64,000 nt of DNA from an uncultured SAR116 cluster alpha proteobacterium. Its GTDB lineage: Bacteria; Pseudomonadota; Alphaproteobacteria; Puniceispirillales; Marisalimonadaceae. Below are positions 1-64,000 of this stretch, one piece after another. The stretch spans positions 52,980-116,979 of the forward strand of contig CACBMD010000002.1 of assembly GCA_902539895.1 (NCBI GenBank), given 5' to 3'. Each line of letters begins with the position of its first letter. Position 1 is the stretch's first letter. The notes below the pieces were generated by a model. It saw only the letters and a program-made list of their open reading frames with translations, was not told the DNA's origin and searched no databases. The position numbers were made by a program, and so were the translations under genes.

Positions 1-753
1 ATTACTCATTTACACGAAGTTGTTAAAGAAGTTGAGCCAACTGAAGAAGAATGGATGAAGGCAATTATGTTTTTAACGAAAACAGGCCATATGAGTGACG
101 ATAGAAGGCAAGAATTTATACTTTTATCAGATGTTTTAGGTGTTTCAATGTTACTAGATGCCATTAATAATAGAAAGTCTAAAAACCAAACAGAAACAAC
201 AGTTTTGGGGCCGTTTTATACTCCATCTTCAAAAATGAATAATGGTGATAATATCGCAAATAACGTCGAGGGTGAAAATTGTATTGTTAAAGGAAAGATT
301 GTTGATGTTAACAATAACGCAATTTCAGGAGCAAGTATTGAAGTATGGCAATCTGGTCCAGATGGATTATATGACGTTCAAAAAGAAGGAAATTTAGTTG
401 ATTTAAGGGGTACTTTCATGTCTCAAAATGATGGATCGTACATGTTTAGGACTGTTAAACCACAATATTATCCGATACCTGTAGATGGGCCAGTTGGGGA
501 TCTTTTGAACAGTTTAGACAGACATCCATTTAGACCAGCGCATGTTCATTTTATGGTAAAAGCAAATGGTTACAAAGATCTTGTAACCCATGCATTTATA
601 GATGGAGATAAATATTTAGAGAGTGATACTGTTTTTGCCGTTAAAAAAAGTTTAATAAGAAAACTTGAACAGGGATTTGATGAAGAAAATAATAGCAAAT
701 GCTTTTTTTTAAATTTTGATATTGTTATGGAAAGCATAAAAAAAGGTGCTTAA
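1..753 (+). CDS. Intradiol ring-cleavage dioxygenase (catechol/hydroxyquinol 1,2-dioxygenase-like), 5' truncated by window edge
   Basis: ORF 55-753 is open in frame back to base 1 (ITHLHEVVKEVEPTEEEW-MKAIMFLTKTG...); contains TVLGPFYTP, EVWQSGPDGLYDVQ, and RPAHVHFMV motifs. Confidence 0.88.
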   Translation: MTHLHEVVKEVEPTEEEWMKAIMFLTKTGHMSDDRRQEFILLSDVLGVSMLLDAINNRKSKNQTETTVLGPFYTPSSKMNNGDNIANNVEGENCIVKGKIVDVNNNAISGASIEVWQSGPDGLYDVQKEGNLVDLRGTFMSQNDGSYMFRTVKPQYYPIPVDGPVGDLLNSLDRHPFRPAHVHFMVKANGYKDLVTHAFIDGDKYLESDTVFAVKKSLIRKLEQGFDEENNSKCFFLNFDIVMESIKKGA

Positions 754-766
754 TTAGCACCTTTTT
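740..766. terminator. Rho-independent, probably bidirectional terminator between convergent genes
   Basis: AAAAAGGTGCT-TAATT-AGCACCTTTTT, 11-bp perfect stem, sits at the stop codon of the dioxygenase and just downstream of minus-strand sod. Confidence 0.75.
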
Positions 767-787
767 ATTTTAATGAGATTGATTGCT

Positions 788-1387
788 TTACAGTCTTGAA
801 GCAACATTCTCCCAATTCACAAGATTATCAACAAAATTCTTCAAGTAGACAGGTCTTTTGTTTCTAAAGTCTATATAATATGAATGTTCCCATACATCAC
901 ATCCTAGAAGTGCAGTTTGTCCAAAGCAAACTGGATTAACACCATTTTCAGTTTTAGTAACTTTTAAACTTCCATCTTTGTCTTTTACAAGCCAGCACCA
1001 ACCAGAACCAAATTGAGTTGCACCAGCATTACAGAAATCTTCTTTAAATTTATCTACGCTTCCAAATGATTCAGTTATAGCATTTTCTAATTCTGAAGGC
1101 ATGCTCACTTTTGATGGCCCCATCATTTGCCAAAATTGCTCATGGTTCCAATGTTGTGAAACGTTATTAAAAATTCCATTTTGAGCCACACCACTTGCGT
1201 CATATGTGCCTACAATTATATCTTCTAAACTTTTGTTTTCCCATTCGGTACCTTTAAGCAAGTTGTTACCGTTGTCTACATATGCTTTGTGATGAATATC
1301 ATGGTGATATTCCATTGTTTCTTTACTCATGCCATGCTCTGCAAGTGCATCTATTGCATACGGTAATTCTGACAATACTAAACTCAT
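788..1387 (-). CDS. sodB: Superoxide dismutase, Fe/Mn family
   Basis: 199 aa; LPYAIDALAEHGMSKETMEYHHDIHHKAYVDN, NHEQFW, GSGWCWLV, DVWEHSYYIDFRNKRPVY. Confidence 0.95.
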   Translation of the reverse strand: MSLVLSELPYAIDALAEHGMSKETMEYHHDIHHKAYVDNGNNLLKGTEWENKSLEDIIVGTYDASGVAQNGIFNNVSQHWNHEQFWQMMGPSKVSMPSELENAITESFGSVDKFKEDFCNAGATQFGSGWCWLVKDKDGSLKVTKTENGVNPVCFGQTALLGCDVWEHSYYIDFRNKRPVYLKNFVDNLVNWENVASRL

Positions 1388-1541
1388 AAAATTCTCCTGA
1401 TTTGTTTTTTATAGAAATAATTATAATTGCTAGTTTTACAAGTAATTAATTATAAAACGTTGATTTTGATTATCATAAATTCTAATTTGATTTAAGTCAT
1501 CATAAAATGTAATGATTTTATTAAAATTTTAGGGGAGTCCA

Positions 1542-2525
1542 ATGACACAAAGAGTGATAGAATTAACTGACTTCGGTGCTGCAGAAAATATGAAGCTTAT
1601 AGAAGCTGATATACCAACACCAGGTCCTGGGCAGATTGTTGTTAAAAATAACGCTATTGGTTTGAATTATTTAGATACTTATTTCAGAACTGGATTATAC
1701 CCTTGGCCAAATCAAGAAAAAATAAAGGTTCCAGGATCAGAAGGTGTAGGGCATGTTCATTCTGTTGGAGCTGACGTTAATTTTTTAAAAGAAGGTGATA
1801 AGGTTTCTTATGTAACTCCTGTTGGGGCATATGCAGAATATGCATTAATTAATGCTGCGCATGCAGTAGAGATCAAAGTAGATGTAGATGATCATGATGT
1901 AGTTGCAAGTACACTTAAAGGATTAACTACACATTATTTGCTTCACTTAACATTTAAGTTAGAAAGTGGCATGACTGCCCTTGTTCACGCAGCTGCTGGT
2001 GGCGTTGGTCAATTGATGGGGCAATGGGGTAGTGAAATTGGCGCTACTATGATTGGAACAGCAGGTGGCCCTGAAAAAGTAGAAGCAGCTAAAAAAGCTG
2101 GTTACCATCATGTCATTGACTACAACAGCCAGGATTTTGTTGCTGAAGTAATGAGCATAACAAATAACCAAAAATGTGATGTTGTTTATGACAGTGTTGC
2201 AAAATCAGTTTTTCCTGGATCTTTAGATTGTCTGAAGCCTAGAGGTTTATGGGCATTATTTGGGCAAGCATCAGGACCTATTACTGATTTTAATTTAGCT
2301 ATGTTGTCTGCAAAAGGTTCTTTATTTGCAACTAGACCAACATTATTTACTTACATCGCAAATAGAGATGAGTATAACGATGCTTCCTATCAACTTTATA
2401 GTAGAATTGCTGATGGAAGATTAAAAGTGGCTATTCATGACAGAATACCATTAGAAAAAATTGTGGATGCACACAATTTGCTTGAAGGTAGAAAAACTAA
2501 AGGTGGAATTGTAATTACTCTTTAA
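1542..2525 (+). CDS. Zinc-independent MDR quinone oxidoreductase (NADPH:quinone reductase)
   Basis: 327 aa; NAIGLNYLDTYFRTGLYPWP, VHAAAGGVGQLMGQWGSEIGA. Confidence 0.9.
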   Translation: MTQRVIELTDFGAAENMKLIEADIPTPGPGQIVVKNNAIGLNYLDTYFRTGLYPWPNQEKIKVPGSEGVGHVHSVGADVNFLKEGDKVSYVTPVGAYAEYALINAAHAVEIKVDVDDHDVVASTLKGLTTHYLLHLTFKLESGMTALVHAAAGGVGQLMGQWGSEIGATMIGTAGGPEKVEAAKKAGYHHVIDYNSQDFVAEVMSITNNQKCDVVYDSVAKSVFPGSLDCLKPRGLWALFGQASGPITDFNLAMLSAKGSLFATRPTLFTYIANRDEYNDASYQLYSRIADGRLKVAIHDRIPLEKIVDAHNLLEGRKTKGGIVITL

Positions 2526-2541
2526 ATGTAAGGATAAGAAT

Positions 2542-3180
2542 ATGATAGATTTGTATACTTGGCATACACCAAATGGAAGAAAAGTTTCTATAATGCTAGA
2601 AGAAATAGGAATGGCTTATAATGTGTTTCCTATAAATATAGCTAAGGACGAACAGTTTCAGCCTCATTTTTTAGAGGTTTCTCCGAATAATAGAATTCCA
2701 GCAATAGTAGATAAAGAAAATAATAACTATTCGCTTTTTGAATCAGGTGCAATTCTAATGTATTTGGCTGAAAAAAGTGGAAAATTAATTAATAAATCTA
2801 ATTCTGATGAATATTATAGAACCATTGAATGGTTAATGTGGCAAATGGGTGGAGTAGGGCCGATGTTTGGTCAAGTGCATCACTTTGTTAAGTATAACAA
2901 GGGAAAATCTGCTTATGCTGAAGAGAGATATTCTAAAGAGGCAAGAAGATTATACGGTGTTATGGATAAACGTCTTGGTCAGCATCAATATATATCTGGA
3001 AAAGAATATAGTATTGCAGATATATCAATTTGGCCATGGACTGCTAGATTTGATTGGCAAGAAATAGATTTAAATGAATTTCCAAATGTCACTAGGTGGT
3101 ACAAAGAAATGGCAGATAGGCCAGCTATCCAAAAAGGTTGGCTTGTTCCGCAAAATGATCAATTAATTCCATCACCATGA
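2542..3180 (+). CDS. Glutathione S-transferase family protein
   Basis: 212 aa; LYTWHTPNGRKVSIMLEE, SPNNRIPAIVD, ESGAILMYLAEKSGK. Confidence 0.92.
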   Translation: MIDLYTWHTPNGRKVSIMLEEIGMAYNVFPINIAKDEQFQPHFLEVSPNNRIPAIVDKENNNYSLFESGAILMYLAEKSGKLINKSNSDEYYRTIEWLMWQMGGVGPMFGQVHHFVKYNKGKSAYAEERYSKEARRLYGVMDKRLGQHQYISGKEYSIADISIWPWTARFDWQEIDLNEFPNVTRWYKEMADRPAIQKGWLVPQNDQLIPSP

Positions 3181-3192
3181 TTTAGTAATAAT

Positions 3193-4203
3193 TTGGCTAT
3201 TAAAATTTCAATTGCTGGTCTTGGTTGGTGGGGAAAAGTGATGATCGAAAGATTGTCACGTTCCAATAAACTTGAAATCGTAAATTTGATTGATCCTTTT
3301 CCAGATCAAGAGGCTTTAAAACTAGCAAAAGCTAATAATCTAGAGATCTATAAAGATTTGGATGATGCTTTGAATTCCAAAACGTTTGAAGCAATAGTTT
3401 TGTGTACTCCTAATTCATTTCATATGGAACAAACACTTAAAGCATCAAAATTGGGAATACATGTTTTTTGTGAAAAGCCTCTTTCATTAAAATCATCTGA
3501 AGTTAAAGAAATGATAAATGCTTGTAATCAAAATGGGTTAGTTCTTGGCGTTGGTCATGAAAGACGATTTGAAAAGGGATGGATTAGATTAAAAGAAATT
3601 ATAAATAGTAATAAACTGGGCAATATTATGCATGCTGAGGCGCATTTCAGTCATGATAAATTAGCTAACCTTCCAGTTGATAATTGGAGAGCCGATCCGG
3701 AATTTGCACCTGCTGCTGGAATGACAGGTATGGGAGTACATTTAACAGATCTTATGATTTGGTTATTTGGCCCAGTAGACAAAGTTTTTGCTTCTACTGC
3801 AAAGAGGGCTCTCAAATTTAAAACAGGTGATGTGGTTACAGCAAATTTACAACACTCTTCTGGGCTTAATGCTCAAATCACAGCAATATTAAAGACACCC
3901 CACTACCAAAGAGTAACCATTTGGGGAGAAAGTGGCTGGGTTGAATTAGTTGACAGTTCCCACCCAGATACACCAGGCCCTTCTTTCATGAAAATAGTTA
4001 TGAATGATGGCACGGTTAAAGAAGAAAATTTTGAATGGACAGATACCGTGTCTGCAAATATTCACAATTTCATAGATAGCATTCAAGGCCAAAGTAAATA
4101 TCTTTTCACGGATGTTGAAAAGTTTCAAAACATATCTGTATTAGAGGCTATTTATAGATCTAGTTTATCGAAACAAAACGAAACAGTAGAGAGTTTTAAT
4201 TAA
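3193..4203 (+). CDS. Gfo/Idh/MocA-family oxidoreductase
   Basis: 336 aa; IAGLGWWGK, VLCTPNSFH, GIHVFCEKPLSL. Confidence 0.9.
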   Translation: MAIKISIAGLGWWGKVMIERLSRSNKLEIVNLIDPFPDQEALKLAKANNLEIYKDLDDALNSKTFEAIVLCTPNSFHMEQTLKASKLGIHVFCEKPLSLKSSEVKEMINACNQNGLVLGVGHERRFEKGWIRLKEIINSNKLGNIMHAEAHFSHDKLANLPVDNWRADPEFAPAAGMTGMGVHLTDLMIWLFGPVDKVFASTAKRALKFKTGDVVTANLQHSSGLNAQITAILKTPHYQRVTIWGESGWVELVDSSHPDTPGPSFMKIVMNDGTVKEENFEWTDTVSANIHNFIDSIQGQSKYLFTDVEKFQNISVLEAIYRSSLSKQNETVESFN

Positions 4204-5438
4204 GGTTCAACGGTTTTTAAATTTAGTTTTTCTATAGATAATCTATTTAGTAATAGTAAAATTGAAGTGATGAAAAGGCACATTGTAAAACCACCATATT
4301 GGAAGGCAAGTCCAGATAATAGCGTTCCAATTAATCTTCCAAAAGCATTGGACATATAATAAAATCCAACATCAAGTGTTACTCTTTTGTTATTTGTATA
4401 ATTTAAAATTAAAAAAGAATGAATAGATGAATTTATAGCAAAAACAAATCCAAACATAAAAAGTAAAAATGTAACATTGTAAATACTATATTCTTCAAAA
4501 TAATAGTTGAAGCTTATCAAGAGCAGTGGAATTATTGTTAGACACCAAGCCCAGAACTTAGTTTGTTTGCTGAAAGATTTATCTTTTGATAATATTTTGG
4601 GAGTAATGGCTTGAACAAGTCCGTAAAATACAGTCCAGGCTGCCATAAATGTTCCTATAATAAAAAAGGCTTTTTTATTTCCATCCAATGAACCATCCGA
4701 TAAGGCTGAGTATAAAAATATAGGCAACCCTACAACAAACCATGTGTCTCTAGATCCGAAAAGGAAAACTCTTCCAAGGCTAAGGTAATTAATATCTTTG
4801 TTTTTAGAAAAAACTTCTGAAAACTTTGACTTCTTATTAACTTCAGAAATATTAGTTTTTAAATTAATTAATAATAGTATGAACATTAAAGCAAGAATTA
4901 AGGCCATTATTTTAAGTGAGGTTTCAAAGCTAGTAAAAGAGAGAAGAAGAGCTCCTGTTAGGAAACCAAATCCTTTAACAGCATTCTTGGATCCAGTCAT
5001 AAGAGAAACCCATTTAAATAATTTTGAGTTTTTATTAGGGGAGAGTAGCTTAACTGAGCTTTTAGCGCTCATCTTTGTTAAATCTTTAGCAATACCAGAC
5101 AAGCCTTGTGTAAACATTACAAAAAGAACTGATAAAGTAGTGCTCCATGTTTGATCTAGTTGAGTTAAAATCATTAAAGAGAATATTTGAAGGATTATCC
5201 CAGCAAACAATGTAGTATTGAGACCAAATTTTTTAGCTATCCATCCAGCTCCAAGGTTGGTAATCATGCCTAAAAATTCATATAATAAAAATAGATATGC
5301 TAATTGAAGGGGTGTATAACCTAAAACGTGAAAATGAAGTAAAACTAACATTCTCAATGCGCCATCAGTTAACATAAAAAACCAATAAGCAAGAGTGATT
5401 AGAGCAAAAGAAATTTCATTATTATTAAGTTTGATCAT
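4200..5438 (-). CDS. MFS-type membrane transporter
   Basis: 412 aa, many hydrophobic segments; GWIAKKFGLN, LGMITNLGAG. Confidence 0.75.
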   Translation of the reverse strand: MIKLNNNEISFALITLAYWFFMLTDGALRMLVLLHFHVLGYTPLQLAYLFLLYEFLGMITNLGAGWIAKKFGLNTTLFAGIILQIFSLMILTQLDQTWSTTLSVLFVMFTQGLSGIAKDLTKMSAKSSVKLLSPNKNSKLFKWVSLMTGSKNAVKGFGFLTGALLLSFTSFETSLKIMALILALMFILLLINLKTNISEVNKKSKFSEVFSKNKDINYLSLGRVFLFGSRDTWFVVGLPIFLYSALSDGSLDGNKKAFFIIGTFMAAWTVFYGLVQAITPKILSKDKSFSKQTKFWAWCLTIIPLLLISFNYYFEEYSIYNVTFLLFMFGFVFAINSSIHSFLILNYTNNKRVTLDVGFYYMSNAFGRLIGTLLSGLAFQYGGFTMCLFITSILLLLNRLSIEKLNLKTVEP

Positions 5439-5442
5439 TATT

Positions 5443-6441
5443 TTAAGTAGCTTTGATCACCATATTTACTATATCAACTAATCTATTGGCATAACCCCAT
5501 TCGTTATCATACCAAGCGTAGATTTTAACCTGTGTATCATTGACAACCATTGTAGATGGACTATCAATAATTGAACTTCTAGGGTCATTTATAAAGTCAG
5601 TTGAGACTAATGGACGTTCTTCGTATCCTAATATATTTTTTAATTCGGTTTCACTTGCTGTTTTAAGCAGGTTGTTGATTTGATCCTTGTTAGTTGATGA
5701 TTTCATTTCAAAAACACAATCAGTTAAAGAACTATTTAAAATAGGGACTCTGACGGCATGTCCATTTAATCTTCCTTTTAATTCTGGATAAATTAGTGAA
5801 ATAGCTTTAGCTGAACCTGTGGTGGTAGGTATTAAGTTATTAATTGCAGACCTGCCTCTTCTAAGGTCATTATGAGGAATATCAACTAGAGTTTGACTAT
5901 TAGTTAAATTATGAATAGTTGTTATAGAACCGTGGTTTATACCAATGTTTTCATGTAAAACTTTAATAATTGGGGCTATGCAGTTAGTCGTACAACTTGC
6001 TCCTGTTATTATATTATGTTCTTTTGGTTTATAAATATTATGATTAACTCCATAAGCAATATTTACAATATTATCCTCATTTATTGGTGCTGAAACAATT
6101 ACCTTTTTTACACCTTTGTCAAAATATTTCTGAAGTTTTGAAGAACTTTTGTGTACACCTGTGCAGTCAATCATAATGTCTACATCATCTAAGCTGAGGT
6201 CATTAATATTTTCAATAAAAGTTGCTTTTATAGACTTGCCATCAATCTTTATTTCATCTTTACTTTCTTCAATATTTGTATGCCATTTTCCATGAATACT
6301 ATCAAATTCAATGCTATGTATTAATGAGTCAGTGTTACCGTTTATTTCATTTAAGTGAGTTAAGTTATATTGATTTTGAACTAATAACTTTACTACTAGC
6401 TTTCCAATTCTCCCTATACCATTTACAGCAAGAGTTTCCAT
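5443..6441 (-). CDS. gap: Glyceraldehyde-3-phosphate dehydrogenase family
   Basis: 332 aa; NGIGRIGK, SCTTNCIAP, WYDNEWGYANRLVD. Confidence 0.93.
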   Translation of the reverse strand: METLAVNGIGRIGKLVVKLLVQNQYNLTHLNEINGNTDSLIHSIEFDSIHGKWHTNIEESKDEIKIDGKSIKATFIENINDLSLDDVDIMIDCTGVHKSSSKLQKYFDKGVKKVIVSAPINEDNIVNIAYGVNHNIYKPKEHNIITGASCTTNCIAPIIKVLHENIGINHGSITTIHNLTNSQTLVDIPHNDLRRGRSAINNLIPTTTGSAKAISLIYPELKGRLNGHAVRVPILNSSLTDCVFEMKSSTNKDQINNLLKTASETELKNILGYEERPLVSTDFINDPRSSIIDSPSTMVVNDTQVKIYAWYDNEWGYANRLVDIVNMVIKAT

Positions 6442-6557
6442 TTTTTGACCTTAAAGAAAAAATATTAAATATTAATAAATTTAATATAAATTTAATATAA
6501 ATAACCAATTATAAAACTTATATTACAAATTTATTAATTTTTGCTTATTATTTAATT

Positions 6558-7601
6558 ATGAAAAAAAAATCTATTCCAGATAATATAAGTAATGTAAGTC
6601 AACTTCTTGAAGATGGTCTTCTCTTTTGTGATGATTTGGGTTGTATATTATTTTCTAATAATCTGGCAAAACAATATTTAGGTGAAAACTTAATTGGTAA
6701 GTTTATTCATCATTTAGTTGATATAGAAGAGCTCAAAAATTTAAATACAAGCTATGAAAACGGTGTTTTTCATGATCAATTTAATTATCAGATAGATGAT
6801 GCTTTAAAGCGATCATTGCTAATAAAAGTTAAAAAAATTGAAAATAATCTATTTGGTGTTTTGCTTTTAGATATGACACTGCAAAGAAATCTTGAAAAAG
6901 TTAGAAGAGACTTTGTGGCAAATGTAAGTCATGAGTTAAGGTCGCCGCTTACGAGCTTGGTCGGTTTTATTGAAACCCTACTAAATGGAAACGTAGAAGA
7001 TGAAAGCACCAAAAGAAAATTTTTAAATATTATGGATGAAGAAGCCAAAAGAATGAATAGATTAATTGATGATATTTTGTCACTATCTAAAGTGGAAACA
7101 GAAGAGCATATCACACCAAATACAAACATATCTCTAATAAATCCTATTCAATATGTTATTTCATCAATTAAAGAGAGAGGTTTAAGTAAACAAAATAATC
7201 TAATATTAGAAGATTTGAGGCAAAACACTAACGATCCATGTTTTATAATTGGTAATATAGATGAGATTAATCAGGTTTTTGTGAATTTATTAGAAAATGC
7301 CATTAAGTATGGTTATGAAAAATCTGATATTCTTGTTCGCATTGAACAATTTAGGAAAGATGAGGTTATTGTAAGTGTAATAAACCAAGGTGACGGAATT
7401 CCAGAAAAATATTTAGATAGATTAACTGAAAGATTTTTTAGAGTCGATAAAGCTAGATCAAGAGAACTTGGCGGCACTGGACTTGGTCTTGCCATTGTAA
7501 AACATATTTTAATTAAGCATAGAGCAACTTTAGAAATAAAAAGTACACCTAAAGAATCAACTCATTTTGCTATGACTTTTCCGCTTGCTAACACAGATTA
7601 A
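6558..7601 (+). CDS. phoR: Phosphate regulon sensor histidine kinase PhoR-like (PAS + HisKA + HATPase)
   Basis: 347 aa; FVANVSHELRSPLTSLVGFIETL, NLLENAIKY, GGTGLGLAIVKHI; adjacent to pst genes. Confidence 0.88.
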   Translation: MKKKSIPDNISNVSQLLEDGLLFCDDLGCILFSNNLAKQYLGENLIGKFIHHLVDIEELKNLNTSYENGVFHDQFNYQIDDALKRSLLIKVKKIENNLFGVLLLDMTLQRNLEKVRRDFVANVSHELRSPLTSLVGFIETLLNGNVEDESTKRKFLNIMDEEAKRMNRLIDDILSLSKVETEEHITPNTNISLINPIQYVISSIKERGLSKQNNLILEDLRQNTNDPCFIIGNIDEINQVFVNLLENAIKYGYEKSDILVRIEQFRKDEVIVSVINQGDGIPEKYLDRLTERFFRVDKARSRELGGTGLGLAIVKHILIKHRATLEIKSTPKESTHFAMTFPLANTD

Positions 7602-7610
7602 TTTAAACAA

Positions 7611-7628
7611 TTGTAACAATTCTGTAAC
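7611..7628 (+). promoter_or_regulatory. Candidate Pho box 1 (PhoB site) upstream of pstS
   Basis: TTGTAAC-AATT-CTGTAAC: two 7-bp half sites with 11-bp period. Confidence 0.65.
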
Positions 7629-7670
7629 ATATCTTATTTTTTTATTGTTTTAAGCTAAAGATAACTTATT

Positions 7671-7688
7671 TTGTAATAAAACTGTAAT
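7671..7688 (+). promoter_or_regulatory. Candidate Pho box 2 (PhoB site) upstream of pstS
   Basis: TTGTAAT-AAAA-CTGTAAT: same half-site spacing, 60 bp downstream of box 1. Confidence 0.6.
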
Positions 7689-7766
7689 ATAAGTGAAATA
7701 TTTCATTAATGTCTTTAATAGAAAAATAGCAACGTTAAATTAACTAACTTTAATACGGAGTAATAA

Positions 7767-8834
7767 ATGAAAAAAACAATTATTATGGCAGGTATTATTT
7801 CTGGTTTAGTAGTAACAAGCGTTGCTCAAGCTAGAGATACTTTAAGTCTTGCCGGATCTTCTACAGTTTTACCATTTGCTAGAATTATTGCAGAACAACT
7901 TGGTAAAAATCCAAACTTTAAAACTCCAGTGGTAGAATCAGGTGGGTCTTCCGTTGGCAAAAAGGGAGTGTGTGACGGTGTTGGTACTAAATTTATAGAT
8001 ATTGGAAATGCATCTTCAAGAATGAAAGCTAAAGAATTAGCGTATTGTGATAAAAATGGAGTTAAATTAACCGAAATTAAAGTTGGTTACGATGGAATTG
8101 TTGTTGCTAACTCAAAGAAAGGTGCGCCATTAAACATCTCTAAAGCTCATTTAGGTATGGCTTTAACTGCAAAAATCCCAGCTTGTTATGAAGGCTCAGG
8201 TAGAACATTTAATTGTGATGAGTGGATTGATAACCCATTTAAGAAGTGGTCTGATATTGATGCAAGTTTACCAAATATCGATATTCGTGTTTATGGACCT
8301 CCAACAACTTCAGGTACGAGAGCAAGTTATGCTGAAATGGTTAATCAAAAAGGTTATTGTGGCAAAGACAAGATTGCCAAAAAAGCTTCTGCTGCAAGAG
8401 GTGATAAAAAAGGTAAAAAATGTCGTGCTATGAGAACTGATGGAGTATTTATTGAAGCGGGTGAACAAGATAACTTAATTGTTCAAAAGCTAAACGAAGA
8501 TACCTCAGCATACGGAATCTTTGGTTTCTCATATTTAGATCAAAACTCAGATACACTACAAGGTGCAGTAATTAGTAAAACAGCTCCTACATTCGAAAAT
8601 ATTGCTGGCAACAATTATTCTGTTTCAAGAGCACTATACTATTACGTAAAGCATCAACATATTGGTGTTGTACCAGGTATGAAAGAATATATGGCTGAAT
8701 GGACGAAGCATTGGGGTAATGATGGTGTATTATCAGACGCAGGTATGATACCAATGCCTAAATCAGAAAGAGCTAAGTATAAAGCTGCTATGACAAACTT
8801 ACCAGTTTTGACTGCAGCAGACTTAAAAAAGTAA
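7767..8834 (+). CDS. pstS: Phosphate ABC transporter substrate-binding protein PstS
   Basis: 355 aa, signal peptide; LAGSSTVLPFARIIAEQLG, ESGGSSVGKKGVCDG, GPPTTSGTRASYAEM. Confidence 0.95.
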   Translation: MKKTIIMAGIISGLVVTSVAQARDTLSLAGSSTVLPFARIIAEQLGKNPNFKTPVVESGGSSVGKKGVCDGVGTKFIDIGNASSRMKAKELAYCDKNGVKLTEIKVGYDGIVVANSKKGAPLNISKAHLGMALTAKIPACYEGSGRTFNCDEWIDNPFKKWSDIDASLPNIDIRVYGPPTTSGTRASYAEMVNQKGYCGKDKIAKKASAARGDKKGKKCRAMRTDGVFIEAGEQDNLIVQKLNEDTSAYGIFGFSYLDQNSDTLQGAVISKTAPTFENIAGNNYSVSRALYYYVKHQHIGVVPGMKEYMAEWTKHWGNDGVLSDAGMIPMPKSERAKYKAAMTNLPVLTAADLKK

Positions 8835-8845
8835 TTTAAATAACT

Positions 8846-8873
8846 AAAAGGCTAGCATTACTGCTAGCCTTTT
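8846..8873 (+). terminator. Hairpin in pstS-pstC intergenic region (terminator/attenuator)
   Basis: AAAAGGCTAGCA-TTAC-TGCTAGCCTTTT, 12-bp perfect stem. Confidence 0.75.
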
Positions 8874-8890
8874 AACCAAAGGGGATTATA

Positions 8891-10279
8891 TTGTTCAGCT
8901 TTTTCTTACTGACAGGTATATCAATAATTTCCTTATTTTTCTTTTTGCTAGGTTATAATCGAGCTAAGGGCCTGGTTAATTTAAATCAAAAAAATCTACA
9001 TTCTTTGACACATTATTATGGTATTTTTTGTTTACTTTCAGCACTTTTGCCAACTTTAGGCGTTTTTTTTATTTTTACAATTTGTGATGATCTTGTTTTT
9101 GCTGAACTGGTAAAAGAATATATACCAAATGAAGTAATTAATTCTAAAGATTATAATTTTACAATTGTATTGGCACAAATAAATAATTCTGTAGAAGGTT
9201 TGGTTTTTGGTACCCCACCCCAATGGGTTACAAATGCAGCAGAAATATGGAAATCTTGGGTGATCAAATCAAACATTTTAACTATGATTGTTTGTGCAAT
9301 AACAATTTTAACATCTGGTTTTTTAAGTTATAAAAAAATTCATAGTGAATTTCGTTCTAGAAATGCTGTTGAAAAAATTGTAATGACCATATTAGGTGTA
9401 AGTTCAGTCATTGCAATATTAACTACTATTGCAATCATTTTCTCTGTTGTTTTTGAATCTATTAGGTTTTTTGCACTAATACCTTATGACGAGTTTTTAT
9501 TTGGTACGGTTTGGAATCCTCAATTTGAGGGCGCTGAAAGAGCTGGTTCAGGACAAGAGGGATTATCACAGTATGGAGCAATACCTTTATTTGCCGGTAC
9601 ATTCCTTATCTCAATAATCGCATTGTGTGTTTCTGTTCCTATTGGTCTTTTAAGTGCTATTTATTTGTCAGAATATGCTTCATCCAAAGAAAGAGCATTT
9701 TTTAAACCGCTTTTAGAAGTTTTAGCAGGTATACCAACAGTTGTTTATGGATTTTTTGCTGCTTTAACTGTAGCACCTTTTTTAAGATCTTCAGGTTCAA
9801 TGTTAGGGTTGGATATAGCTTCAGAATCAGCTTTAGCGGCAGGATTGGTTATGGGTATTATGATTATTCCCTTTATTTCATCATTGTCTGATGATGTAAT
9901 AAATGCTGTTCCTCAATCCTTACGAGATGCAGGTTATGGTCTAGGTTCAACTAAAAATGAAACTGTAATGAAAATCGTCTTACCAGCAGCTTTGCCAGGT
10001 GTTGTTGCGAGTATAATTTTAGCTGTTTCACGAGCAGTAGGTGAAACTATGATTGTTGTAATGGCTGCAGGATTAGCTGCCAATCTTACTGCAAACCCTC
10101 TTGAAGCTGTTACAACTGTTACTTCACAGATAGTAACTATATTAGTGGGTGATCAGGAATTTGAATCTGCAAAGACGTTGTCTGCTTTTGCTTTGGCTTT
10201 AACGCTTATAATTATAACACTTGGAATGAATTTCTACGCTCTGCATGTTGTTAAAAAATACAGAGAACAATATGAATAA
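8891..10279 (+). CDS. pstC: Phosphate ABC transporter permease PstC
   Basis: 462 aa, TTG start; EVLAGIPTVVYGFFAALTVAP, AVGETMIVVMAAG. Confidence 0.92.
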   Translation: MFSFFLLTGISIISLFFFLLGYNRAKGLVNLNQKNLHSLTHYYGIFCLLSALLPTLGVFFIFTICDDLVFAELVKEYIPNEVINSKDYNFTIVLAQINNSVEGLVFGTPPQWVTNAAEIWKSWVIKSNILTMIVCAITILTSGFLSYKKIHSEFRSRNAVEKIVMTILGVSSVIAILTTIAIIFSVVFESIRFFALIPYDEFLFGTVWNPQFEGAERAGSGQEGLSQYGAIPLFAGTFLISIIALCVSVPIGLLSAIYLSEYASSKERAFFKPLLEVLAGIPTVVYGFFAALTVAPFLRSSGSMLGLDIASESALAAGLVMGIMIIPFISSLSDDVINAVPQSLRDAGYGLGSTKNETVMKIVLPAALPGVVASIILAVSRAVGETMIVVMAAGLAANLTANPLEAVTTVTSQIVTILVGDQEFESAKTLSAFALALTLIIITLGMNFYALHVVKKYREQYE

Positions 10280-11567
10280 AAAAATTATAAATCCTGAAGA
10301 TGCTACAAATATAGTTAAGAATTCAATTCTAAAAAGAAGATCAAAAGATAGCAGACTTAAATTATTCGGAAGAGTAGCCATAGGATTGGCTGTATGTTTT
10401 TTACTTTTTCTTTTTTATTCAATTTTTACAAAAGGTTATCCAGGTTTTTTTCAATATTACGTCACTCTTGATATAAATTTTGACAGAGAAAGAATTGATC
10501 CAAAAGGTGATTTATCAGACAACTCTTTATTTGATGGAGATGCTAGTACAATAGTAAATGAGTCTCTTTTTTCGGTTGTTGAGCCTAAAGGAAGAAAAGA
10601 AAAAAAACTGGCAAAAAAAATAGTTTCTTCAGGTAAGGACGTCAGAATAGCAAAGATGGTAAAGGATGACCCTTCATTATTTGGAACAGTAACTCAAGTC
10701 AAGTTTGCTCTTGATGATGATATTGATAGTTTTTTACGAGGGTATATCAAAAGAGAAACACCAGAATCTGAGAGAAGAATAAATGATAAAGTTATTGGAT
10801 TTATTGATAAATTAAATGAAGAAGGAAGAATTTCTTATGAATTTAGTGACTACATATTAAGTGGTAGCGCTTCAGGAAACCCTGAGATGGCAGGTATAAA
10901 AGGAGCATTTATTGGATCAATATTGACTTTGTCAGTGTGCTTATTAATTGCTTTTCCTTTGGGTGTTGCAACAGCCGTTTACTTAGAAGAGATTGCAAAG
11001 AAAAATAGAATTACTGAAATTATTGAAGTTAACATTAATAACTTAGCTGCAGTTCCTTCAGTCGTTTTTGGAATAATGGGATTGGCTATATTCATAAGTA
11101 TTTTTGGTATGCCAAGGTCTATTCCACTAGTTGGTGGTATGGTTTTAGCATTAATGACCCTTCCAACTATAATAATTTCATCCAGGGCAGCTATTAGAGC
11201 TGTACCGCCATCAGTAAGAGACGCTGCATATGGAATAGGAGCGTCTAAACTTCAAGTAATTTTTCATCATGTTATCCCTTTAGCTATGCCGGGAATGTTA
11301 ACAGGTACTATTATTGGTATGGCACAGGCACTTGGAGAAACAGCTCCGTTATTAATGATAGGAATGGTAGCTTTTATTGTTGATATACCAAACAGCGTTT
11401 TAGATCCTGGAACTGTTTTGCCAGTTCAAATATTTATGTGGGCTGATTTTGCAGAAAGAATGTTCATACAAAAAACAAGTGCAGCTATTATTGTTTTATT
11501 AGGTTTTTTGATTAGCATGAATGCATTAGCTGTATACTTAAGAAAAAAACTTGAAAGACGTTGGTAA
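10272..11567 (+). CDS. pstA: Phosphate ABC transporter permease PstA
   Basis: ATG at 10272 in frame with the 10245 ORF, 8-bp overlap with pstC; NNLAAVPSVVFGIMGLA, AQALGETAPLLMIG. Confidence 0.92.
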   Translation: MNKKIINPEDATNIVKNSILKRRSKDSRLKLFGRVAIGLAVCFLLFLFYSIFTKGYPGFFQYYVTLDINFDRERIDPKGDLSDNSLFDGDASTIVNESLFSVVEPKGRKEKKLAKKIVSSGKDVRIAKMVKDDPSLFGTVTQVKFALDDDIDSFLRGYIKRETPESERRINDKVIGFIDKLNEEGRISYEFSDYILSGSASGNPEMAGIKGAFIGSILTLSVCLLIAFPLGVATAVYLEEIAKKNRITEIIEVNINNLAAVPSVVFGIMGLAIFISIFGMPRSIPLVGGMVLALMTLPTIIISSRAAIRAVPPSVRDAAYGIGASKLQVIFHHVIPLAMPGMLTGTIIGMAQALGETAPLLMIGMVAFIVDIPNSVLDPGTVLPVQIFMWADFAERMFIQKTSAAIIVLLGFLISMNALAVYLRKKLERRW

Positions 11568-11579
11568 TGGAGATGACTT

Positions 11580-12398
11580 ATGAATAGTAAAAAAAATGAT
11601 TTAAAATCTCTTGAATTGACAGTAGGCGATGTCTTTTCAAAAAATGCCAGGTTAAAAGCTAGAAACGTTAATGTTTTTTATGGGGAAAACAAAGCCATTG
11701 ATAATGTCACAATAGATATTGGCAGCAAAGAAGTTATTTCATTTATTGGCCCTTCTGGTTGTGGAAAGTCTACATTTCTTCGTTGTTTTAATAGAATGAA
11801 CGACACCATTGATTCATGTGTTATTCAAGGTGAAATAACAATTGATGAAGAAAATATTTATGACAAAAAAATTGATGTTGTACCATTAAGAGCTCGTATT
11901 GGGATGGTATTTCAGAAACCTAATCCATTTCCAAAATCCATTTACGACAATGTCGCTTATGGGCCCAGAATACACGGATTGTCTGATAATAAAGAACATT
12001 TAGATAATATTGTTGAAGAAGCTCTTAAAAGAGCTGGTTTGTGGAAGGAAGTAAGTGATAGATTGTCAAGTCCAGGTACAGGCCTTTCAGGCGGACAACA
12101 ACAAAGACTATGCATTGCACGAGCAATTGCGGTAAGTCCAGAGGTTATTTTAATGGATGAACCATGCTCTGCTCTTGACCCAATTGCTACTGCAAAAATT
12201 GAAGAATTAATTCATGAACTTGGTAATGAATACTCTATAGTTATTGTAACACATTCAATGCAACAAGCAGCAAGAGTTTCTAAAAGGACAGCCTATTTTC
12301 ATCTAGGTAAGTTAATTGAAGTTGGTAAAACAAAGGAAATCTTCACAAGTCCTAAGCACAACCAAACAGAAGCTTATATTTCTGGAAAAATTGGATAG
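11580..12398 (+). CDS. pstB: Phosphate ABC transporter ATP-binding protein PstB
   Basis: 272 aa; [51 protein letters not shown]. Confidence 0.96.
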
Positions 12399-12406
12399 GA
12401 GTAAAA

Positions 12407-13114
12407 ATGGAAAATAAACATATTTTATCATCTTTTGATGATGATTTAAAAAAACTAAATGACAATCTTCTTAAGCTTGGGAACGGAGCTTTAAATAACT
12501 TCGATAATTGCATAAATAATTTTGGGACCCAAGAACTTGATGAGATAGAAAAGGTTATTAATGGGGATCTGATTTTAGATGATTTAGATGATAAAGTTCA
12601 AAAAATAGGTTTTGAAATTATTGCTTTAAGAGCGCCACAAGCTGCTGATTTAAGAAGAATTATTGTTGCTTTAAAAATTGCTACAATTTTTGAGAGAATT
12701 GGAGATTATTCAAGAAATATTTCTAATAGAACCAAATTATTAATAGAATTAAATTACTCAGATTTACCTGGGGTTAATATTGGTAAAATGGGACAGAAAA
12801 CTCTTACAATGATGGAAGATGTGATTGAATCATATGTTAATGAAGATGACAAATTAGCTGTTAAAGTTAGAAATTCAGACGTTAAAATTGATAAAATGCA
12901 TACTCAATATTATTTGGAAATTGTTGCATCAATGCAGAGAAATAAAAAATTAGCTCCAACTGGTGCACATCTTCTTTTTATAGCCAAAAATATCGAACGT
13001 GTAGCAGATTACGTAACCGATATTGCAGAGCAAGTTTATTTTTTAGTTAATGGAAAAGTTTTATCAGATCTAAGACCAAAGGCTGACGAAAGTAGTCTTA
13101 TAATACCGGAATAA
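12407..13114 (+). CDS. phoU: Phosphate signalling regulator PhoU
   Basis: 235 aa; IALRAPQAADLRRIIVALKIATIFERIGDYSRNI, ERVADYVTDIAEQVYFLV. Confidence 0.94.
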   Translation: MENKHILSSFDDDLKKLNDNLLKLGNGALNNFDNCINNFGTQELDEIEKVINGDLILDDLDDKVQKIGFEIIALRAPQAADLRRIIVALKIATIFERIGDYSRNISNRTKLLIELNYSDLPGVNIGKMGQKTLTMMEDVIESYVNEDDKLAVKVRNSDVKIDKMHTQYYLEIVASMQRNKKLAPTGAHLLFIAKNIERVADYVTDIAEQVYFLVNGKVLSDLRPKADESSLIIPE

Positions 13115-13124
13115 GAGGTAAAAA

Positions 13125-13826
13125 ATGAAAACTAACATATTAATCGCAGATGATGAACCAAACCAATTAGAATTAATGGCATATAATCTTGAAACATCAG
13201 GATTTGGAACAATCAAAGCAAGAGATGGTAAAAATGCATTACAACTGATTGAGGATCATTCTCCAGATTTAGTTATTTTGGATTGGATGATGCCTAATAT
13301 GTCTGGAATTGATTTATGTAGAACTTTGAGATCTAGATCTGAAACTAAACAACTACCTATAATTATTCTTAGTGCAAGAAGCGATGACTCAGATAAATCA
13401 TTAGGATTAGATACTGGAGCTGACGATTATATTTCTAAACCTTTTTCGCCAAAAGAACTCATATCAAGGGTCAACGCTCTTCTAAGACGTTCTAGACCTG
13501 CTTTAATAAACAATATTTTAGAACATGAAAATTTAGTGATTTCCTTAAATGAAATGACTGTTTCTTATTTTGATAAAAATGTAAAACTTGGACCTAAAGA
13601 ATTTAAATTGCTTACATTATTAATGGAAAGACCAGGGCATATATTTTCTAGAGGCAAATTATTAGATATGGTTTGGGGGCATGGTGTTTATGTTGAAGAA
13701 AGAACAGTAGATGTTCATATGAGTAGATTAAGAAAGGCACTAAAGACGGCTTCAGATGAAAATTTAGATCCTATAAGAACCGTAAGAGATGGTGGTTACG
13801 GACTATTTACAAATAAAATTATTTAA
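13125..13826 (+). CDS. phoB: Phosphate response regulator PhoB
   Basis: 233 aa; NILIADDEPNQ, VILDWMMPNMSGID, DDYISKPFSPKELISRV, winged-helix VYVEERTVDVHMSRLRKAL. Confidence 0.95.
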   Translation: MKTNILIADDEPNQLELMAYNLETSGFGTIKARDGKNALQLIEDHSPDLVILDWMMPNMSGIDLCRTLRSRSETKQLPIIILSARSDDSDKSLGLDTGADDYISKPFSPKELISRVNALLRRSRPALINNILEHENLVISLNEMTVSYFDKNVKLGPKEFKLLTLLMERPGHIFSRGKLLDMVWGHGVYVEERTVDVHMSRLRKALKTASDENLDPIRTVRDGGYGLFTNKII

Positions 13827-13873
13827 ATTATTAATTTTTATGATATTTTAAATATATAAATTAATTTAAGTGT

Positions 13874-14620
13874 TTGATATATTTGATTTATTTACATAAA
13901 ATTTTACCTTTTTTCTTGTCCCCATTAGGAATAATCCTTATATTTTTAATGGCATCATTCTTTTTTAAAAGAAGAATTTTTGTATTTCTTGCATTTATAG
14001 TTTTGATAGTGTCTTCAAACCCTATTGTTGGTAATTATCTCATGCAGAAGTTAGAGTATCCTTATAAACCAATTACCATAGATACATTAAAAAATAGTGA
14101 TGCAATAGTTGTGTTAAGTGGGATGCTTCACCAGGTTGGAGACAAGAATTATAGTACATATGAATTTTCAGATCCTGATAGATTTTTTGGAGGTTTAGAT
14201 TTAATTAAGGAAAATAAATCCGATAAAATTATCTTTACAGCAGGGCAGTTGCCATGGACAGATAATTGGGAACCTGAAGGTCTTATTCTTAAAAACAAAG
14301 CTATTTCTTTTGGTGTTCCGCAGGCTAAAATTTTAGTTACGGAAAATGTTAAAAATACTTTTGAGGAAAGTATTGCTGTTACAAAATTGATACCGAATAA
14401 TTCATCTCTTATTCTTGTAACTTCAGCTTTTCATATGCATAGATCGAAATATTTATTTGAAAAACAAGGATTTGATATAATACCTTACCCAGTAGATTTT
14501 AAAGCATCTAATGCTAAAACATCTATAATAAATTTTCTACCAAGTATAAGTTCATTACGTAAGGTGTCCTTATTCATTAGAGAAAACATAGGAAGGCTTT
14601 ATTATAAATTGTTTTTATAA
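13874..14620 (+). CDS. YdcF/ElyC-family (DUF218) membrane protein
   Basis: 248 aa; DAIVVLSGM, TAGQLPW, LVTSAFHMHRSKYLFEKQGF. Confidence 0.82.
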   Translation: MIYLIYLHKILPFFLSPLGIILIFLMASFFFKRRIFVFLAFIVLIVSSNPIVGNYLMQKLEYPYKPITIDTLKNSDAIVVLSGMLHQVGDKNYSTYEFSDPDRFFGGLDLIKENKSDKIIFTAGQLPWTDNWEPEGLILKNKAISFGVPQAKILVTENVKNTFEESIAVTKLIPNNSSLILVTSAFHMHRSKYLFEKQGFDIIPYPVDFKASNAKTSIINFLPSISSLRKVSLFIRENIGRLYYKLFL

Positions 14621-14629
14621 TCAGGCTTT

Positions 14630-15505
14630 TTATCTTTTGACTTGATTAATGTACCAATCGTGAATATTTCTTCCTGTCATCACTTCTACGTCTTTATGCT
14701 CTAATATGTAATCAAGGAGTTTTTCAAAATATAAAATTCTATGGGGAACGCCAGTTAAATAAGGATGAACACTTATAGCCATAATTTTAACGTTATCATT
14801 TGTTTCTTGATATAATCTATCAAATTGAAGTTTACCCCTGGTAAAAATTTCGTCTGATTTATGAACCTGTACAGATGTTATGACAACATCATTTATCTCA
14901 ACAGGATAGGGAAGTGTTATCATTCTATTACCGCTTTTTACTTTTAAATCTTCTGGAAGGTCATCAACTGGCCAATTTGCAACATATTTTATGCCGTGAT
15001 CAGATAAAATATCTAAGGTATCGTTTGTTTCAGTTAATCCAGGGCTTTCCCATCCAATTATTTCTTGCTTCGTGAAGTTGTTTATTTTTTCAATGGCTGA
15101 TTTAATATCAACAAATTCATTATTTACTTTATGCATTGGTCTTTGTATATACCCATGACCCAATGGTTCCCATTTTTCTTCCATTGCCGCTTCAACAGTT
15201 TCTGGATAATGATCTATGACTGTTGCATTTAAGGCTAAAGTTGAACATACATTTCTTTTTTTAAGTGTATTTAAAAGTCTCCAAAAACCTACTCTCATAC
15301 CATACTCATGCCAGGCCCAATTTGGTAAGTCAGGCAGCATTGGTACATTCATTGGAGGTGGCAAGATATTTCTAGGTTGTGCTAATTCTGGATCCCATAC
15401 CTCAAGATTTACAATTACCCATAAAATAATCTTTTTATTATTTTTTAAGGTTAGTTTAGGTCTTTTTATAAAAGGTTGATGATTTAACCTATCTCTACGA
15501 TCCAT
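14630..15505 (-). CDS. Polysaccharide deacetylase-family protein (PuuE-like)
   Basis: 291 aa; DLPNWAWHEYGMRVGFWRLL, GHGYIQRPMH, ISVHPYLTGVPHRI. Confidence 0.82.
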   Translation of the reverse strand: MDRRDRLNHQPFIKRPKLTLKNNKKIILWVIVNLEVWDPELAQPRNILPPPMNVPMLPDLPNWAWHEYGMRVGFWRLLNTLKKRNVCSTLALNATVIDHYPETVEAAMEEKWEPLGHGYIQRPMHKVNNEFVDIKSAIEKINNFTKQEIIGWESPGLTETNDTLDILSDHGIKYVANWPVDDLPEDLKVKSGNRMITLPYPVEINDVVITSVQVHKSDEIFTRGKLQFDRLYQETNDNVKIMAISVHPYLTGVPHRILYFEKLLDYILEHKDVEVMTGRNIHDWYINQVKR

Positions 15506-15514
15506 TAATTAATC

Positions 15515-15964
15515 CTAATTAATTTTGGTCCAATTTTCATTTATTGTAGTGCCAGAATTTCTAATAACTTTAGCAATAGGGCAATACATTGCCAATTGCT
15601 TTTTAACTTCTATTAAATCACTTTCTGAAGCATCTGTAGAGATTTCAATATCCATATTAATTTCAGGAAATGGTATATCAACTTCTTGGACTATACTGGC
15701 ACCATCTTTATTAAATAGGGTTTTGGTTTTAATATCTAACTTATCAATTTTAAAACCCATTTTTCCCATTATTCTATGAGTTATGACGTTTGTACATCCT
15801 ATTAGTGACGATACAAGTGTTTCTGTTGGAGAGAGGCCTAAATTAGTACCACCTCTTACAATAGGCTCGTCTATAACGCTCTCAACATCTCTTGTTAATA
15901 TGTCAGTTCTTGAATGGCTTTTAGAAGATCCTTCAAGTTTCATATGCACAACATTATCACTCAT
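15515..15964 (-). CDS. OsmC family protein
   Basis: 149 aa; GLSPTETLVSSLIGCTNVITHRIMGKMG, MYCPIAKVIRNSGT. Confidence 0.88.
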   Translation of the reverse strand: MSDNVVHMKLEGSSKSHSRTDILTRDVESVIDEPIVRGGTNLGLSPTETLVSSLIGCTNVITHRIMGKMGFKIDKLDIKTKTLFNKDGASIVQEVDIPFPEINMDIEISTDASESDLIEVKKQLAMYCPIAKVIRNSGTTINENWTKIN

Positions 15965-16139
15965 CTTTAACTCCTAAATACAAAAAACATAAAGTGAACA
16001 ATATATGAATATATGTAAATATGAAATGATATAATCAAATATTTAAAATCATAAAATATAATTTAAAAATCGTTGATAGCTTTTATAAATAATGATTAAA
16101 TTATAAGATAGAATTGTTTTCTAAGGGGAGTTGATAGTA

Positions 16140-16982
16140 ATGAAAGCAGCTGATTTTTCATATCACGAAGCAGTAAATTTACAAGATGCTATAAAAATTA
16201 AAGCACAAGATGATGAGGCAGTCATTTTAGCAGGTGGTCAATCTTTGTTACCTGCACTTAATATGAGATTATCAAGTCCTACTTGTTTAATAGATATTTC
16301 TAAAATCAGTGGGTTGAATGAAATCAAAATAGACGGACAAACCTTGTTCATTGGTGCTTTAGCAACACATTCAGATGTTATGAATAATAAAATAGTTAAA
16401 GATAACATGCCTTGCATGATTGATATTTTAAAAATGGTTGCTCATCCAGCAATTAGAAATAAAGGTACTCATGGAGGAAGTATAGCTTATGGTGACCCTG
16501 CCGCAGAATTGCCTGCCTTAGCAGTTGCAACAAATGCTGAAATAATTGTTTCTGGTCAAAATGGTGAAAGATTAATTAATGCTAAAGAATTTTATTTAGG
16601 CCTATTTGAAACAGGTATAAATCAAGATGAAATAGTAGTTGGTATAAAATACCCATTATTAAAACAAGGACAAAAAATTGTTTTTGATGAAGTATGTAGG
16701 CGGCATGGTGATTACGCTATGGCAGGATTAATTGCAAATATCATGGGTTCAAAAAATGATATCTAAGATCTAAAATTAGTATTTTTTGCTACTGGAGATA
16801 AGCCAGATGTTGCTGATAAAACTGCAAGATTATATCTAGATAATGGTTATGATTATGACAAATTAAAAAACTCTTTAAGCACAGAGATAGATTTTGCAGG
16901 TGACTTAAATAGTAGTTCAGAAATGAAGCTTCACTTAGCAGCAGTTTTGATCAAAAAAGTTTTAAGTAAATTGGAGATTTAA
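16140..16982 (+). pseudogene. CoxM-type FAD-binding subunit of molybdenum hydroxylase, interrupted by one in-frame TAA (16764-16766)
   Basis: AGGQSLLPALNMRLSSP, IRNKGTHGGSIAYGDPAAELPA; after TAA the same frame continues as DLKLVFFATGDKPDVADKTARLYLDNGYDYDKLKNSLSTEIDFAGDLNSSSEMKLHLAAVLIKKVLSKLEI, ending right before coxS ATG. Confidence 0.9.
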
Positions 16983-17459
16983 ATGGCTGCTAATAACTCA
17001 GTTAATATATCTTTTACAGTCAATGGGGAAAGATTTAATAATGTAAATGTTCCTTCAAGACAGCATTTAGCAGATTATCTAAGATCACAAGGTTTTACCG
17101 GCACACATTTAGGATGTGAGCAGGGAGCATGCGGCGCTTGTACTATAGAGATGGATGGCAAAGCTGTTAGGTCATGTTTGGTTTTAGCATCACAAGCCAA
17201 TGGTACAAATTTAAAAACTGTAGAGGGTTTTGATGATGAAATGATGGAAAAAGTGAAGCAGAATTTCCTTAAACATAATGCTTTTCAATGTGGTTTTTGT
17301 TCTCCTGGAATGCTCATGACTACCAAAGAGATTCTTCTAAACAAAAAAAAGCTTACTAGAGATGAAATAAGATCAGAGATTTCAGGAAATTATTGTCGGT
17401 GTACTGGTTATCAATCAATTGTAGATGCAATTGAAGAATGTATTAATGAAATTAATTAA
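16983..17459 (+). CDS. CoxS-type [2Fe-2S] subunit
   Basis: 158 aa; GCEQGACGACTIEMDG, QCGFCSPGMLM, GNYCRCTGYQSIVDAI. Confidence 0.95.
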   Translation: MAANNSVNISFTVNGERFNNVNVPSRQHLADYLRSQGFTGTHLGCEQGACGACTIEMDGKAVRSCLVLASQANGTNLKTVEGFDDEMMEKVKQNFLKHNAFQCGFCSPGMLMTTKEILLNKKKLTRDEIRSEISGNYCRCTGYQSIVDAIEECINEIN

Positions 17460-17469
17460 GGTGTAAGAT

Positions 17470-19863
17470 ATGGATGATATTAAAGTAAATCAAAATCCTA
17501 AATTAGGATCATTAGATAGGCCCAACTCATATATTGGAAGAAGTCTGCCAAGAGAAAATGCAAAAAAACATCTTGATGGTGGTGGTCAGTTTGTTGATGA
17601 TTTAACTTTACCTAGAATGGTTCATGTCGCCTTTTTAAGGTCACCTTTTGCTCATGCTGAAATAAAGTCAATAAAAACTAATGAAGCAAAAAAATCTGAC
17701 GGTGTAGTAGATGTATTTACTGCAAAAGAAATTGATGAAGTATGCAAACCTTGGATTGGTACCTTAGGTCATTTAGGTGAAATGAGATCACCAGAACAAA
17801 CACCATTGGCAAAAAAAATTGCTAGATGGCAGGGTGAACCTGTTGCAGTAGTAATTGCAGATTCAAGAGCTCAGGCAGAAGATGCATTGGAGCTTATTGA
17901 AGTGGACTGGGCGGAAAAGGAAGCTCAAGTTGATATGGAAACTGCTTTAGACTCTAATGCAGTAGTTATTCATCCAGAACTTGGTAATAATTTATTTTGG
18001 ACAAGAACAGTTAATCAAGGAGATGTTGAAAAAGCATTTAAAGAAGCTGATGCTGTTGTTGAAACAACGCTTGATTTTGCAAGACACACAGGTGTCACAT
18101 TAGAATCTAGAGGTATTGTTGCCGATTGGAATAAAGCTGAAAACAAAATGACAATTTATCATAATGGTCAGGCGCCTCACATGATGCAACATATCATTGC
18201 TAAACACTTAGATTTAAACGAGGGTTTAGTAAGAATTGTAAGTAGAGACGTAGGTGGTTCTTTTGGAATAAAAGTTCATGTTTATCCTGATGAAATGGCT
18301 GTAACAGCTATTTCCAAAAAAATAGAAAGACCTGTCAAATTTATCGCTGACAGATTAGAAAGTTTTACAACAGATATTCATGCAAGATGTCATAAAATTA
18401 GTGGCAAACTTGGCGTTGATAAAAATGGAAAAATATTAGCTATGGAGATTGATGATCTGAGTGGTATTGGTCCATTTAGCATGTATCCTAGAACATCAGC
18501 GATTGAAACTAATCAGGTTCTAAATCTTTCAGGTGCTCCTTATGTTATTCCAAATTATAAAGCTATTGGTACTGTGGTGTTTCAAAACAAAACTCCTATG
18601 TGCCAATATAGAGCTGTAGGTCATCCAATAGCGGTGGCTATAACTGAAGCTTTAATAGATAAAGCGGCATATAAAATTGATATGGACATTGATCAAATAA
18701 GAAAAATAAATTTTATTCCTGACAATGCATATCCTAATAAATGTCCTTCAGGAGTTCCTTTAGAGGATCTTTCCCATGAAGCATCAATGGACAAACTTCT
18801 TGAAATTATGGATATAAAAGAAATAGAGGCGCAAAAAGAAGAAGATTTCAAAAAAGGTCTTTTAACAGGTCATGGCGTCATAAGCATGTGCGAAGTAACT
18901 AACCCAAGTCCATTATTCTATGGTGTAGGAGGCGCACATATTTCATCTCAAGATGGTGCTTCGATTAGACTTGAAGGTTCTGGAGCAATTCATTTATCGT
19001 CATCTATAACCGAACAAGGTCAAGGAACTGAGGCTATTATGAAGCAGATAGCAGCAGATCAACTTGGCGTTAAAATGGAATCTGTGAGAGTTACATTAGG
19101 CGATACAGATGCTACTCCTTACGGTGGTGGTACTTGGGCCTCAAGAGGAGCCGGCATAGGTGGTGAAGCTGTTCTTAAAGCTGCTAGAAAACTTAAAGAT
19201 AATATTTTAAATATTGCTGCTGCCATTATGCAAGCTGATAAGGACGCACTTGATATAGAAGATAATAATGTCATCAGAAAAAATGGCGGAGAAGGTATTT
19301 CTCTGCAAAAATTAGCTGAGACTGTTTATTATAGGGGGCACGAATTACCAAAAGGAACCAATGCTGAATTACTAGCAACTGCTAGTTTCTTAATTGAAGG
19401 TATACCTTTTGTATTCACCAATAGTGCTATGGGCTGTCAAATTTCAATAGATCAGGATACTGGGATTATTAAAATAAATAAATTTTGGGCTGTTGAAGAT
19501 TGTGGAACACAAATTAATCCTAAATTAGTAGAAGAACAGATTAGGGGAGGAGTTATTCAAGGCATTGGTGGCGCTTTATTTGAAGAATGTGTATATGATG
19601 ATCAAGGAAATATGCAGAATGCAACTATGGCTGACTATCTAGTTCCTATGGCTTATGAGATGCCTGATATAATTGTTGACCATGTAACAACTAATTCTGG
19701 AAGAAGTATCATAGGGGCTAAAGGAGCTGGTGAGGCAGGAACTGGTGGTGCGCCAGCAGTTATTATGAATGCTGTAAATAATGCTTTAAAACAAGTTAAT
19801 GCAGAAGTGGTATCTCAACCTATTACACCAGAGAAAATACTAAAAGCTTTAGGAAAAATATAG
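17470..19863 (+). CDS. CoxL-type molybdopterin-binding large subunit of xanthine dehydrogenase family (not a CO dehydrogenase)
   Basis: 797 aa; RSPFAHAEIKSI, DVGGSFGIKVHVYPDE, CQYRAVGHPIAVAITE, GAKGAGEAGTGGAPAVIMNAV. Confidence 0.93.
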   Translation: MDDIKVNQNPKLGSLDRPNSYIGRSLPRENAKKHLDGGGQFVDDLTLPRMVHVAFLRSPFAHAEIKSIKTNEAKKSDGVVDVFTAKEIDEVCKPWIGTLGHLGEMRSPEQTPLAKKIARWQGEPVAVVIADSRAQAEDALELIEVDWAEKEAQVDMETALDSNAVVIHPELGNNLFWTRTVNQGDVEKAFKEADAVVETTLDFARHTGVTLESRGIVADWNKAENKMTIYHNGQAPHMMQHIIAKHLDLNEGLVRIVSRDVGGSFGIKVHVYPDEMAVTAISKKIERPVKFIADRLESFTTDIHARCHKISGKLGVDKNGKILAMEIDDLSGIGPFSMYPRTSAIETNQVLNLSGAPYVIPNYKAIGTVVFQNKTPMCQYRAVGHPIAVAITEALIDKAAYKIDMDIDQIRKINFIPDNAYPNKCPSGVPLEDLSHEASMDKLLEIMDIKEIEAQKEEDFKKGLLTGHGVISMCEVTNPSPLFYGVGGAHISSQDGASIRLEGSGAIHLSSSITEQGQGTEAIMKQIAADQLGVKMESVRVTLGDTDATPYGGGTWASRGAGIGGEAVLKAARKLKDNILNIAAAIMQADKDALDIEDNNVIRKNGGEGISLQKLAETVYYRGHELPKGTNAELLATASFLIEGIPFVFTNSAMGCQISIDQDTGIIKINKFWAVEDCGTQINPKLVEEQIRGGVIQGIGGALFEECVYDDQGNMQNATMADYLVPMAYEMPDIIVDHVTTNSGRSIIGAKGAGEAGTGGAPAVIMNAVNNALKQVNAEVVSQPITPEKILKALGKI

Positions 19864-19868
19864 TAAAA

Positions 19869-20348
19869 TTATACACTTATCCAATTTTCTTTATGTTTTA
19901 GTCTATGCTTGACTATACCAGGCTTTAAAGATGCTTCAATAAAACAACCATTAATTGCAGCCTCAAGAAGCTTCTTTTTTCTTTCTATTGGTTCTTCACT
20001 AATAATATCAATATCTAAATTATATCCATCACAACTAGCTTTGTAGGGACCTTCTTCTAAAACTTCTCCTTGCCATTCCATTGAGGCATCTATTTTAATT
20101 TCATTAACTTCAATTTTTAACTTTTTACCAAAAGCTTTTATTTGTGTCATGATACACCCACATAATGAAGCAGTAAATAATGCCAGAGGAGGAGGGGCTG
20201 TTCCTTTGCCTCCATGGAAAGCACCCTCATCTGTTGCCAACTTGAAAGTTTCATTCATTGACTCGAATGACACATCTATCTCATTTCTCATCGATCCTTT
20301 GTTTGTTGCATTGCCAGTAAATTTCAATGTAAATGATTTATTATTCAT
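19869..20348 (-). CDS. OsmC family protein
   Basis: 159 aa; GGKGTAPPPLALFTASLCGCIMTQIKAFGKK. Confidence 0.87.
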   Translation of the reverse strand: MNNKSFTLKFTGNATNKGSMRNEIDVSFESMNETFKLATDEGAFHGGKGTAPPPLALFTASLCGCIMTQIKAFGKKLKIEVNEIKIDASMEWQGEVLEEGPYKASCDGYNLDIDIISEEPIERKKKLLEAAINGCFIEASLKPGIVKHRLKHKENWISV

Positions 20349-20359
20349 AAATACCTCTT

Positions 20360-21565
20360 TTAAATTTTATAATCTTCCATGTCATAAAGGCTAATGGCAG
20401 TATCTTTTAAAACGTTTTGAACATTTGGCATTATTAAGTCTTCATTGTTTTTCGGTATAGATAAATACTGACCTAATTTCCTACTTCTATTAACAATAAA
20501 CTGACTTTCTTTTAACCTGCTGTGTTCCCATTTGTCTAAATCATCCAAATTAGAGCTGTCTTCTAAATATTCAGACAAAGTAAAAGCATCCATGGCAGCT
20601 TTAGTAACACCCATTCCAACATGAGGTCTTGCAGTAAACGCAGCATCTCCAATTGTTACAACTCTTCCATTTTTCATCTTCATACTTTGGAGATCAAAAA
20701 TAGGTTGAATAAGGGGTTGTTTTGTTATTTTTACTAATTCAAAAAGCTGAGGAGGAAGTTTTTCTTCTGCCTCTCTAAATAAATCATTAACAATTTCTTC
20801 TCTTATTTCATTTGGAGGTATGCCATCTTCAAATTGTTGACCTGATTTACCCAATAAAATTTCTTTAAGTTTCTTTTGAGGAACAGGTTTGTACCATATC
20901 CAATTAATTCTTCTCTCGCCAATTTTAAATGGATTTTCACCTTCTCCAGCAATTGGATAGGAAGCTATTTGCTGATTATAGGGTAGTACAACAATAAAAT
21001 AATTTGAGAGTATTTCTAAAGAATTTTTACTAATTTCTTCTTCATTAACAACTCCTCTCCAACCAACATAACCAGCATATTGTGGATAAGCTTTATTATC
21101 TACGTATGTTCTTAATTCAGATTTAATACCATTTGCAACTATTATTAAATCAGTTTCCTTTTTCTTTCCATTTTCAAAAAAAGCTATTGCTTTATCTTCA
21201 TTTTGTTCAATTTTAATACAATCATCACCCATGAAGTAATCATCATTACTTATTTGTTCTCTTAGAATAGAAAATAAATATTGCCAACTTGTATATACTT
21301 GAGGGTAATCATAACTATTGATTATTTTTCCATTAATATCTAAAGACACTCTTGATTTTGCTGTCGTGCCCAGAACGTTATTATTATTTGTAGCTTTAAA
21401 AACGAGATCAGCTAATTCGTCATAAGTAGCAATACCAGCACCACGTCCTGAAAGCGGGACAGGAACTTTTTCATGTACGGAAATGTCCCATCCTTTTTTT
21501 GAAAGGGCGGTGGCAGCAAACAGACCTGCCATTGAACCACCAATAATAGTCGCGGATGGTTTCAT
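20360..21565 (-). CDS. FAD-dependent monooxygenase, 2,6-dihydroxypyridine 3-monooxygenase (DHPH)-like
   Basis: 401 aa; IIGGSMAGLFAATALSKKGWDISVHEK, PLSGRGAGI, YAGYVGWRGVV, GRVVTIGDAAFTARPHVGMGVTKAAMDAFTLSEYL. Confidence 0.85.
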   Translation of the reverse strand: MKPSATIIGGSMAGLFAATALSKKGWDISVHEKVPVPLSGRGAGIATYDELADLVFKATNNNNVLGTTAKSRVSLDINGKIINSYDYPQVYTSWQYLFSILREQISNDDYFMGDDCIKIEQNEDKAIAFFENGKKKETDLIIVANGIKSELRTYVDNKAYPQYAGYVGWRGVVNEEEISKNSLEILSNYFIVVLPYNQQIASYPIAGEGENPFKIGERRINWIWYKPVPQKKLKEILLGKSGQQFEDGIPPNEIREEIVNDLFREAEEKLPPQLFELVKITKQPLIQPIFDLQSMKMKNGRVVTIGDAAFTARPHVGMGVTKAAMDAFTLSEYLEDSSNLDDLDKWEHSRLKESQFIVNRSRKLGQYLSIPKNNEDLIMPNVQNVLKDTAISLYDMEDYKI

Positions 21566-21570
21566 AAATG

Positions 21571-22539
21571 TTATTTTATTGCCATAGGATTTATTGGTGA
21601 TCCAACTGCTTTTGTTATTGGAAGCGGTGGTGCACAGAAAAAGAATTCATAGACTTTATCTTCATCACAATCTTTTGCTAAATCACGTAAATAAAAAATC
21701 TCACCCATAGTAATTCCTATCATAGGAATAACAACCCAATGCCATGGCTGCTGAGCATCTTTTGTTTCATTAGGTCTTACTTCGCATCCCCACGTATCAG
21801 TGCAAATGGCTGCTATTTCTTTGTTATAAATCCATTCAGCAGTATCAAAGGCTAGACCTGGTGCATCACCGCCTGCATATCCACCCCATTCTTCAGCATC
21901 TAATCGTTGTTCCATTTGCCCGGTTCGAACAATAACAAAATCACCTTGTTTGATTTCTACATTTTGAGATTTTGCACATTCATCAAGGTCATTTGCAGAT
22001 ATAGCTGTTCCATCTTCAAAAAATTCCACACCAGCCCATCGCGCAACATCTAATAAAACGCCACGACCTGCCATTTCAGCTCTAACTTTTTCTATCCCAT
22101 TCTTTTGAGCGCCGTCACTATCAACAAGTCTAGCATCATATCCATTCCACATATAATCATCGTAAAAGATATGAGCCAATGCATCCCATTGAGTAGCACA
22201 TTGAAGGGGTAATGAAATCATATCATCGGCATATCTTAATCCAAATTCATCAAATCTTCCTGCAACAGCGTCTGTTCCAGTTGCTAACATTAGGTGAATT
22301 GGATTAAATCTATTTCCCCAAGTACCTTTTTGAGGGCCATGTCTATCAAAATTTAATCCTAAACTAAAACGTTTACCTCTTTTTATAAGTTTACTGGCAT
22401 CTATTACTTTATCAGGAGTTATAAAATTTAAGGTTCCAATTTCATCATCAGGACCCCAACGACCCCAATTTTTTAGTTTTTCAGCTGTTTCACGTAAATG
22501 TTTAATATCAAACATCTTTTCATTATATTTATGTGGCAT
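21571..22539 (-). CDS. Cyclase family protein (kynurenine formamidase-like fold)
   Basis: 322 aa; QCATQWDALAHIFYDDYMWNGY, GRGVLLDVARWAGVE, CTDTWGCEVRPNE. Confidence 0.88.
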   Translation of the reverse strand: MPHKYNEKMFDIKHLRETAEKLKNWGRWGPDDEIGTLNFITPDKVIDASKLIKRGKRFSLGLNFDRHGPQKGTWGNRFNPIHLMLATGTDAVAGRFDEFGLRYADDMISLPLQCATQWDALAHIFYDDYMWNGYDARLVDSDGAQKNGIEKVRAEMAGRGVLLDVARWAGVEFFEDGTAISANDLDECAKSQNVEIKQGDFVIVRTGQMEQRLDAEEWGGYAGGDAPGLAFDTAEWIYNKEIAAICTDTWGCEVRPNETKDAQQPWHWVVIPMIGITMGEIFYLRDLAKDCDEDKVYEFFFCAPPLPITKAVGSPINPMAIK

Positions 22540-22570
22540 TTTATACTCCCCGATAAAGCTTATAGTTGTT

Positions 22571-22981
22571 TTACGATGTAGCGTAGTTTAATTCAACTTT
22601 TACACCATCAGGATCCATTATAAAGAGTTGCTCTAATGGAAATCCTGGAACTTTTCTATGAGTATATTCCATTGACATTTTATCAAGTTTACTCTTCATG
22701 CCTTCAATATCATCTGCATTGAAAGCTACATGATCAATTGCTCCTGAACCTGATTTAACATCATCTTTTTTACCAATATAATAATCTTGTCCAGTATCCT
22801 GCTTTCTCATTGCAAGATGAATGCATGCGGCTTTATTATCTTTTAAATAAAGCCAATAACCTTTAAATGGAAAATCTGGTCTATAACCAACTTCTAAGCC
22901 TAATATATCAACATAAAAATCTTTTGTTTTATCTACATTATCCGCAAGTATAAGGACATGTTCAAATGTTTTAAGTGCCAT
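22571..22981 (-). CDS. VOC (glyoxalase/dioxygenase) family protein
   Basis: 136 aa; FEHVLILADNVDKTKDFYVDILGLEVG, IDHVAFNADD, IMDPDGVKVELNY. Confidence 0.9.
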   Translation of the reverse strand: MALKTFEHVLILADNVDKTKDFYVDILGLEVGYRPDFPFKGYWLYLKDNKAACIHLAMRKQDTGQDYYIGKKDDVKSGSGAIDHVAFNADDIEGMKSKLDKMSMEYTHRKVPGFPLEQLFIMDPDGVKVELNYATS

Positions 22982-23002
22982 ACTACCCCCATTTATATAT
23001 TA

Positions 23003-23797
23003 TTAATTTAAAAAATCTAAAATTATGTTGTTAACCTTTTCAGCGCATTCAATATTAAGAATATGAGCTGCTCCTGATATGCATTCATACTTACTATTAG
23101 GCGTAAGGTGGTGCATTTCTTCCATAGCCATAGCAGGTGCTCCCATATCTATTTCACCTGAAATATAAAGTATTTCTTTATTAATTGTAGACAATTCTTT
23201 TAAATAATCGAGTTTTTTAATTGCTTCACAACTACCTATATATCCTTCTTTAGATGTGTTTGTTATCATCTCTTTAGAAAGATTTATTACATCTGAATTA
23301 GAAGGATCTTTTGTGAAATCTTCACTATACCATCTTTCAAGAGATCCGTTTACTACGCCTGCAGTGTCTTTGTCTTTCACTACAGCAATTCTTTGGTTCC
23401 AACCATCTTGCATTGGTGGAGGCATATCAGCTCTTGCAGCGCAGCAGACAAGTTTATCAAATCTTTTGTGATGTTTAAGTGCTAATCCTAAAGAAGTCAT
23501 TCCACCCATAGACAAACCAACAAAATTTGCTTTTTCAATCTCAAGATCATCCATAATTTTAATCACATCATTTTCAAGCATGTCAAATGAGTAGGGGCCC
23601 TGAGCAGGACTGCTTTTACCATGACCTCTTTTATCGTATCTTATAATACAATATTTGCTTTTCATTGCTTCAACTTGTGGGTTCCACATTCTTAAATCTG
23701 AGCCAAGAGAGTTTGAAAATATTATTTTAGGAAGATCTAAACTACCAGTAACTTCAACATTTAAATAATTATTATTCTCCAAAGCAATGTGTGTCAT
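23003..23797 (-). CDS. Alpha/beta hydrolase, 3-oxoadipate enol-lactonase-like
   Basis: 264 aa; FSNSLGSDLRMWNPQVEAMKSKYCIIRYDKRGHGKSS, VGLSMGGM, GAAHILNIE. Confidence 0.87.
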   Translation of the reverse strand: MTHIALENNNYLNVEVTGSLDLPKIIFSNSLGSDLRMWNPQVEAMKSKYCIIRYDKRGHGKSSPAQGPYSFDMLENDVIKIMDDLEIEKANFVGLSMGGMTSLGLALKHHKRFDKLVCCAARADMPPPMQDGWNQRIAVVKDKDTAGVVNGSLERWYSEDFTKDPSNSDVINLSKEMITNTSKEGYIGSCEAIKKLDYLKELSTINKEILYISGEIDMGAPAMAMEEMHHLTPNSKYECISGAAHILNIECAEKVNNIILDFLN

Positions 23798-23805
23798 TTG
23801 AAATC

Positions 23806-24915
23806 CTATTCTGCTGCGATTTTGCTATGTTTATTTATCTTTGGCATAACCTTTTCTGCCATTAATTTCATTGAATTTTTTGCTAAATCTACATCTGCCC
23901 AGTCATGACCAGCATAAAGAAGAGTCCCAAAATCACCAACTTCTTCTCGAAACTCTAAAATTTTATCAGCAACTTCTTCTGCAGAACCAAATAATATTAG
24001 TTTGTTACAAATATCTTCTAACTTTAAATCGCTGTCTGGCATTTCTTGATCTTCTTTAAATAAATTTGCTCTACCATGCTTAAGCATTTTTGTTAGTAAT
24101 TGTTTATAATAAAAGACATATGGGCTTCCATTACCTAATGCATAATCACGCGCTTTAGTTCTGTCCTCACAAATAAATATTGACTTAGCAACTCTCCAGT
24201 CTTTTGGATCAGCATTATGGCCACCCTCTTTGCACCCTTGTACATAGCTTGGCCAGTGAGTTTTAACCCATTTGGGTAGTAAGAAATTAGCAGAAATTGG
24301 TTTCCAACCCCTAGCTGCTGCTGCAATTAATCCCTTCGAATATGGCGCAACAACAGTACAAACTATAGGTGGATAAGGTTTCTGAAGAGGCTTTTGCATG
24401 ATTCCTTGACCAATTTCAGTCATTTGAGTTCGTTCTGTAGAAACATTCCAGTATTTCCCTTCAATGTTGTAAGGAGCTTCTCTTTTCCAGATTTCTAAAA
24501 CCATATCTATACATTCTACAAACATCTCATTTCTATTTTTGTCTAAATTTCCAAAAACTTCAGCATCAGAAGCAAGTCCTCCTGGGCTAATACCAAAGTT
24601 GAACCTTCCATCTAACATATGATCTAACATTGCAATTTGACCGGCAATTGCAGCTGGATGAGAATTTGGCATATTAACAGTGCCGGTTCCAAGCCTGATT
24701 TTTTTAGTTTCAGCGGCTAGTGATGCAATAAATAGAGCGCTTGAAGTTATATTCTCTGCAGCGTCTGTTACATGCTCTCCACAATAAGCTTCTGAAAAAC
24801 CTATCTTGTCAGCAAGTAAAAAAGCTTCTCTATCTTCTGATAATGTTTTTTTATAATCCTTGTCAATTGGATGAATAGGCATAGTAAAAAAGCCAATTTC
24901 CATTTTAATCTCCAT
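23806..24915 (-). CDS. LLM-class flavin-dependent monooxygenase
   Basis: 369 aa; EIGFFTMPIHP, GFSEAYCGEHVTDAAENITSSALFIASLAAETKKIRLGTGTVNMPNSHPAAIAGQIAMLDHMLDGRFNFGISPG. Confidence 0.92.
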   Translation of the reverse strand: MEIKMEIGFFTMPIHPIDKDYKKTLSEDREAFLLADKIGFSEAYCGEHVTDAAENITSSALFIASLAAETKKIRLGTGTVNMPNSHPAAIAGQIAMLDHMLDGRFNFGISPGGLASDAEVFGNLDKNRNEMFVECIDMVLEIWKREAPYNIEGKYWNVSTERTQMTEIGQGIMQKPLQKPYPPIVCTVVAPYSKGLIAAAARGWKPISANFLLPKWVKTHWPSYVQGCKEGGHNADPKDWRVAKSIFICEDRTKARDYALGNGSPYVFYYKQLLTKMLKHGRANLFKEDQEMPDSDLKLEDICNKLILFGSAEEVADKILEFREEVGDFGTLLYAGHDWADVDLAKNSMKLMAEKVMPKINKHSKIAAE

Positions 24916-25044
24916 TAAAATTTAGCATTCTATATATATGATATTACTTCTAAAACTTTAAATGATTATTTTTTATGATATCTATCAGAAAGTATGATTT
25001 AATTACTAAGCATTAATAGTTAATAATTAATTAGGGGAGTAATT

Positions 25045-25917
25045 ATGAAAACTATTGGTTCAATTGGATTGGGTGCAATGGGTGGTTCTTATGCAAAATT
25101 CCTAATTGAAGATAATTACACAGTTTATGGAGTTGATCCAGATACTCAAAATGCGGAAATATTTATATCTTTAGGCGGTGTATTATTGAACAATATCAGT
25201 GAGTTAGTTGATAAATGTAATGTTATAATTCTTAGTTTACCAACTGTTCCTATTTTTAAAGAAGTAATTAATGAAATAGAAGTTAATGGAAAATCAAATG
25301 AATCTAAAATTCTAATTGATATGAATACTATTTCATTAGACGATAAAATAGAAACAAAAAATAAGTTAGAAAAACTCAATATTTCCATGGTTGATGCTCC
25401 CGTGAGTGGGACAGGAGCTCAAGCTAAAGCAAAAGATATTGTTGTAATGTCCAGTGGAGACAAAATTATTGTTGATGAATGTGATGAAATATTTAGATCA
25501 TTTTCAAAACAAAATATATATGTTGGTGACTTTGGCAATGGTATAAAATTTAAGATTTTAGCAAATTTACTAGTGACTGTTCATAATACTGTGACTGCTG
25601 AAGCGTTGCTTCTTGGTCAAAAGGTAGGGCTTGAAGAAAAAATGATTTATGAAGTGTTGAACGCAGGTGCAGCTACGTCAGTTATGTTAGATAAGAGAAT
25701 GCCACTTATGATTAATAAAAATTATGAACCAGCAACAGCTTCTATGAGAATATTTTTGAAAGATATTGATGTGATTACAGACTATCTTAAATCAAACAAT
25801 TTAAGCTCTCCAACTTTTGAAGCTGCTGCAAATCTATATAATCAATCTAAAGAAAATATACCTATTACATATGACACAGCTGCCATTTATGAACAATTAA
25901 AAACTAATAATGAATAA
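25045..25917 (+). CDS. Beta-hydroxyacid (3-hydroxyisobutyrate-like) dehydrogenase
   Basis: 290 aa; SIGLGAMGGSYAKFLIED, DAPVSGTGAQAKAKDIVVMSSG, GNGIKFKILANLLVTVHNTVTAEAL. Confidence 0.9.
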   Translation: MKTIGSIGLGAMGGSYAKFLIEDNYTVYGVDPDTQNAEIFISLGGVLLNNISELVDKCNVIILSLPTVPIFKEVINEIEVNGKSNESKILIDMNTISLDDKIETKNKLEKLNISMVDAPVSGTGAQAKAKDIVVMSSGDKIIVDECDEIFRSFSKQNIYVGDFGNGIKFKILANLLVTVHNTVTAEALLLGQKVGLEEKMIYEVLNAGAATSVMLDKRMPLMINKNYEPATASMRIFLKDIDVITDYLKSNNLSSPTFEAAANLYNQSKENIPITYDTAAIYEQLKTNNE

Positions 25918-25926
25918 GGAGTATTT

Positions 25927-26484
25927 ATGAAAGAAAATCAAAAACTTCCAGAAATTAAAACACTTTCCAGGGATTATATGAATAAAAGAATTGCTTTTTT
26001 CTCGGAGCAAAAAGGGTCTAAAATGGGATTGCCAGATAGTAAATTACCTGAATGCACACGAGAATTAATAAATATAATAGGATTTGAACCTCCCAAAGGA
26101 GATAGTAAACATGTTTCTCCTTTAGGAAATGATAATGCTCAAATGCCAGCAATTAATATTTCTGAAGGATTTAATCTTGGTTTTTGCAGGTGTAAACCAG
26201 GTAAAGGACCACTAATGCATAACCATGACACTAATGAAACATTCATGCCAATTACAGGCAAATGGAGATGTGAATGGAATGAGGGTGAAGACCATGATTA
26301 CGCTGACTTAGGTCCTTGCGATGTAATTTCATTTCCTCCAGGTTGCTCTAGGCGTTTTATGAACGTTACTGAAGGTGAAGACGATACAGAACATCTTTTA
26401 TTAGTAGTTATAGCTGGAAATGCTCCAAAAGCGGAATTTACTGATTTAGCTTATAAAAGAATAAAAGAATTTGAAAATTCTTAA
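25927..26484 (+). CDS. Cupin-domain protein
   Basis: 185 aa; GPLMHNHDTNETFMPITGKWRCEWNEG, DVISFPPGCSRRFMNVT. Confidence 0.85.
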   Translation: MKENQKLPEIKTLSRDYMNKRIAFFSEQKGSKMGLPDSKLPECTRELINIIGFEPPKGDSKHVSPLGNDNAQMPAINISEGFNLGFCRCKPGKGPLMHNHDTNETFMPITGKWRCEWNEGEDHDYADLGPCDVISFPPGCSRRFMNVTEGEDDTEHLLLVVIAGNAPKAEFTDLAYKRIKEFENS

Positions 26485-26503
26485 TAACTAAGGTCTCAAT
26501 ATC

Positions 26504-26794
26504 ATGATATGGGTAATTTTATGTAAGGATAAACCGAATTCATTAAACGAAAGAATGAAAGTTATTGATGAACACAGGGCTTATTTATCTACAAATCCTA
26601 TAATAACACTTATATCTGGCCCATTAACTGATAAAGAAGGCAATATGAATGGTTCTTTTTTTATGGTTAAAGCAGATAGCGAAGAAGAAATAAGAGTTTT
26701 TCAGCGAAATGACCCAATTTTTAAAGCAAATATTTGGGATGAAATAATTGTTTCTCCATTTAACAAAAGGGTAGATAACCTATCCAAAATTTAA
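26504..26794 (+). CDS. YciI-like protein
   Basis: 96 aa; MIWVILCKDKPNSLNERMKVIDEHRAYL, GSFFMVKADSEEEIRVFQRNDPIFKANIWDEIIVSPF. Confidence 0.87.
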   Translation: MIWVILCKDKPNSLNERMKVIDEHRAYLSTNPIITLISGPLTDKEGNMNGSFFMVKADSEEEIRVFQRNDPIFKANIWDEIIVSPFNKRVDNLSKI

Positions 26795-26808
26795 AATATG
26801 AGGTAAGA

Positions 26809-27582
26809 ATGTCTAGAAAATTCTTAGATTTATCGGTCAGTTTAGAAGAGGGTATAAAATCAGATCCAGAGTTTATGCTACCTAAAATAAACTATCACCA
26901 TCATAAAGAAACAGCTGAAGAAATGATGAGTTTTTTTCCTGGTTTAAAAAAAACAGATTTACCAGGTGAAGAAGGTTGGGCGATGGAGACAATTACTGTA
27001 AGCACGCACAATGGCACCCATATGGATGCTCCATATCATTACCATTCAACTATGAACAATGGTCAAAGAGCGATCACGATTGATGAAGTTCCACTAGAAT
27101 GGTGTTTTAGTGATGGTGTTAAATTAGACTTAAGATCATATGAAGATGGATATGTTTTAACTAAAAGTGATTTGCAAAACGAAATAAAAAAAATCAATTA
27201 TGAATTAAAACCTCTAGATATTGTATTTATAAACACATCAGCGGGCGGGCGTTATGGAAAAGATAATTTTTTGTCAAAAGGTTGCGGAATTAGTAAAGAA
27301 GCTACTATTTATTTACTTGACCAAGGAGTAAGAGTTACTGGTACGGATGCATGGAGCTGGGATGCTCCGTTTTCATACACTGCTAAAAAATATAAACAAA
27401 CAAAAGATCCTTCAATAATATGGGAAGGTCATAGAGCAGGAATGGTCCAAGGGTATTCTCACATAGAAAAATTAAATAATTTAGATCAATTACCAAATTA
27501 TGGTTTTAAAGTTTCTGCCTTCCCATTTAAAATCAAAAGCGGATCAGCAGGATTTGTAAGAGTTGTAGCTATTTTTGAATAA
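26809..27582 (+). CDS. Cyclase family protein (kynurenine formamidase-like fold)
   Basis: 257 aa; METITVSTHNGTHMDAPYHYHS, GVRVTGTDAWSWDAPF. Confidence 0.88.
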   Translation: MSRKFLDLSVSLEEGIKSDPEFMLPKINYHHHKETAEEMMSFFPGLKKTDLPGEEGWAMETITVSTHNGTHMDAPYHYHSTMNNGQRAITIDEVPLEWCFSDGVKLDLRSYEDGYVLTKSDLQNEIKKINYELKPLDIVFINTSAGGRYGKDNFLSKGCGISKEATIYLLDQGVRVTGTDAWSWDAPFSYTAKKYKQTKDPSIIWEGHRAGMVQGYSHIEKLNNLDQLPNYGFKVSAFPFKIKSGSAGFVRVVAIFE

Positions 27583-27816
27583 TTACTTATAAATTAAAAC
27601 TGTAAGTTTATTTGTGATTTTAATTGCTAATGGCCTTACAAATAATATGGCTGGAAAAGCAACAAGAGAAGCATAGAACCAATTTTTTGGCCAGACATCA
27701 AAGAAAATTGATAAATCTGTTAAAGCTAAATAAGTTACAAGTGAACTTATAAACATTGTTATAAATATTCCAGAAATAGCAGTGGATATATATAATTGAA
27801 ACTTTTCTTTTTTCAT
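27583..27816 (-). CDS. DUF2798-like small membrane protein
   Basis: 77 aa, two hydrophobic segments; SSLVTYLALT...WFYASLVAFPAILFVRPLAIKI. Confidence 0.7.
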   Translation of the reverse strand: MKKEKFQLYISTAISGIFITMFISSLVTYLALTDLSIFFDVWPKNWFYASLVAFPAILFVRPLAIKITNKLTVLIYK

Positions 27817-27829
27817 AGAAAGACCTCAA

Positions 27830-27858
27830 AAAAAAGACGATCTAAGAATAGATCGTCT
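27830..27858 (-). terminator. Rho-independent terminator of TRAP operon
   Basis: AGACGATCT-AAGAAT-AGATCGTCT perfect stem; on minus strand followed by a T-run. Confidence 0.8.
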
Positions 27859-27884
27859 CTTAGTGATTTGTGGTATTAAATTAA

Positions 27885-28997
27885 TTACCCGCCAATTTTA
27901 TAACGCACTGGGAACTTGTGGCCAGTCTTTTCCATTTCGTCCATATATGCGTTCATTATAGCAGCGCCGTCCATACCATAATCTTTGGTAATATCCTTAG
28001 CTCTTGAATTTGGCCAATCTTTAATTGTTTCTGCCCAAATTTTTTGCTGAGCTACTGGTAAATAAGTTACAGCATCATTGATACCTTTTTTCTTACCAAG
28101 TTTAACTAAATCAGTTAGACCTTTTTGATATCTTTGCTGGCCATCTTTAACAGCAGCTTTTTCATAGTTAACTGACTCTTCCATTATTATTTTAACAATT
28201 TCAGGTGGTAACTTTTTCATGGTATCCAAGTTTATAGTAGTAATGGTCTGGGCCATTGCACCAAATCCAATAACCTTCCAGTATGGAGCTTGCTCATAGA
28301 ATTTAAACCCTCCAGCATGTGCTGATGGGAAAATAATAACGCCTTTTGCAACTCCAGTAGCTAAGTCATTATACATTGTAGGAAGTGTAGATGTAACTGG
28401 TATAGAGCCAAACAAAGAAACCCATGGTAAATTTGGGCCTGCAGCAATAACCTTAACGCCTTTTAACTCGCTAGCTTTTTGCCATTGTTTAACTGTACCA
28501 ATTCCATAATCATCAAAGCCCTGCATAGCAAGAAACTTCTGATTATATTTATCTTCAAGCATTTTGGTTAGTTCTGGGAATTGCTTAAGAATCTTATGCT
28601 TTACTTCCCAGTTTGTTACAAGGTTTGTTGTTGTAAAAGGGACAAAATAATCAAAGTTCCATGGTAATAATTTAGCAGTCTCAAAACATACACAGTATGA
28701 ACCAATGTCTAATAATCCTTTTTCCACAGCCTCTAAAGTTTCATGAACTTTTGCAATCTTACCTGCGTAAGCTTCAATAATTCTAACTTTATGATTAGTT
28801 TCTGCAGCAACTCTTTTTTTAATATTTGGAACTAAAACTTTTTCCATATTTGTAACATATGCAGTTGGCTTTGATGGGTGACCAGATCCAACCCTTAGTG
28901 TAAAGGTATCTGCAAAAGAGGCAGATGCCATTATACCAGTAGCTAAAATGCTTAATGGTATAGCTTTTTTTAAGTACCTAATCATTATTTCCTCCAT
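27885..28997 (-). CDS. TRAP transporter substrate-binding protein, DctP type
   Basis: 370 aa with signal peptide; TFTLRVGSGHPSKPTAY, ELKGVKVIAAGP, GVAKGVIIFPSAHAGGFKFYE. Confidence 0.9.
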   Translation of the reverse strand: MEEIMIRYLKKAIPLSILATGIMASASFADTFTLRVGSGHPSKPTAYVTNMEKVLVPNIKKRVAAETNHKVRIIEAYAGKIAKVHETLEAVEKGLLDIGSYCVCFETAKLLPWNFDYFVPFTTTNLVTNWEVKHKILKQFPELTKMLEDKYNQKFLAMQGFDDYGIGTVKQWQKASELKGVKVIAAGPNLPWVSLFGSIPVTSTLPTMYNDLATGVAKGVIIFPSAHAGGFKFYEQAPYWKVIGFGAMAQTITTINLDTMKKLPPEIVKIIMEESVNYEKAAVKDGQQRYQKGLTDLVKLGKKKGINDAVTYLPVAQQKIWAETIKDWPNSRAKDITKDYGMDGAAIMNAYMDEMEKTGHKFPVRYKIGG

Positions 28998-29035
28998 AGG
29001 TAGTGTTAAGTTTAGTATTTAACCCCATGTTTTTA

Positions 29036-30352
29036 CTAAACAAATTGTGTTGGCCAGCTGGCTAATTCTGGGAAAAATGCAACTAATAACATTACAATTA
29101 GCATCATTATCCAATATGGAATGGATCCTTTAAAAATAGATCCTAATGATACATTATCTCCTCCAGCTGCTAAAACTCCTTTAACTGTATAAACTATAAG
29201 ACCAAAAGGTGGTGTAAGTAAACCAGCTTCAATTGCTAAAATTCCAAAAATTGCAAATGCGTAAGGATTCATATCGCCCGCAAGTAATACAAATAATGGA
29301 ACTGTTAATAAAATTATTGAAATAGAATCTAATAACATGCCTAATATAAGCCAAATCACAACCATCATTACTAAAATCATAAAGCTATTTAATCCGACAG
29401 AAGCCATTGCATCTACAATGACAGAGTCTATGTCTGATAATGACAAAAATCTTGAATACATTCCTGCGGTAATTAATAATATCATGATCGGAGCAGAAGT
29501 TTTACCTGCATCAATAACTGACTCTACAATTCCATTCCATCTCATGCCTTTAAATAAAGCAATACCAAAACTTGCAAGAGCACCCATTCCAGCGGCTTCT
29601 GTAGGGGTGAATATACCTCCCCAAATACCTCCCAAAACAACTACTATTAATCCAAGAATAGACAACCCAGATAAAATTTGTTTGCTAGTTAGTTTTGTAA
29701 GGTCACCTATGCTATCTGGCTCAGGGGCAAGTTTAGGGTTAATAACGGCTTTAGAGAAGTTATAAAAAGCAAACATAAGAGATAATATAATTCCAGGAAT
29801 TACTCCAGCAACGAAAAGTTTACCTATTGAGTCTTCGGTTATAATACCCCAAACAATTAGCAAAACACTTGGAGGAATTAACATTCCAAGGCAAGCACTA
29901 CCAGCTATTGACCCGACTGCTAATTTTTGATCATATCCAGCTTTTTTCATTTCTGGCCAAGCAATTCTTGAGAATGCAGCAGCTGATGCGATTGAGGTAC
30001 CTGTAACAGCAGCAAAAGCTGCATTACCAGTAACAGTTGCAACACCAAGCCTGCCTGGAACTCCTTTAAGACCTTTATTTATTAAAGAATATAAATCTCC
30101 CGCAGCACCACTTCTCGATAGAAAATCTCCCATTAATACAAAAAGTGGGATTGTCATAAAAATATGGTCTCTAATTAATTCATAAGCAGCACCGCCTACT
30201 TGACTTGCAGCCATATACATATCTTCAAATATAAAGTATGTGCCAATCATTGCTGTAGCACCTAAGGCGAGGGCAATATGAACACCTGAAAAAATTGCTA
30301 AGAGCATTCCTACTAATGTTAAAATCATTAATAAATCTAGATCAATTCCCAA
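29036..30352 (-). CDS. TRAP transporter large permease, DctM type
   Basis: 438 aa; IPLFVLMGDFLSRSGAAGDLY, GSIAGSACLGMLIPPSVLLIVWG, EAGLLTPPFGLIVYTVKGV. Confidence 0.94.
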   Translation of the reverse strand: MGIDLDLLMILTLVGMLLAIFSGVHIALALGATAMIGTYFIFEDMYMAASQVGGAAYELIRDHIFMTIPLFVLMGDFLSRSGAAGDLYSLINKGLKGVPGRLGVATVTGNAAFAAVTGTSIASAAAFSRIAWPEMKKAGYDQKLAVGSIAGSACLGMLIPPSVLLIVWGIITEDSIGKLFVAGVIPGIILSLMFAFYNFSKAVINPKLAPEPDSIGDLTKLTSKQILSGLSILGLIVVVLGGIWGGIFTPTEAAGMGALASFGIALFKGMRWNGIVESVIDAGKTSAPIMILLITAGMYSRFLSLSDIDSVIVDAMASVGLNSFMILVMMVVIWLILGMLLDSISIILLTVPLFVLLAGDMNPYAFAIFGILAIEAGLLTPPFGLIVYTVKGVLAAGGDNVSLGSIFKGSIPYWIMMLIVMLLVAFFPELASWPTQFV

Positions 30353-30374
30353 CTTAATATCCTTTTTTGCTAAT

Positions 30375-30848
30375 TTACTTGTTTGACATAAATGATTTTA
30401 CAATTAGCGATAAATAAATAAAAACCACTATAATTGATGAGAATATAATTACTGTTCTTATTGGATAAACTGGAAATTCAATCGCTCCAATTCCTTGATA
30501 TTCTCGAATTTCCCATCCCTTAATCATATCAGTCCATCCACCAACTGCTATGCCAACAAATAACATAATACCAATAAAATAAGATATGATGTTAATTATC
30601 ATTTTTCCTCGTTTTTTAAAAAAATCATAAATTAAAGTTGTTCTAAGCATTGTTCCAGATGCTATCGCGAATGGTACTTGAAGGAAAACTATGGCTGGAA
30701 CAGAATTTTGAACAATTTGATCTGCGCCAAGGAAGATACCAAGATTTCGAAAGGTAACTTCTGCAAAAATAGTTAAAGCAACTAAAATTAGCCAAATCGC
30801 AGCTATTGATTGAAGATATTCAGGTGTTTTCTTAATGTGGTTTAACAA
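30375..30848 (-). CDS. TRAP transporter small permease, DctQ type
   Basis: 157 aa, four hydrophobic segments, immediately upstream of DctM. Confidence 0.85.
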   Translation of the reverse strand: MLNHIKKTPEYLQSIAAIWLILVALTIFAEVTFRNLGIFLGADQIVQNSVPAIVFLQVPFAIASGTMLRTTLIYDFFKKRGKMIINIISYFIGIMLFVGIAVGGWTDMIKGWEIREYQGIGAIEFPVYPIRTVIIFSSIIVVFIYLSLIVKSFMSNK

Positions 30849-30949
30849 AATATTTCCCCGAGTAGTACGTTTGTATTTATTACTTTACGATTACTTTATT
30901 TGTATTCAAATCATAAAATTATATAATTCTAATCACTTTACATGATTTG

Positions 30950-31879
30950 CTAGATAGGTCTAACTTTTTGATTCATTTTTTCTGTAATTGATTTGATTTC
31001 ATCACAAATCTTTTCACTAAATAATTTTGCAGCAGAGCTTAGCTCTTTACTAGCTGATGTAATTAAAACATATTCAGTAGTGAAATTTGGGGAAGTGAGT
31101 GGTGATAATGTTCTTAAATTTCCAAGAATATCTAAATCACATAAAACGGCTGGAAGAATAGCGCACCAATCACTAGAAGCAACCATTTCTAGTGTACCTA
31201 TCATACCATCCATTTCTAATGTTTTATCTATCTTAATATTATGAGTTGCAAAGTATTCGTCCAATGAAATTCTTCTAGAATTTTCAACACCAGGTAGAAT
31301 AATTTTAATTTTTTCAAGTTTTGAGAGTTTTATAGGCTTTAAATGTTCAAATTCAGAACTTTTTTGCGTGACTAGAAAATTCAAATCACTTGATACGTAT
31401 TCAATATTTAATCCAGTAGGGTTTTTTACTGAAGGGACTATAGCAAATTCAAGTTTATTAGTTCTTACCATATCCTCTAAAACACCAGAGTAAGCTTCTG
31501 TTACTTTTACATCTACCTTTGGGTATTCTTTAAGAAATTTAGAAAGTGTTGCAGGAAGAGCTGATCTAGTAAATGTTGGCATTAATCCACAATTAAAAGT
31601 TCCAGATAAGTCTTCAGTATCAGTTTTAGCGTCAATAAGGGCTTTGTCCATCAAACTTAAAATTTCTAAAGTATACTTATAGAAATTTTTTCCACTCTCA
31701 GTTAAAACCATTTTACCAGGAACTCTATTAATTAACTTTTTGCCAATACTTAATTCTAAATTTTGAACTAACATTGACATACCTGATTGTGTGGCATTAA
31801 GCCTTTCTGCGGCTAAACTAAAAGAATTCTCTTCAACAACTGCAACAAAAGCTTTTAATTGTTTAATAGATACAGACAT
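30950..31879 (-). CDS. LysR-family transcriptional regulator
   Basis: 309 aa; IKQLKAFVAVVEENSFSLAAERLNATQSGMSMLVQNLE. Confidence 0.93.
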   Translation of the reverse strand: MSVSIKQLKAFVAVVEENSFSLAAERLNATQSGMSMLVQNLELSIGKKLINRVPGKMVLTESGKNFYKYTLEILSLMDKALIDAKTDTEDLSGTFNCGLMPTFTRSALPATLSKFLKEYPKVDVKVTEAYSGVLEDMVRTNKLEFAIVPSVKNPTGLNIEYVSSDLNFLVTQKSSEFEHLKPIKLSKLEKIKIILPGVENSRRISLDEYFATHNIKIDKTLEMDGMIGTLEMVASSDWCAILPAVLCDLDILGNLRTLSPLTSPNFTTEYVLITSASKELSSAAKLFSEKICDEIKSITEKMNQKVRPI

Positions 31880-31995
31880 AAATTAATCGCTATCAGTTAA
31901 ATTGATATAATTCATACAAATAAATAATTACATATAATATATATTAATATGCTAAAGAAAACATGTTTTAATTTAAAAGAAGAGAATTTGTAATA

Positions 31996-32463
31996 ATGAA
32001 AACTTCAGATTCAAAGTTTCTTAGAAAGACTCTAGGAAAATATTCAACAGGTGTCACTGTAGTTACATCAATCGATAATAATGGAAATCCTATTGGAATG
32101 ACAGTAAATAGTTTTACATCTGTATCACTTCAGCCTGCATTAGTCCTATGGTGTATAGATAAAAAACAGCCAAGTTATAATTCATTTATGGATGCAAAAG
32201 GTTATGCTGTAAATATTTTATCAAAAGATCAAAATGATATTTGCCATAAATTTGCTTCACAACTTGATGATAAATTTGAAAACGTTGATTGGAAAAAAAG
32301 CGAAAATGGATTTCCATTGGTAAAAAATAGCTTGGCTTGGTTGGATTGTAAAAAATGGAACTATTATTCTGGAGGAGACCATCAAATTTTAGTTGGTGAA
32401 GTAACCTCTTTTGATTCATGTGAATTAGAACCATTGACGTACTGGAATGGTCAGATTTCTTAA
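31996..32463 (+). CDS. Flavin reductase-like FMN-binding split-barrel protein
   Basis: 155 aa; LGKYSTGVTVVTSIDNNGNPIGMTVNSFTSVSLQPALVLWCIDKKQPSY, GGDHQILVGEVTSF. Confidence 0.92.
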   Translation: MKTSDSKFLRKTLGKYSTGVTVVTSIDNNGNPIGMTVNSFTSVSLQPALVLWCIDKKQPSYNSFMDAKGYAVNILSKDQNDICHKFASQLDDKFENVDWKKSENGFPLVKNSLAWLDCKKWNYYSGGDHQILVGEVTSFDSCELEPLTYWNGQIS

Positions 32464-32522
32464 TTGAAATATTCCAAAAAAATTATAGGATCAAATAATA
32501 ATTTTAAATTTATGAGGTATAA

Positions 32523-33830
32523 ATGGCAAAGTGGTTAAAAAATGGAAAATCTGAGAAAGAAATTGTAGAAGCGGATGCAGAGGTTAGAAAAACAGTTGAA
32601 AAAATTCTACAGGATGTAGCTAAAAGAGGTGATGAAGCAGTTAGAGAGCTTTCAATTAAATTTGATAATTATTCACCTGACAATTTTATTTTAAGCAAAG
32701 AAGAAATTGAAACGGCAATTAGCAAAGTATCTAAGAGAGATATTGAAGATATTAAATTTGCACAAACTCAAGTAAGGAATTTTGCAAAAAAGCAACTTGA
32801 GTGTATTAAAGACTTAGAAGTAGAAACTATGCCAGGCGTAGTTTTGGGGCATAAGAATATACCAATGAATGCAGTAGGTTGTTATGTTCCTGGAGGTAAA
32901 TACCCAATGGTAGCTTCTGCACACATGTCAGTTTTAACAGCTAAAGTTGCTGGGGTAAAAGACATTATAGCATCCGCACCTCCACAAGGTGGAGAGCCTC
33001 ATCCTGCAATTGTGGCCGCTATGCATATGGGTGGAGCAGATAAGATATTATGTTTAGGTGGAATACAAGCAGTAGCTGCAATGGCTATCGGTACCGAAAC
33101 CATAAATGGTGTAGATATGTTAGTTGGTCCGGGTAATATGTTTGTTGCCGAGGCAAAGCGTCAGTTATTTGGTAGAGTTGGAATTGACTTGTTTGCAGGT
33201 CCCACAGAGACACTTATAATTGCCGATAAATCATCTGATCCAGAAATATGTGCAATTGATCTACTAGGTCAAGCTGAACATGGACCTACTAGCCCAGCTA
33301 TTTTGTTAACTGACTCAGAAAAACTTGCTCTTGAAACAATAAAAGAAGTTGACAGACAGCTAGAAATTTTACCAACAGCTGAAATTGCAAGAGTTTCATG
33401 GAAAGAATACGGTCAGGTTATTGTTTGTGATAATATTGATGAAATGGTTAAAGTTGCAGATGATTTAGCATTTGAGCATGTACAAGTAATGACCGAAGAT
33501 CCTGATTATTTTCACAAAAATATGACTAATTACGGTGCATTATTTTTAGGTTCAAGAACGAATGTTGCTTTTGGAGATAAAGTTATAGGGACTAACCATA
33601 CTTTACCAACTAAAACAGCTGCAAGATATACTGGTGGATTATGGGTTGGAAAATTTCTAAAAACTTGTACCTATCAAAAAGTTTTAACTGACGAGGCTTC
33701 AGCTCTTGTTGGAGAATATTGTTCAAGATTATGTGCACTGGAAGGTTTTTCCGGCCATGGTGAGCAGGCTAACGTTAGAGTAAGAAGGTATGGTGGAAGA
33801 AATATTGAGCCATATGCTGCTGCAGAATAG
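32523..33830 (+). CDS. Histidinol dehydrogenase paralog, sulfopropanediol 3-dehydrogenase (HpsN)-like
   Basis: 435 aa; [71 protein letters not shown]; no other his genes nearby. Confidence 0.8.
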
Positions 33831-33838
33831 GAGAAAGT

Positions 33839-34603
33839 ATGAATTATCCAAAATTACCAAGTTTTAGACTTGATGGTAAAAGAGCTTTAGTTACTGGTGC
33901 TGGTCGGGGCATTGGAATGGGCGCCTCCATAGCCTTAGCAGAGTCTGGAGCTGATGTTACTCTAGTTTCAAGAACTGAAACAGAATTAAAAGATCTAACA
34001 AAACATATTAATAATCTAGGCTATAAATCTTCCTATGAGGTATTAGATGTTAGTGATGAAGATGAGGTGTCAAATTTCATAAATAGTAATTCTTCCTTTG
34101 ACATTCTCATTAATAACGCTGGTACTAACAGGCCTGCAAAGTTAGTTGATACAAAAATTGAAGATTTCGTTTACGTTATGTCTTTAAATGTCAGATCAGT
34201 TATTAACCTAACAAGATTAGTAGTTAAAAAAATGTTAGATACTAAAATCAAAGGTTCAATAATTAACGTTTCATCTCAGATGGGACATGTAGGTGGCCCT
34301 AATAGAACCACATATTGCACAAGTAAGTTTGCTATTGAGGGATTTACAAAGTCTCTAGCCATTGAATTAGGTCCTGAGGGAATAAGAGTTAATACTATTT
34401 GTCCAACCTTCATACAAACCCCTATGACAGAACCTTTTTTAAAAGATGACGATTTTAGAAAAGCAACAATTGGAATGATCCCATTAGGAAGACTTGGAGA
34501 AGTAAAAGATCTAATGGGTCCATTTGTTTTTCTAGCATCTGATGCGTCTTCCTTAATGACAGGATCAAGTGTATTAGTAGATGGAGGTTGGACTGCAAGA
34601 TAA
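33839..34603 (+). CDS. SDR-family oxidoreductase
   Basis: 254 aa; GKRALVTGAGRGIGMGASIALAESGA, NNAGTN, YCTSKFAIEGFTKSLAIELGPEGIRVNTI. Confidence 0.93.
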   Translation: MNYPKLPSFRLDGKRALVTGAGRGIGMGASIALAESGADVTLVSRTETELKDLTKHINNLGYKSSYEVLDVSDEDEVSNFINSNSSFDILINNAGTNRPAKLVDTKIEDFVYVMSLNVRSVINLTRLVVKKMLDTKIKGSIINVSSQMGHVGGPNRTTYCTSKFAIEGFTKSLAIELGPEGIRVNTICPTFIQTPMTEPFLKDDDFRKATIGMIPLGRLGEVKDLMGPFVFLASDASSLMTGSSVLVDGGWTAR

Positions 34604-34627
34604 ACAAAATTTAATAAGGTTTATTTT

Positions 34628-35632
34628 ATGATAGCAGTCACATTAAGTAATAATGGAGTAGAAATAAAAGAACTTCCTATTCCAGAAATCAAATCTGATC
34701 AAGTTTTAGTAAAAGTTTATACATGTGGCCTTAATAGATCTGATTTATTGGAAACTCAAGGTCAATCATTCGGTCACACTGGCGGAGAACATAAAATTAT
34801 TGGTGGAGAATTTGCAGGTAAGATTGTTGAATTAGGCAAATCTGTCAAAAATTTTAATATCGGTGATAAAGTAATGTGTAGAGGAGGCTCTGGTTGGGCT
34901 GAGTATGCAGTAGCTAATTTTAAAAGAATTGTAAAATTTGATAATGATAAAATTTCTTGGGAGCAGGGAGCTTCAATTCAAGGCAGTCTTCAAACTATGC
35001 ATGACGCTATTGTAACAAAAGGAAAATTTGTTAAAGGACAAACAGTTTTTATTCAGGGTGCAACTAGTGGCGTAGGATTAATTGGGATTCAAATAGCAAA
35101 ATCATTAGGAGCAAGTAAAGTTTTAGGCTCATCAACAAACAAAAAAAAATTAAATAAGCTAAAAGAATATGGCGCTAATGTATTTATAGATACCTCAAGT
35201 GAAAATTGGCTTGATGATGTCTTAAAAGCAACAAATGGAGAAGGAGTAGATATTTTAATTGATATGCTCTCGGGTGATTATGTAAATAAAAATATGGAAG
35301 CAACAAAAATACATGGTCATGTTATAAATATTGGAAGACTTGCAGGTATGAGTGGAAATTTTAATTATGATCTTCATGCTAAAAGAAGACTTCATTATGT
35401 TGGTACTACTGGTAGAACAAGGTCTCTTGAAGAAAATGAAATGGTAGCTACATTGGCAAATAATGATCTTTGGGCGAGTGTTTTAGCAGGAAAAATTAGA
35501 CAAGTTATTTATTCAACAATGCATTTAACAAAAGCAAAAGAAGCATTAGATATTATTAATAAAAACAGTCACTTTGGTAAAATAATTCTTTTTACAGATG
35601 AATTTACAAACAAGAATAATAAAGTTAATTAA
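34628..35632 (+). CDS. Zinc-independent MDR oxidoreductase
   Basis: 334 aa; NRSDLLETQGQ, FIQGATSGVGLIGIQIAKSLGA. Confidence 0.88.
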   Translation: MIAVTLSNNGVEIKELPIPEIKSDQVLVKVYTCGLNRSDLLETQGQSFGHTGGEHKIIGGEFAGKIVELGKSVKNFNIGDKVMCRGGSGWAEYAVANFKRIVKFDNDKISWEQGASIQGSLQTMHDAIVTKGKFVKGQTVFIQGATSGVGLIGIQIAKSLGASKVLGSSTNKKKLNKLKEYGANVFIDTSSENWLDDVLKATNGEGVDILIDMLSGDYVNKNMEATKIHGHVINIGRLAGMSGNFNYDLHAKRRLHYVGTTGRTRSLEENEMVATLANNDLWASVLAGKIRQVIYSTMHLTKAKEALDIINKNSHFGKIILFTDEFTNKNNKVN

Positions 35633-35650
35633 TTATGGATAGAAAATTAT

Positions 35651-36115
35651 ATGAATTATCTTGATTGCAGCTTTAAAATAAATGGTAATTTAAAAAAAAT
35701 ATCCATAATTGAAGATAAAACTCTAATTCATGTAATTAGAGATGAACTTGGTTTAACTGGGACAAAACTAGGATGCGGTCTCGAGCAATGTGGAAGCTGT
35801 GCTATATTAATAGATGGAGAAAAAAAACTTTCGTGTAATTTATTGGCTAAAGATTATCAAAATTGTGAAATTACAACTATTGAAGGCCTTGAAAACAAAG
35901 ATGGTTTAAATAATGTTCAAGAAGCGTTCAGAGAATTTAACGCAGCTCAATGTGGGTATTGCACAAGTGGTATTATAATAAGTATTACAGCACTATTTGA
36001 TAAAAATAAAAAACCTTCGTCACAAGAAATTCAAAATGCTTTAAATGGCCATTTGTGCCGCTGCGGATCTCATTCTGTAGTATTAAAGGCGATTGATAGT
36101 TTAATAGAAAATTAG
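35651..36115 (+). CDS. [2Fe-2S] subunit, NicA/IorA-like
   Basis: 154 aa; GLTGTKLGCGLEQCGSCAILIDG, QCGYCTSGIIISITALFD, GHLCRCGSHSVVLKAI. Confidence 0.92.
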   Translation: MNYLDCSFKINGNLKKISIIEDKTLIHVIRDELGLTGTKLGCGLEQCGSCAILIDGEKKLSCNLLAKDYQNCEITTIEGLENKDGLNNVQEAFREFNAAQCGYCTSGIIISITALFDKNKKPSSQEIQNALNGHLCRCGSHSVVLKAIDSLIEN

Positions 36116-36128
36116 AGTAATTAATATT

Positions 36129-38282
36129 ATGAATCAATTTAACAGCGGCCCTAGTATTAATACTTACAACAAATTAAGTCACTGGTTTGATTTTAGTAAT
36201 CCTGGAATTTTAAAAGTTTACTCTGGTAAAATCGATATAGGACAACATATAAGTTCTACACTGGCATTAATTGCTTCTAAAATCACTGAAATTAAATATG
36301 ATCAAATAGAAATTATTAAATTAAGTACTGATATATCACCTAATGAAGGCATTACTGCTAGCAGTTTGTCTGTAGCAAATTCAGGATCTGCTATTAAGGC
36401 TGCTTCTATTACCCTAAAAATAAATTTTATCAATTATGCATTAGAAAATCTTGAGATTAAAAATGAAGATATTCTTTTTGAAAATGGAGTTATTAAAGAT
36501 AAGAATTCTAACAAAACTATTTCTTATTGGGATTTTGCTAAAACAGATGATTTTAGAAAAATTATTATTCCTGAAAATTTTGATGAGAACTCTATTAAAA
36601 AAATAAATTATGAAAATAATCAAAAAATAGAGTTAAAAACTATTAATGATATTGTTACAGGAAAATATAAATATGTTCATGATATTAATTTTCCAAAAAT
36701 GTTACATGCTAGAATAGTCAGACCTCCTTCTTATCACTGCAAATTAATCAAAATAAATGAAGACTTTAAAAAAAGACTTGTTGAGAATGACATTACACTT
36801 TTTGTTAAAGGCTCTTTTGTTGCAATTCTGTCTCAGGATGAATTTTTAGTTACAAAATTCTTGGAGATTGCTAAAAAAAATATTTTTTGGGAAGAAAAGC
36901 AGCAATTATCTAATGAAAATGTTTTTAATTCTCTAGAAAAACATGAAAAGGAATCTTTGTTAGTTAAATCTGGAGGAGAGGCTTTTTATGAAGAGATACC
37001 AGAAAAAAAATCTTTTGATGATCCAAAAATTAAATCATTATCAACAATTTTTAAAAAAAGTTATTTAATGCATGGACCTATAGGACCATCTGCAAGTTGT
37101 GCTATTTATAAAGATAACAAATTTACTATATTTTCTCATAGCCAATCAATTTTTGCTCTAAAATACTCCATTAGTAAGTTTTTTGATATTGATCCAAATC
37201 TTGTCAGTTTGAAATTTATGCCTGGCTCAGGTTGCTATGGTCATAATGGAGCTGATGACGTGGCATTTGAAGCATCAGTGATTGCAAAGGAATATCCTGA
37301 TCGTCATATCTTATTAAAATGGACACGAGAAGATGAGCATTCATGGGAACCTTACGGAAGCGCATCTTTAAATAAAGTTTTTGGAGCTATTAATGATTAT
37401 GGAGAAGTTATTTATTGGTCAAATGAGGCTTATTCGGATACATATTTGTCAAGACCATCAGATTTAGAATTAACTAATTTTACAAGTTATAAATTTTTAA
37501 CTAATAATTTTGCAAAAACAAAATCAAAGCCCAAAACATCTGCTCATATGGGCATACATAGGAATTTAGATCCAATTTATAATTTCAAAGAAACTAGATT
37601 AGTAAAAAACTTAGTTCATGATTTGCCATTGAGGACATCTGCATTACGAACTTTAGGTGCTTTCGCAAATGTAACAGCGTCTGAAAGTTTTTTAAATGAT
37701 TTGGCATCAATTAAAAACATAGATCCTTTTGATATTAGAATTAATCATTTAGATGATGAGCGTGCCATTGATGTTCTTAATAACCTAAAAGAGAAAATGG
37801 AAATTTTTAAACTTAAAGATGATAGCTTTAGAGGTATAGCTTTTTCAAGATATAAAAATTCTGCAGCATATTGCGCAGTTGGTGTGGAATTAAATGTAAC
37901 TGATGATTTAGAAATTAATTTAAATCATGCTTGGATAACTGTAGATGCTGGAGAAATTGCTTATGAAGATGGTATAAAAGCACAGGTTGAAGGTGGATTT
38001 ATTCAAGCAGCAAGTTGGGCTTTATACGAAGAAGTGATTTTCGATTCAAAAGAAATAATTTCTAAGGATTGGGATAGTTATAAAATTATAGGTTTTGATA
38101 ACATTCCTGTTTTTACTACAAGTGTAATTGACCATAGAGGTTTTCCTTATTTAGGCGTGGGTGAAGTAGTCGCAGGACCAACTGGAGCCGCTATTTCAAA
38201 CGCATTGTGTAATGCCCTTGGTCAAAGAATAAAAATATTGCCATTTACCAAGGATAATATTACGAAAGAATTATTAAATTAA
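36129..38282 (+). CDS. Molybdopterin-binding subunit, NicB/IorB-like permuted architecture
   Basis: 717 aa; N-term LKVYSGKIDIGQHISSTLALIASKI...; mid GKYKYVHDINFPKMLHARIVRPPS; DLPLRTSALRTLGAFANVTASESFLNDLA; C-term GVGEVVAGPTGAAISNALCNALG. Confidence 0.87.
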   Translation: MNQFNSGPSINTYNKLSHWFDFSNPGILKVYSGKIDIGQHISSTLALIASKITEIKYDQIEIIKLSTDISPNEGITASSLSVANSGSAIKAASITLKINFINYALENLEIKNEDILFENGVIKDKNSNKTISYWDFAKTDDFRKIIIPENFDENSIKKINYENNQKIELKTINDIVTGKYKYVHDINFPKMLHARIVRPPSYHCKLIKINEDFKKRLVENDITLFVKGSFVAILSQDEFLVTKFLEIAKKNIFWEEKQQLSNENVFNSLEKHEKESLLVKSGGEAFYEEIPEKKSFDDPKIKSLSTIFKKSYLMHGPIGPSASCAIYKDNKFTIFSHSQSIFALKYSISKFFDIDPNLVSLKFMPGSGCYGHNGADDVAFEASVIAKEYPDRHILLKWTREDEHSWEPYGSASLNKVFGAINDYGEVIYWSNEAYSDTYLSRPSDLELTNFTSYKFLTNNFAKTKSKPKTSAHMGIHRNLDPIYNFKETRLVKNLVHDLPLRTSALRTLGAFANVTASESFLNDLASIKNIDPFDIRINHLDDERAIDVLNNLKEKMEIFKLKDDSFRGIAFSRYKNSAAYCAVGVELNVTDDLEINLNHAWITVDAGEIAYEDGIKAQVEGGFIQAASWALYEEVIFDSKEIISKDWDSYKIIGFDNIPVFTTSVIDHRGFPYLGVGEVVAGPTGAAISNALCNALGQRIKILPFTKDNITKELLN

Positions 38283-38322
38283 TTTATCTGCGAATTTATC
38301 AAAAAATAATTAGGGATCTATT

Positions 38323-40026
38323 GTGACGACCAAAAAAAAATCAGGTATGTATAAAAATCTTACCAACTATGGGGATAGTGAGTTTTCGATTTTTTTGAGA
38401 AAGGCTTTCATCAAGGGTATGGGTTATTCAGAGGAGATGCTTAATAAGCCTATTATTGGAATCACTAACACTTACAGCGACTATAATCCGTGCCATGGAA
38501 ATGTACCTGATTTAATAAAAAGTGTGAAGGCTGGGATATTATCTTCAGGCGCTATACCATTAGAGTTTCCTACAATAAGTATTCATGAATCTTTTGCTTA
38601 TCCAACTTCTATGTATTTAAGAAACTTAATGTCAATTGATACAGAAGAAATGATGAAAGCCCAGCCAATGGATGCATGTGTTTTAATAGGCGGTTGTGAT
38701 AAAACAGTGCCTGCCCAATTGATGGGTGCGTTTAGTGCAAATATTCCTGCAATACAATTAGTTACTGGACCCATGCTTACTGGATCTCATAGAGGAGAGA
38801 GAGTAGGGGCTTGTACAGATTGTAGAGGTTATTGGGCAAAATTTAGAGCAGAAGAAATAGATCTTGCTGAAATTAATGAAGTTAATAATCAGTTAGTACC
38901 AACTGTTGGAACATGTGGTGTAATGGGTACTGCCAGTACAATGGCACTAATTACTGAAGCTCTTGGCATGATGATATCAAATGGCGCTTCAGCCCCAGCA
39001 GTTTCTGCTGAAAGAAGAAGAATTGCAGAGGAAACTGGTAAAGTAGCTGTTGAAATAGCTAACAAATCATTTAACCCAAAAAGTTTCTTAACTTTAAAAA
39101 ATTTCAAAAATGCATTGACTGTTTTGTCTGCAATTGGCGGATCAACTAATGGAATAGTTCATTTGACAGCTATGGCTGGTAGACTTGGGATAGATATTGA
39201 CCTTAACGAATTTGATAAAATGACAAAAGACACACCCATGATTGTTGACTTAAAGCCGTCTGGTTCTGGTTATATGGAAGATTTGTTTAAATCAGGAGGA
39301 CTTCCCAGAATTTTAAATGAACTAAAAGACTACCTTTACTTGGATGCTATTACAGTTACTGGAGAAACTATTCAAGAAATTATTGACAAAAATAACTATA
39401 ATTGGAAACAAGAAGTAGTAAGAAATGCTGAAGATCCTATTTTTGATAAGGGAAGTATTGCGGTATTAAAAGGAAACCTTGCTCCAGGATCTGCTATAAT
39501 TAAACAATCAGCAGCAAGTAAAGAACTGTTAGCTCATGAAGGTGTTGTTGAGGTATTTGAAAATCTTGAAGATTTAGCGAATAGAATTGATAGTGATGAT
39601 TTAAATGTTACTAAAGACAGTATTCTTCTTCTTAAAAACATTGGTCCAATAGGTGCGCCAGGTATGCCTGAAGCTGGCTTAATACCTATTCCAAAAAAAT
39701 TAGCCAAGCAAGGCGTTAAGGATATGGTAAGAATTTCTGATGGAAGAATGAGTGGCACTGCAGCAGGTACAATTATTTTACATGTTTGTCCTGAAGCTGC
39801 TGCTGGCGGTACTTTAGGCATTGTAAAGAGTGGAGATATTATAAAATTAGATGTTAAAAAAAGATCATTAGAACTTAAGTTATCTGATGAAGAAATTGCT
39901 TCAAGAAAAAAAAGCAAAAAAAGTAATAAAGAAATTAAAAGAAGAGGGTATGATAAAATATTCCATGAAAGTGTACTTCAAGCAGACAAAGGAGCCGACT
40001 TTGATTTTTTAAGATCTATAAAATAA
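38323..40026 (+). CDS. IlvD/Edd-family dehydratase (sugar-acid or dihydroxy-acid dehydratase)
   Basis: 567 aa; GITNTYSDYNPCHGNVPDL, CVLIGGCDKTVPAQLMGA, VGTCGVMGTASTMALITEALGM, DGRMSGTAAGTIILHVCPEAA. Confidence 0.92.
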   Translation: MTTKKKSGMYKNLTNYGDSEFSIFLRKAFIKGMGYSEEMLNKPIIGITNTYSDYNPCHGNVPDLIKSVKAGILSSGAIPLEFPTISIHESFAYPTSMYLRNLMSIDTEEMMKAQPMDACVLIGGCDKTVPAQLMGAFSANIPAIQLVTGPMLTGSHRGERVGACTDCRGYWAKFRAEEIDLAEINEVNNQLVPTVGTCGVMGTASTMALITEALGMMISNGASAPAVSAERRRIAEETGKVAVEIANKSFNPKSFLTLKNFKNALTVLSAIGGSTNGIVHLTAMAGRLGIDIDLNEFDKMTKDTPMIVDLKPSGSGYMEDLFKSGGLPRILNELKDYLYLDAITVTGETIQEIIDKNNYNWKQEVVRNAEDPIFDKGSIAVLKGNLAPGSAIIKQSAASKELLAHEGVVEVFENLEDLANRIDSDDLNVTKDSILLLKNIGPIGAPGMPEAGLIPIPKKLAKQGVKDMVRISDGRMSGTAAGTIILHVCPEAAAGGTLGIVKSGDIIKLDVKKRSLELKLSDEEIASRKKSKKSNKEIKRRGYDKIFHESVLQADKGADFDFLRSIK

Positions 40027-40030
40027 ATCA

Positions 40031-40933
40031 TTAATATAATTTAATATATTTTTTCATATGAGGATAAGTTTGAAAATAACTTTCGTGAAAAATATTAGTA
40101 ACACTTTTAAACTTCTCTAAGCTTGTTTCATCAATAGTATGGATTTTAATATTTTCTGACTTTAATTTTTTAATTAAAATATCATCTTCATTAATAGCTA
40201 ATTTTCTTTGATAATCAGTTACTTCTTTTGATTTTTTAATTAAGAATTTCTTGTTTAAATTTGTCAATTTATCAAAATAATCATTATTGATAACAAATAA
40301 ACAAAAACCAAACATATGTGATGTTAAAGTTACGAATTTCTGTTTTTTATAAACTTCAAAATTCCAGTAATTAGTTAAAGGATTTTCTTGTGCATCTATA
40401 TCATTATTTTCAATAGCTATTTTAAAATCCCTAACGTCTAGTGGTTTAGGTGCAAATCCTAATTTTTTAAAAATTTTTATATGAAGTGGGCTAGGGGTAG
40501 TCCGAATTACCTGTCCTTTGCAATCAGAGAGATTTTTGATTGATTTTAATTTAGAACTTATATGTCTAATGCCATTATCCCAAAAACCTAATAGTTTTAA
40601 ATTTTTATCTTTTAATTTACCATCTATATAACTAAAGAAATCTGATTTTAATGAATTGTATGCTTCATTTCTGTTATTAAACAGATAAGGTAAATCTAAA
40701 ATTTTGATTTCTGGTAATATTTTCTCAAAATAGCTAGATAACAAGTAAGAAACATGTATTTCTTCGTGTTGTGTTTTCTCAATTAAACTTGAAGCTTTAT
40801 CTCCATCTATAGTGACATCCATTTTAAAATCAATAACAAAATTATTGCTTATTTCACTAATAAAAAATTCAATAGATCTGGTATGCAGTGATGCAGAACC
40901 TTGATAACCACCAATAATTATATTTTGTTTCAA
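40031..40933 (-). CDS. Orphan DctP-like TRAP binding protein without apparent signal peptide
   Basis: 300 aa; IIIGGYQGSASLHTRSIEFF, ILDLPYLFNNRNEAYNSL, LKLLGFWDNGIRHISS, KIFKKLGFAPKPLDVRDFKIAIENNDIDAQENPLTNYW; TTG start preceded by in-frame TAG. Confidence 0.82.
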   Translation of the reverse strand: MKQNIIIGGYQGSASLHTRSIEFFISEISNNFVIDFKMDVTIDGDKASSLIEKTQHEEIHVSYLLSSYFEKILPEIKILDLPYLFNNRNEAYNSLKSDFFSYIDGKLKDKNLKLLGFWDNGIRHISSKLKSIKNLSDCKGQVIRTTPSPLHIKIFKKLGFAPKPLDVRDFKIAIENNDIDAQENPLTNYWNFEVYKKQKFVTLTSHMFGFCLFVINNDYFDKLTNLNKKFLIKKSKEVTDYQRKLAINEDDILIKKLKSENIKIHTIDETSLEKFKSVTNIFHESYFQTYPHMKKYIKLY

Positions 40934-40943
40934 AGTAGACTAC

Positions 40944-42023
40944 TTATTTAATTTTAAATAATGAACAAGCATTACCACCAGTAATCATCTCAATTTGATC
41001 TTTTGAAAGCCCTTCAGTTCCCATAACATGTTCTATGGGGTCATCTTCAGCCATATCATATGGGTAGTCAGTTCCCATAATAATATGATCAGCACCATAT
41101 TTATCAATAAGATACTTTAGTTGATCAAATGAAAAGACTACAGTATCAAAATACATTCTTTTAAGGTAATCGGATGGCTTGTGTTTGAGATTATTGCCTC
41201 TACAATCAGGTCTAGCACCCCATGCATGATCAATCCTTGCCGAATATGCCGGAAGATAACCACCACCATGAGCAGCAAAAAGTTTTAAATTTGGATTTTT
41301 TTCCATTGTTCCATCAAAAATTAAATGATGAATGGCTGCAGTAGTATCCATTGGATTTCCAATTATATTAATGAAATAATGATCTTTTAATCTTTCTCCT
41401 TCAGGATAACCATTTGGATGAAGAAAAATAGGGATATCTAATTTTGTGGCTGTTTCCCAAACACCATCATAAGAAGGGTGTGATAACTCTTTTCCGTCTT
41501 GAAATGTAATAACCTGAAAGCCTCTTATATCAAGTTCATTTACACATCTTTCCATTTCTTTGGCAGCTATATCACCGTTCTGCATTGGAAGAGTTCCTAA
41601 TGCAACAAACCTATCTTTTCGATTATTAGCTGTTTCTGAAAGTTTATTATTAATAGTTTCTATGGCTTTATATGCAACTTCACTTTTTACATTACAATAA
41701 TGCTGGAAGGGAACTGGTATCAGAACTTGTAGATCAATACCTTGTGAGTCCATTTTTTTTAATCTTGTTTCAATATTAGTTAAATCCATAAATCTATCTT
41801 TAACCTGCTGAATATTTTGATTTGTGGTAATTAGGTTGGCATGTCTAAAAGCAGGGATGTCTTGTTGATCAAATAATCCTTGGACTAGGTCAGCCGCTTC
41901 TTGAACATGAAGATGACAATGGGCATCTACAGTTTTAGAAGAAGGTCTTATCTCTATACCTGGTTTTCGGTGTTTTCTTCCTGAAGTTGAACCATAAGGC
42001 TTAATAGACATTAATATCTCCAT
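40944..42023 (-). CDS. Amidohydrolase family protein (ACMSD/2-pyrone-type)
   Basis: 359 aa; VDAHCHLHVQEAADL, LPMQNGDIAAKEMERCVNELDIRGFQV, FAAHGGGYLPAYSARIDHAW, IIMGTDYPYDM. Confidence 0.9.
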   Translation of the reverse strand: MEILMSIKPYGSTSGRKHRKPGIEIRPSSKTVDAHCHLHVQEAADLVQGLFDQQDIPAFRHANLITTNQNIQQVKDRFMDLTNIETRLKKMDSQGIDLQVLIPVPFQHYCNVKSEVAYKAIETINNKLSETANNRKDRFVALGTLPMQNGDIAAKEMERCVNELDIRGFQVITFQDGKELSHPSYDGVWETATKLDIPIFLHPNGYPEGERLKDHYFINIIGNPMDTTAAIHHLIFDGTMEKNPNLKLFAAHGGGYLPAYSARIDHAWGARPDCRGNNLKHKPSDYLKRMYFDTVVFSFDQLKYLIDKYGADHIIMGTDYPYDMAEDDPIEHVMGTEGLSKDQIEMITGGNACSLFKIK

Positions 42024-42219
42024 CTAAATTAAATTATATTCAGATTATATTATAAATTTATTAGACACAATTCATTAGAAATTTTTTAATTATTTATTCA
42101 ATTTTAACTTTGAATAAATTATATAATACATTGTTTTTATTTGTTTATATTTGTAGTTTAACAATATAATTGAAGTGGGTGACGTGATATACTGTGCAAT
42201 AAATAAATTATTTTTGTCG

Positions 42220-42235
42220 CATAATATATATTATG
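42220..42235. promoter_or_regulatory. Perfect 16-bp palindrome, candidate regulator operator upstream of the amidohydrolase operon
   Basis: CATAATATATATTATG in the about 215-bp gap upstream of minus-strand 42023 start. Confidence 0.35.
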
Positions 42236-42239
42236 TAAA

Positions 42240-43028
42240 TTAAATATCAATAACTAATCCATCATATGCTGGAAATGTATTTGGCGGACATAATTTGGTT
42301 ACAACATCATGATCTGATTCAGGACTTAAATGAGTTAGATAAGCTACATCTGGATTTAACTTTGCAATCCATTCAAATGATAAATCAAAATGTGCGTGAG
42401 CCATATGCGGTGACTGACGTAAGCCTGTTATTATTAAAACTTTCATTTCACGTAAGTATTCAAAACTTTTTTCTGGAAACCCTACTACGTCAGTACAATA
42501 TGCAAATACGTCATTAAAAATAAAACCCAATGTATCTATTACACCATGATTTTGTTTAATAGCATTAATTTTAATATCATTTATAGTAATCTCTTCAAAA
42601 TAATCTATTTCATGTAACTCTAATGGTGGCTGAAAGTAAGACTGCGATGTCTCAGATTTATTAAATAAGTAATTAAATCTTTTAAGTAAAAAGCTTGATG
42701 TTTCTTTATTAGTAAAAATTTTAATTTTTTCTCTATTGTAAAAATAAAAAGGACGTAATTCGTCTAACCCTGATACATGGTCCGAATGACTATGTGTAAT
42801 AAGCACTGCATCTAATTTTTGAATATTATGTTCTATAAGTTGGTTTTTTATATCAGGCCCAGCATCTATTAATATAGTTGTATTTTTACTTTGTATGAGA
42901 ACAGCACATCTTTGTCTTTTATTTTTTGGATTAGATGGATCGCATTTACCCCAGCCTAATTGACCTAAAGCAGGAATTCCAACCGATGTACCTGTACCCA
43001 ATACAGTAATTTTTATATTATTGCTCAT
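42240..43028 (-). CDS. MBL-fold metallohydrolase (PhnP-like phosphodiesterase)
   Basis: 262 aa; VLGTGTSVGIPALG, DAVLITHSHSDHVSGLDELRPFY, HMAHAHFDLSFEW, LTHLSPESDH. Confidence 0.9.
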   Translation of the reverse strand: MSNNIKITVLGTGTSVGIPALGQLGWGKCDPSNPKNKRQRCAVLIQSKNTTILIDAGPDIKNQLIEHNIQKLDAVLITHSHSDHVSGLDELRPFYFYNREKIKIFTNKETSSFLLKRFNYLFNKSETSQSYFQPPLELHEIDYFEEITINDIKINAIKQNHGVIDTLGFIFNDVFAYCTDVVGFPEKSFEYLREMKVLIITGLRQSPHMAHAHFDLSFEWIAKLNPDVAYLTHLSPESDHDVVTKLCPPNTFPAYDGLVIDI

Positions 43029-43813
43029 TGACTAATCTTATCAAAAATTTTAAATGAATTCATGTACAATTGATCAATAAATTTAGAAAATTCACAATTT
43101 CTAATTTCAGCCAAATACTTTGCAGTTATTGAACAATTTTTTGGTTCATTTACAGAACCTCTTAGTGGCGTTGGAGATAAGTAAGGTGCATCTGTTTCCA
43201 CAAGAATTTTATCATCAGGAATTAACGTAGCAATTTCTTGAATTAATTTTGCAGATTTAAATGTAACAATTCCAGAAAAAGAAATATAAAAACCTAAATT
43301 AATCCCACATAAAGCAAGATCTTTTCCTGAACTAAAACAATGAAGAATTGCTCTAAAAGGTCCGTTTTTGTATTCATTCTCTAAAATATTAATCATATCT
43401 TTATCAGCATCTCTTGCATGAATAATTAATGGTAAATTAGTTGCCCTAGATACGTTAATTTGAGTAATAAAAGACGCCTTTTGCTCTGCTTTAATATCAT
43501 TTCCATAATGATAATCTAGTCCACACTCCCCTATCCCAACACATTTTTTATTTTTTGATAAATTAAGCATCATTTCATAATTTGAATTATTTTTATCCTT
43601 TAAAACCTCATTTGGATGGACACCAACAGTATGATAAACTTCTCCATAATTTTTGGATATTTCAATTATTTTATCAATTTTATTTAGGTTTGTTGATATG
43701 GTGACAATTCTTTTAACATTATTTTCCAAGGCATTTTTTAAGACCTCATCTAGTCTATTATATAACTCTGGAAAATCTAAATGTGCATGTGTATCAATTA
43801 AATAATTTTTCAT
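43025..43813 (-). CDS. tatD: TatD-family deoxyribonuclease
   Basis: 262 aa; LIDTHAHLDFPEL, GECGLDYHYG, HARDADKDMINIL, LVETDAPYLSPTPLRG. Confidence 0.94.
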   Translation of the reverse strand: MKNYLIDTHAHLDFPELYNRLDEVLKNALENNVKRIVTISTNLNKIDKIIEISKNYGEVYHTVGVHPNEVLKDKNNSNYEMMLNLSKNKKCVGIGECGLDYHYGNDIKAEQKASFITQINVSRATNLPLIIHARDADKDMINILENEYKNGPFRAILHCFSSGKDLALCGINLGFYISFSGIVTFKSAKLIQEIATLIPDDKILVETDAPYLSPTPLRGSVNEPKNCSITAKYLAEIRNCEFSKFIDQLYMNSFKIFDKISQ

Positions 43814-43828
43814 TTTAAGAAAGCAACT

Positions 43829-45343
43829 TTAAATTCTTGGAAATAATGGACTCGGAAGTGAGATTTTAATATTACCTTTTAAAATGAAACCTACAGATTC
43901 TAATTTACGTTGATCACGTGGTATTTTTATATGATCAAGTATTTTTTCAGCAGTATCTGGTATAAATGGCTGAAGTAAAATAGATATTTGTCTTATGGTT
44001 TCAACTAAAGTAAATAAAACTACTTCCATACGTTCAAAGTTATTTTTCTTTAATGCCCATGGTGCTTGTTCATCAACATATTTATTAGCATTAGAAATAA
44101 TTACCCAAATGTTTTTCAAATATTGATCAAATTTTTGTTCGTCGATTAAGATTCTATAATCATTCAAGCTATTTTTAATTGAATTAATTAATGTTAAATC
44201 TTCTATATTAAAATTATTTGGTTTTAAAGGTATTTTTTCATTACAATTTTTAAAAATCATGGAAACAACTCTTTGAAATAAATTTCCATAACTATTAGCT
44301 AGGTCACTGTTTATTCTATTTATTAGTTGAGAATTAGAAAAATCACCGTCATTTCCAAATGGTACTTCTCTTAACAAAAAATATCTAATTTGATCAATGC
44401 CATATTTATCAACTAATTGAAAAGGATCAATTACATTACCTAATGATTTAGAAATTTTATTTCCTTCATTGGTCCACCAACCATGAGCAAAGACTTTTTT
44501 TGGCAAAGGTAAATCTGCAGCCATGAGAAATGCAGGCCAGTAAACTGCATGAAATCTAATAATATCTTTCCCAACCATATGTATATCAGCAGGCCAAAAT
44601 TTTTTAAAAACTTCATCATTTTTTTCATTTGAATACTCACATGCAGATAAATAGTTTGTAAGAGCATCCAACCAAACGTACATTATATGATTTTTATCGT
44701 TTGGAACTTTCACTCCCCAAGAAAAACTAGTCCTACTTATTGACAAATCTTTTAAACCACTTTTCACAAAGCTTATAACTTCATTTCTTCTAGATTTGGG
44801 AGATATGAAATCTTTATTACTTTCATAAAATTCAAGAAGTTTTTTTTCCCATTTTGAAAGATTAAAAAAATAAGATGGCTCTTCAACCCATACAACAGGA
44901 GCGCCAGACGGAGCTTTCCCATCCACAATTTCAGACTCTGAAAAAAAAGCTTCATCTCGAACCGCGTACCAACCAGAATATTTATCTAAGTAAATATTTC
45001 CATTGTTGAGAAGCTTTTTCCAAATTTTTTGACATGATTTGATGTGTTTTTCTTCAGTAGTTCTTATAAATGAATCATTTGAAAAATTCATGCAATTAAG
45101 TAAATTTTTAAAATTTTCAGAAACCTTATCCACAAATTCTTTAGGGTTTACACCATTATTTTTTGCTGCTGCCTCAACTTTTTGTCCATGTTCATCTGTT
45201 CCAGTTAAGAAAAAAACTTCATATTCATCAAGACGCTTAAACCTAGCAATTACATCAGACGCTAGCGTTGTATATGCATGGCCAATATGAGGCACATCAT
45301 TAACATAATAAATTGGTGTAGTAATATAATATGTTGATCTCAT
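43829..45343 (-). CDS. metG: Methionyl-tRNA synthetase
   Basis: 504 aa; YYITTPIYYVNDVPHIGHAYTTLASDVIARF, FLTGTDEHGQKVE, VWLDALTNYLSA, KISKSLGNVIDPF. Confidence 0.96.
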   Translation of the reverse strand: MRSTYYITTPIYYVNDVPHIGHAYTTLASDVIARFKRLDEYEVFFLTGTDEHGQKVEAAAKNNGVNPKEFVDKVSENFKNLLNCMNFSNDSFIRTTEEKHIKSCQKIWKKLLNNGNIYLDKYSGWYAVRDEAFFSESEIVDGKAPSGAPVVWVEEPSYFFNLSKWEKKLLEFYESNKDFISPKSRRNEVISFVKSGLKDLSISRTSFSWGVKVPNDKNHIMYVWLDALTNYLSACEYSNEKNDEVFKKFWPADIHMVGKDIIRFHAVYWPAFLMAADLPLPKKVFAHGWWTNEGNKISKSLGNVIDPFQLVDKYGIDQIRYFLLREVPFGNDGDFSNSQLINRINSDLANSYGNLFQRVVSMIFKNCNEKIPLKPNNFNIEDLTLINSIKNSLNDYRILIDEQKFDQYLKNIWVIISNANKYVDEQAPWALKKNNFERMEVVLFTLVETIRQISILLQPFIPDTAEKILDHIKIPRDQRKLESVGFILKGNIKISLPSPLFPRI

Positions 45344-45361
45344 TTAATACCTTCTGAATAA

Positions 45362-46414
45362 CTATATACCAGATAATTCTTTTAATGAGGAAATTAAAAC
45401 ATCTGATTTGTTTAAGTTTACTACATTAGCTAGGTGCATATTTTTATTAATTTTAGAATGTAAATCTACAATCTGTTTAGTGTTTTTATTAATTGAAATT
45501 TTTTGTATTAATTCTTTTTCCTTATCAAGGGTATAGTCAATGTGATTTTGATGTTCAATATAAAATATAGTTTTTTTAATTAAATCATTAATTACCAAGT
45601 TCATGACATTAATTAAAAAAATATTATCTTTTGTATTTAATGCTTCGACAATATTTTCTTTTAGGTTTAGATGTCTAGTAGAATTAATAAGATCATCCAA
45701 TAAATTTTTATAAAATACAAAAATATTATTTTTTATAATATTTTCTGCCATTCCAGGAGATCCAAAAGAGATATTATTTATAAATCGTAATTCCTCTTTT
45801 GATTTATCTTCATATTCATCACATATAAATTTATTAAATTCAGATTTACTTAATGAATTTACGTAGAAAAAAGCACATCTTGACTTTATTGTTTCTAGTA
45901 AATTGGCTGGATTATGTGAAATTATAAATAAATATGAGCTTTTTGATAATTCTTCTATTGTTTTCAAAAGTAAATTTTGAGAATTTATACTCAAATCTTC
46001 AATAGTGTCAATAATTCCAATTTTTATTCTTGAAATTGAATCTGTTTTATAAAAAAAATTTTTAAATTTTCTAACATTCTCAATTGGTATAGTTTTACCA
46101 ATTTTTTTTTCCTCGTCATTCAGGTAAAAAAAGTCTGGATGAGAATTATTGTCAAATAAATAAAAAGATTTTGTTGTTTTTAGTTGATCAAAATTCAATT
46201 TATTATTTTCAAAAAAATCTAAATTTATTTCTTTTGTAATTTCTAAATTGCACAAAATAAATTTTGCTAAGTTGAGTACAAAATTTCTTTTACCTAACCC
46301 TTTTGGACCTCCAATTATAATAGTATTTATTTTTTTTGTGCATATAATTGCAAAAATTTCTTTTTGTAATTTTAGACTTAAAAAATATTTTTGATTTATT
46401 AGAGAGTTAATCAT
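45362..46414 (-). CDS. holB: DNA polymerase III delta' subunit-like AAA protein
   Basis: 350 aa; GGPKGLGKRNFVLNLAKFIL, SQNLLLKTIEELSKSSYLFIISHNPANLLETIKSRC; next to tmk. Confidence 0.85.
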   Translation of the reverse strand: MINSLINQKYFLSLKLQKEIFAIICTKKINTIIIGGPKGLGKRNFVLNLAKFILCNLEITKEINLDFFENNKLNFDQLKTTKSFYLFDNNSHPDFFYLNDEEKKIGKTIPIENVRKFKNFFYKTDSISRIKIGIIDTIEDLSINSQNLLLKTIEELSKSSYLFIISHNPANLLETIKSRCAFFYVNSLSKSEFNKFICDEYEDKSKEELRFINNISFGSPGMAENIIKNNIFVFYKNLLDDLINSTRHLNLKENIVEALNTKDNIFLINVMNLVINDLIKKTIFYIEHQNHIDYTLDKEKELIQKISINKNTKQIVDLHSKINKNMHLANVVNLNKSDVLISSLKELSGI

Positions 46415-47081
46415 TTATAGTTAATAATTTTTTTACATAAGAGCTAATTTCATTTGAAATAAAATCTTTGGTATTGTCTGCATTAATTTTAATGATACGA
46501 TTTGGATCTCTTTTTTGTAAGGCATTAAACCCTTTTAAAATTTTTTGATGATAATTTAATCCTAAATTCTCAAATCTGTTTTCAACAAAGTTTTTTCTTT
46601 TTAAAGTTCTTTTCAGACCTTTTTGCGAAGACAAATTTAAGAAAAAGGTTATGTCTGGATATAAATCGTAACAATATTTTTTGTGTAACTCTAACAAATC
46701 TTTTTCACTTACTTCTCCTACTAATCCTTGATATACAATTGTAGAATCTATAAATCTATCACACAAAACCACAGAGCCATTTTTAATTGCTGGTAATATA
46801 ATTTTATTTACATGTTCGCGTCTTATAGCGTTAAAAATTAATGCTTCTGAAAAAGGATCCCATGCATTTTTATCCCCAGCTACTAGAAATTTTCTTAATT
46901 CTTCTGCTTCTTTGGTTCCGCCAGGTTCTCTCGTAGACACAACATTAAATCTATTACTTATAAGATCTTTTCTTAATAAATCTATTTGTGTACTTTTTCC
47001 AACTCCCTCACCACCCTCAAATGAAATAAAAACACCTTTTCTTGAATTTAAAGTCTTATTAATTTGCACCAATGTCTCCAT
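46407..47081 (-). CDS. tmk: Thymidylate kinase
   Basis: 224 aa; FISFEGGEGVGKSTQIDLLRKDL, TREPGGTKEAEELR, CDRFIDSTIVYQG. Confidence 0.95.
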   Translation of the reverse strand: METLVQINKTLNSRKGVFISFEGGEGVGKSTQIDLLRKDLISNRFNVVSTREPGGTKEAEELRKFLVAGDKNAWDPFSEALIFNAIRREHVNKIILPAIKNGSVVLCDRFIDSTIVYQGLVGEVSEKDLLELHKKYCYDLYPDITFFLNLSSQKGLKRTLKRKNFVENRFENLGLNYHQKILKGFNALQKRDPNRIIKINADNTKDFISNEISSYVKKLLTIND

Positions 47082-48225
47082 AAAGTAAAAACTTTAAAAT
47101 AGATTTTACTCTAATCAAAGATGACATTTTAGCTACATCCTCAGATGATATTAAGTTTTCTTGAAAGGTTTGTTGCCCAGGTATATTAATGTAAATTTTT
47201 CCAAGAACAGAACCTTTTGTAATCGGGGCAGAAATGGGGTTCATCCATTCTAGCTTAATTTTAGTTTTATTTAATTCAAAAGGTGAAATAATTTTTTTGA
47301 AGGGCTTGCTAGCAATTAAATTGACTACGTTTTTTTTTCCCAACCATACATCAGCCTCAACAAGACTTTTTTGATTACTAAATAAAGATAATAAAGTTGT
47401 TTCTCTAAATACTATGTTAAAGAGTCTTTTGCTTTCAAATTTCCTTTTTTTCTTGCTATTTAATCCATTTATAACAATTGTAACCCTTCTATCATTTTTT
47501 TTTATTGAACCTATTAAACCATATCCAGACTCATTTGTATGCCCTGTTTTAAGACCATCCGCTCCGTTCATAGTATATAGTAATGGGTTTCTATTTGATT
47601 GTTTAATTTTGTTATATGTAAAGATTTTCTCTTGATATAACTTGTATAACTCAGGAAAATCGTCAATTATTCTTTTTGTAAGAATAACTAGATCTCTAGA
47701 AGTTGTTTGCAAATCAGGATGAGGCCAGCCTGTGGAATTAGTGAAATATGTATCTTTCATACCTAATGTTTTAGCATATCTATTCATTTCTCTTGCGAAA
47801 GCTTCTTCATCACCAGAGACACCTTCGGCTAAAACAACAGCAGCATCATTTCCTGATTGAACAATCAAACCTAGTAACAAGTCTTTTATTGTAACGTTAC
47901 TATTTAATTCTAGAAAAGATCTAGATCCACCCATTCTCCATGCTTTATCTGATACTAAAAAAGTGTCTGACATATTTAAAGATTTATCTTTAATTCGATC
48001 AAATACTATATAAGAAGTCATGACTTTTGCCATTGATGCAGGTTTCATAAGCTGATCTGCATTTTTTTCAAACAATACTTCGTTAACTTCATGATCATAA
48101 ATAATCACTTGTTTTGCAGGAGTTTTTATATCTAAAATTTTTGAAAAACTTTCTTTGATATTTACAAAACATAAAATTATAAAAGTAGAAATTAGAATGA
48201 TTGGAAATTTACAAATATTTGACAT
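47059..48225 (-). CDS. dacC: D-alanyl-D-alanine carboxypeptidase (PBP5/6 family)
   Basis: 388 aa; LMKPASMAKVMTSYIVFD, IVQSGNDAAVVLAEGVSG, GADGLKTGHTNESGYGLIGS. Confidence 0.93.
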   Translation of the reverse strand: MSNICKFPIILISTFIILCFVNIKESFSKILDIKTPAKQVIIYDHEVNEVLFEKNADQLMKPASMAKVMTSYIVFDRIKDKSLNMSDTFLVSDKAWRMGGSRSFLELNSNVTIKDLLLGLIVQSGNDAAVVLAEGVSGDEEAFAREMNRYAKTLGMKDTYFTNSTGWPHPDLQTTSRDLVILTKRIIDDFPELYKLYQEKIFTYNKIKQSNRNPLLYTMNGADGLKTGHTNESGYGLIGSIKKNDRRVTIVINGLNSKKKRKFESKRLFNIVFRETTLLSLFSNQKSLVEADVWLGKKNVVNLIASKPFKKIISPFELNKTKIKLEWMNPISAPITKGSVLGKIYINIPGQQTFQENLISSEDVAKMSSLIRVKSILKFLLYGDIGAN

Positions 48226-48242
48226 TTAAAACCTCAAGTGAC

Positions 48243-49181
48243 TTATTCTATAATTATTTTTGCACCTTGCATTCCTTTTTGTAACAACAAAGAATGTAAT
48301 TGATCAACTTTTTCTACACTTGAAAACGGACCAGCCTTAACTTGGTACAGTTTCCTATTCATTTTATATATTTTATAGATTTTTACTTTATCAATATATG
48401 ATATTTTTTTTTTCATTATTTCCGCATTTTTTTTTGAACTAAAAGAGGCTAATTTTATATAAATTTTATATTCTTTATTTAAATTTTTAAGATTATAGTT
48501 TATTCTTTTTCTTACAATTTTTTGATTTTTAGTGTCCTTAATTTTTACAGCTACTTTGCTAGGAATAGTAATATTAGGTAATTCTGTTTCTTCTAAATCA
48601 TTTATTTCAGGAAAAGATCCTTGTTTAGCAAGCTTTTCTAAATAGAGGCTCTTCTCCTTTAAAATTTGCACCCTTACAAGCCCTGTACCTTCTCTTTTTA
48701 AATCTAGTATATCAGCTGCTTTTGATGATAAATCTATAATTCTATCATTAACAAAAGGACCTCTATCATTTATTCTAAGCACTATTGATTTATTATTTTC
48801 CAAATTAGTTACTTTTACTGCGCTAGGAAGAGGTAAAGTTTTGTGAGCAGCTGTTAGTGCATATTGATTATATATTTCACCATTAGCAGTTAATTTACCA
48901 TGAAACTTTGGTCCATACCATGATGCTATACCTGTTTTATTATAATAGAGATCTTTTTTGGGGTAATAATATTTGCCACCTACATTATATTTTTTACCAA
49001 TTTTATATATTGGTTTTTGTATTCTTTTTTTTTCTTCTTTTGGAATTAAATATTTTTTTCCTAAATTAGCAGCAACTTCTATACTTGAGGTACAACCTTG
49101 GATTAGAATTAGAAAAGTAATAAAAAATATATATCTAGAATTTTTATAAAAATAAAATAATTTATTTGTTGTTGAATACAT
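48243..49181 (-). CDS. rlpA: Septal ring lytic transglycosylase RlpA-like lipoprotein with SPOR domain
   Basis: 312 aa; lipobox [60 protein letters not shown]. Confidence 0.93.
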
Positions 49182-50195
49182 TTAATTATTTTCTTTTATA
49201 GAATCCGCTAAAGTTCCAACAGCTATAGCAAAATAATTAGATCGGTTCCAATTTAAAATGGAGTCAAAATTATTATAAGCCAAATAACCATAATTCTTAT
49301 ATCCATCAGGTATAATAAGCCTAGCTTTTACTTTAACATTAGGTAATTTATCTTTATTTGCCTTTAATATCCCTTTTGATGCCCAATAACTTAAAAAATT
49401 ATATTTTTTTTCATCTGTTTTGCCATTGTAATTTCCAATAAAAACTTTTCTACCCCATGTTATTTGATTAGACCATCCTACTCTTTTTAAATAATTTGCT
49501 GCTGACGCAAAAACATCTGGTTTAGATGTCCATATGTTTTTTGATCCATCTTTATCCCAATCGGTAGCATAATTAATAAAGCTAGATGGCATAAATTGAC
49601 ACTGGCCCATAGCGCCAGCCCAGGAACCTGTCATTTTATTAATAGTAATATGACCTCCATTTACAATTTTCAATGCATTCATTAATTCTTTTTTGAAGTA
49701 ATCATATCTTCTTCCATCATAAACTAAAGTAGTTAAAGCAGAAATAACTGAAAAGCCTCCAGTTAACCTTCCAAAATCAGTTTCAATACCCCACAAAGCT
49801 ACTATAAATCTGGGTTGAACACCGTAATGTTTTGATATTTTTGTAAGTATTTTTTTATTTTCTTTGTACTTTTGATTTGCTTTTTTAATTCTAGTAGCTG
49901 TTACAACTCTCTTTAGATACTGATCAAGGGTTAATTTAAATTCTGGTTGTGATTTATCAAGCTCAATAACTCTCTTTATAAATTTAGTCTTATTTTTAAA
50001 TTCGTTAATTACTTTGCTAGAAATACCTTTTTGTTTAGCCTCTTTCGATACTTGAAGAACAATTTCGTTAAAATTAGCCTTTGCAAAACTTGAAATAGGA
50101 AATGAGAAAATGATAATTATGAATAGTAAAAATTTAAAAAGATTTGAAAAATTCATAATTACATCCTTTAAAAAATACTTTAATTCATAACTCAT
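49182..50195 (-). CDS. mltB: Lytic murein transglycosylase MltB family
   Basis: 337 aa; GVQPRFIVALWGIETDFGRLTGGFSVISALTTLVYDGRR, GSWAGAMGQCQFMPSSFINYA. Confidence 0.94.
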   Translation of the reverse strand: MSYELKYFLKDVIMNFSNLFKFLLFIIIIFSFPISSFAKANFNEIVLQVSKEAKQKGISSKVINEFKNKTKFIKRVIELDKSQPEFKLTLDQYLKRVVTATRIKKANQKYKENKKILTKISKHYGVQPRFIVALWGIETDFGRLTGGFSVISALTTLVYDGRRYDYFKKELMNALKIVNGGHITINKMTGSWAGAMGQCQFMPSSFINYATDWDKDGSKNIWTSKPDVFASAANYLKRVGWSNQITWGRKVFIGNYNGKTDEKKYNFLSYWASKGILKANKDKLPNVKVKARLIIPDGYKNYGYLAYNNFDSILNWNRSNYFAIAVGTLADSIKENN

Positions 50196-50308
50196 ATTTA
50201 AAAAAGTTAAAAACTAATAATTGAAAAACTTTCTATTAGTCATAATAGCTTATTTAAGAAAATAATAACTTGCCTTCATTAATAACCTAGTTTAAAAAAC
50301 GAATTTGT

Positions 50309-50398
50309 GGATGGGTGACTGAGCGGTTGAAAGTACCGGTCTTGAAAACCGGCGAAGGTGAAAGCCTTCCGTGGGTTCGAATCCCACCCCATCCGCCA
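50309..50398 (+). tRNA. tRNA-Ser (anticodon UGA)
   Basis: GGATGGG acceptor pairs with CCCATCC; anticodon arm CCGGT-CTTGAAA-ACCGG; long variable arm; GGTTCGAATCC T-arm; GCCA end. Confidence 0.96.
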
Positions 50399-50399
50399 T
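50386..50399 (+). other. Candidate attL core (3' end of tRNA-Ser)
   Basis: ACCCCATCCGCCAT; near-identical direct copy ACCCTATCCGCCAT at 57051-57064. Confidence 0.5.
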
Positions 50400-50476
50400 A
50401 TCCCTAAATTCTCATATAGTTAATAAGTAAAAAATTGTAATAAATTGTCTATTAATTACAATAACTTACAGCTATT

Positions 50477-51742
50477 TTGCTTCTAAATTGTTCCTTGCTG
50501 TCCGATTCAACCTGCGGTAAAATTGTGGGACAGAAATTGCGAACTAAAAATAAGCTAACTCCATTAGCTTTAAAAAAATTAAAAGTGCCTGGTAGATATA
50601 GTGATGGAAATAACCTTTATCTTAAAATTGAAGATACAGGTTCACGTCGATGGATACTCAGATTAAGTGTTAATGGTAAAAGAAGAGATATGGGCCTTGG
50701 AAGTCTTTCTTTTGTGAGTCTCAGTGATGCTAGAGATTTAGCATATCAATATAATAAACTTGCCAAATCGGGAATTGGCCCAATCCAGGAAAGATTAAGA
50801 GAAAAAGGATTATTAATTACCTTTAAAGAATGTGTATACAAGGTTTATGCACTTAATAAACCTACATGGAAAACAGAATTAATTGGAAGACAATGGATTA
50901 ACTCTTTCGAACATCATGTATTCCCAATTATAGGACATTTGTCCATATCACAAATTCGTTCAGTCGATATTATGAATGTGCTTACACCTTTGTGGAATAT
51001 TAAACATGATACCGCAAAAAAACTAAAACAACGATTAAGAGTCGTTTTTAAGTGGTGTAGAGCTCAAGGGTACTTTTATGGTGATGATCCAGTAGAACTT
51101 GCTGAAATGGCTCTACCAAGGGTAAAAACAAGTAAAAAACACTTTACTTCCCTTCCCTATGATCAATTACCAGATTTTATAAATAATCTTAGAAACTCGT
51201 CTATTAGCTTAAGAAATCAACTAGCAATAGAATTTACAGTATTAACAGCTTGTAGAACGAGTGAAGTATTAAAAGCAAAATGGAATGAGATAGATTTTAA
51301 TAATAAAATATGGATTATTCCTGAAGACCGTATGAAAGCCCACAGAGAACATCATGTTCCTCTTTCAGATAGATCTATCTTGATACTTCAAGAAATGTTT
51401 AAAATTAAGTCTGATAGTGGTTTAATTTTTCCAAGTGAAGTAAATAATCACAAACCATTATCAAATAATACAATGTTATTTGCTATTCAAAAGAACATGA
51501 ACCTCAAGGCTACAATACATGGCATGAGAGCGTCATTTAAGAATTGGGCATCAGAAACAACTAATTTTCCAAATGAAGTATCAGAAATGGCTCTTGCTCA
51601 TTCTATACACAATAAAGTAGAAGCAGCTTACAGAAGAGGTAATTTATTGGAAAAAAGAAGATTACTTATGCAATGTTGGTCAGATTATCTCAACAAAGCA
51701 AAACCAGAAATTATTAAACTTTATCAGAGTATGGATAGATAA
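50477..51742 (+). CDS. P4-type tyrosine recombinase/integrase
   Basis: 421 aa; LTPLALKKLKVPGRYSDGNNLYLKIEDTGSRRWILR, TACRTSEVLKAKWNEID, IHGMRASFKNWASE, MALAHSIHNKVEAAYRRG; N-terminal residues before about VGQK uncertain. Confidence 0.95.
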   Translation: MLLNCSLLSDSTCGKIVGQKLRTKNKLTPLALKKLKVPGRYSDGNNLYLKIEDTGSRRWILRLSVNGKRRDMGLGSLSFVSLSDARDLAYQYNKLAKSGIGPIQERLREKGLLITFKECVYKVYALNKPTWKTELIGRQWINSFEHHVFPIIGHLSISQIRSVDIMNVLTPLWNIKHDTAKKLKQRLRVVFKWCRAQGYFYGDDPVELAEMALPRVKTSKKHFTSLPYDQLPDFINNLRNSSISLRNQLAIEFTVLTACRTSEVLKAKWNEIDFNNKIWIIPEDRMKAHREHHVPLSDRSILILQEMFKIKSDSGLIFPSEVNNHKPLSNNTMLFAIQKNMNLKATIHGMRASFKNWASETTNFPNEVSEMALAHSIHNKVEAAYRRGNLLEKRRLLMQCWSDYLNKAKPEIIKLYQSMDR

Positions 51743-51743
51743 A

Positions 51744-51974
51744 ATGAAACATAATATATCTCCTAGATTTTTACGGTTAAAGCATATTATTGGAGACTAT
51801 AAAGTCACTCCACCTATTCCAGCCATTATACCTATTTCAAAAACAACTTGGTGGGATGGGGTTAAAAAAGGTAAATATCCCAAGCCTTTTAAAATAGGAA
51901 GTAACACCACTGTATGGAGATCTGATGAAATCCAGAAATTAGTAGATAATCTTTGTAATGATAATAACAATTAA
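51744..51974 (+). CDS. AlpA-like small DNA-binding regulator/excisionase
   Basis: 76 aa; IPISKTTWWDGVKKGKYPKPFKIGSNTTVWRSDEIQKLVD. Confidence 0.85.
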   Translation: MKHNISPRFLRLKHIIGDYKVTPPIPAIIPISKTTWWDGVKKGKYPKPFKIGSNTTVWRSDEIQKLVDNLCNDNNN

Positions 51975-52032
51975 TTTACTTATATAGTCTTTTTCACAAC
52001 GAAAATAATTTTAAAAATATTTTTGAAAAAGG

Positions 52033-52117
52033 TGTAGTAAGTGTAGTAAATGTAGTAGACGTTGTTTTTAACGGTTTTTTTTAATTATTTTTACTACAAT
52101 CTACTACAGTTACTACA
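52033..52117. repeat. TGTAGTA iteron array, three direct plus three inverted copies
   Basis: TGTAGTA at 52033, 52042, 52051; TACTACA at 52092, 52102, 52111; period 9-10 bp. Confidence 0.85.
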
Positions 52118-52350
52118 CTTTAAACAATCTAAATGCACATGTGCGAGATTTTGTTTTTTCCAAATTGATTTGGTTGTAGAAATCCCTTATTGAGCTTTTT
52201 ATGGGTATATTTTAAATAAAGATAACCCTAAATGAAAATACACATCACTTAAAACCCCATTAAACCTAGATTAATCAATAGATACAGCAATTTATGCCTT
52301 TATATTAAAGTATTAAATAGGTTAGCTTTTGTTATGATTAATGGCTAATT

Positions 52351-52486
52351 GTCAATGGGCAGGTCAATAAAAAGACCTAGGGGGATTAGTTTTTGTTACA
52401 TTTTAATATTTTCTAGAAAATATTAAAAAATACAGAAACTAATTTGAATTACATAAGATAAGTCAAAATATTTAAATTATTTTAAC
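52351..52486 (+). repeat. 136-bp palindromic direct repeat, copy 1
   Basis: GTCAATGGGCAG...TTAAATTATTTTAAC; aligns ungapped to 53366-53501 with about 15 mismatches by eye. Confidence 0.9.
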
Positions 52487-52646
52487 ATAAACTTTTACTT
52501 TACATATTTTTTATGATCATATTCGGACTATTTTTAAAAATTACAACAATGTTATTTTAATGTTAAATATAATAAAAAATTAAAGAAAATAATTCTAAAA
52601 TTGTCTATAAAATATTTAGTAATTCAATATTCAATTAGAGGTGTAA

Positions 52647-53198
52647 ATGAGTAAATATTGTCCACGATGGGTATACATGACTGTTGTTGCGCAAGCTTGC
52701 TATGATTATGTTACTTTAAATGTTGGGGCTGGCTTGCTAGTCATATCGCACAAATATGATAAAGGGTTAAAAAAAATTTATGAGGACGTAGATTTGCCTA
52801 AAGTCGATAATGTTGCATTAGAGTTTTTACGAATATGTAGTAATCTTAATATTAATCAAAAATCAGAACATGTATTGTCAGACTATTTATATTTTAAGTT
52901 TAATTATGTTAATATAGCTTTAAAGAGAAATTTTGAGAGTTTTATGAATGATGTTAGGTTCTCAAAATATCCAAGATACCCAGAAGCAGAGGATACTGCA
53001 AATAATTTCTATAGATTTTCAAAGAATTGGGTAAAGAAAAAAAAGTTACTCTATGACAAAGCATGGAGTTTAAAAACCCAAGATGAATTTATTGAATTAC
53101 AGAATTTAGCTAATAAACCTTTTTCAAACGTAAAATTAAAAATGAAAGATATTAACAAAGTTGAAGAGTTAGTTTATTCTAGTTGGACAAAATCATAA
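52647..53198 (+). CDS. Orphan hypothetical protein
   Basis: 183 aa ORF with ribosome-binding-like GAGGTG; no family recognised; flanked by 136-bp repeats. Confidence 0.6.
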   Translation: MSKYCPRWVYMTVVAQACYDYVTLNVGAGLLVISHKYDKGLKKIYEDVDLPKVDNVALEFLRICSNLNINQKSEHVLSDYLYFKFNYVNIALKRNFESFMNDVRFSKYPRYPEAEDTANNFYRFSKNWVKKKKLLYDKAWSLKTQDEFIELQNLANKPFSNVKLKMKDINKVEELVYSSWTKS

Positions 53199-53365
53199 TA
53201 AATCAATTATCCATAATCAAAAATAAAGTGTAACCTAGAGAGCTTATAGGATTTACAAATTAAAGTTCTATTAAAATTATTATAAAATTGTGTTTCTAAC
53301 GCATTTACCTAACATCATTTTCACAAACTTGCCATTTAACCCTGGTCAGTGTTCCATGGACTATG

Positions 53366-53501
53366 GTCAATGGGCAGACTAACCAAAAGACCTGGGAGGA
53401 TTAGTTTTTGTTACATTTTAATATGTCCTAAAAAATATTAAAAAATACAGAGATTAATTTGGATTACATATGATAAGTCAAAAAATTTAAATTATTTTAA
53501 C
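53366..53501 (+). repeat. 136-bp palindromic direct repeat, copy 2
   Basis: see copy 1; upstream GTGTTCCATGGACTATGGTCAATGGGCAGA (53349-53378) is shared with 56870-56899. Confidence 0.9.
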
Positions 53502-53884
53502 TTAAATTTCCCTGTTGAGTAATCCAGAGTTACTTGAATGTTGCCTTCATTAAGAAGCCATGGCCTAACTGTATAATTTCGTGCACCCGACCTATGCATA
53601 GGATCAGTACTTGCTATTTCTTTTGCATGATCAATGGAGTTTGCTCTTATAATAACCATTCCTTCTCCATTCCAGTCAATTTCATTATCTTCCCAAAAAG
53701 GTCCAGCGCCAAACATTATTCCTTTTTTTTCAAGCGAAACTTGGAATTTAAGATGTTCTTCTAGATTTTCCATAACAGGAATCATTCCATTTGTAGGTTT
53801 TGTAAATACTACATATAAATCCTTGTTAAGCATTTCGCTTGAAGCATTTAAAACATCTTGTTTTGTGATCTTTGGTTCATTCAT
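53492..53884 (-). CDS. YciI family protein
   Basis: 130 aa; LEEHLKFQVSLEKKGIMFGAGPFWEDN, GMVIIRANSIDHAKEIASTDPMHRSGARNYTVRPWLLNEG. Confidence 0.87.
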   Translation of the reverse strand: MNEPKITKQDVLNASSEMLNKDLYVVFTKPTNGMIPVMENLEEHLKFQVSLEKKGIMFGAGPFWEDNEIDWNGEGMVIIRANSIDHAKEIASTDPMHRSGARNYTVRPWLLNEGNIQVTLDYSTGKFKLK

Positions 53885-53901
53885 TTTTTACTCCTATTAA
53901 A

Positions 53902-54516
53902 TTATTCATCTATAAAAATATAAAAAGTATCAAGCTGTTTTCTTATAAAATCAATTGTTATTGCATCGGTCAATTTACCGGAATTTTCATCAAATTTCTG
54001 CTTTGCAAACGTAACAAATATTTCATTTTTATTCATTACCTTTGCATTTAAGAATACTAGTATTTGTCTTAAGTGATACTGCACTCTCGCTCCTCCAAGA
54101 GGTCCTAAAGAAGCAGACTGGATACAAACTGGTTTCCTGTCTAGAGGTTGATTGGGCAATCTAGAAATCCAATCAATACAGTTTTTTAAGTAACCTGGTA
54201 CTGAAAAATTATATTCAGGTGTTACAAAAATTACTCCATCTGCTTTTTTTATTTTATCTTGTAATTCTAATAAAGTTTCTGGCCAGTTATCTTGGTTGTG
54301 ATCATCTGTATTGTAATGTGGCAGGAGATTAAAATCAGAAAACATTTCAAAATTGAATTTTTCATGTCCTATTTCAATTAAATTTGAAGCTAGATATTTG
54401 TTAAAAGACTTTGCTCTTAGGCTGCCACCGATTATTAATATATTTTTTTTCATTTTTATATCTCCATTAAAAAAGATGTCTGAAAGATAGTCATTTGTTA
54501 AGAAAAGCTCATTCAC
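53902..54516 (-). CDS. NAD(P)H-dependent FMN reductase
   Basis: 204 aa; IGGSLRAKSFNKYLA, VTPEYNFSVPGYLKNCIDWISR, GPLGGARVQYHLRQIL; true start probably MKKNILIIGG. Confidence 0.92.
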   Translation of the reverse strand: MNELFLTNDYLSDIFFNGDIKMKKNILIIGGSLRAKSFNKYLASNLIEIGHEKFNFEMFSDFNLLPHYNTDDHNQDNWPETLLELQDKIKKADGVIFVTPEYNFSVPGYLKNCIDWISRLPNQPLDRKPVCIQSASLGPLGGARVQYHLRQILVFLNAKVMNKNEIFVTFAKQKFDENSGKLTDAITIDFIRKQLDTFYIFIDE

Positions 54517-54528
54517 ATAGTTTTAGAT

Positions 54529-55233
54529 TTAACGTGCATTTTCTTTACCAGGCACTTCGATAATAAGAAGTTCAGCATCATTTAATGCTTCAAGTTCTAA
54601 TGAAGTTTCTTCTGAAATAGCAAGCCCATCGCCTTTTTTAGCAATGTTACCGTTAACTGCAATGTTTCCTTCAGATATAAGAACATAAGCTTTGCCAATA
54701 ACATTGTGTGTTATTTTTGTACCTCTGTTCAGTCTGCCAGCATAAATTCTAGCATCTTGATTTATATTTAGCTGAGCTGTTTCATCTCCTGATACTAATA
54801 GTTGTAAAGAATCTTTAATTGGCTGTTTGGGAAATTGAGCCATATTCCATTCAGGTTCAATACCAATTGTTTTTGGCTTTATCCAAATCTGATAAATATT
54901 AGTTTCTTCATTTTCCAAATTAAACTCAGAATGATATATCCCGGTTCCGGCACTCATAACTTGTACATTTCCTGCAGTAGTCCTACCTTGATTGCCTTTA
55001 TTATCCTTGTGCGTAATAGCTCCTTTACGAACGTATGTTATAATCTCCATATTCTGATGTGGGTGTGTATCAAAACCTGTATTAGGGGCAATACTATCAT
55101 CATTAATTACCATTAATTCTCCATGACATAGTTTTTGTGGATCATAGTAATTAGCAAAACTAAAATGATGTTTGGCATTTAGCCATCCATGATTGGCTGC
55201 CCCAAGATTTTCAAATTTATGATGAGTAATCAT
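54529..55233 (-). CDS. Pirin family protein (YhaK/YhhW-like)
   Basis: 234 aa; FDTHPHQNMEIITYVRKGAITHKDNKGN, QVMSAGTGIYHSEFN. Confidence 0.94.
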   Translation of the reverse strand: MITHHKFENLGAANHGWLNAKHHFSFANYYDPQKLCHGELMVINDDSIAPNTGFDTHPHQNMEIITYVRKGAITHKDNKGNQGRTTAGNVQVMSAGTGIYHSEFNLENEETNIYQIWIKPKTIGIEPEWNMAQFPKQPIKDSLQLLVSGDETAQLNINQDARIYAGRLNRGTKITHNVIGKAYVLISEGNIAVNGNIAKKGDGLAISEETSLELEALNDAELLIIEVPGKENAR

Positions 55234-55643
55234 ATTTTATCTCCTATTTTCTTATCTAAGGAAAAGTTACCTGGGCCATTGACAACTAAAATTAAAAATA
55301 CACCTGCTATAGAAAAATTTTTCATTAACATTATCATTTCAACCTGGTTGCTAAAGTCATTATGAAATATTAAACCTGACAATATGCAGAACCCTGCTAA
55401 TAAAAATGCTGCAATTTTAGTTTTCCAGCCTACTATAATTGCAATGGCAGTCAGAATTTCTATAATTATAACTAATGGTAAAAGAGAGCTTGAGACTCCC
55501 ATAGACTCCATCCAGCCAGATGTGTTTGCGTAATTACCAATTTTATTCAAACCTGAGATTAGAAAAATAAAAGAAATTAATAGACGTCCAATTGGTGCGC
55601 TTACAGTATTTAAAACGGATGTAATTAGATTAATTTTTGACAT
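55230..55643 (-). CDS. DoxX family membrane protein
   Basis: 137 aa; LLISFIFLISGLNKIGNYANTSGWMESMGV, FSNQVEMIMLMKNFSIAGVFLILV. Confidence 0.9.
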   Translation of the reverse strand: MSKINLITSVLNTVSAPIGRLLISFIFLISGLNKIGNYANTSGWMESMGVSSSLLPLVIIIEILTAIAIIVGWKTKIAAFLLAGFCILSGLIFHNDFSNQVEMIMLMKNFSIAGVFLILVVNGPGNFSLDKKIGDKI

Positions 55644-55733
55644 TTTATGCTCCTTATTAATATTAGAGCACTAAAAAAATTGGGGAGTAGAATTTCTTAT
55701 TTTAATTTAATGCTCTAAGTTAGTTATGTTTTG

Positions 55734-55859
55734 TTATTTATTCTTATTTGTTTCATAATTCTCCTTTTTCTTTTGATACTCTTCTTCACTAAGTGCGTGT
55801 CATCCAATACATTTGCCTGTAGGTGATCTTCCGCAACCACAATTATTTTTTTCTGTCAT
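55734..55859 (-). pseudogene. Small Cys-rich CDGSH-like ORF interrupted by in-frame TGA (55800-55802)
   Basis: GGAGAATTAA-ATG start; MTEKNNCGCGRSPTGKCIG-(TGA)-HALSEEEYQKKKENYETNKNK-TAA; absent from the ORF track because of length and stop. Confidence 0.65.
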
Positions 55860-55961
55860 TTAATTCTCCATTAATAATTTACATAAAGTAAATATATTAT
55901 TGATTATAAAATGTTAACATGCTTAAAAGTTATTATATTAATAACAAGAGGTTAATAATAT

Positions 55962-56852
55962 ATGGTTTTTCAAAATAGTTTTGATGTGATGATAGAGGTT
56001 TCTAAACATAAAAGTTTTGCAAAAGCAGCTTCTAAACTTGGAATTTCTGGAGCGGCCGTAAGCAAACAGGTAAAAGCTTTAGAAGACCGTTTACAATTAG
56101 TTCTATTTAATAGAACTACAAGAGTAGTTACATTAACTGACGCTGGAGAGCAGTTATTTGAAACACTCACCAGGAGCGAAGAGGAAATTACTGGTGTTAT
56201 AAAAAAAATTACTAATGGTCTTGAGCATCCCTCTGGTAAATTACGAATTAATGCACCAATGGCATTTGGAGAAAGATTTTTAGTAAACGTAATAGCTGAT
56301 TACTCAAAAAATTATCCAGATGTTAAATTAGATGTAGATTTTGATGACAAGTTTATAAATGTAATAGAAGAAAGTTACGATCTTGTAATTCGTATTGGTA
56401 AATTAAAAGACTCTGGTTTAATTGCTAGGAGGATTTGTGATTTTCCTGCATATATTTGTGCAAGTCCAGGATTTATAAATAAATATGGAGAACCATCAAA
56501 TCCTGAGGATTTAATCAGAATGCCCTCAATAAATTATAAAAATTCCAGTTCACCATATAGTTTAAGTTTTAAAAACAAAAGAACAAAAGATGATATAACA
56601 ATTAATACAAATCCCATTCTTGTGACTAATACTTTAGCGCTAATGCTTAAAAGTACAATTGAAGGTATTGGGTATTGCATGCTTCCAGAAGTTTTTTGTA
56701 AAGATAAAATCAAAACTGGTGAATTATTAACTTTACTTCCTAATTTTACATTATTCCCAGAAAGAAGTGTATATGCGGTTTATCCAGATAGAAGATACCT
56801 TCCAATTAAAGTAAAATTATTTATAGATGCTATAAAAAAACACCTTAGTTGA
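55962..56852 (+). CDS. LysR-family transcriptional regulator
   Basis: 296 aa; VSKHKSFAKAASKLGISGAAVSKQVKALEDRLQLVLFNRTTRVVTLTDAG. Confidence 0.94.
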   Translation: MVFQNSFDVMIEVSKHKSFAKAASKLGISGAAVSKQVKALEDRLQLVLFNRTTRVVTLTDAGEQLFETLTRSEEEITGVIKKITNGLEHPSGKLRINAPMAFGERFLVNVIADYSKNYPDVKLDVDFDDKFINVIEESYDLVIRIGKLKDSGLIARRICDFPAYICASPGFINKYGEPSNPEDLIRMPSINYKNSSSPYSLSFKNKRTKDDITINTNPILVTNTLALMLKSTIEGIGYCMLPEVFCKDKIKTGELLTLLPNFTLFPERSVYAVYPDRRYLPIKVKLFIDAIKKHLS

Positions 56853-56869
56853 AAAATTATGCACCATCC

Positions 56870-57020
56870 GTGTTCCATGGACTACGGTCAATGGGTAGAC
56901 CACCCCCTGACCATAAACTGAGATTCATTAAGAAATAGGTACATTAACCCCCTACTTTTAAATTTTTTTGTGGGATATTTGGTGGGACAAAATTAATAGC
57001 CCCCTATTTTATTGTTTTAA
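56870..57020 (+). repeat. 151-bp diverged repeat, copy A
   Basis: Aligns without gaps to 61282-61432; about 102/151 identities counted by eye. Confidence 0.7.
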
Positions 57021-57050
57021 ATCAATTACTTATAAATCACTTTGGCTGAC

Positions 57051-57064
57051 ACCCTATCCGCCAT
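57051..57064 (+). other. Candidate attR core (tRNA-Ser 3' end remnant)
   Basis: ACCCTATCCGCCAT, 13/14 match to 50386-50399 in same orientation. Confidence 0.45.
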
Positions 57065-57187
57065 TTAAAATTCTTACTTATAATAAATTTAAAGAAAATT
57101 TTTGTTTCAAATTAAAGACTATGCTTTTGGCTACCTAAAATAAATTATTTTATATATCAAACATAATTGTATTTAAATTAAAGTCAT

Positions 57188-59167
57188 TTACTCATGTTTT
57201 AATTTGTTTGTTTTTTTAAACCTCAAAATTAATAAGTATAAAATTGGCAAGAAAAATAGTGCAGTTGCAAAAATGTTAATTTCGTAGTTTGAATACCCAG
57301 TAACTTTTCCACCAGGAAGAGCCATTAAAATACCTGAAAGTCCAAGCATGATCCTTATTGGCCATTCCAAGTATTTTGAGTTTTTTAGATCCCCTATTCC
57401 AATTAAATATCCCTGTAATGAACTTGAAATAAGAATAATTCCAATAACTGCAGAAAAGAAGACGATCAAAATATCGTATATTGAACCTCTTCCAATTAAT
57501 GCTGGATTAAGAACAAAAAAGAAGGGGATAAAGTAAATAACACTTCCTAATTTCATAGCTTCTACACCAGTTCTAATTCCATTTGCACCAGCAACTGATG
57601 CAGCGGCAAACGCGCCAATAGCAACAGGTGGAGTTATAAAAGATATCATACCCCAATATAACATAAACAAGTGAACAGCTACTTTATCTAAGCCACTACC
57701 TGTTAATGCTGGAGCAAGAGTTACTGCAAGAAACAGATAAGCAGCTGTTACTGTCATCCCAATACCTAGTATGAAACTAGTGAGTGCACCCATAATAAGA
57801 AGTATGAATATAGAATCACCTGCAAAATTTACAAGCGCGTACGTAATAGTACCAATTTTACCAGTAAAAGTTAGCGAACCAATTATTAGACCAATTGCCA
57901 CTAGAATGCCTGCAAGTTCTGCAAACAATCTGCCAACACTTTCTATAAAATGAAGTAACTTTTCATAATTCCATCTATGTATCTTAACGATTTGATTAAT
58001 TATTAATAAAGTGGCGGTGGCATAGTAAGGAGCTTGTGCTTCTCTTTGCATATAAAGTAACATTAAGATTAACATTACAAACACAAATATAAAATACCAA
58101 CCTTCTTTTAAAACCTTTTTTATAGATGGAAGTTCTTTTGCAGGTAGACCTTTAAGGTGATTTCTTGCTGCATAGGCATCTATTTGCATAAAAAGACCAA
58201 AATAATACAAAATAGACGGAAAAGCGGCTGCAATAATAATCTCAGAGTATGGAACTTCTAAAAAGGTTGCCATCACAAAAGCAGTGGCTCCCATAACAGG
58301 TGGCATTAGTACTCCACCTGTTGATGCACATGCTTCTACACCTGCAGCATAAGACGATTTGAACCCAGTTTTCTTCATTGCAGGGATTGAGAGGACACCA
58401 GTAGTCAAAACATTTGTAATTACACTCCCACTCATTGACCCCATTAGACCAGAAGAAAAAATTGACACTTTTGCAGGTCCACCTCTTCTAGTACCTAAAA
58501 GAGCGAAAGCTAAATTTAAAAAAAATGCCCCACCACCAGTATGTTGAAGAGCAACTCCAAAAATTAAAAAACCAACAACTAGGGTTGCAAAGGCAGTCAT
58601 TGGTATACCCATAATGCTTTCTGTACCAAAAATATGAAATGTGGCAGTAGTGTCCCATGGTTGAGCTGGTGCATTTAAAAATCCAGGTAAAAAAGTTGAA
58701 ATTGCTGGATAAATAGAAATAATTAGACAGATTATAAAAATAGCATTCCCGCCAGCTCTTCTGCTAGCTTCCAAAACTAAGCCCCACAAAATAAATGCCA
58801 TTATTTTTGCATGAGTTGGTGCAAGATATTCCCAACCCTCTTCTAATATTAATGATCCACTAAAACAAAAGTAGCTTGCAATTATAAAAGTTGAGGTAGC
58901 AAAAATTATATCATACCAGGGTATTTTGTTTCCTTTTCTAGGAGTTGGATGATATATTATAAATGGTAAAGGTAGTAATAAAGCTATCATAGCATAAAGA
59001 TACTCAGTATCTAGTAACACGTATGTTCCCAAAAAGTTCCCAACACCGAATAACATGTAAATTGAAATCATAGTCGATAAGATGGAAGCAAACCTTAAAA
59101 TATAATTAGAGACTATATTAGGAGCCCTATTTCTAATTATCGATACTTCTACTTGATTTTTGGACAT
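57188..59167 (-). CDS. TRAP transporter fused permease (TAXI-associated DctQM fusion)
   Basis: 659 aa; EASRRAGGNAIFIICLI, GSVITNVLTTGVLSIPAMKKTGFKSSYAAGVEACASTGGVLMPPVMGATAFVMA. Confidence 0.95.
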   Translation of the reverse strand: MSKNQVEVSIIRNRAPNIVSNYILRFASILSTMISIYMLFGVGNFLGTYVLLDTEYLYAMIALLLPLPFIIYHPTPRKGNKIPWYDIIFATSTFIIASYFCFSGSLILEEGWEYLAPTHAKIMAFILWGLVLEASRRAGGNAIFIICLIISIYPAISTFLPGFLNAPAQPWDTTATFHIFGTESIMGIPMTAFATLVVGFLIFGVALQHTGGGAFFLNLAFALLGTRRGGPAKVSIFSSGLMGSMSGSVITNVLTTGVLSIPAMKKTGFKSSYAAGVEACASTGGVLMPPVMGATAFVMATFLEVPYSEIIIAAAFPSILYYFGLFMQIDAYAARNHLKGLPAKELPSIKKVLKEGWYFIFVFVMLILMLLYMQREAQAPYYATATLLIINQIVKIHRWNYEKLLHFIESVGRLFAELAGILVAIGLIIGSLTFTGKIGTITYALVNFAGDSIFILLIMGALTSFILGIGMTVTAAYLFLAVTLAPALTGSGLDKVAVHLFMLYWGMISFITPPVAIGAFAAASVAGANGIRTGVEAMKLGSVIYFIPFFFVLNPALIGRGSIYDILIVFFSAVIGIILISSSLQGYLIGIGDLKNSKYLEWPIRIMLGLSGILMALPGGKVTGYSNYEINIFATALFFLPILYLLILRFKKTNKLKHE

Positions 59168-59224
59168 AATGAATTCAATTTTTTGATAAGGTAAAACATA
59201 GTTTCACCTTATCAGATTTATTTT

Positions 59225-60373
59225 TTAATTATATGCATTCGGCATTCCAGCAGCTTTTAGAGCAGATGCTCTATTTTCAAGCCATTTTTTCTTAAAAGCG
59301 TCACCGGATAAATTAACCTTTAGAGTTTTCTGCCAAGCTTTAGCTAGGACATCCTGTCTTTTTATTAGGTTTGCGTTATGTTTGTCATGCTTTGATGTCC
59401 AAACACCTTTCTTCTTATAATACTTAACTGCTCCAGGATGATATGGGAAAATCCAACTAAAATTTTGATTAGACAATTGATATCCGTCCATCCCTGGTCC
59501 AGAATCTTTAAATTGATTATAATTTTCCATAACAGCTTCAGTCAGATGATATGATAAATCTTCAGATGTTTTTTCCATTGTAACAAAAATTGGATAAGGA
59601 TAATTCATGCCTTCAAAAGATTTATTACTATCGGAGGATCCTACAAAGTTTGTTACAACTGCTTTAGCAAAATGAGGGGCTACTGCTATTGCTCTTTTCC
59701 AACCAGCTTCATCGTTATGTGGCATTGGTGGGAAGAAAAGACCTCTTGGTGAAGCATTTGTTTTATTAAAAATACTACTTACAGAAGAACCCATACTTGC
59801 ATCTGCTTGACCATTTATAACTGCATTAGCCGATGCTCCATAACCAGAGACCTCTACTTTGATAACGTCATCCCAAGTTAAATCACCAAACGCTAAAAAA
59901 CCTGCCATGTTCCCATTAAGAGCTGGAGATCCTTTTACCCAAGTAACTCTTTTCCCCTTAAGATCTGCCATTGTTTTAATGTTTGCATCCTTAGCTGTAG
60001 CAACTGTTTGACCATTTCTTCCAATATTATTGAACATATTGTAAACTTTCATTGGTCCCCATTTTTTGTCTGCAAACATAAACACGCCCTCTTGCGCAAA
60101 TAAACTTGCAATTCCACATGCGCAGATTTCAGCTTGCCCAGCTTTCAAAGGAACCATTCTTGAAACGTCATTTTTCCCAGGTATAATCCTTAGGTCAGTA
60201 CCATAATTTTTTTTAAGCATTTGTCCAATTCCTACAGATTGAGCATAACCTGATGAAGTAGTTCCATATGCAGTCCAAGCAATATTTTTCGGAAGATCTC
60301 CGGCAATAACATTGGATATGCTGAACAGAGAAACTACAGAAATTGAAAACACTTTTGAAAATATGTTTTTCAT
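59225..60373 (-). CDS. TAXI family TRAP solute-binding protein
   Basis: 382 aa with signal peptide; AYGTTSSGYAQSVGIGQMLKK, MADLKGKRVTWVKGSPA, ANAVINGQADASMGS. Confidence 0.9.
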   Translation of the reverse strand: MKNIFSKVFSISVVSLFSISNVIAGDLPKNIAWTAYGTTSSGYAQSVGIGQMLKKNYGTDLRIIPGKNDVSRMVPLKAGQAEICACGIASLFAQEGVFMFADKKWGPMKVYNMFNNIGRNGQTVATAKDANIKTMADLKGKRVTWVKGSPALNGNMAGFLAFGDLTWDDVIKVEVSGYGASANAVINGQADASMGSSVSSIFNKTNASPRGLFFPPMPHNDEAGWKRAIAVAPHFAKAVVTNFVGSSDSNKSFEGMNYPYPIFVTMEKTSEDLSYHLTEAVMENYNQFKDSGPGMDGYQLSNQNFSWIFPYHPGAVKYYKKKGVWTSKHDKHNANLIKRQDVLAKAWQKTLKVNLSGDAFKKKWLENRASALKAAGMPNAYN

Positions 60374-60522
60374 ATTTTATTCTCCCTTATTTTTTAGTGT
60401 TATATATAAGCCTAAGGATTTTTAAATTTTTTTCTATTATTAAAAAATTTTTTTTTACTTAAATAATTTAACTAATCTTTCTTAGTAACAAATTCTATTT
60501 TAATACCTAATTAATTAGCTTT

Positions 60523-61173
60523 TTATCTCCAACTCTTTGTCATTTTACCTTTATCTTTAAAGTCTACAATTGAAAAAGATTTTTCTACTAAAGTATAATC
60601 ATTATAACCTAATCGAGCAATTACCTTCATTTTTAAAATATCTACTATACCTTCGTCAGTAATGAATTCGTCTTTAATATGAATACCAATAACTTGTCCA
60701 AATACAACATTATGCAATCCTCCTTTTCCAGGAAGTTGGACAGTTTGATGATATTTACATTCAAAATGGACTGGAGATTCAGCAACTCTTTTGGGTTTAA
60801 CGTTAATTGAATCTATAGCTGTTAATCCAGTTTTTTCTAATTCGTCTGTATCAGGTTCCATTATCCAACTAGTATCATTCATTTGGTGACGTGTATCCCA
60901 TGTACTAATATTAACAACAAATTCACCAGTTTCTTCAGCATTTAAAACACTATCTTTTTTACTTCCATCCGCACGATTTCCAGCTGAAAACATTACAAAT
61001 GGAGGATCATAAGAAAGCCCATTAAAATAACTATAAGGTGCAAGATTTCCTATTCCCTTTTTATTAATAGTACTAATCCATCCAATTGGGCGAGGAACTG
61101 TAAGGGCTTTGAAAGGATTGTAAGGTAAACTATGGTCATTTTTACTAGTATCATAATACATTTGATAACTCAC
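60523..61173 (-). CDS. Flavin reductase-like FMN-binding split-barrel protein
   Basis: 216 aa; NPFKALTVPRPIGWISTINKKGIGNLAPYSYFNGLSYDPPFVMFS, EFVVNI. Confidence 0.92.
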   Translation of the reverse strand: MSYQMYYDTSKNDHSLPYNPFKALTVPRPIGWISTINKKGIGNLAPYSYFNGLSYDPPFVMFSAGNRADGSKKDSVLNAEETGEFVVNISTWDTRHQMNDTSWIMEPDTDELEKTGLTAIDSINVKPKRVAESPVHFECKYHQTVQLPGKGGLHNVVFGQVIGIHIKDEFITDEGIVDILKMKVIARLGYNDYTLVEKSFSIVDFKDKGKMTKSWR

Positions 61174-61281
61174 TAATTAGTAACAAAATTTAATTAACTT
61201 ATAACATTAGATATAAATTATAAAGTTACAAACAAAAATGAACTATAACTACAACAATAACGCATAATAAAATGCTAATAA

Positions 61282-61432
61282 GTGTTCAATGTATTAAGTT
61301 CAGCTGAAAGAACACCCTCCAACAAAAGATAAAATTTAATTAAGAAAAGGATGAAGTAAAACCCTATTCATGAATTTTTTTGGGGGACAAGTTGTGGAAT
61401 AAGATTAACAGACTCCTACTTTATTCATTTAA
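61282..61432 (+). repeat. 151-bp diverged repeat, copy B
   Basis: See copy A; conserved core TTTTTTTGGGGGACAA...GTGGAATAAGATTAACAGACTCCTACTTTATTC. Confidence 0.7.
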
Positions 61433-62317
61433 TAAATTTCTACAAAATTTACCAATACTTATTATTGCATCCTCTGCATCTTTTAATATGTGTGCATTAC
61501 TGTGCCATCCATGAAACATATCTTCCCAAATCTCAAGTTTTGCATTTACATTTGCTTTTTTTGCTTTCTCAAAAAAACGCTTACTGTCGTCTAACATTGT
61601 TTCAGCTGATCCAACCTGAATTAAAATATCGGGCAATCCTGATAATTCACCAATAATGGGAGATGCTAAATAAGACATGTTGTAAGAGTAAGGAAAGTAT
61701 AGCTTTGCAAATCTATCAAGGTATTGTTTGCTTATTACAGGATCAATTTTTTTATTCGTTACCATTGTTTTCCCAGTTTGAGTGAGATCAGTCCAAGGGC
61801 TTAAAGCTATAGCTCCTTTTGGTTGATAAAAATTGTTGTCTTTTATTTTCAATAATAACGCTAAACATAATCCACCACCGGCAGATTGCCCACTAACAAT
61901 TATGTGTTCAGGTCTTATTCCTTCATTAATAAGCCATTCATAAGCAGAATATGTATCATTAATAGCTGCTGGGAAAGGATGCTCTGGAGCTAATCTATAG
62001 TTAATTGATAAACATTTGACTTTTGCTTCTGCAGAAATTCTTGCTACCGTTCCTCTTGCAGCAGCTATTGATCCCCTATAATAACCACCACCATGCATGA
62101 ACATGAATATCCTATTTTCATTTACCTCTCCACATGTAATCCATTCTGCATTAACATTTCCAACAACGACACTTTTGTACTTTATATTTTTAGGAAGTGG
62201 TATTAAAGACCCAGCATTTTCTGTTTCTTTTCGAAGTTGATCAATAGTTTTGTTTTCTGTGTAAGGGTTTTTTCTTTTTGCTTCTATAATATTTTTGAGT
62301 ACCTCTTTGTTATCCAT
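61421..62317 (-). CDS. Alpha/beta hydrolase fold-3 (HSL-family esterase)
   Basis: 298 aa; HGGGYYRGSIAAARG, SINYRLAPEHPFPAAINDTYSAYEWL, SGQSAGGGLCLALLL. Confidence 0.94.
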   Translation of the reverse strand: MDNKEVLKNIIEAKRKNPYTENKTIDQLRKETENAGSLIPLPKNIKYKSVVVGNVNAEWITCGEVNENRIFMFMHGGGYYRGSIAAARGTVARISAEAKVKCLSINYRLAPEHPFPAAINDTYSAYEWLINEGIRPEHIIVSGQSAGGGLCLALLLKIKDNNFYQPKGAIALSPWTDLTQTGKTMVTNKKIDPVISKQYLDRFAKLYFPYSYNMSYLASPIIGELSGLPDILIQVGSAETMLDDSKRFFEKAKKANVNAKLEIWEDMFHGWHSNAHILKDAEDAIISIGKFCRNLLNE

Positions 62318-62358
62318 TTACTAATTGCCTCATAATAATTAATCATTTAATTCATAAA

Positions 62359-63495
62359 TTAAAAACTAAATCCTCTTGCAGAGACAGGCCATAAATCAAT
62401 AACTTTTGTGTCTTTAACAACTACATACCAATCATGTAAATTACAAGTTGGGTCGCAATGTCCAGGAATTAAGCGGATTTTATCATTAATTTTGAGAACA
62501 TTGCCTGGGTCAGTTATTATTCCATGCTCATCTGAGCATTTTATATATTCTAACTCAGAGTTTGTTGTTTTTGGCAAGCCACTATCAACTGCTATTGATT
62601 TCAGTCCTGCATCAACTACTGCATGTTTTTGTAACGCTTTTGACATTACCCCAGTAAGAATGAATAAAGAATTTTCAAAATTATTAGAGTTATTTAATTT
62701 TCTATCATGTTTTAAAGATGAATAATGAGCATCCATAAAAGCATATGAACCAACTTGTATTTCATCATATACATCTTCATTTACTTCTAAATCAAAACAA
62801 CCGGTTCCTACTCCTGTAATAAATGGTGAATGTTTTGTGAAATTAGCTTTTAATTCTCTTATTTTATTGCAAGTATTTTTGACTTCTATTTGTCTTATTT
62901 TATGATCTTCAATGTGCTGAATAGAACCATTATAAGCTTGGAAGCCAATAAAATTTAAGTTGACCATCTTTTGAATAATTTTAATAAGTTCATTTATTTC
63001 GTTAAATGACTTTATGCCACATCTATTTGCACCACAATCGTATTCAATATAAATATCAATTACTGAATTATTTTTTTCTGCTGCTTTTTGGATATTAATG
63101 ATATTTTCTTCGCTATCCACACAACAACCTATCTTTAATTCTTTAGATACTATTTTAGCTAGTCTTTCTAATTTAAAAGTATCGGTTATTTGATTGGTTA
63201 TTAAAATATCTTTTATACCAGCTCTAACAAATATCTCTGCCTCACTAAGTTTTTGGCAACAAATTCCATGTGCTCCACCGTTATCAATTTGGTATTTAGC
63301 GACATCGACTGATTTGTGCATTTTAGCATGTGGTCTCAACTTTACATTATTGTTGAAAACAAATTCTTTCATTTTTAATATATTATTCTCAAAAATTTTA
63401 TAATCAATAATCAGTGAAGGAGTTTGAATTTCATCAACATCCATTCCTATTTTAGCAGGAATATTAAATCCTACTTCAAATGATTCTAAATTCAT
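62359..63495 (-). CDS. D-threonine/D-3-hydroxyaspartate aldolase-like PLP enzyme (alanine racemase fold)
   Basis: 378 aa; IQTPSLIIDYKIFENNILKMKEF, LRPHAKMHKS, VGSYAFMDAHYSSL, IPGHCDPTCNLHDWYVVV. Confidence 0.92.
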   Translation of the reverse strand: MNLESFEVGFNIPAKIGMDVDEIQTPSLIIDYKIFENNILKMKEFVFNNNVKLRPHAKMHKSVDVAKYQIDNGGAHGICCQKLSEAEIFVRAGIKDILITNQITDTFKLERLAKIVSKELKIGCCVDSEENIINIQKAAEKNNSVIDIYIEYDCGANRCGIKSFNEINELIKIIQKMVNLNFIGFQAYNGSIQHIEDHKIRQIEVKNTCNKIRELKANFTKHSPFITGVGTGCFDLEVNEDVYDEIQVGSYAFMDAHYSSLKHDRKLNNSNNFENSLFILTGVMSKALQKHAVVDAGLKSIAVDSGLPKTTNSELEYIKCSDEHGIITDPGNVLKINDKIRLIPGHCDPTCNLHDWYVVVKDTKVIDLWPVSARGFSF

Positions 63496-63589
63496 AAAAA
63501 ACCTATATTAATTATTTATAACATCAGTATAGTTGAATTATTAATTTTATGCATATAATATTATTTATTTAACAAAGTTTGGATTTAAA

Positions 63590-64000
63590 ATGAAATTTTT
63601 ACACACCATGATTAGAGTTACAAATATTGAAGAATCTATAGACTTTTATTGCAATAAACTTGGTCTTATTGAGATTAGAAGAAAAGAAGTTCCAGAAGGA
63701 AAATTTACACTTATCTTTCTAGCTGCGCCAGAAGATGAAGATAATGCAATAAAAACTAGATCACCTGAAATAGAATTAACCTATAATTGGGATCCAGAAG
63801 AGTATGGAAGCGGTAGAAATTTTGGTCATCTTGCTCTTTCTGTTAATAATATTTATGAAACATGCCAGAAATTAATGGATGCTGGAGTAACTATCAATAG
63901 ACCTCCTAGAGAAGGAAGAATGGCATTTATAAAATCGCCAGATAATATTTCAATAGAATTACTTCAGCAAGGTGACAACCTTGAAGTAAAAGAGCCTTGG
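63590..64000 (+). CDS. VOC/glyoxalase I-like protein, 3' truncated by window edge
   Basis: Open from ATG 63590 to window end: [51 protein letters not shown]...[50 protein letters not shown]. Confidence 0.9.

Follow-up and report, generated by a model that had tools for sequence, protein, structure and literature searches.

Described relatives of the operon

Quinoline 2-oxidoreductase (PDB 1t3q) and 6-hydroxypseudooxynicotine dehydrogenase (7dqx) are built on a three-subunit plan of FAD, [2Fe-2S] and molybdenum subunits, and the aerobic CO dehydrogenase CoxMSL has the same subunit composition, with its genes in the order M-S-L. The operon described here shares the plan and the domain families of the first two enzymes and the composition and gene order of the third. 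It lies in the window, a stretch of 64,000 nucleotides of DNA, and the assembly from which this comes has SAR116-cluster alphaproteobacteria as its nearest named relatives. Unlike its counterparts in the 1t3q and 7dqx systems, the FAD subunit of the window is truncated in this assembly; 7dqx is its best match in the PDB, and the intact FAD subunit of a relative can be aligned over almost its whole length with CutM/CoxM (1ffv, 1n5w).

The large subunit differs from that of aerobic CO dehydrogenase. Neither the AYxCSFR loop of form I nor the AYRGAGR loop of form II is present in it, the likely corresponding stretch being QYRAVGHP, and its scores against the NCBIfam models for the CO dehydrogenase large subunit (481.9 bits where 950 are required, and 437.4 where 991 are) fall far below the cut-offs. 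Its best match in the PDB is quinoline 2-oxidoreductase, with a CO dehydrogenase chain (8uem) scoring almost equally; N-heteroaromatic hydroxylases are among its closest relatives of solved structure. By its sequence, the operon encodes a xanthine-dehydrogenase-family molybdenum hydroxylase for which the "Cox" label holds at the family level only, and hydroxylation of N-heteroaromatic compounds would be the likeliest putative function, ahead of CO oxidation. An earlier note on this DNA had named the three genes coxM, coxS and coxL; that naming stands at the family level only, the large subunit being without the signature motifs of CO dehydrogenase. A search of the literature on SAR116 CO dehydrogenase and on nonsense changes in marine single-cell genomes returned nothing directly on point.

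The surroundings of the operon (Table 1) also suggest a putative catabolic role. Between positions 15515 and 25000 of the window, the molybdenum hydroxylase is accompanied by a monooxygenase resembling 2,6-dihydroxypyridine hydroxylase, a cyclase-family hydrolase, a VOC protein and a PcaD-like hydrolase. Among 80 related loci (L031-L110), a homolog of the monooxygenase was found in 58, betaproteobacteria included, and a VOC-family gene in 46; linkage of the two recurs in Polynucleobacter and Comamonadaceae. Such a neighbourhood suggests a widely conserved cluster for N-heteroaromatic catabolism.

Table 1. Coordinates of the FAD-subunit gene, its in-frame stop and the neighbouring genes in the window.
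Feature	Position	Strand	Basis
OsmC-family gene; conserved divergent neighbour	15515..15964	-	
N-terminal part of FAD subunit, 208 codons, FAD_binding_5	16140..16763	+	open from ATG; motifs AGGQS and GGSIAYGDPA
In-frame TAA; AAA (Lys) in four closest orthologs	16764..16766	+	ortholog alignment
Last 71 FAD-subunit codons, most of CO_deh_flav_C, intact, 3' of stop	16767..16979	+	translation, Pfam, orthologs
[2Fe-2S] small subunit, intact; GGAG ribosome-site-like stretch inside end of FAD-subunit gene	16983..17459	+	translation, Pfam
Molybdopterin large subunit, intact; without AYxCSFR and AYRGAGR; nearest solved relative quinoline 2-oxidoreductase	17470..19863	+	
FAD monooxygenase, nearest solved relative 2,6-dihydroxypyridine hydroxylase (2vou); conserved convergent neighbour	20360..21565	-	

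A stop codon within the FAD subunit

Translation of the frame at 16140-16982 yields 208 residues before the TAA, after which the same frame continues for its remaining codons, with no frameshift, up to a second TAA (16980-16982) lying immediately before the iron-sulfur subunit's ATG. The gene is thereby cut at residue 208 of 280, roughly three quarters of the way through. All of this agrees with the earlier note, which had described the early stop, the 71 open codons beyond it and a terminal stop touching the coxS ATG, and had reported coxS and coxL to be intact; both the iron-sulfur and the molybdopterin subunits are indeed whole.

The stop does not coincide with a domain boundary. FAD_binding_5 (residues 5-173; Pfam, 7e-43) is complete before it, and the TAA falls about one third of the way into CO_deh_flav_C. 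By itself, the segment beyond the stop matches the latter domain weakly (Pfam, 0.0027), while the read-through frame passes at 1.1e-6 and 29.1 bits against the Pfam cut-off of 25.5; CO_deh_flav_C is thus above its cut-off only when the TAA is read through, and not in the translated product.

Ancestral codon, constraint and age

The four closest orthologs share 94-98% protein identity with the window's subunit and all carry AAA (Lys) at the position of the stop, so the ancestral state was a lysine codon and the lesion a single A-to-T transversion. The earlier note's view that one substitution, without a frameshift, separates this gene from an open one is borne out in this way, and AAA had been among the sense codons that it considered. 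In the same four relatives, the orthologs of the 71 codons beyond the stop are 94-97% identical and free of indels. A full-length open frame is found in 17 of 17 aligned orthologs of SAR116 type. When 40 genomes of the genus were compared, one per species, 13 had an ortholog (E of 1e-60 or better), and an internal stop (one TAA) occurred only in the window's genome, the gene being intact in the 12 others. The A-to-T change falls on a branch private to the window's genome, and the codons 3' of the stop are genuine coding sequence.

Constraint on the two parts of the gene is similar, with pN/pS against the four close relatives ranging from 0.09 to 0.38 after the stop and from 0.05 to 0.25 before it. 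The absence of indels downstream, together with these ordinary values, indicates that the stop is either very young or absent from the cell, and an older decay of the distal segment was rejected for the same reasons. The genome closest by coxM, AAA015-N04, differs from the window at approximately 8-9% of synonymous sites, and the nonsense change must therefore be younger than the split from that lineage. Changes unique to the window amount to three nonsynonymous and seven synonymous in the FAD subunit, compared with 4 and 23 in its two partner genes (Fisher p = 0.36, not significant), where the coxL share of the counts is a lower bound owing to the chimeric nature of the AAA015-N04 record in that gene. 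Local template copying was considered as the origin of the transversion, given that ATCTAA recurs a few bases downstream, and was set aside because the repeat is too short to serve as evidence.

Lesion rate and quality of the assembly

The assembly containing the window comprises 1.44 Mb in 71 contigs and is 69% complete with almost no contamination; from this shape, it looks like a single-cell genome. Approximately 1.09 Mb of it was compared with approximately 1.68 Mb of a sister genome, G014, covering 530 ORFs and some 158,000 aligned codons (474 kb). Within these codons, the FAD subunit provides the one credible mid-gene nonsense change in a long gene of the window's genome; the remaining flagged stops lie in ORFs of 80-106 residues or adjoin a likely start codon. 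In the reverse comparison, two or three stops in mid-gene turned up in G014, along with two frameshifts. In-frame stops of this kind, at sites open in the window's genome, are seen in G014 on L135 (near 1311-2063), L173 (near 514-1254) and L196 (near 6627-6893).

In a published benchmark of single-cell assemblies, the error rate per 100 kb was 5.0 mismatches and 3.0 indels (PMC6122165). Random substitutions would yield a stop in 5.3% of cases in the compared codons, and 129 of 2,520 single substitutions would create one in a relative's gene. If the assembly is of single-cell origin, approximately 1.25 artefactual stops would be expected over the 474 kb at the benchmark rate, relative to the one observed. 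The same source predicts approximately 14 indels over the compared stretch, relative to a single gene with two frameshifts, and such a shortfall indicates that this assembly may contain fewer errors than those of the benchmark. As a rate, one such lesion is nothing unusual.

The gene with the two frameshifts, on contig C1 of the window's genome (L113, 7063-8252), encodes a VWA/CoxE-like protein of 396 residues and carries two insertions of one A each, both in A-runs; it is otherwise 97-98% identical to the G014 copy (L195, 17643-18833). These shifts may be true frameshifts or homopolymer errors, and they suggest some residual sequence error. A joint loss of the cox maturation system through this gene was not adopted as an interpretation, the Pfam score being 26.1 against a cut-off of 26.4.

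A separate irregularity affects the same operon in AAA015-N04 (L032), in which coxL is cut by an inverted junction with an 8-bp overlap (2200-3108 and 3068-3808). The junction joins the equivalent of window position 18344 to an inverted 15371, so that the deacetylase region from upstream follows in reverse orientation. Inverted junctions with short overlaps are typical of chimeras formed during whole-genome amplification (PMC1855051), and this origin replaced operon decay as the reading of the truncated coxL.

Explanations of the stop

The altered codon is private to the window's genome and is set in an otherwise intact and conserved gene. We lean slightly towards a real nonsense mutation of AAA (Lys) to TAA, either recent and private or segregating in the population, with neither recoding nor a split function, on the premise that the cell carries the same base as the assembly. 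Similar mid-gene nonsense changes in other genes of the sister genome G014 support such a mutation. Close behind as an explanation, at somewhat less than an even chance, is an error of amplification, sequencing or assembly, the gene being intact in the cell. A fragmented, incomplete and nearly uncontaminated assembly resembling a single-cell genome speaks for error, as do the agreement between predicted and observed artefactual stops, the amplification-type chimera in the same operon of a sister single-cell record, codons beyond the stop that appear fully selected, and the A-run insertions in the VWA/CoxE-like gene. Against error stand the far smaller number of indels than the benchmark predicts and the position of the A-to-T site outside any long homopolymer; moreover, the single-cell origin is itself something we infer. 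The event shares its private substitution, its intact remainder and the company of similar G014 events with single nonsense pseudogenes and base errors in draft single-cell genomes, and no feature was found that distinguishes it from these. It can be put down either to a commonplace nonsense mutation private to this genome or to a mistake in sequencing, and not to a new biological mechanism.

The earlier note had also offered readthrough and a functional split protein, and these two options, in contrast to nonsense mutation (or polymorphism) and assembly error, are not supported; even jointly, recoding and a functional split are quite improbable. The conserved frame beyond the stop would be expected if the TAA were read through or recoded to give a full-length subunit. 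However, TAA is the commonest stop here, ending 513 of the 712 ORFs that are at least 200 codons long; none of the relatives among the 13 genus genomes with an ortholog has a stop at this codon; and none of the genome's other long conserved genes has a sense codon credibly turned into a mid-gene stop. A scan of 1.09 Mb with ARAGORN yielded no suppressor tRNA, nor were Rfam elements found around the stop site, and we regard readthrough as the least probable reading of all. It is very unlikely that the gene functions through two halves translated separately, or that the 208-residue form is functional by itself. A complete FAD_binding_5 precedes the stop, yet every close ortholog seen is full length and the cut falls inside the C-terminal domain rather than between domains. 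Furthermore, no ATG, GTG or TTG start lies near the beginning of the 71 codons, the first in-frame ATG coming about two thirds of the way through, so the C-terminal segment could not be made as a separate half. Slimmer still is the prospect that truncation to 208 residues is real and tolerated, the shortened subunit still supporting or re-routing electron transfer; in that case, the C-terminal domain would be dispensable in this lineage.

Significance

If the nonsense mutation is real, then in a xanthine-dehydrogenase-family molybdenum hydroxylase of three subunits a single recent A-to-T transversion would truncate the FAD subunit and remove most of its C-terminal domain. The passage of electrons from the [2Fe-2S] subunit to FAD would probably be impaired, and the enzyme may be lost or impaired. 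As one private stop in a draft genome, the lesion carries little biological weight, and it serves as a caution against taking a lone stop in a fragmented draft assembly for split genes or recoding. For SAR116 bacteria, the operon labelled "cox" more likely encodes a putative N-heteroaromatic hydroxylase than a CO oxidiser.
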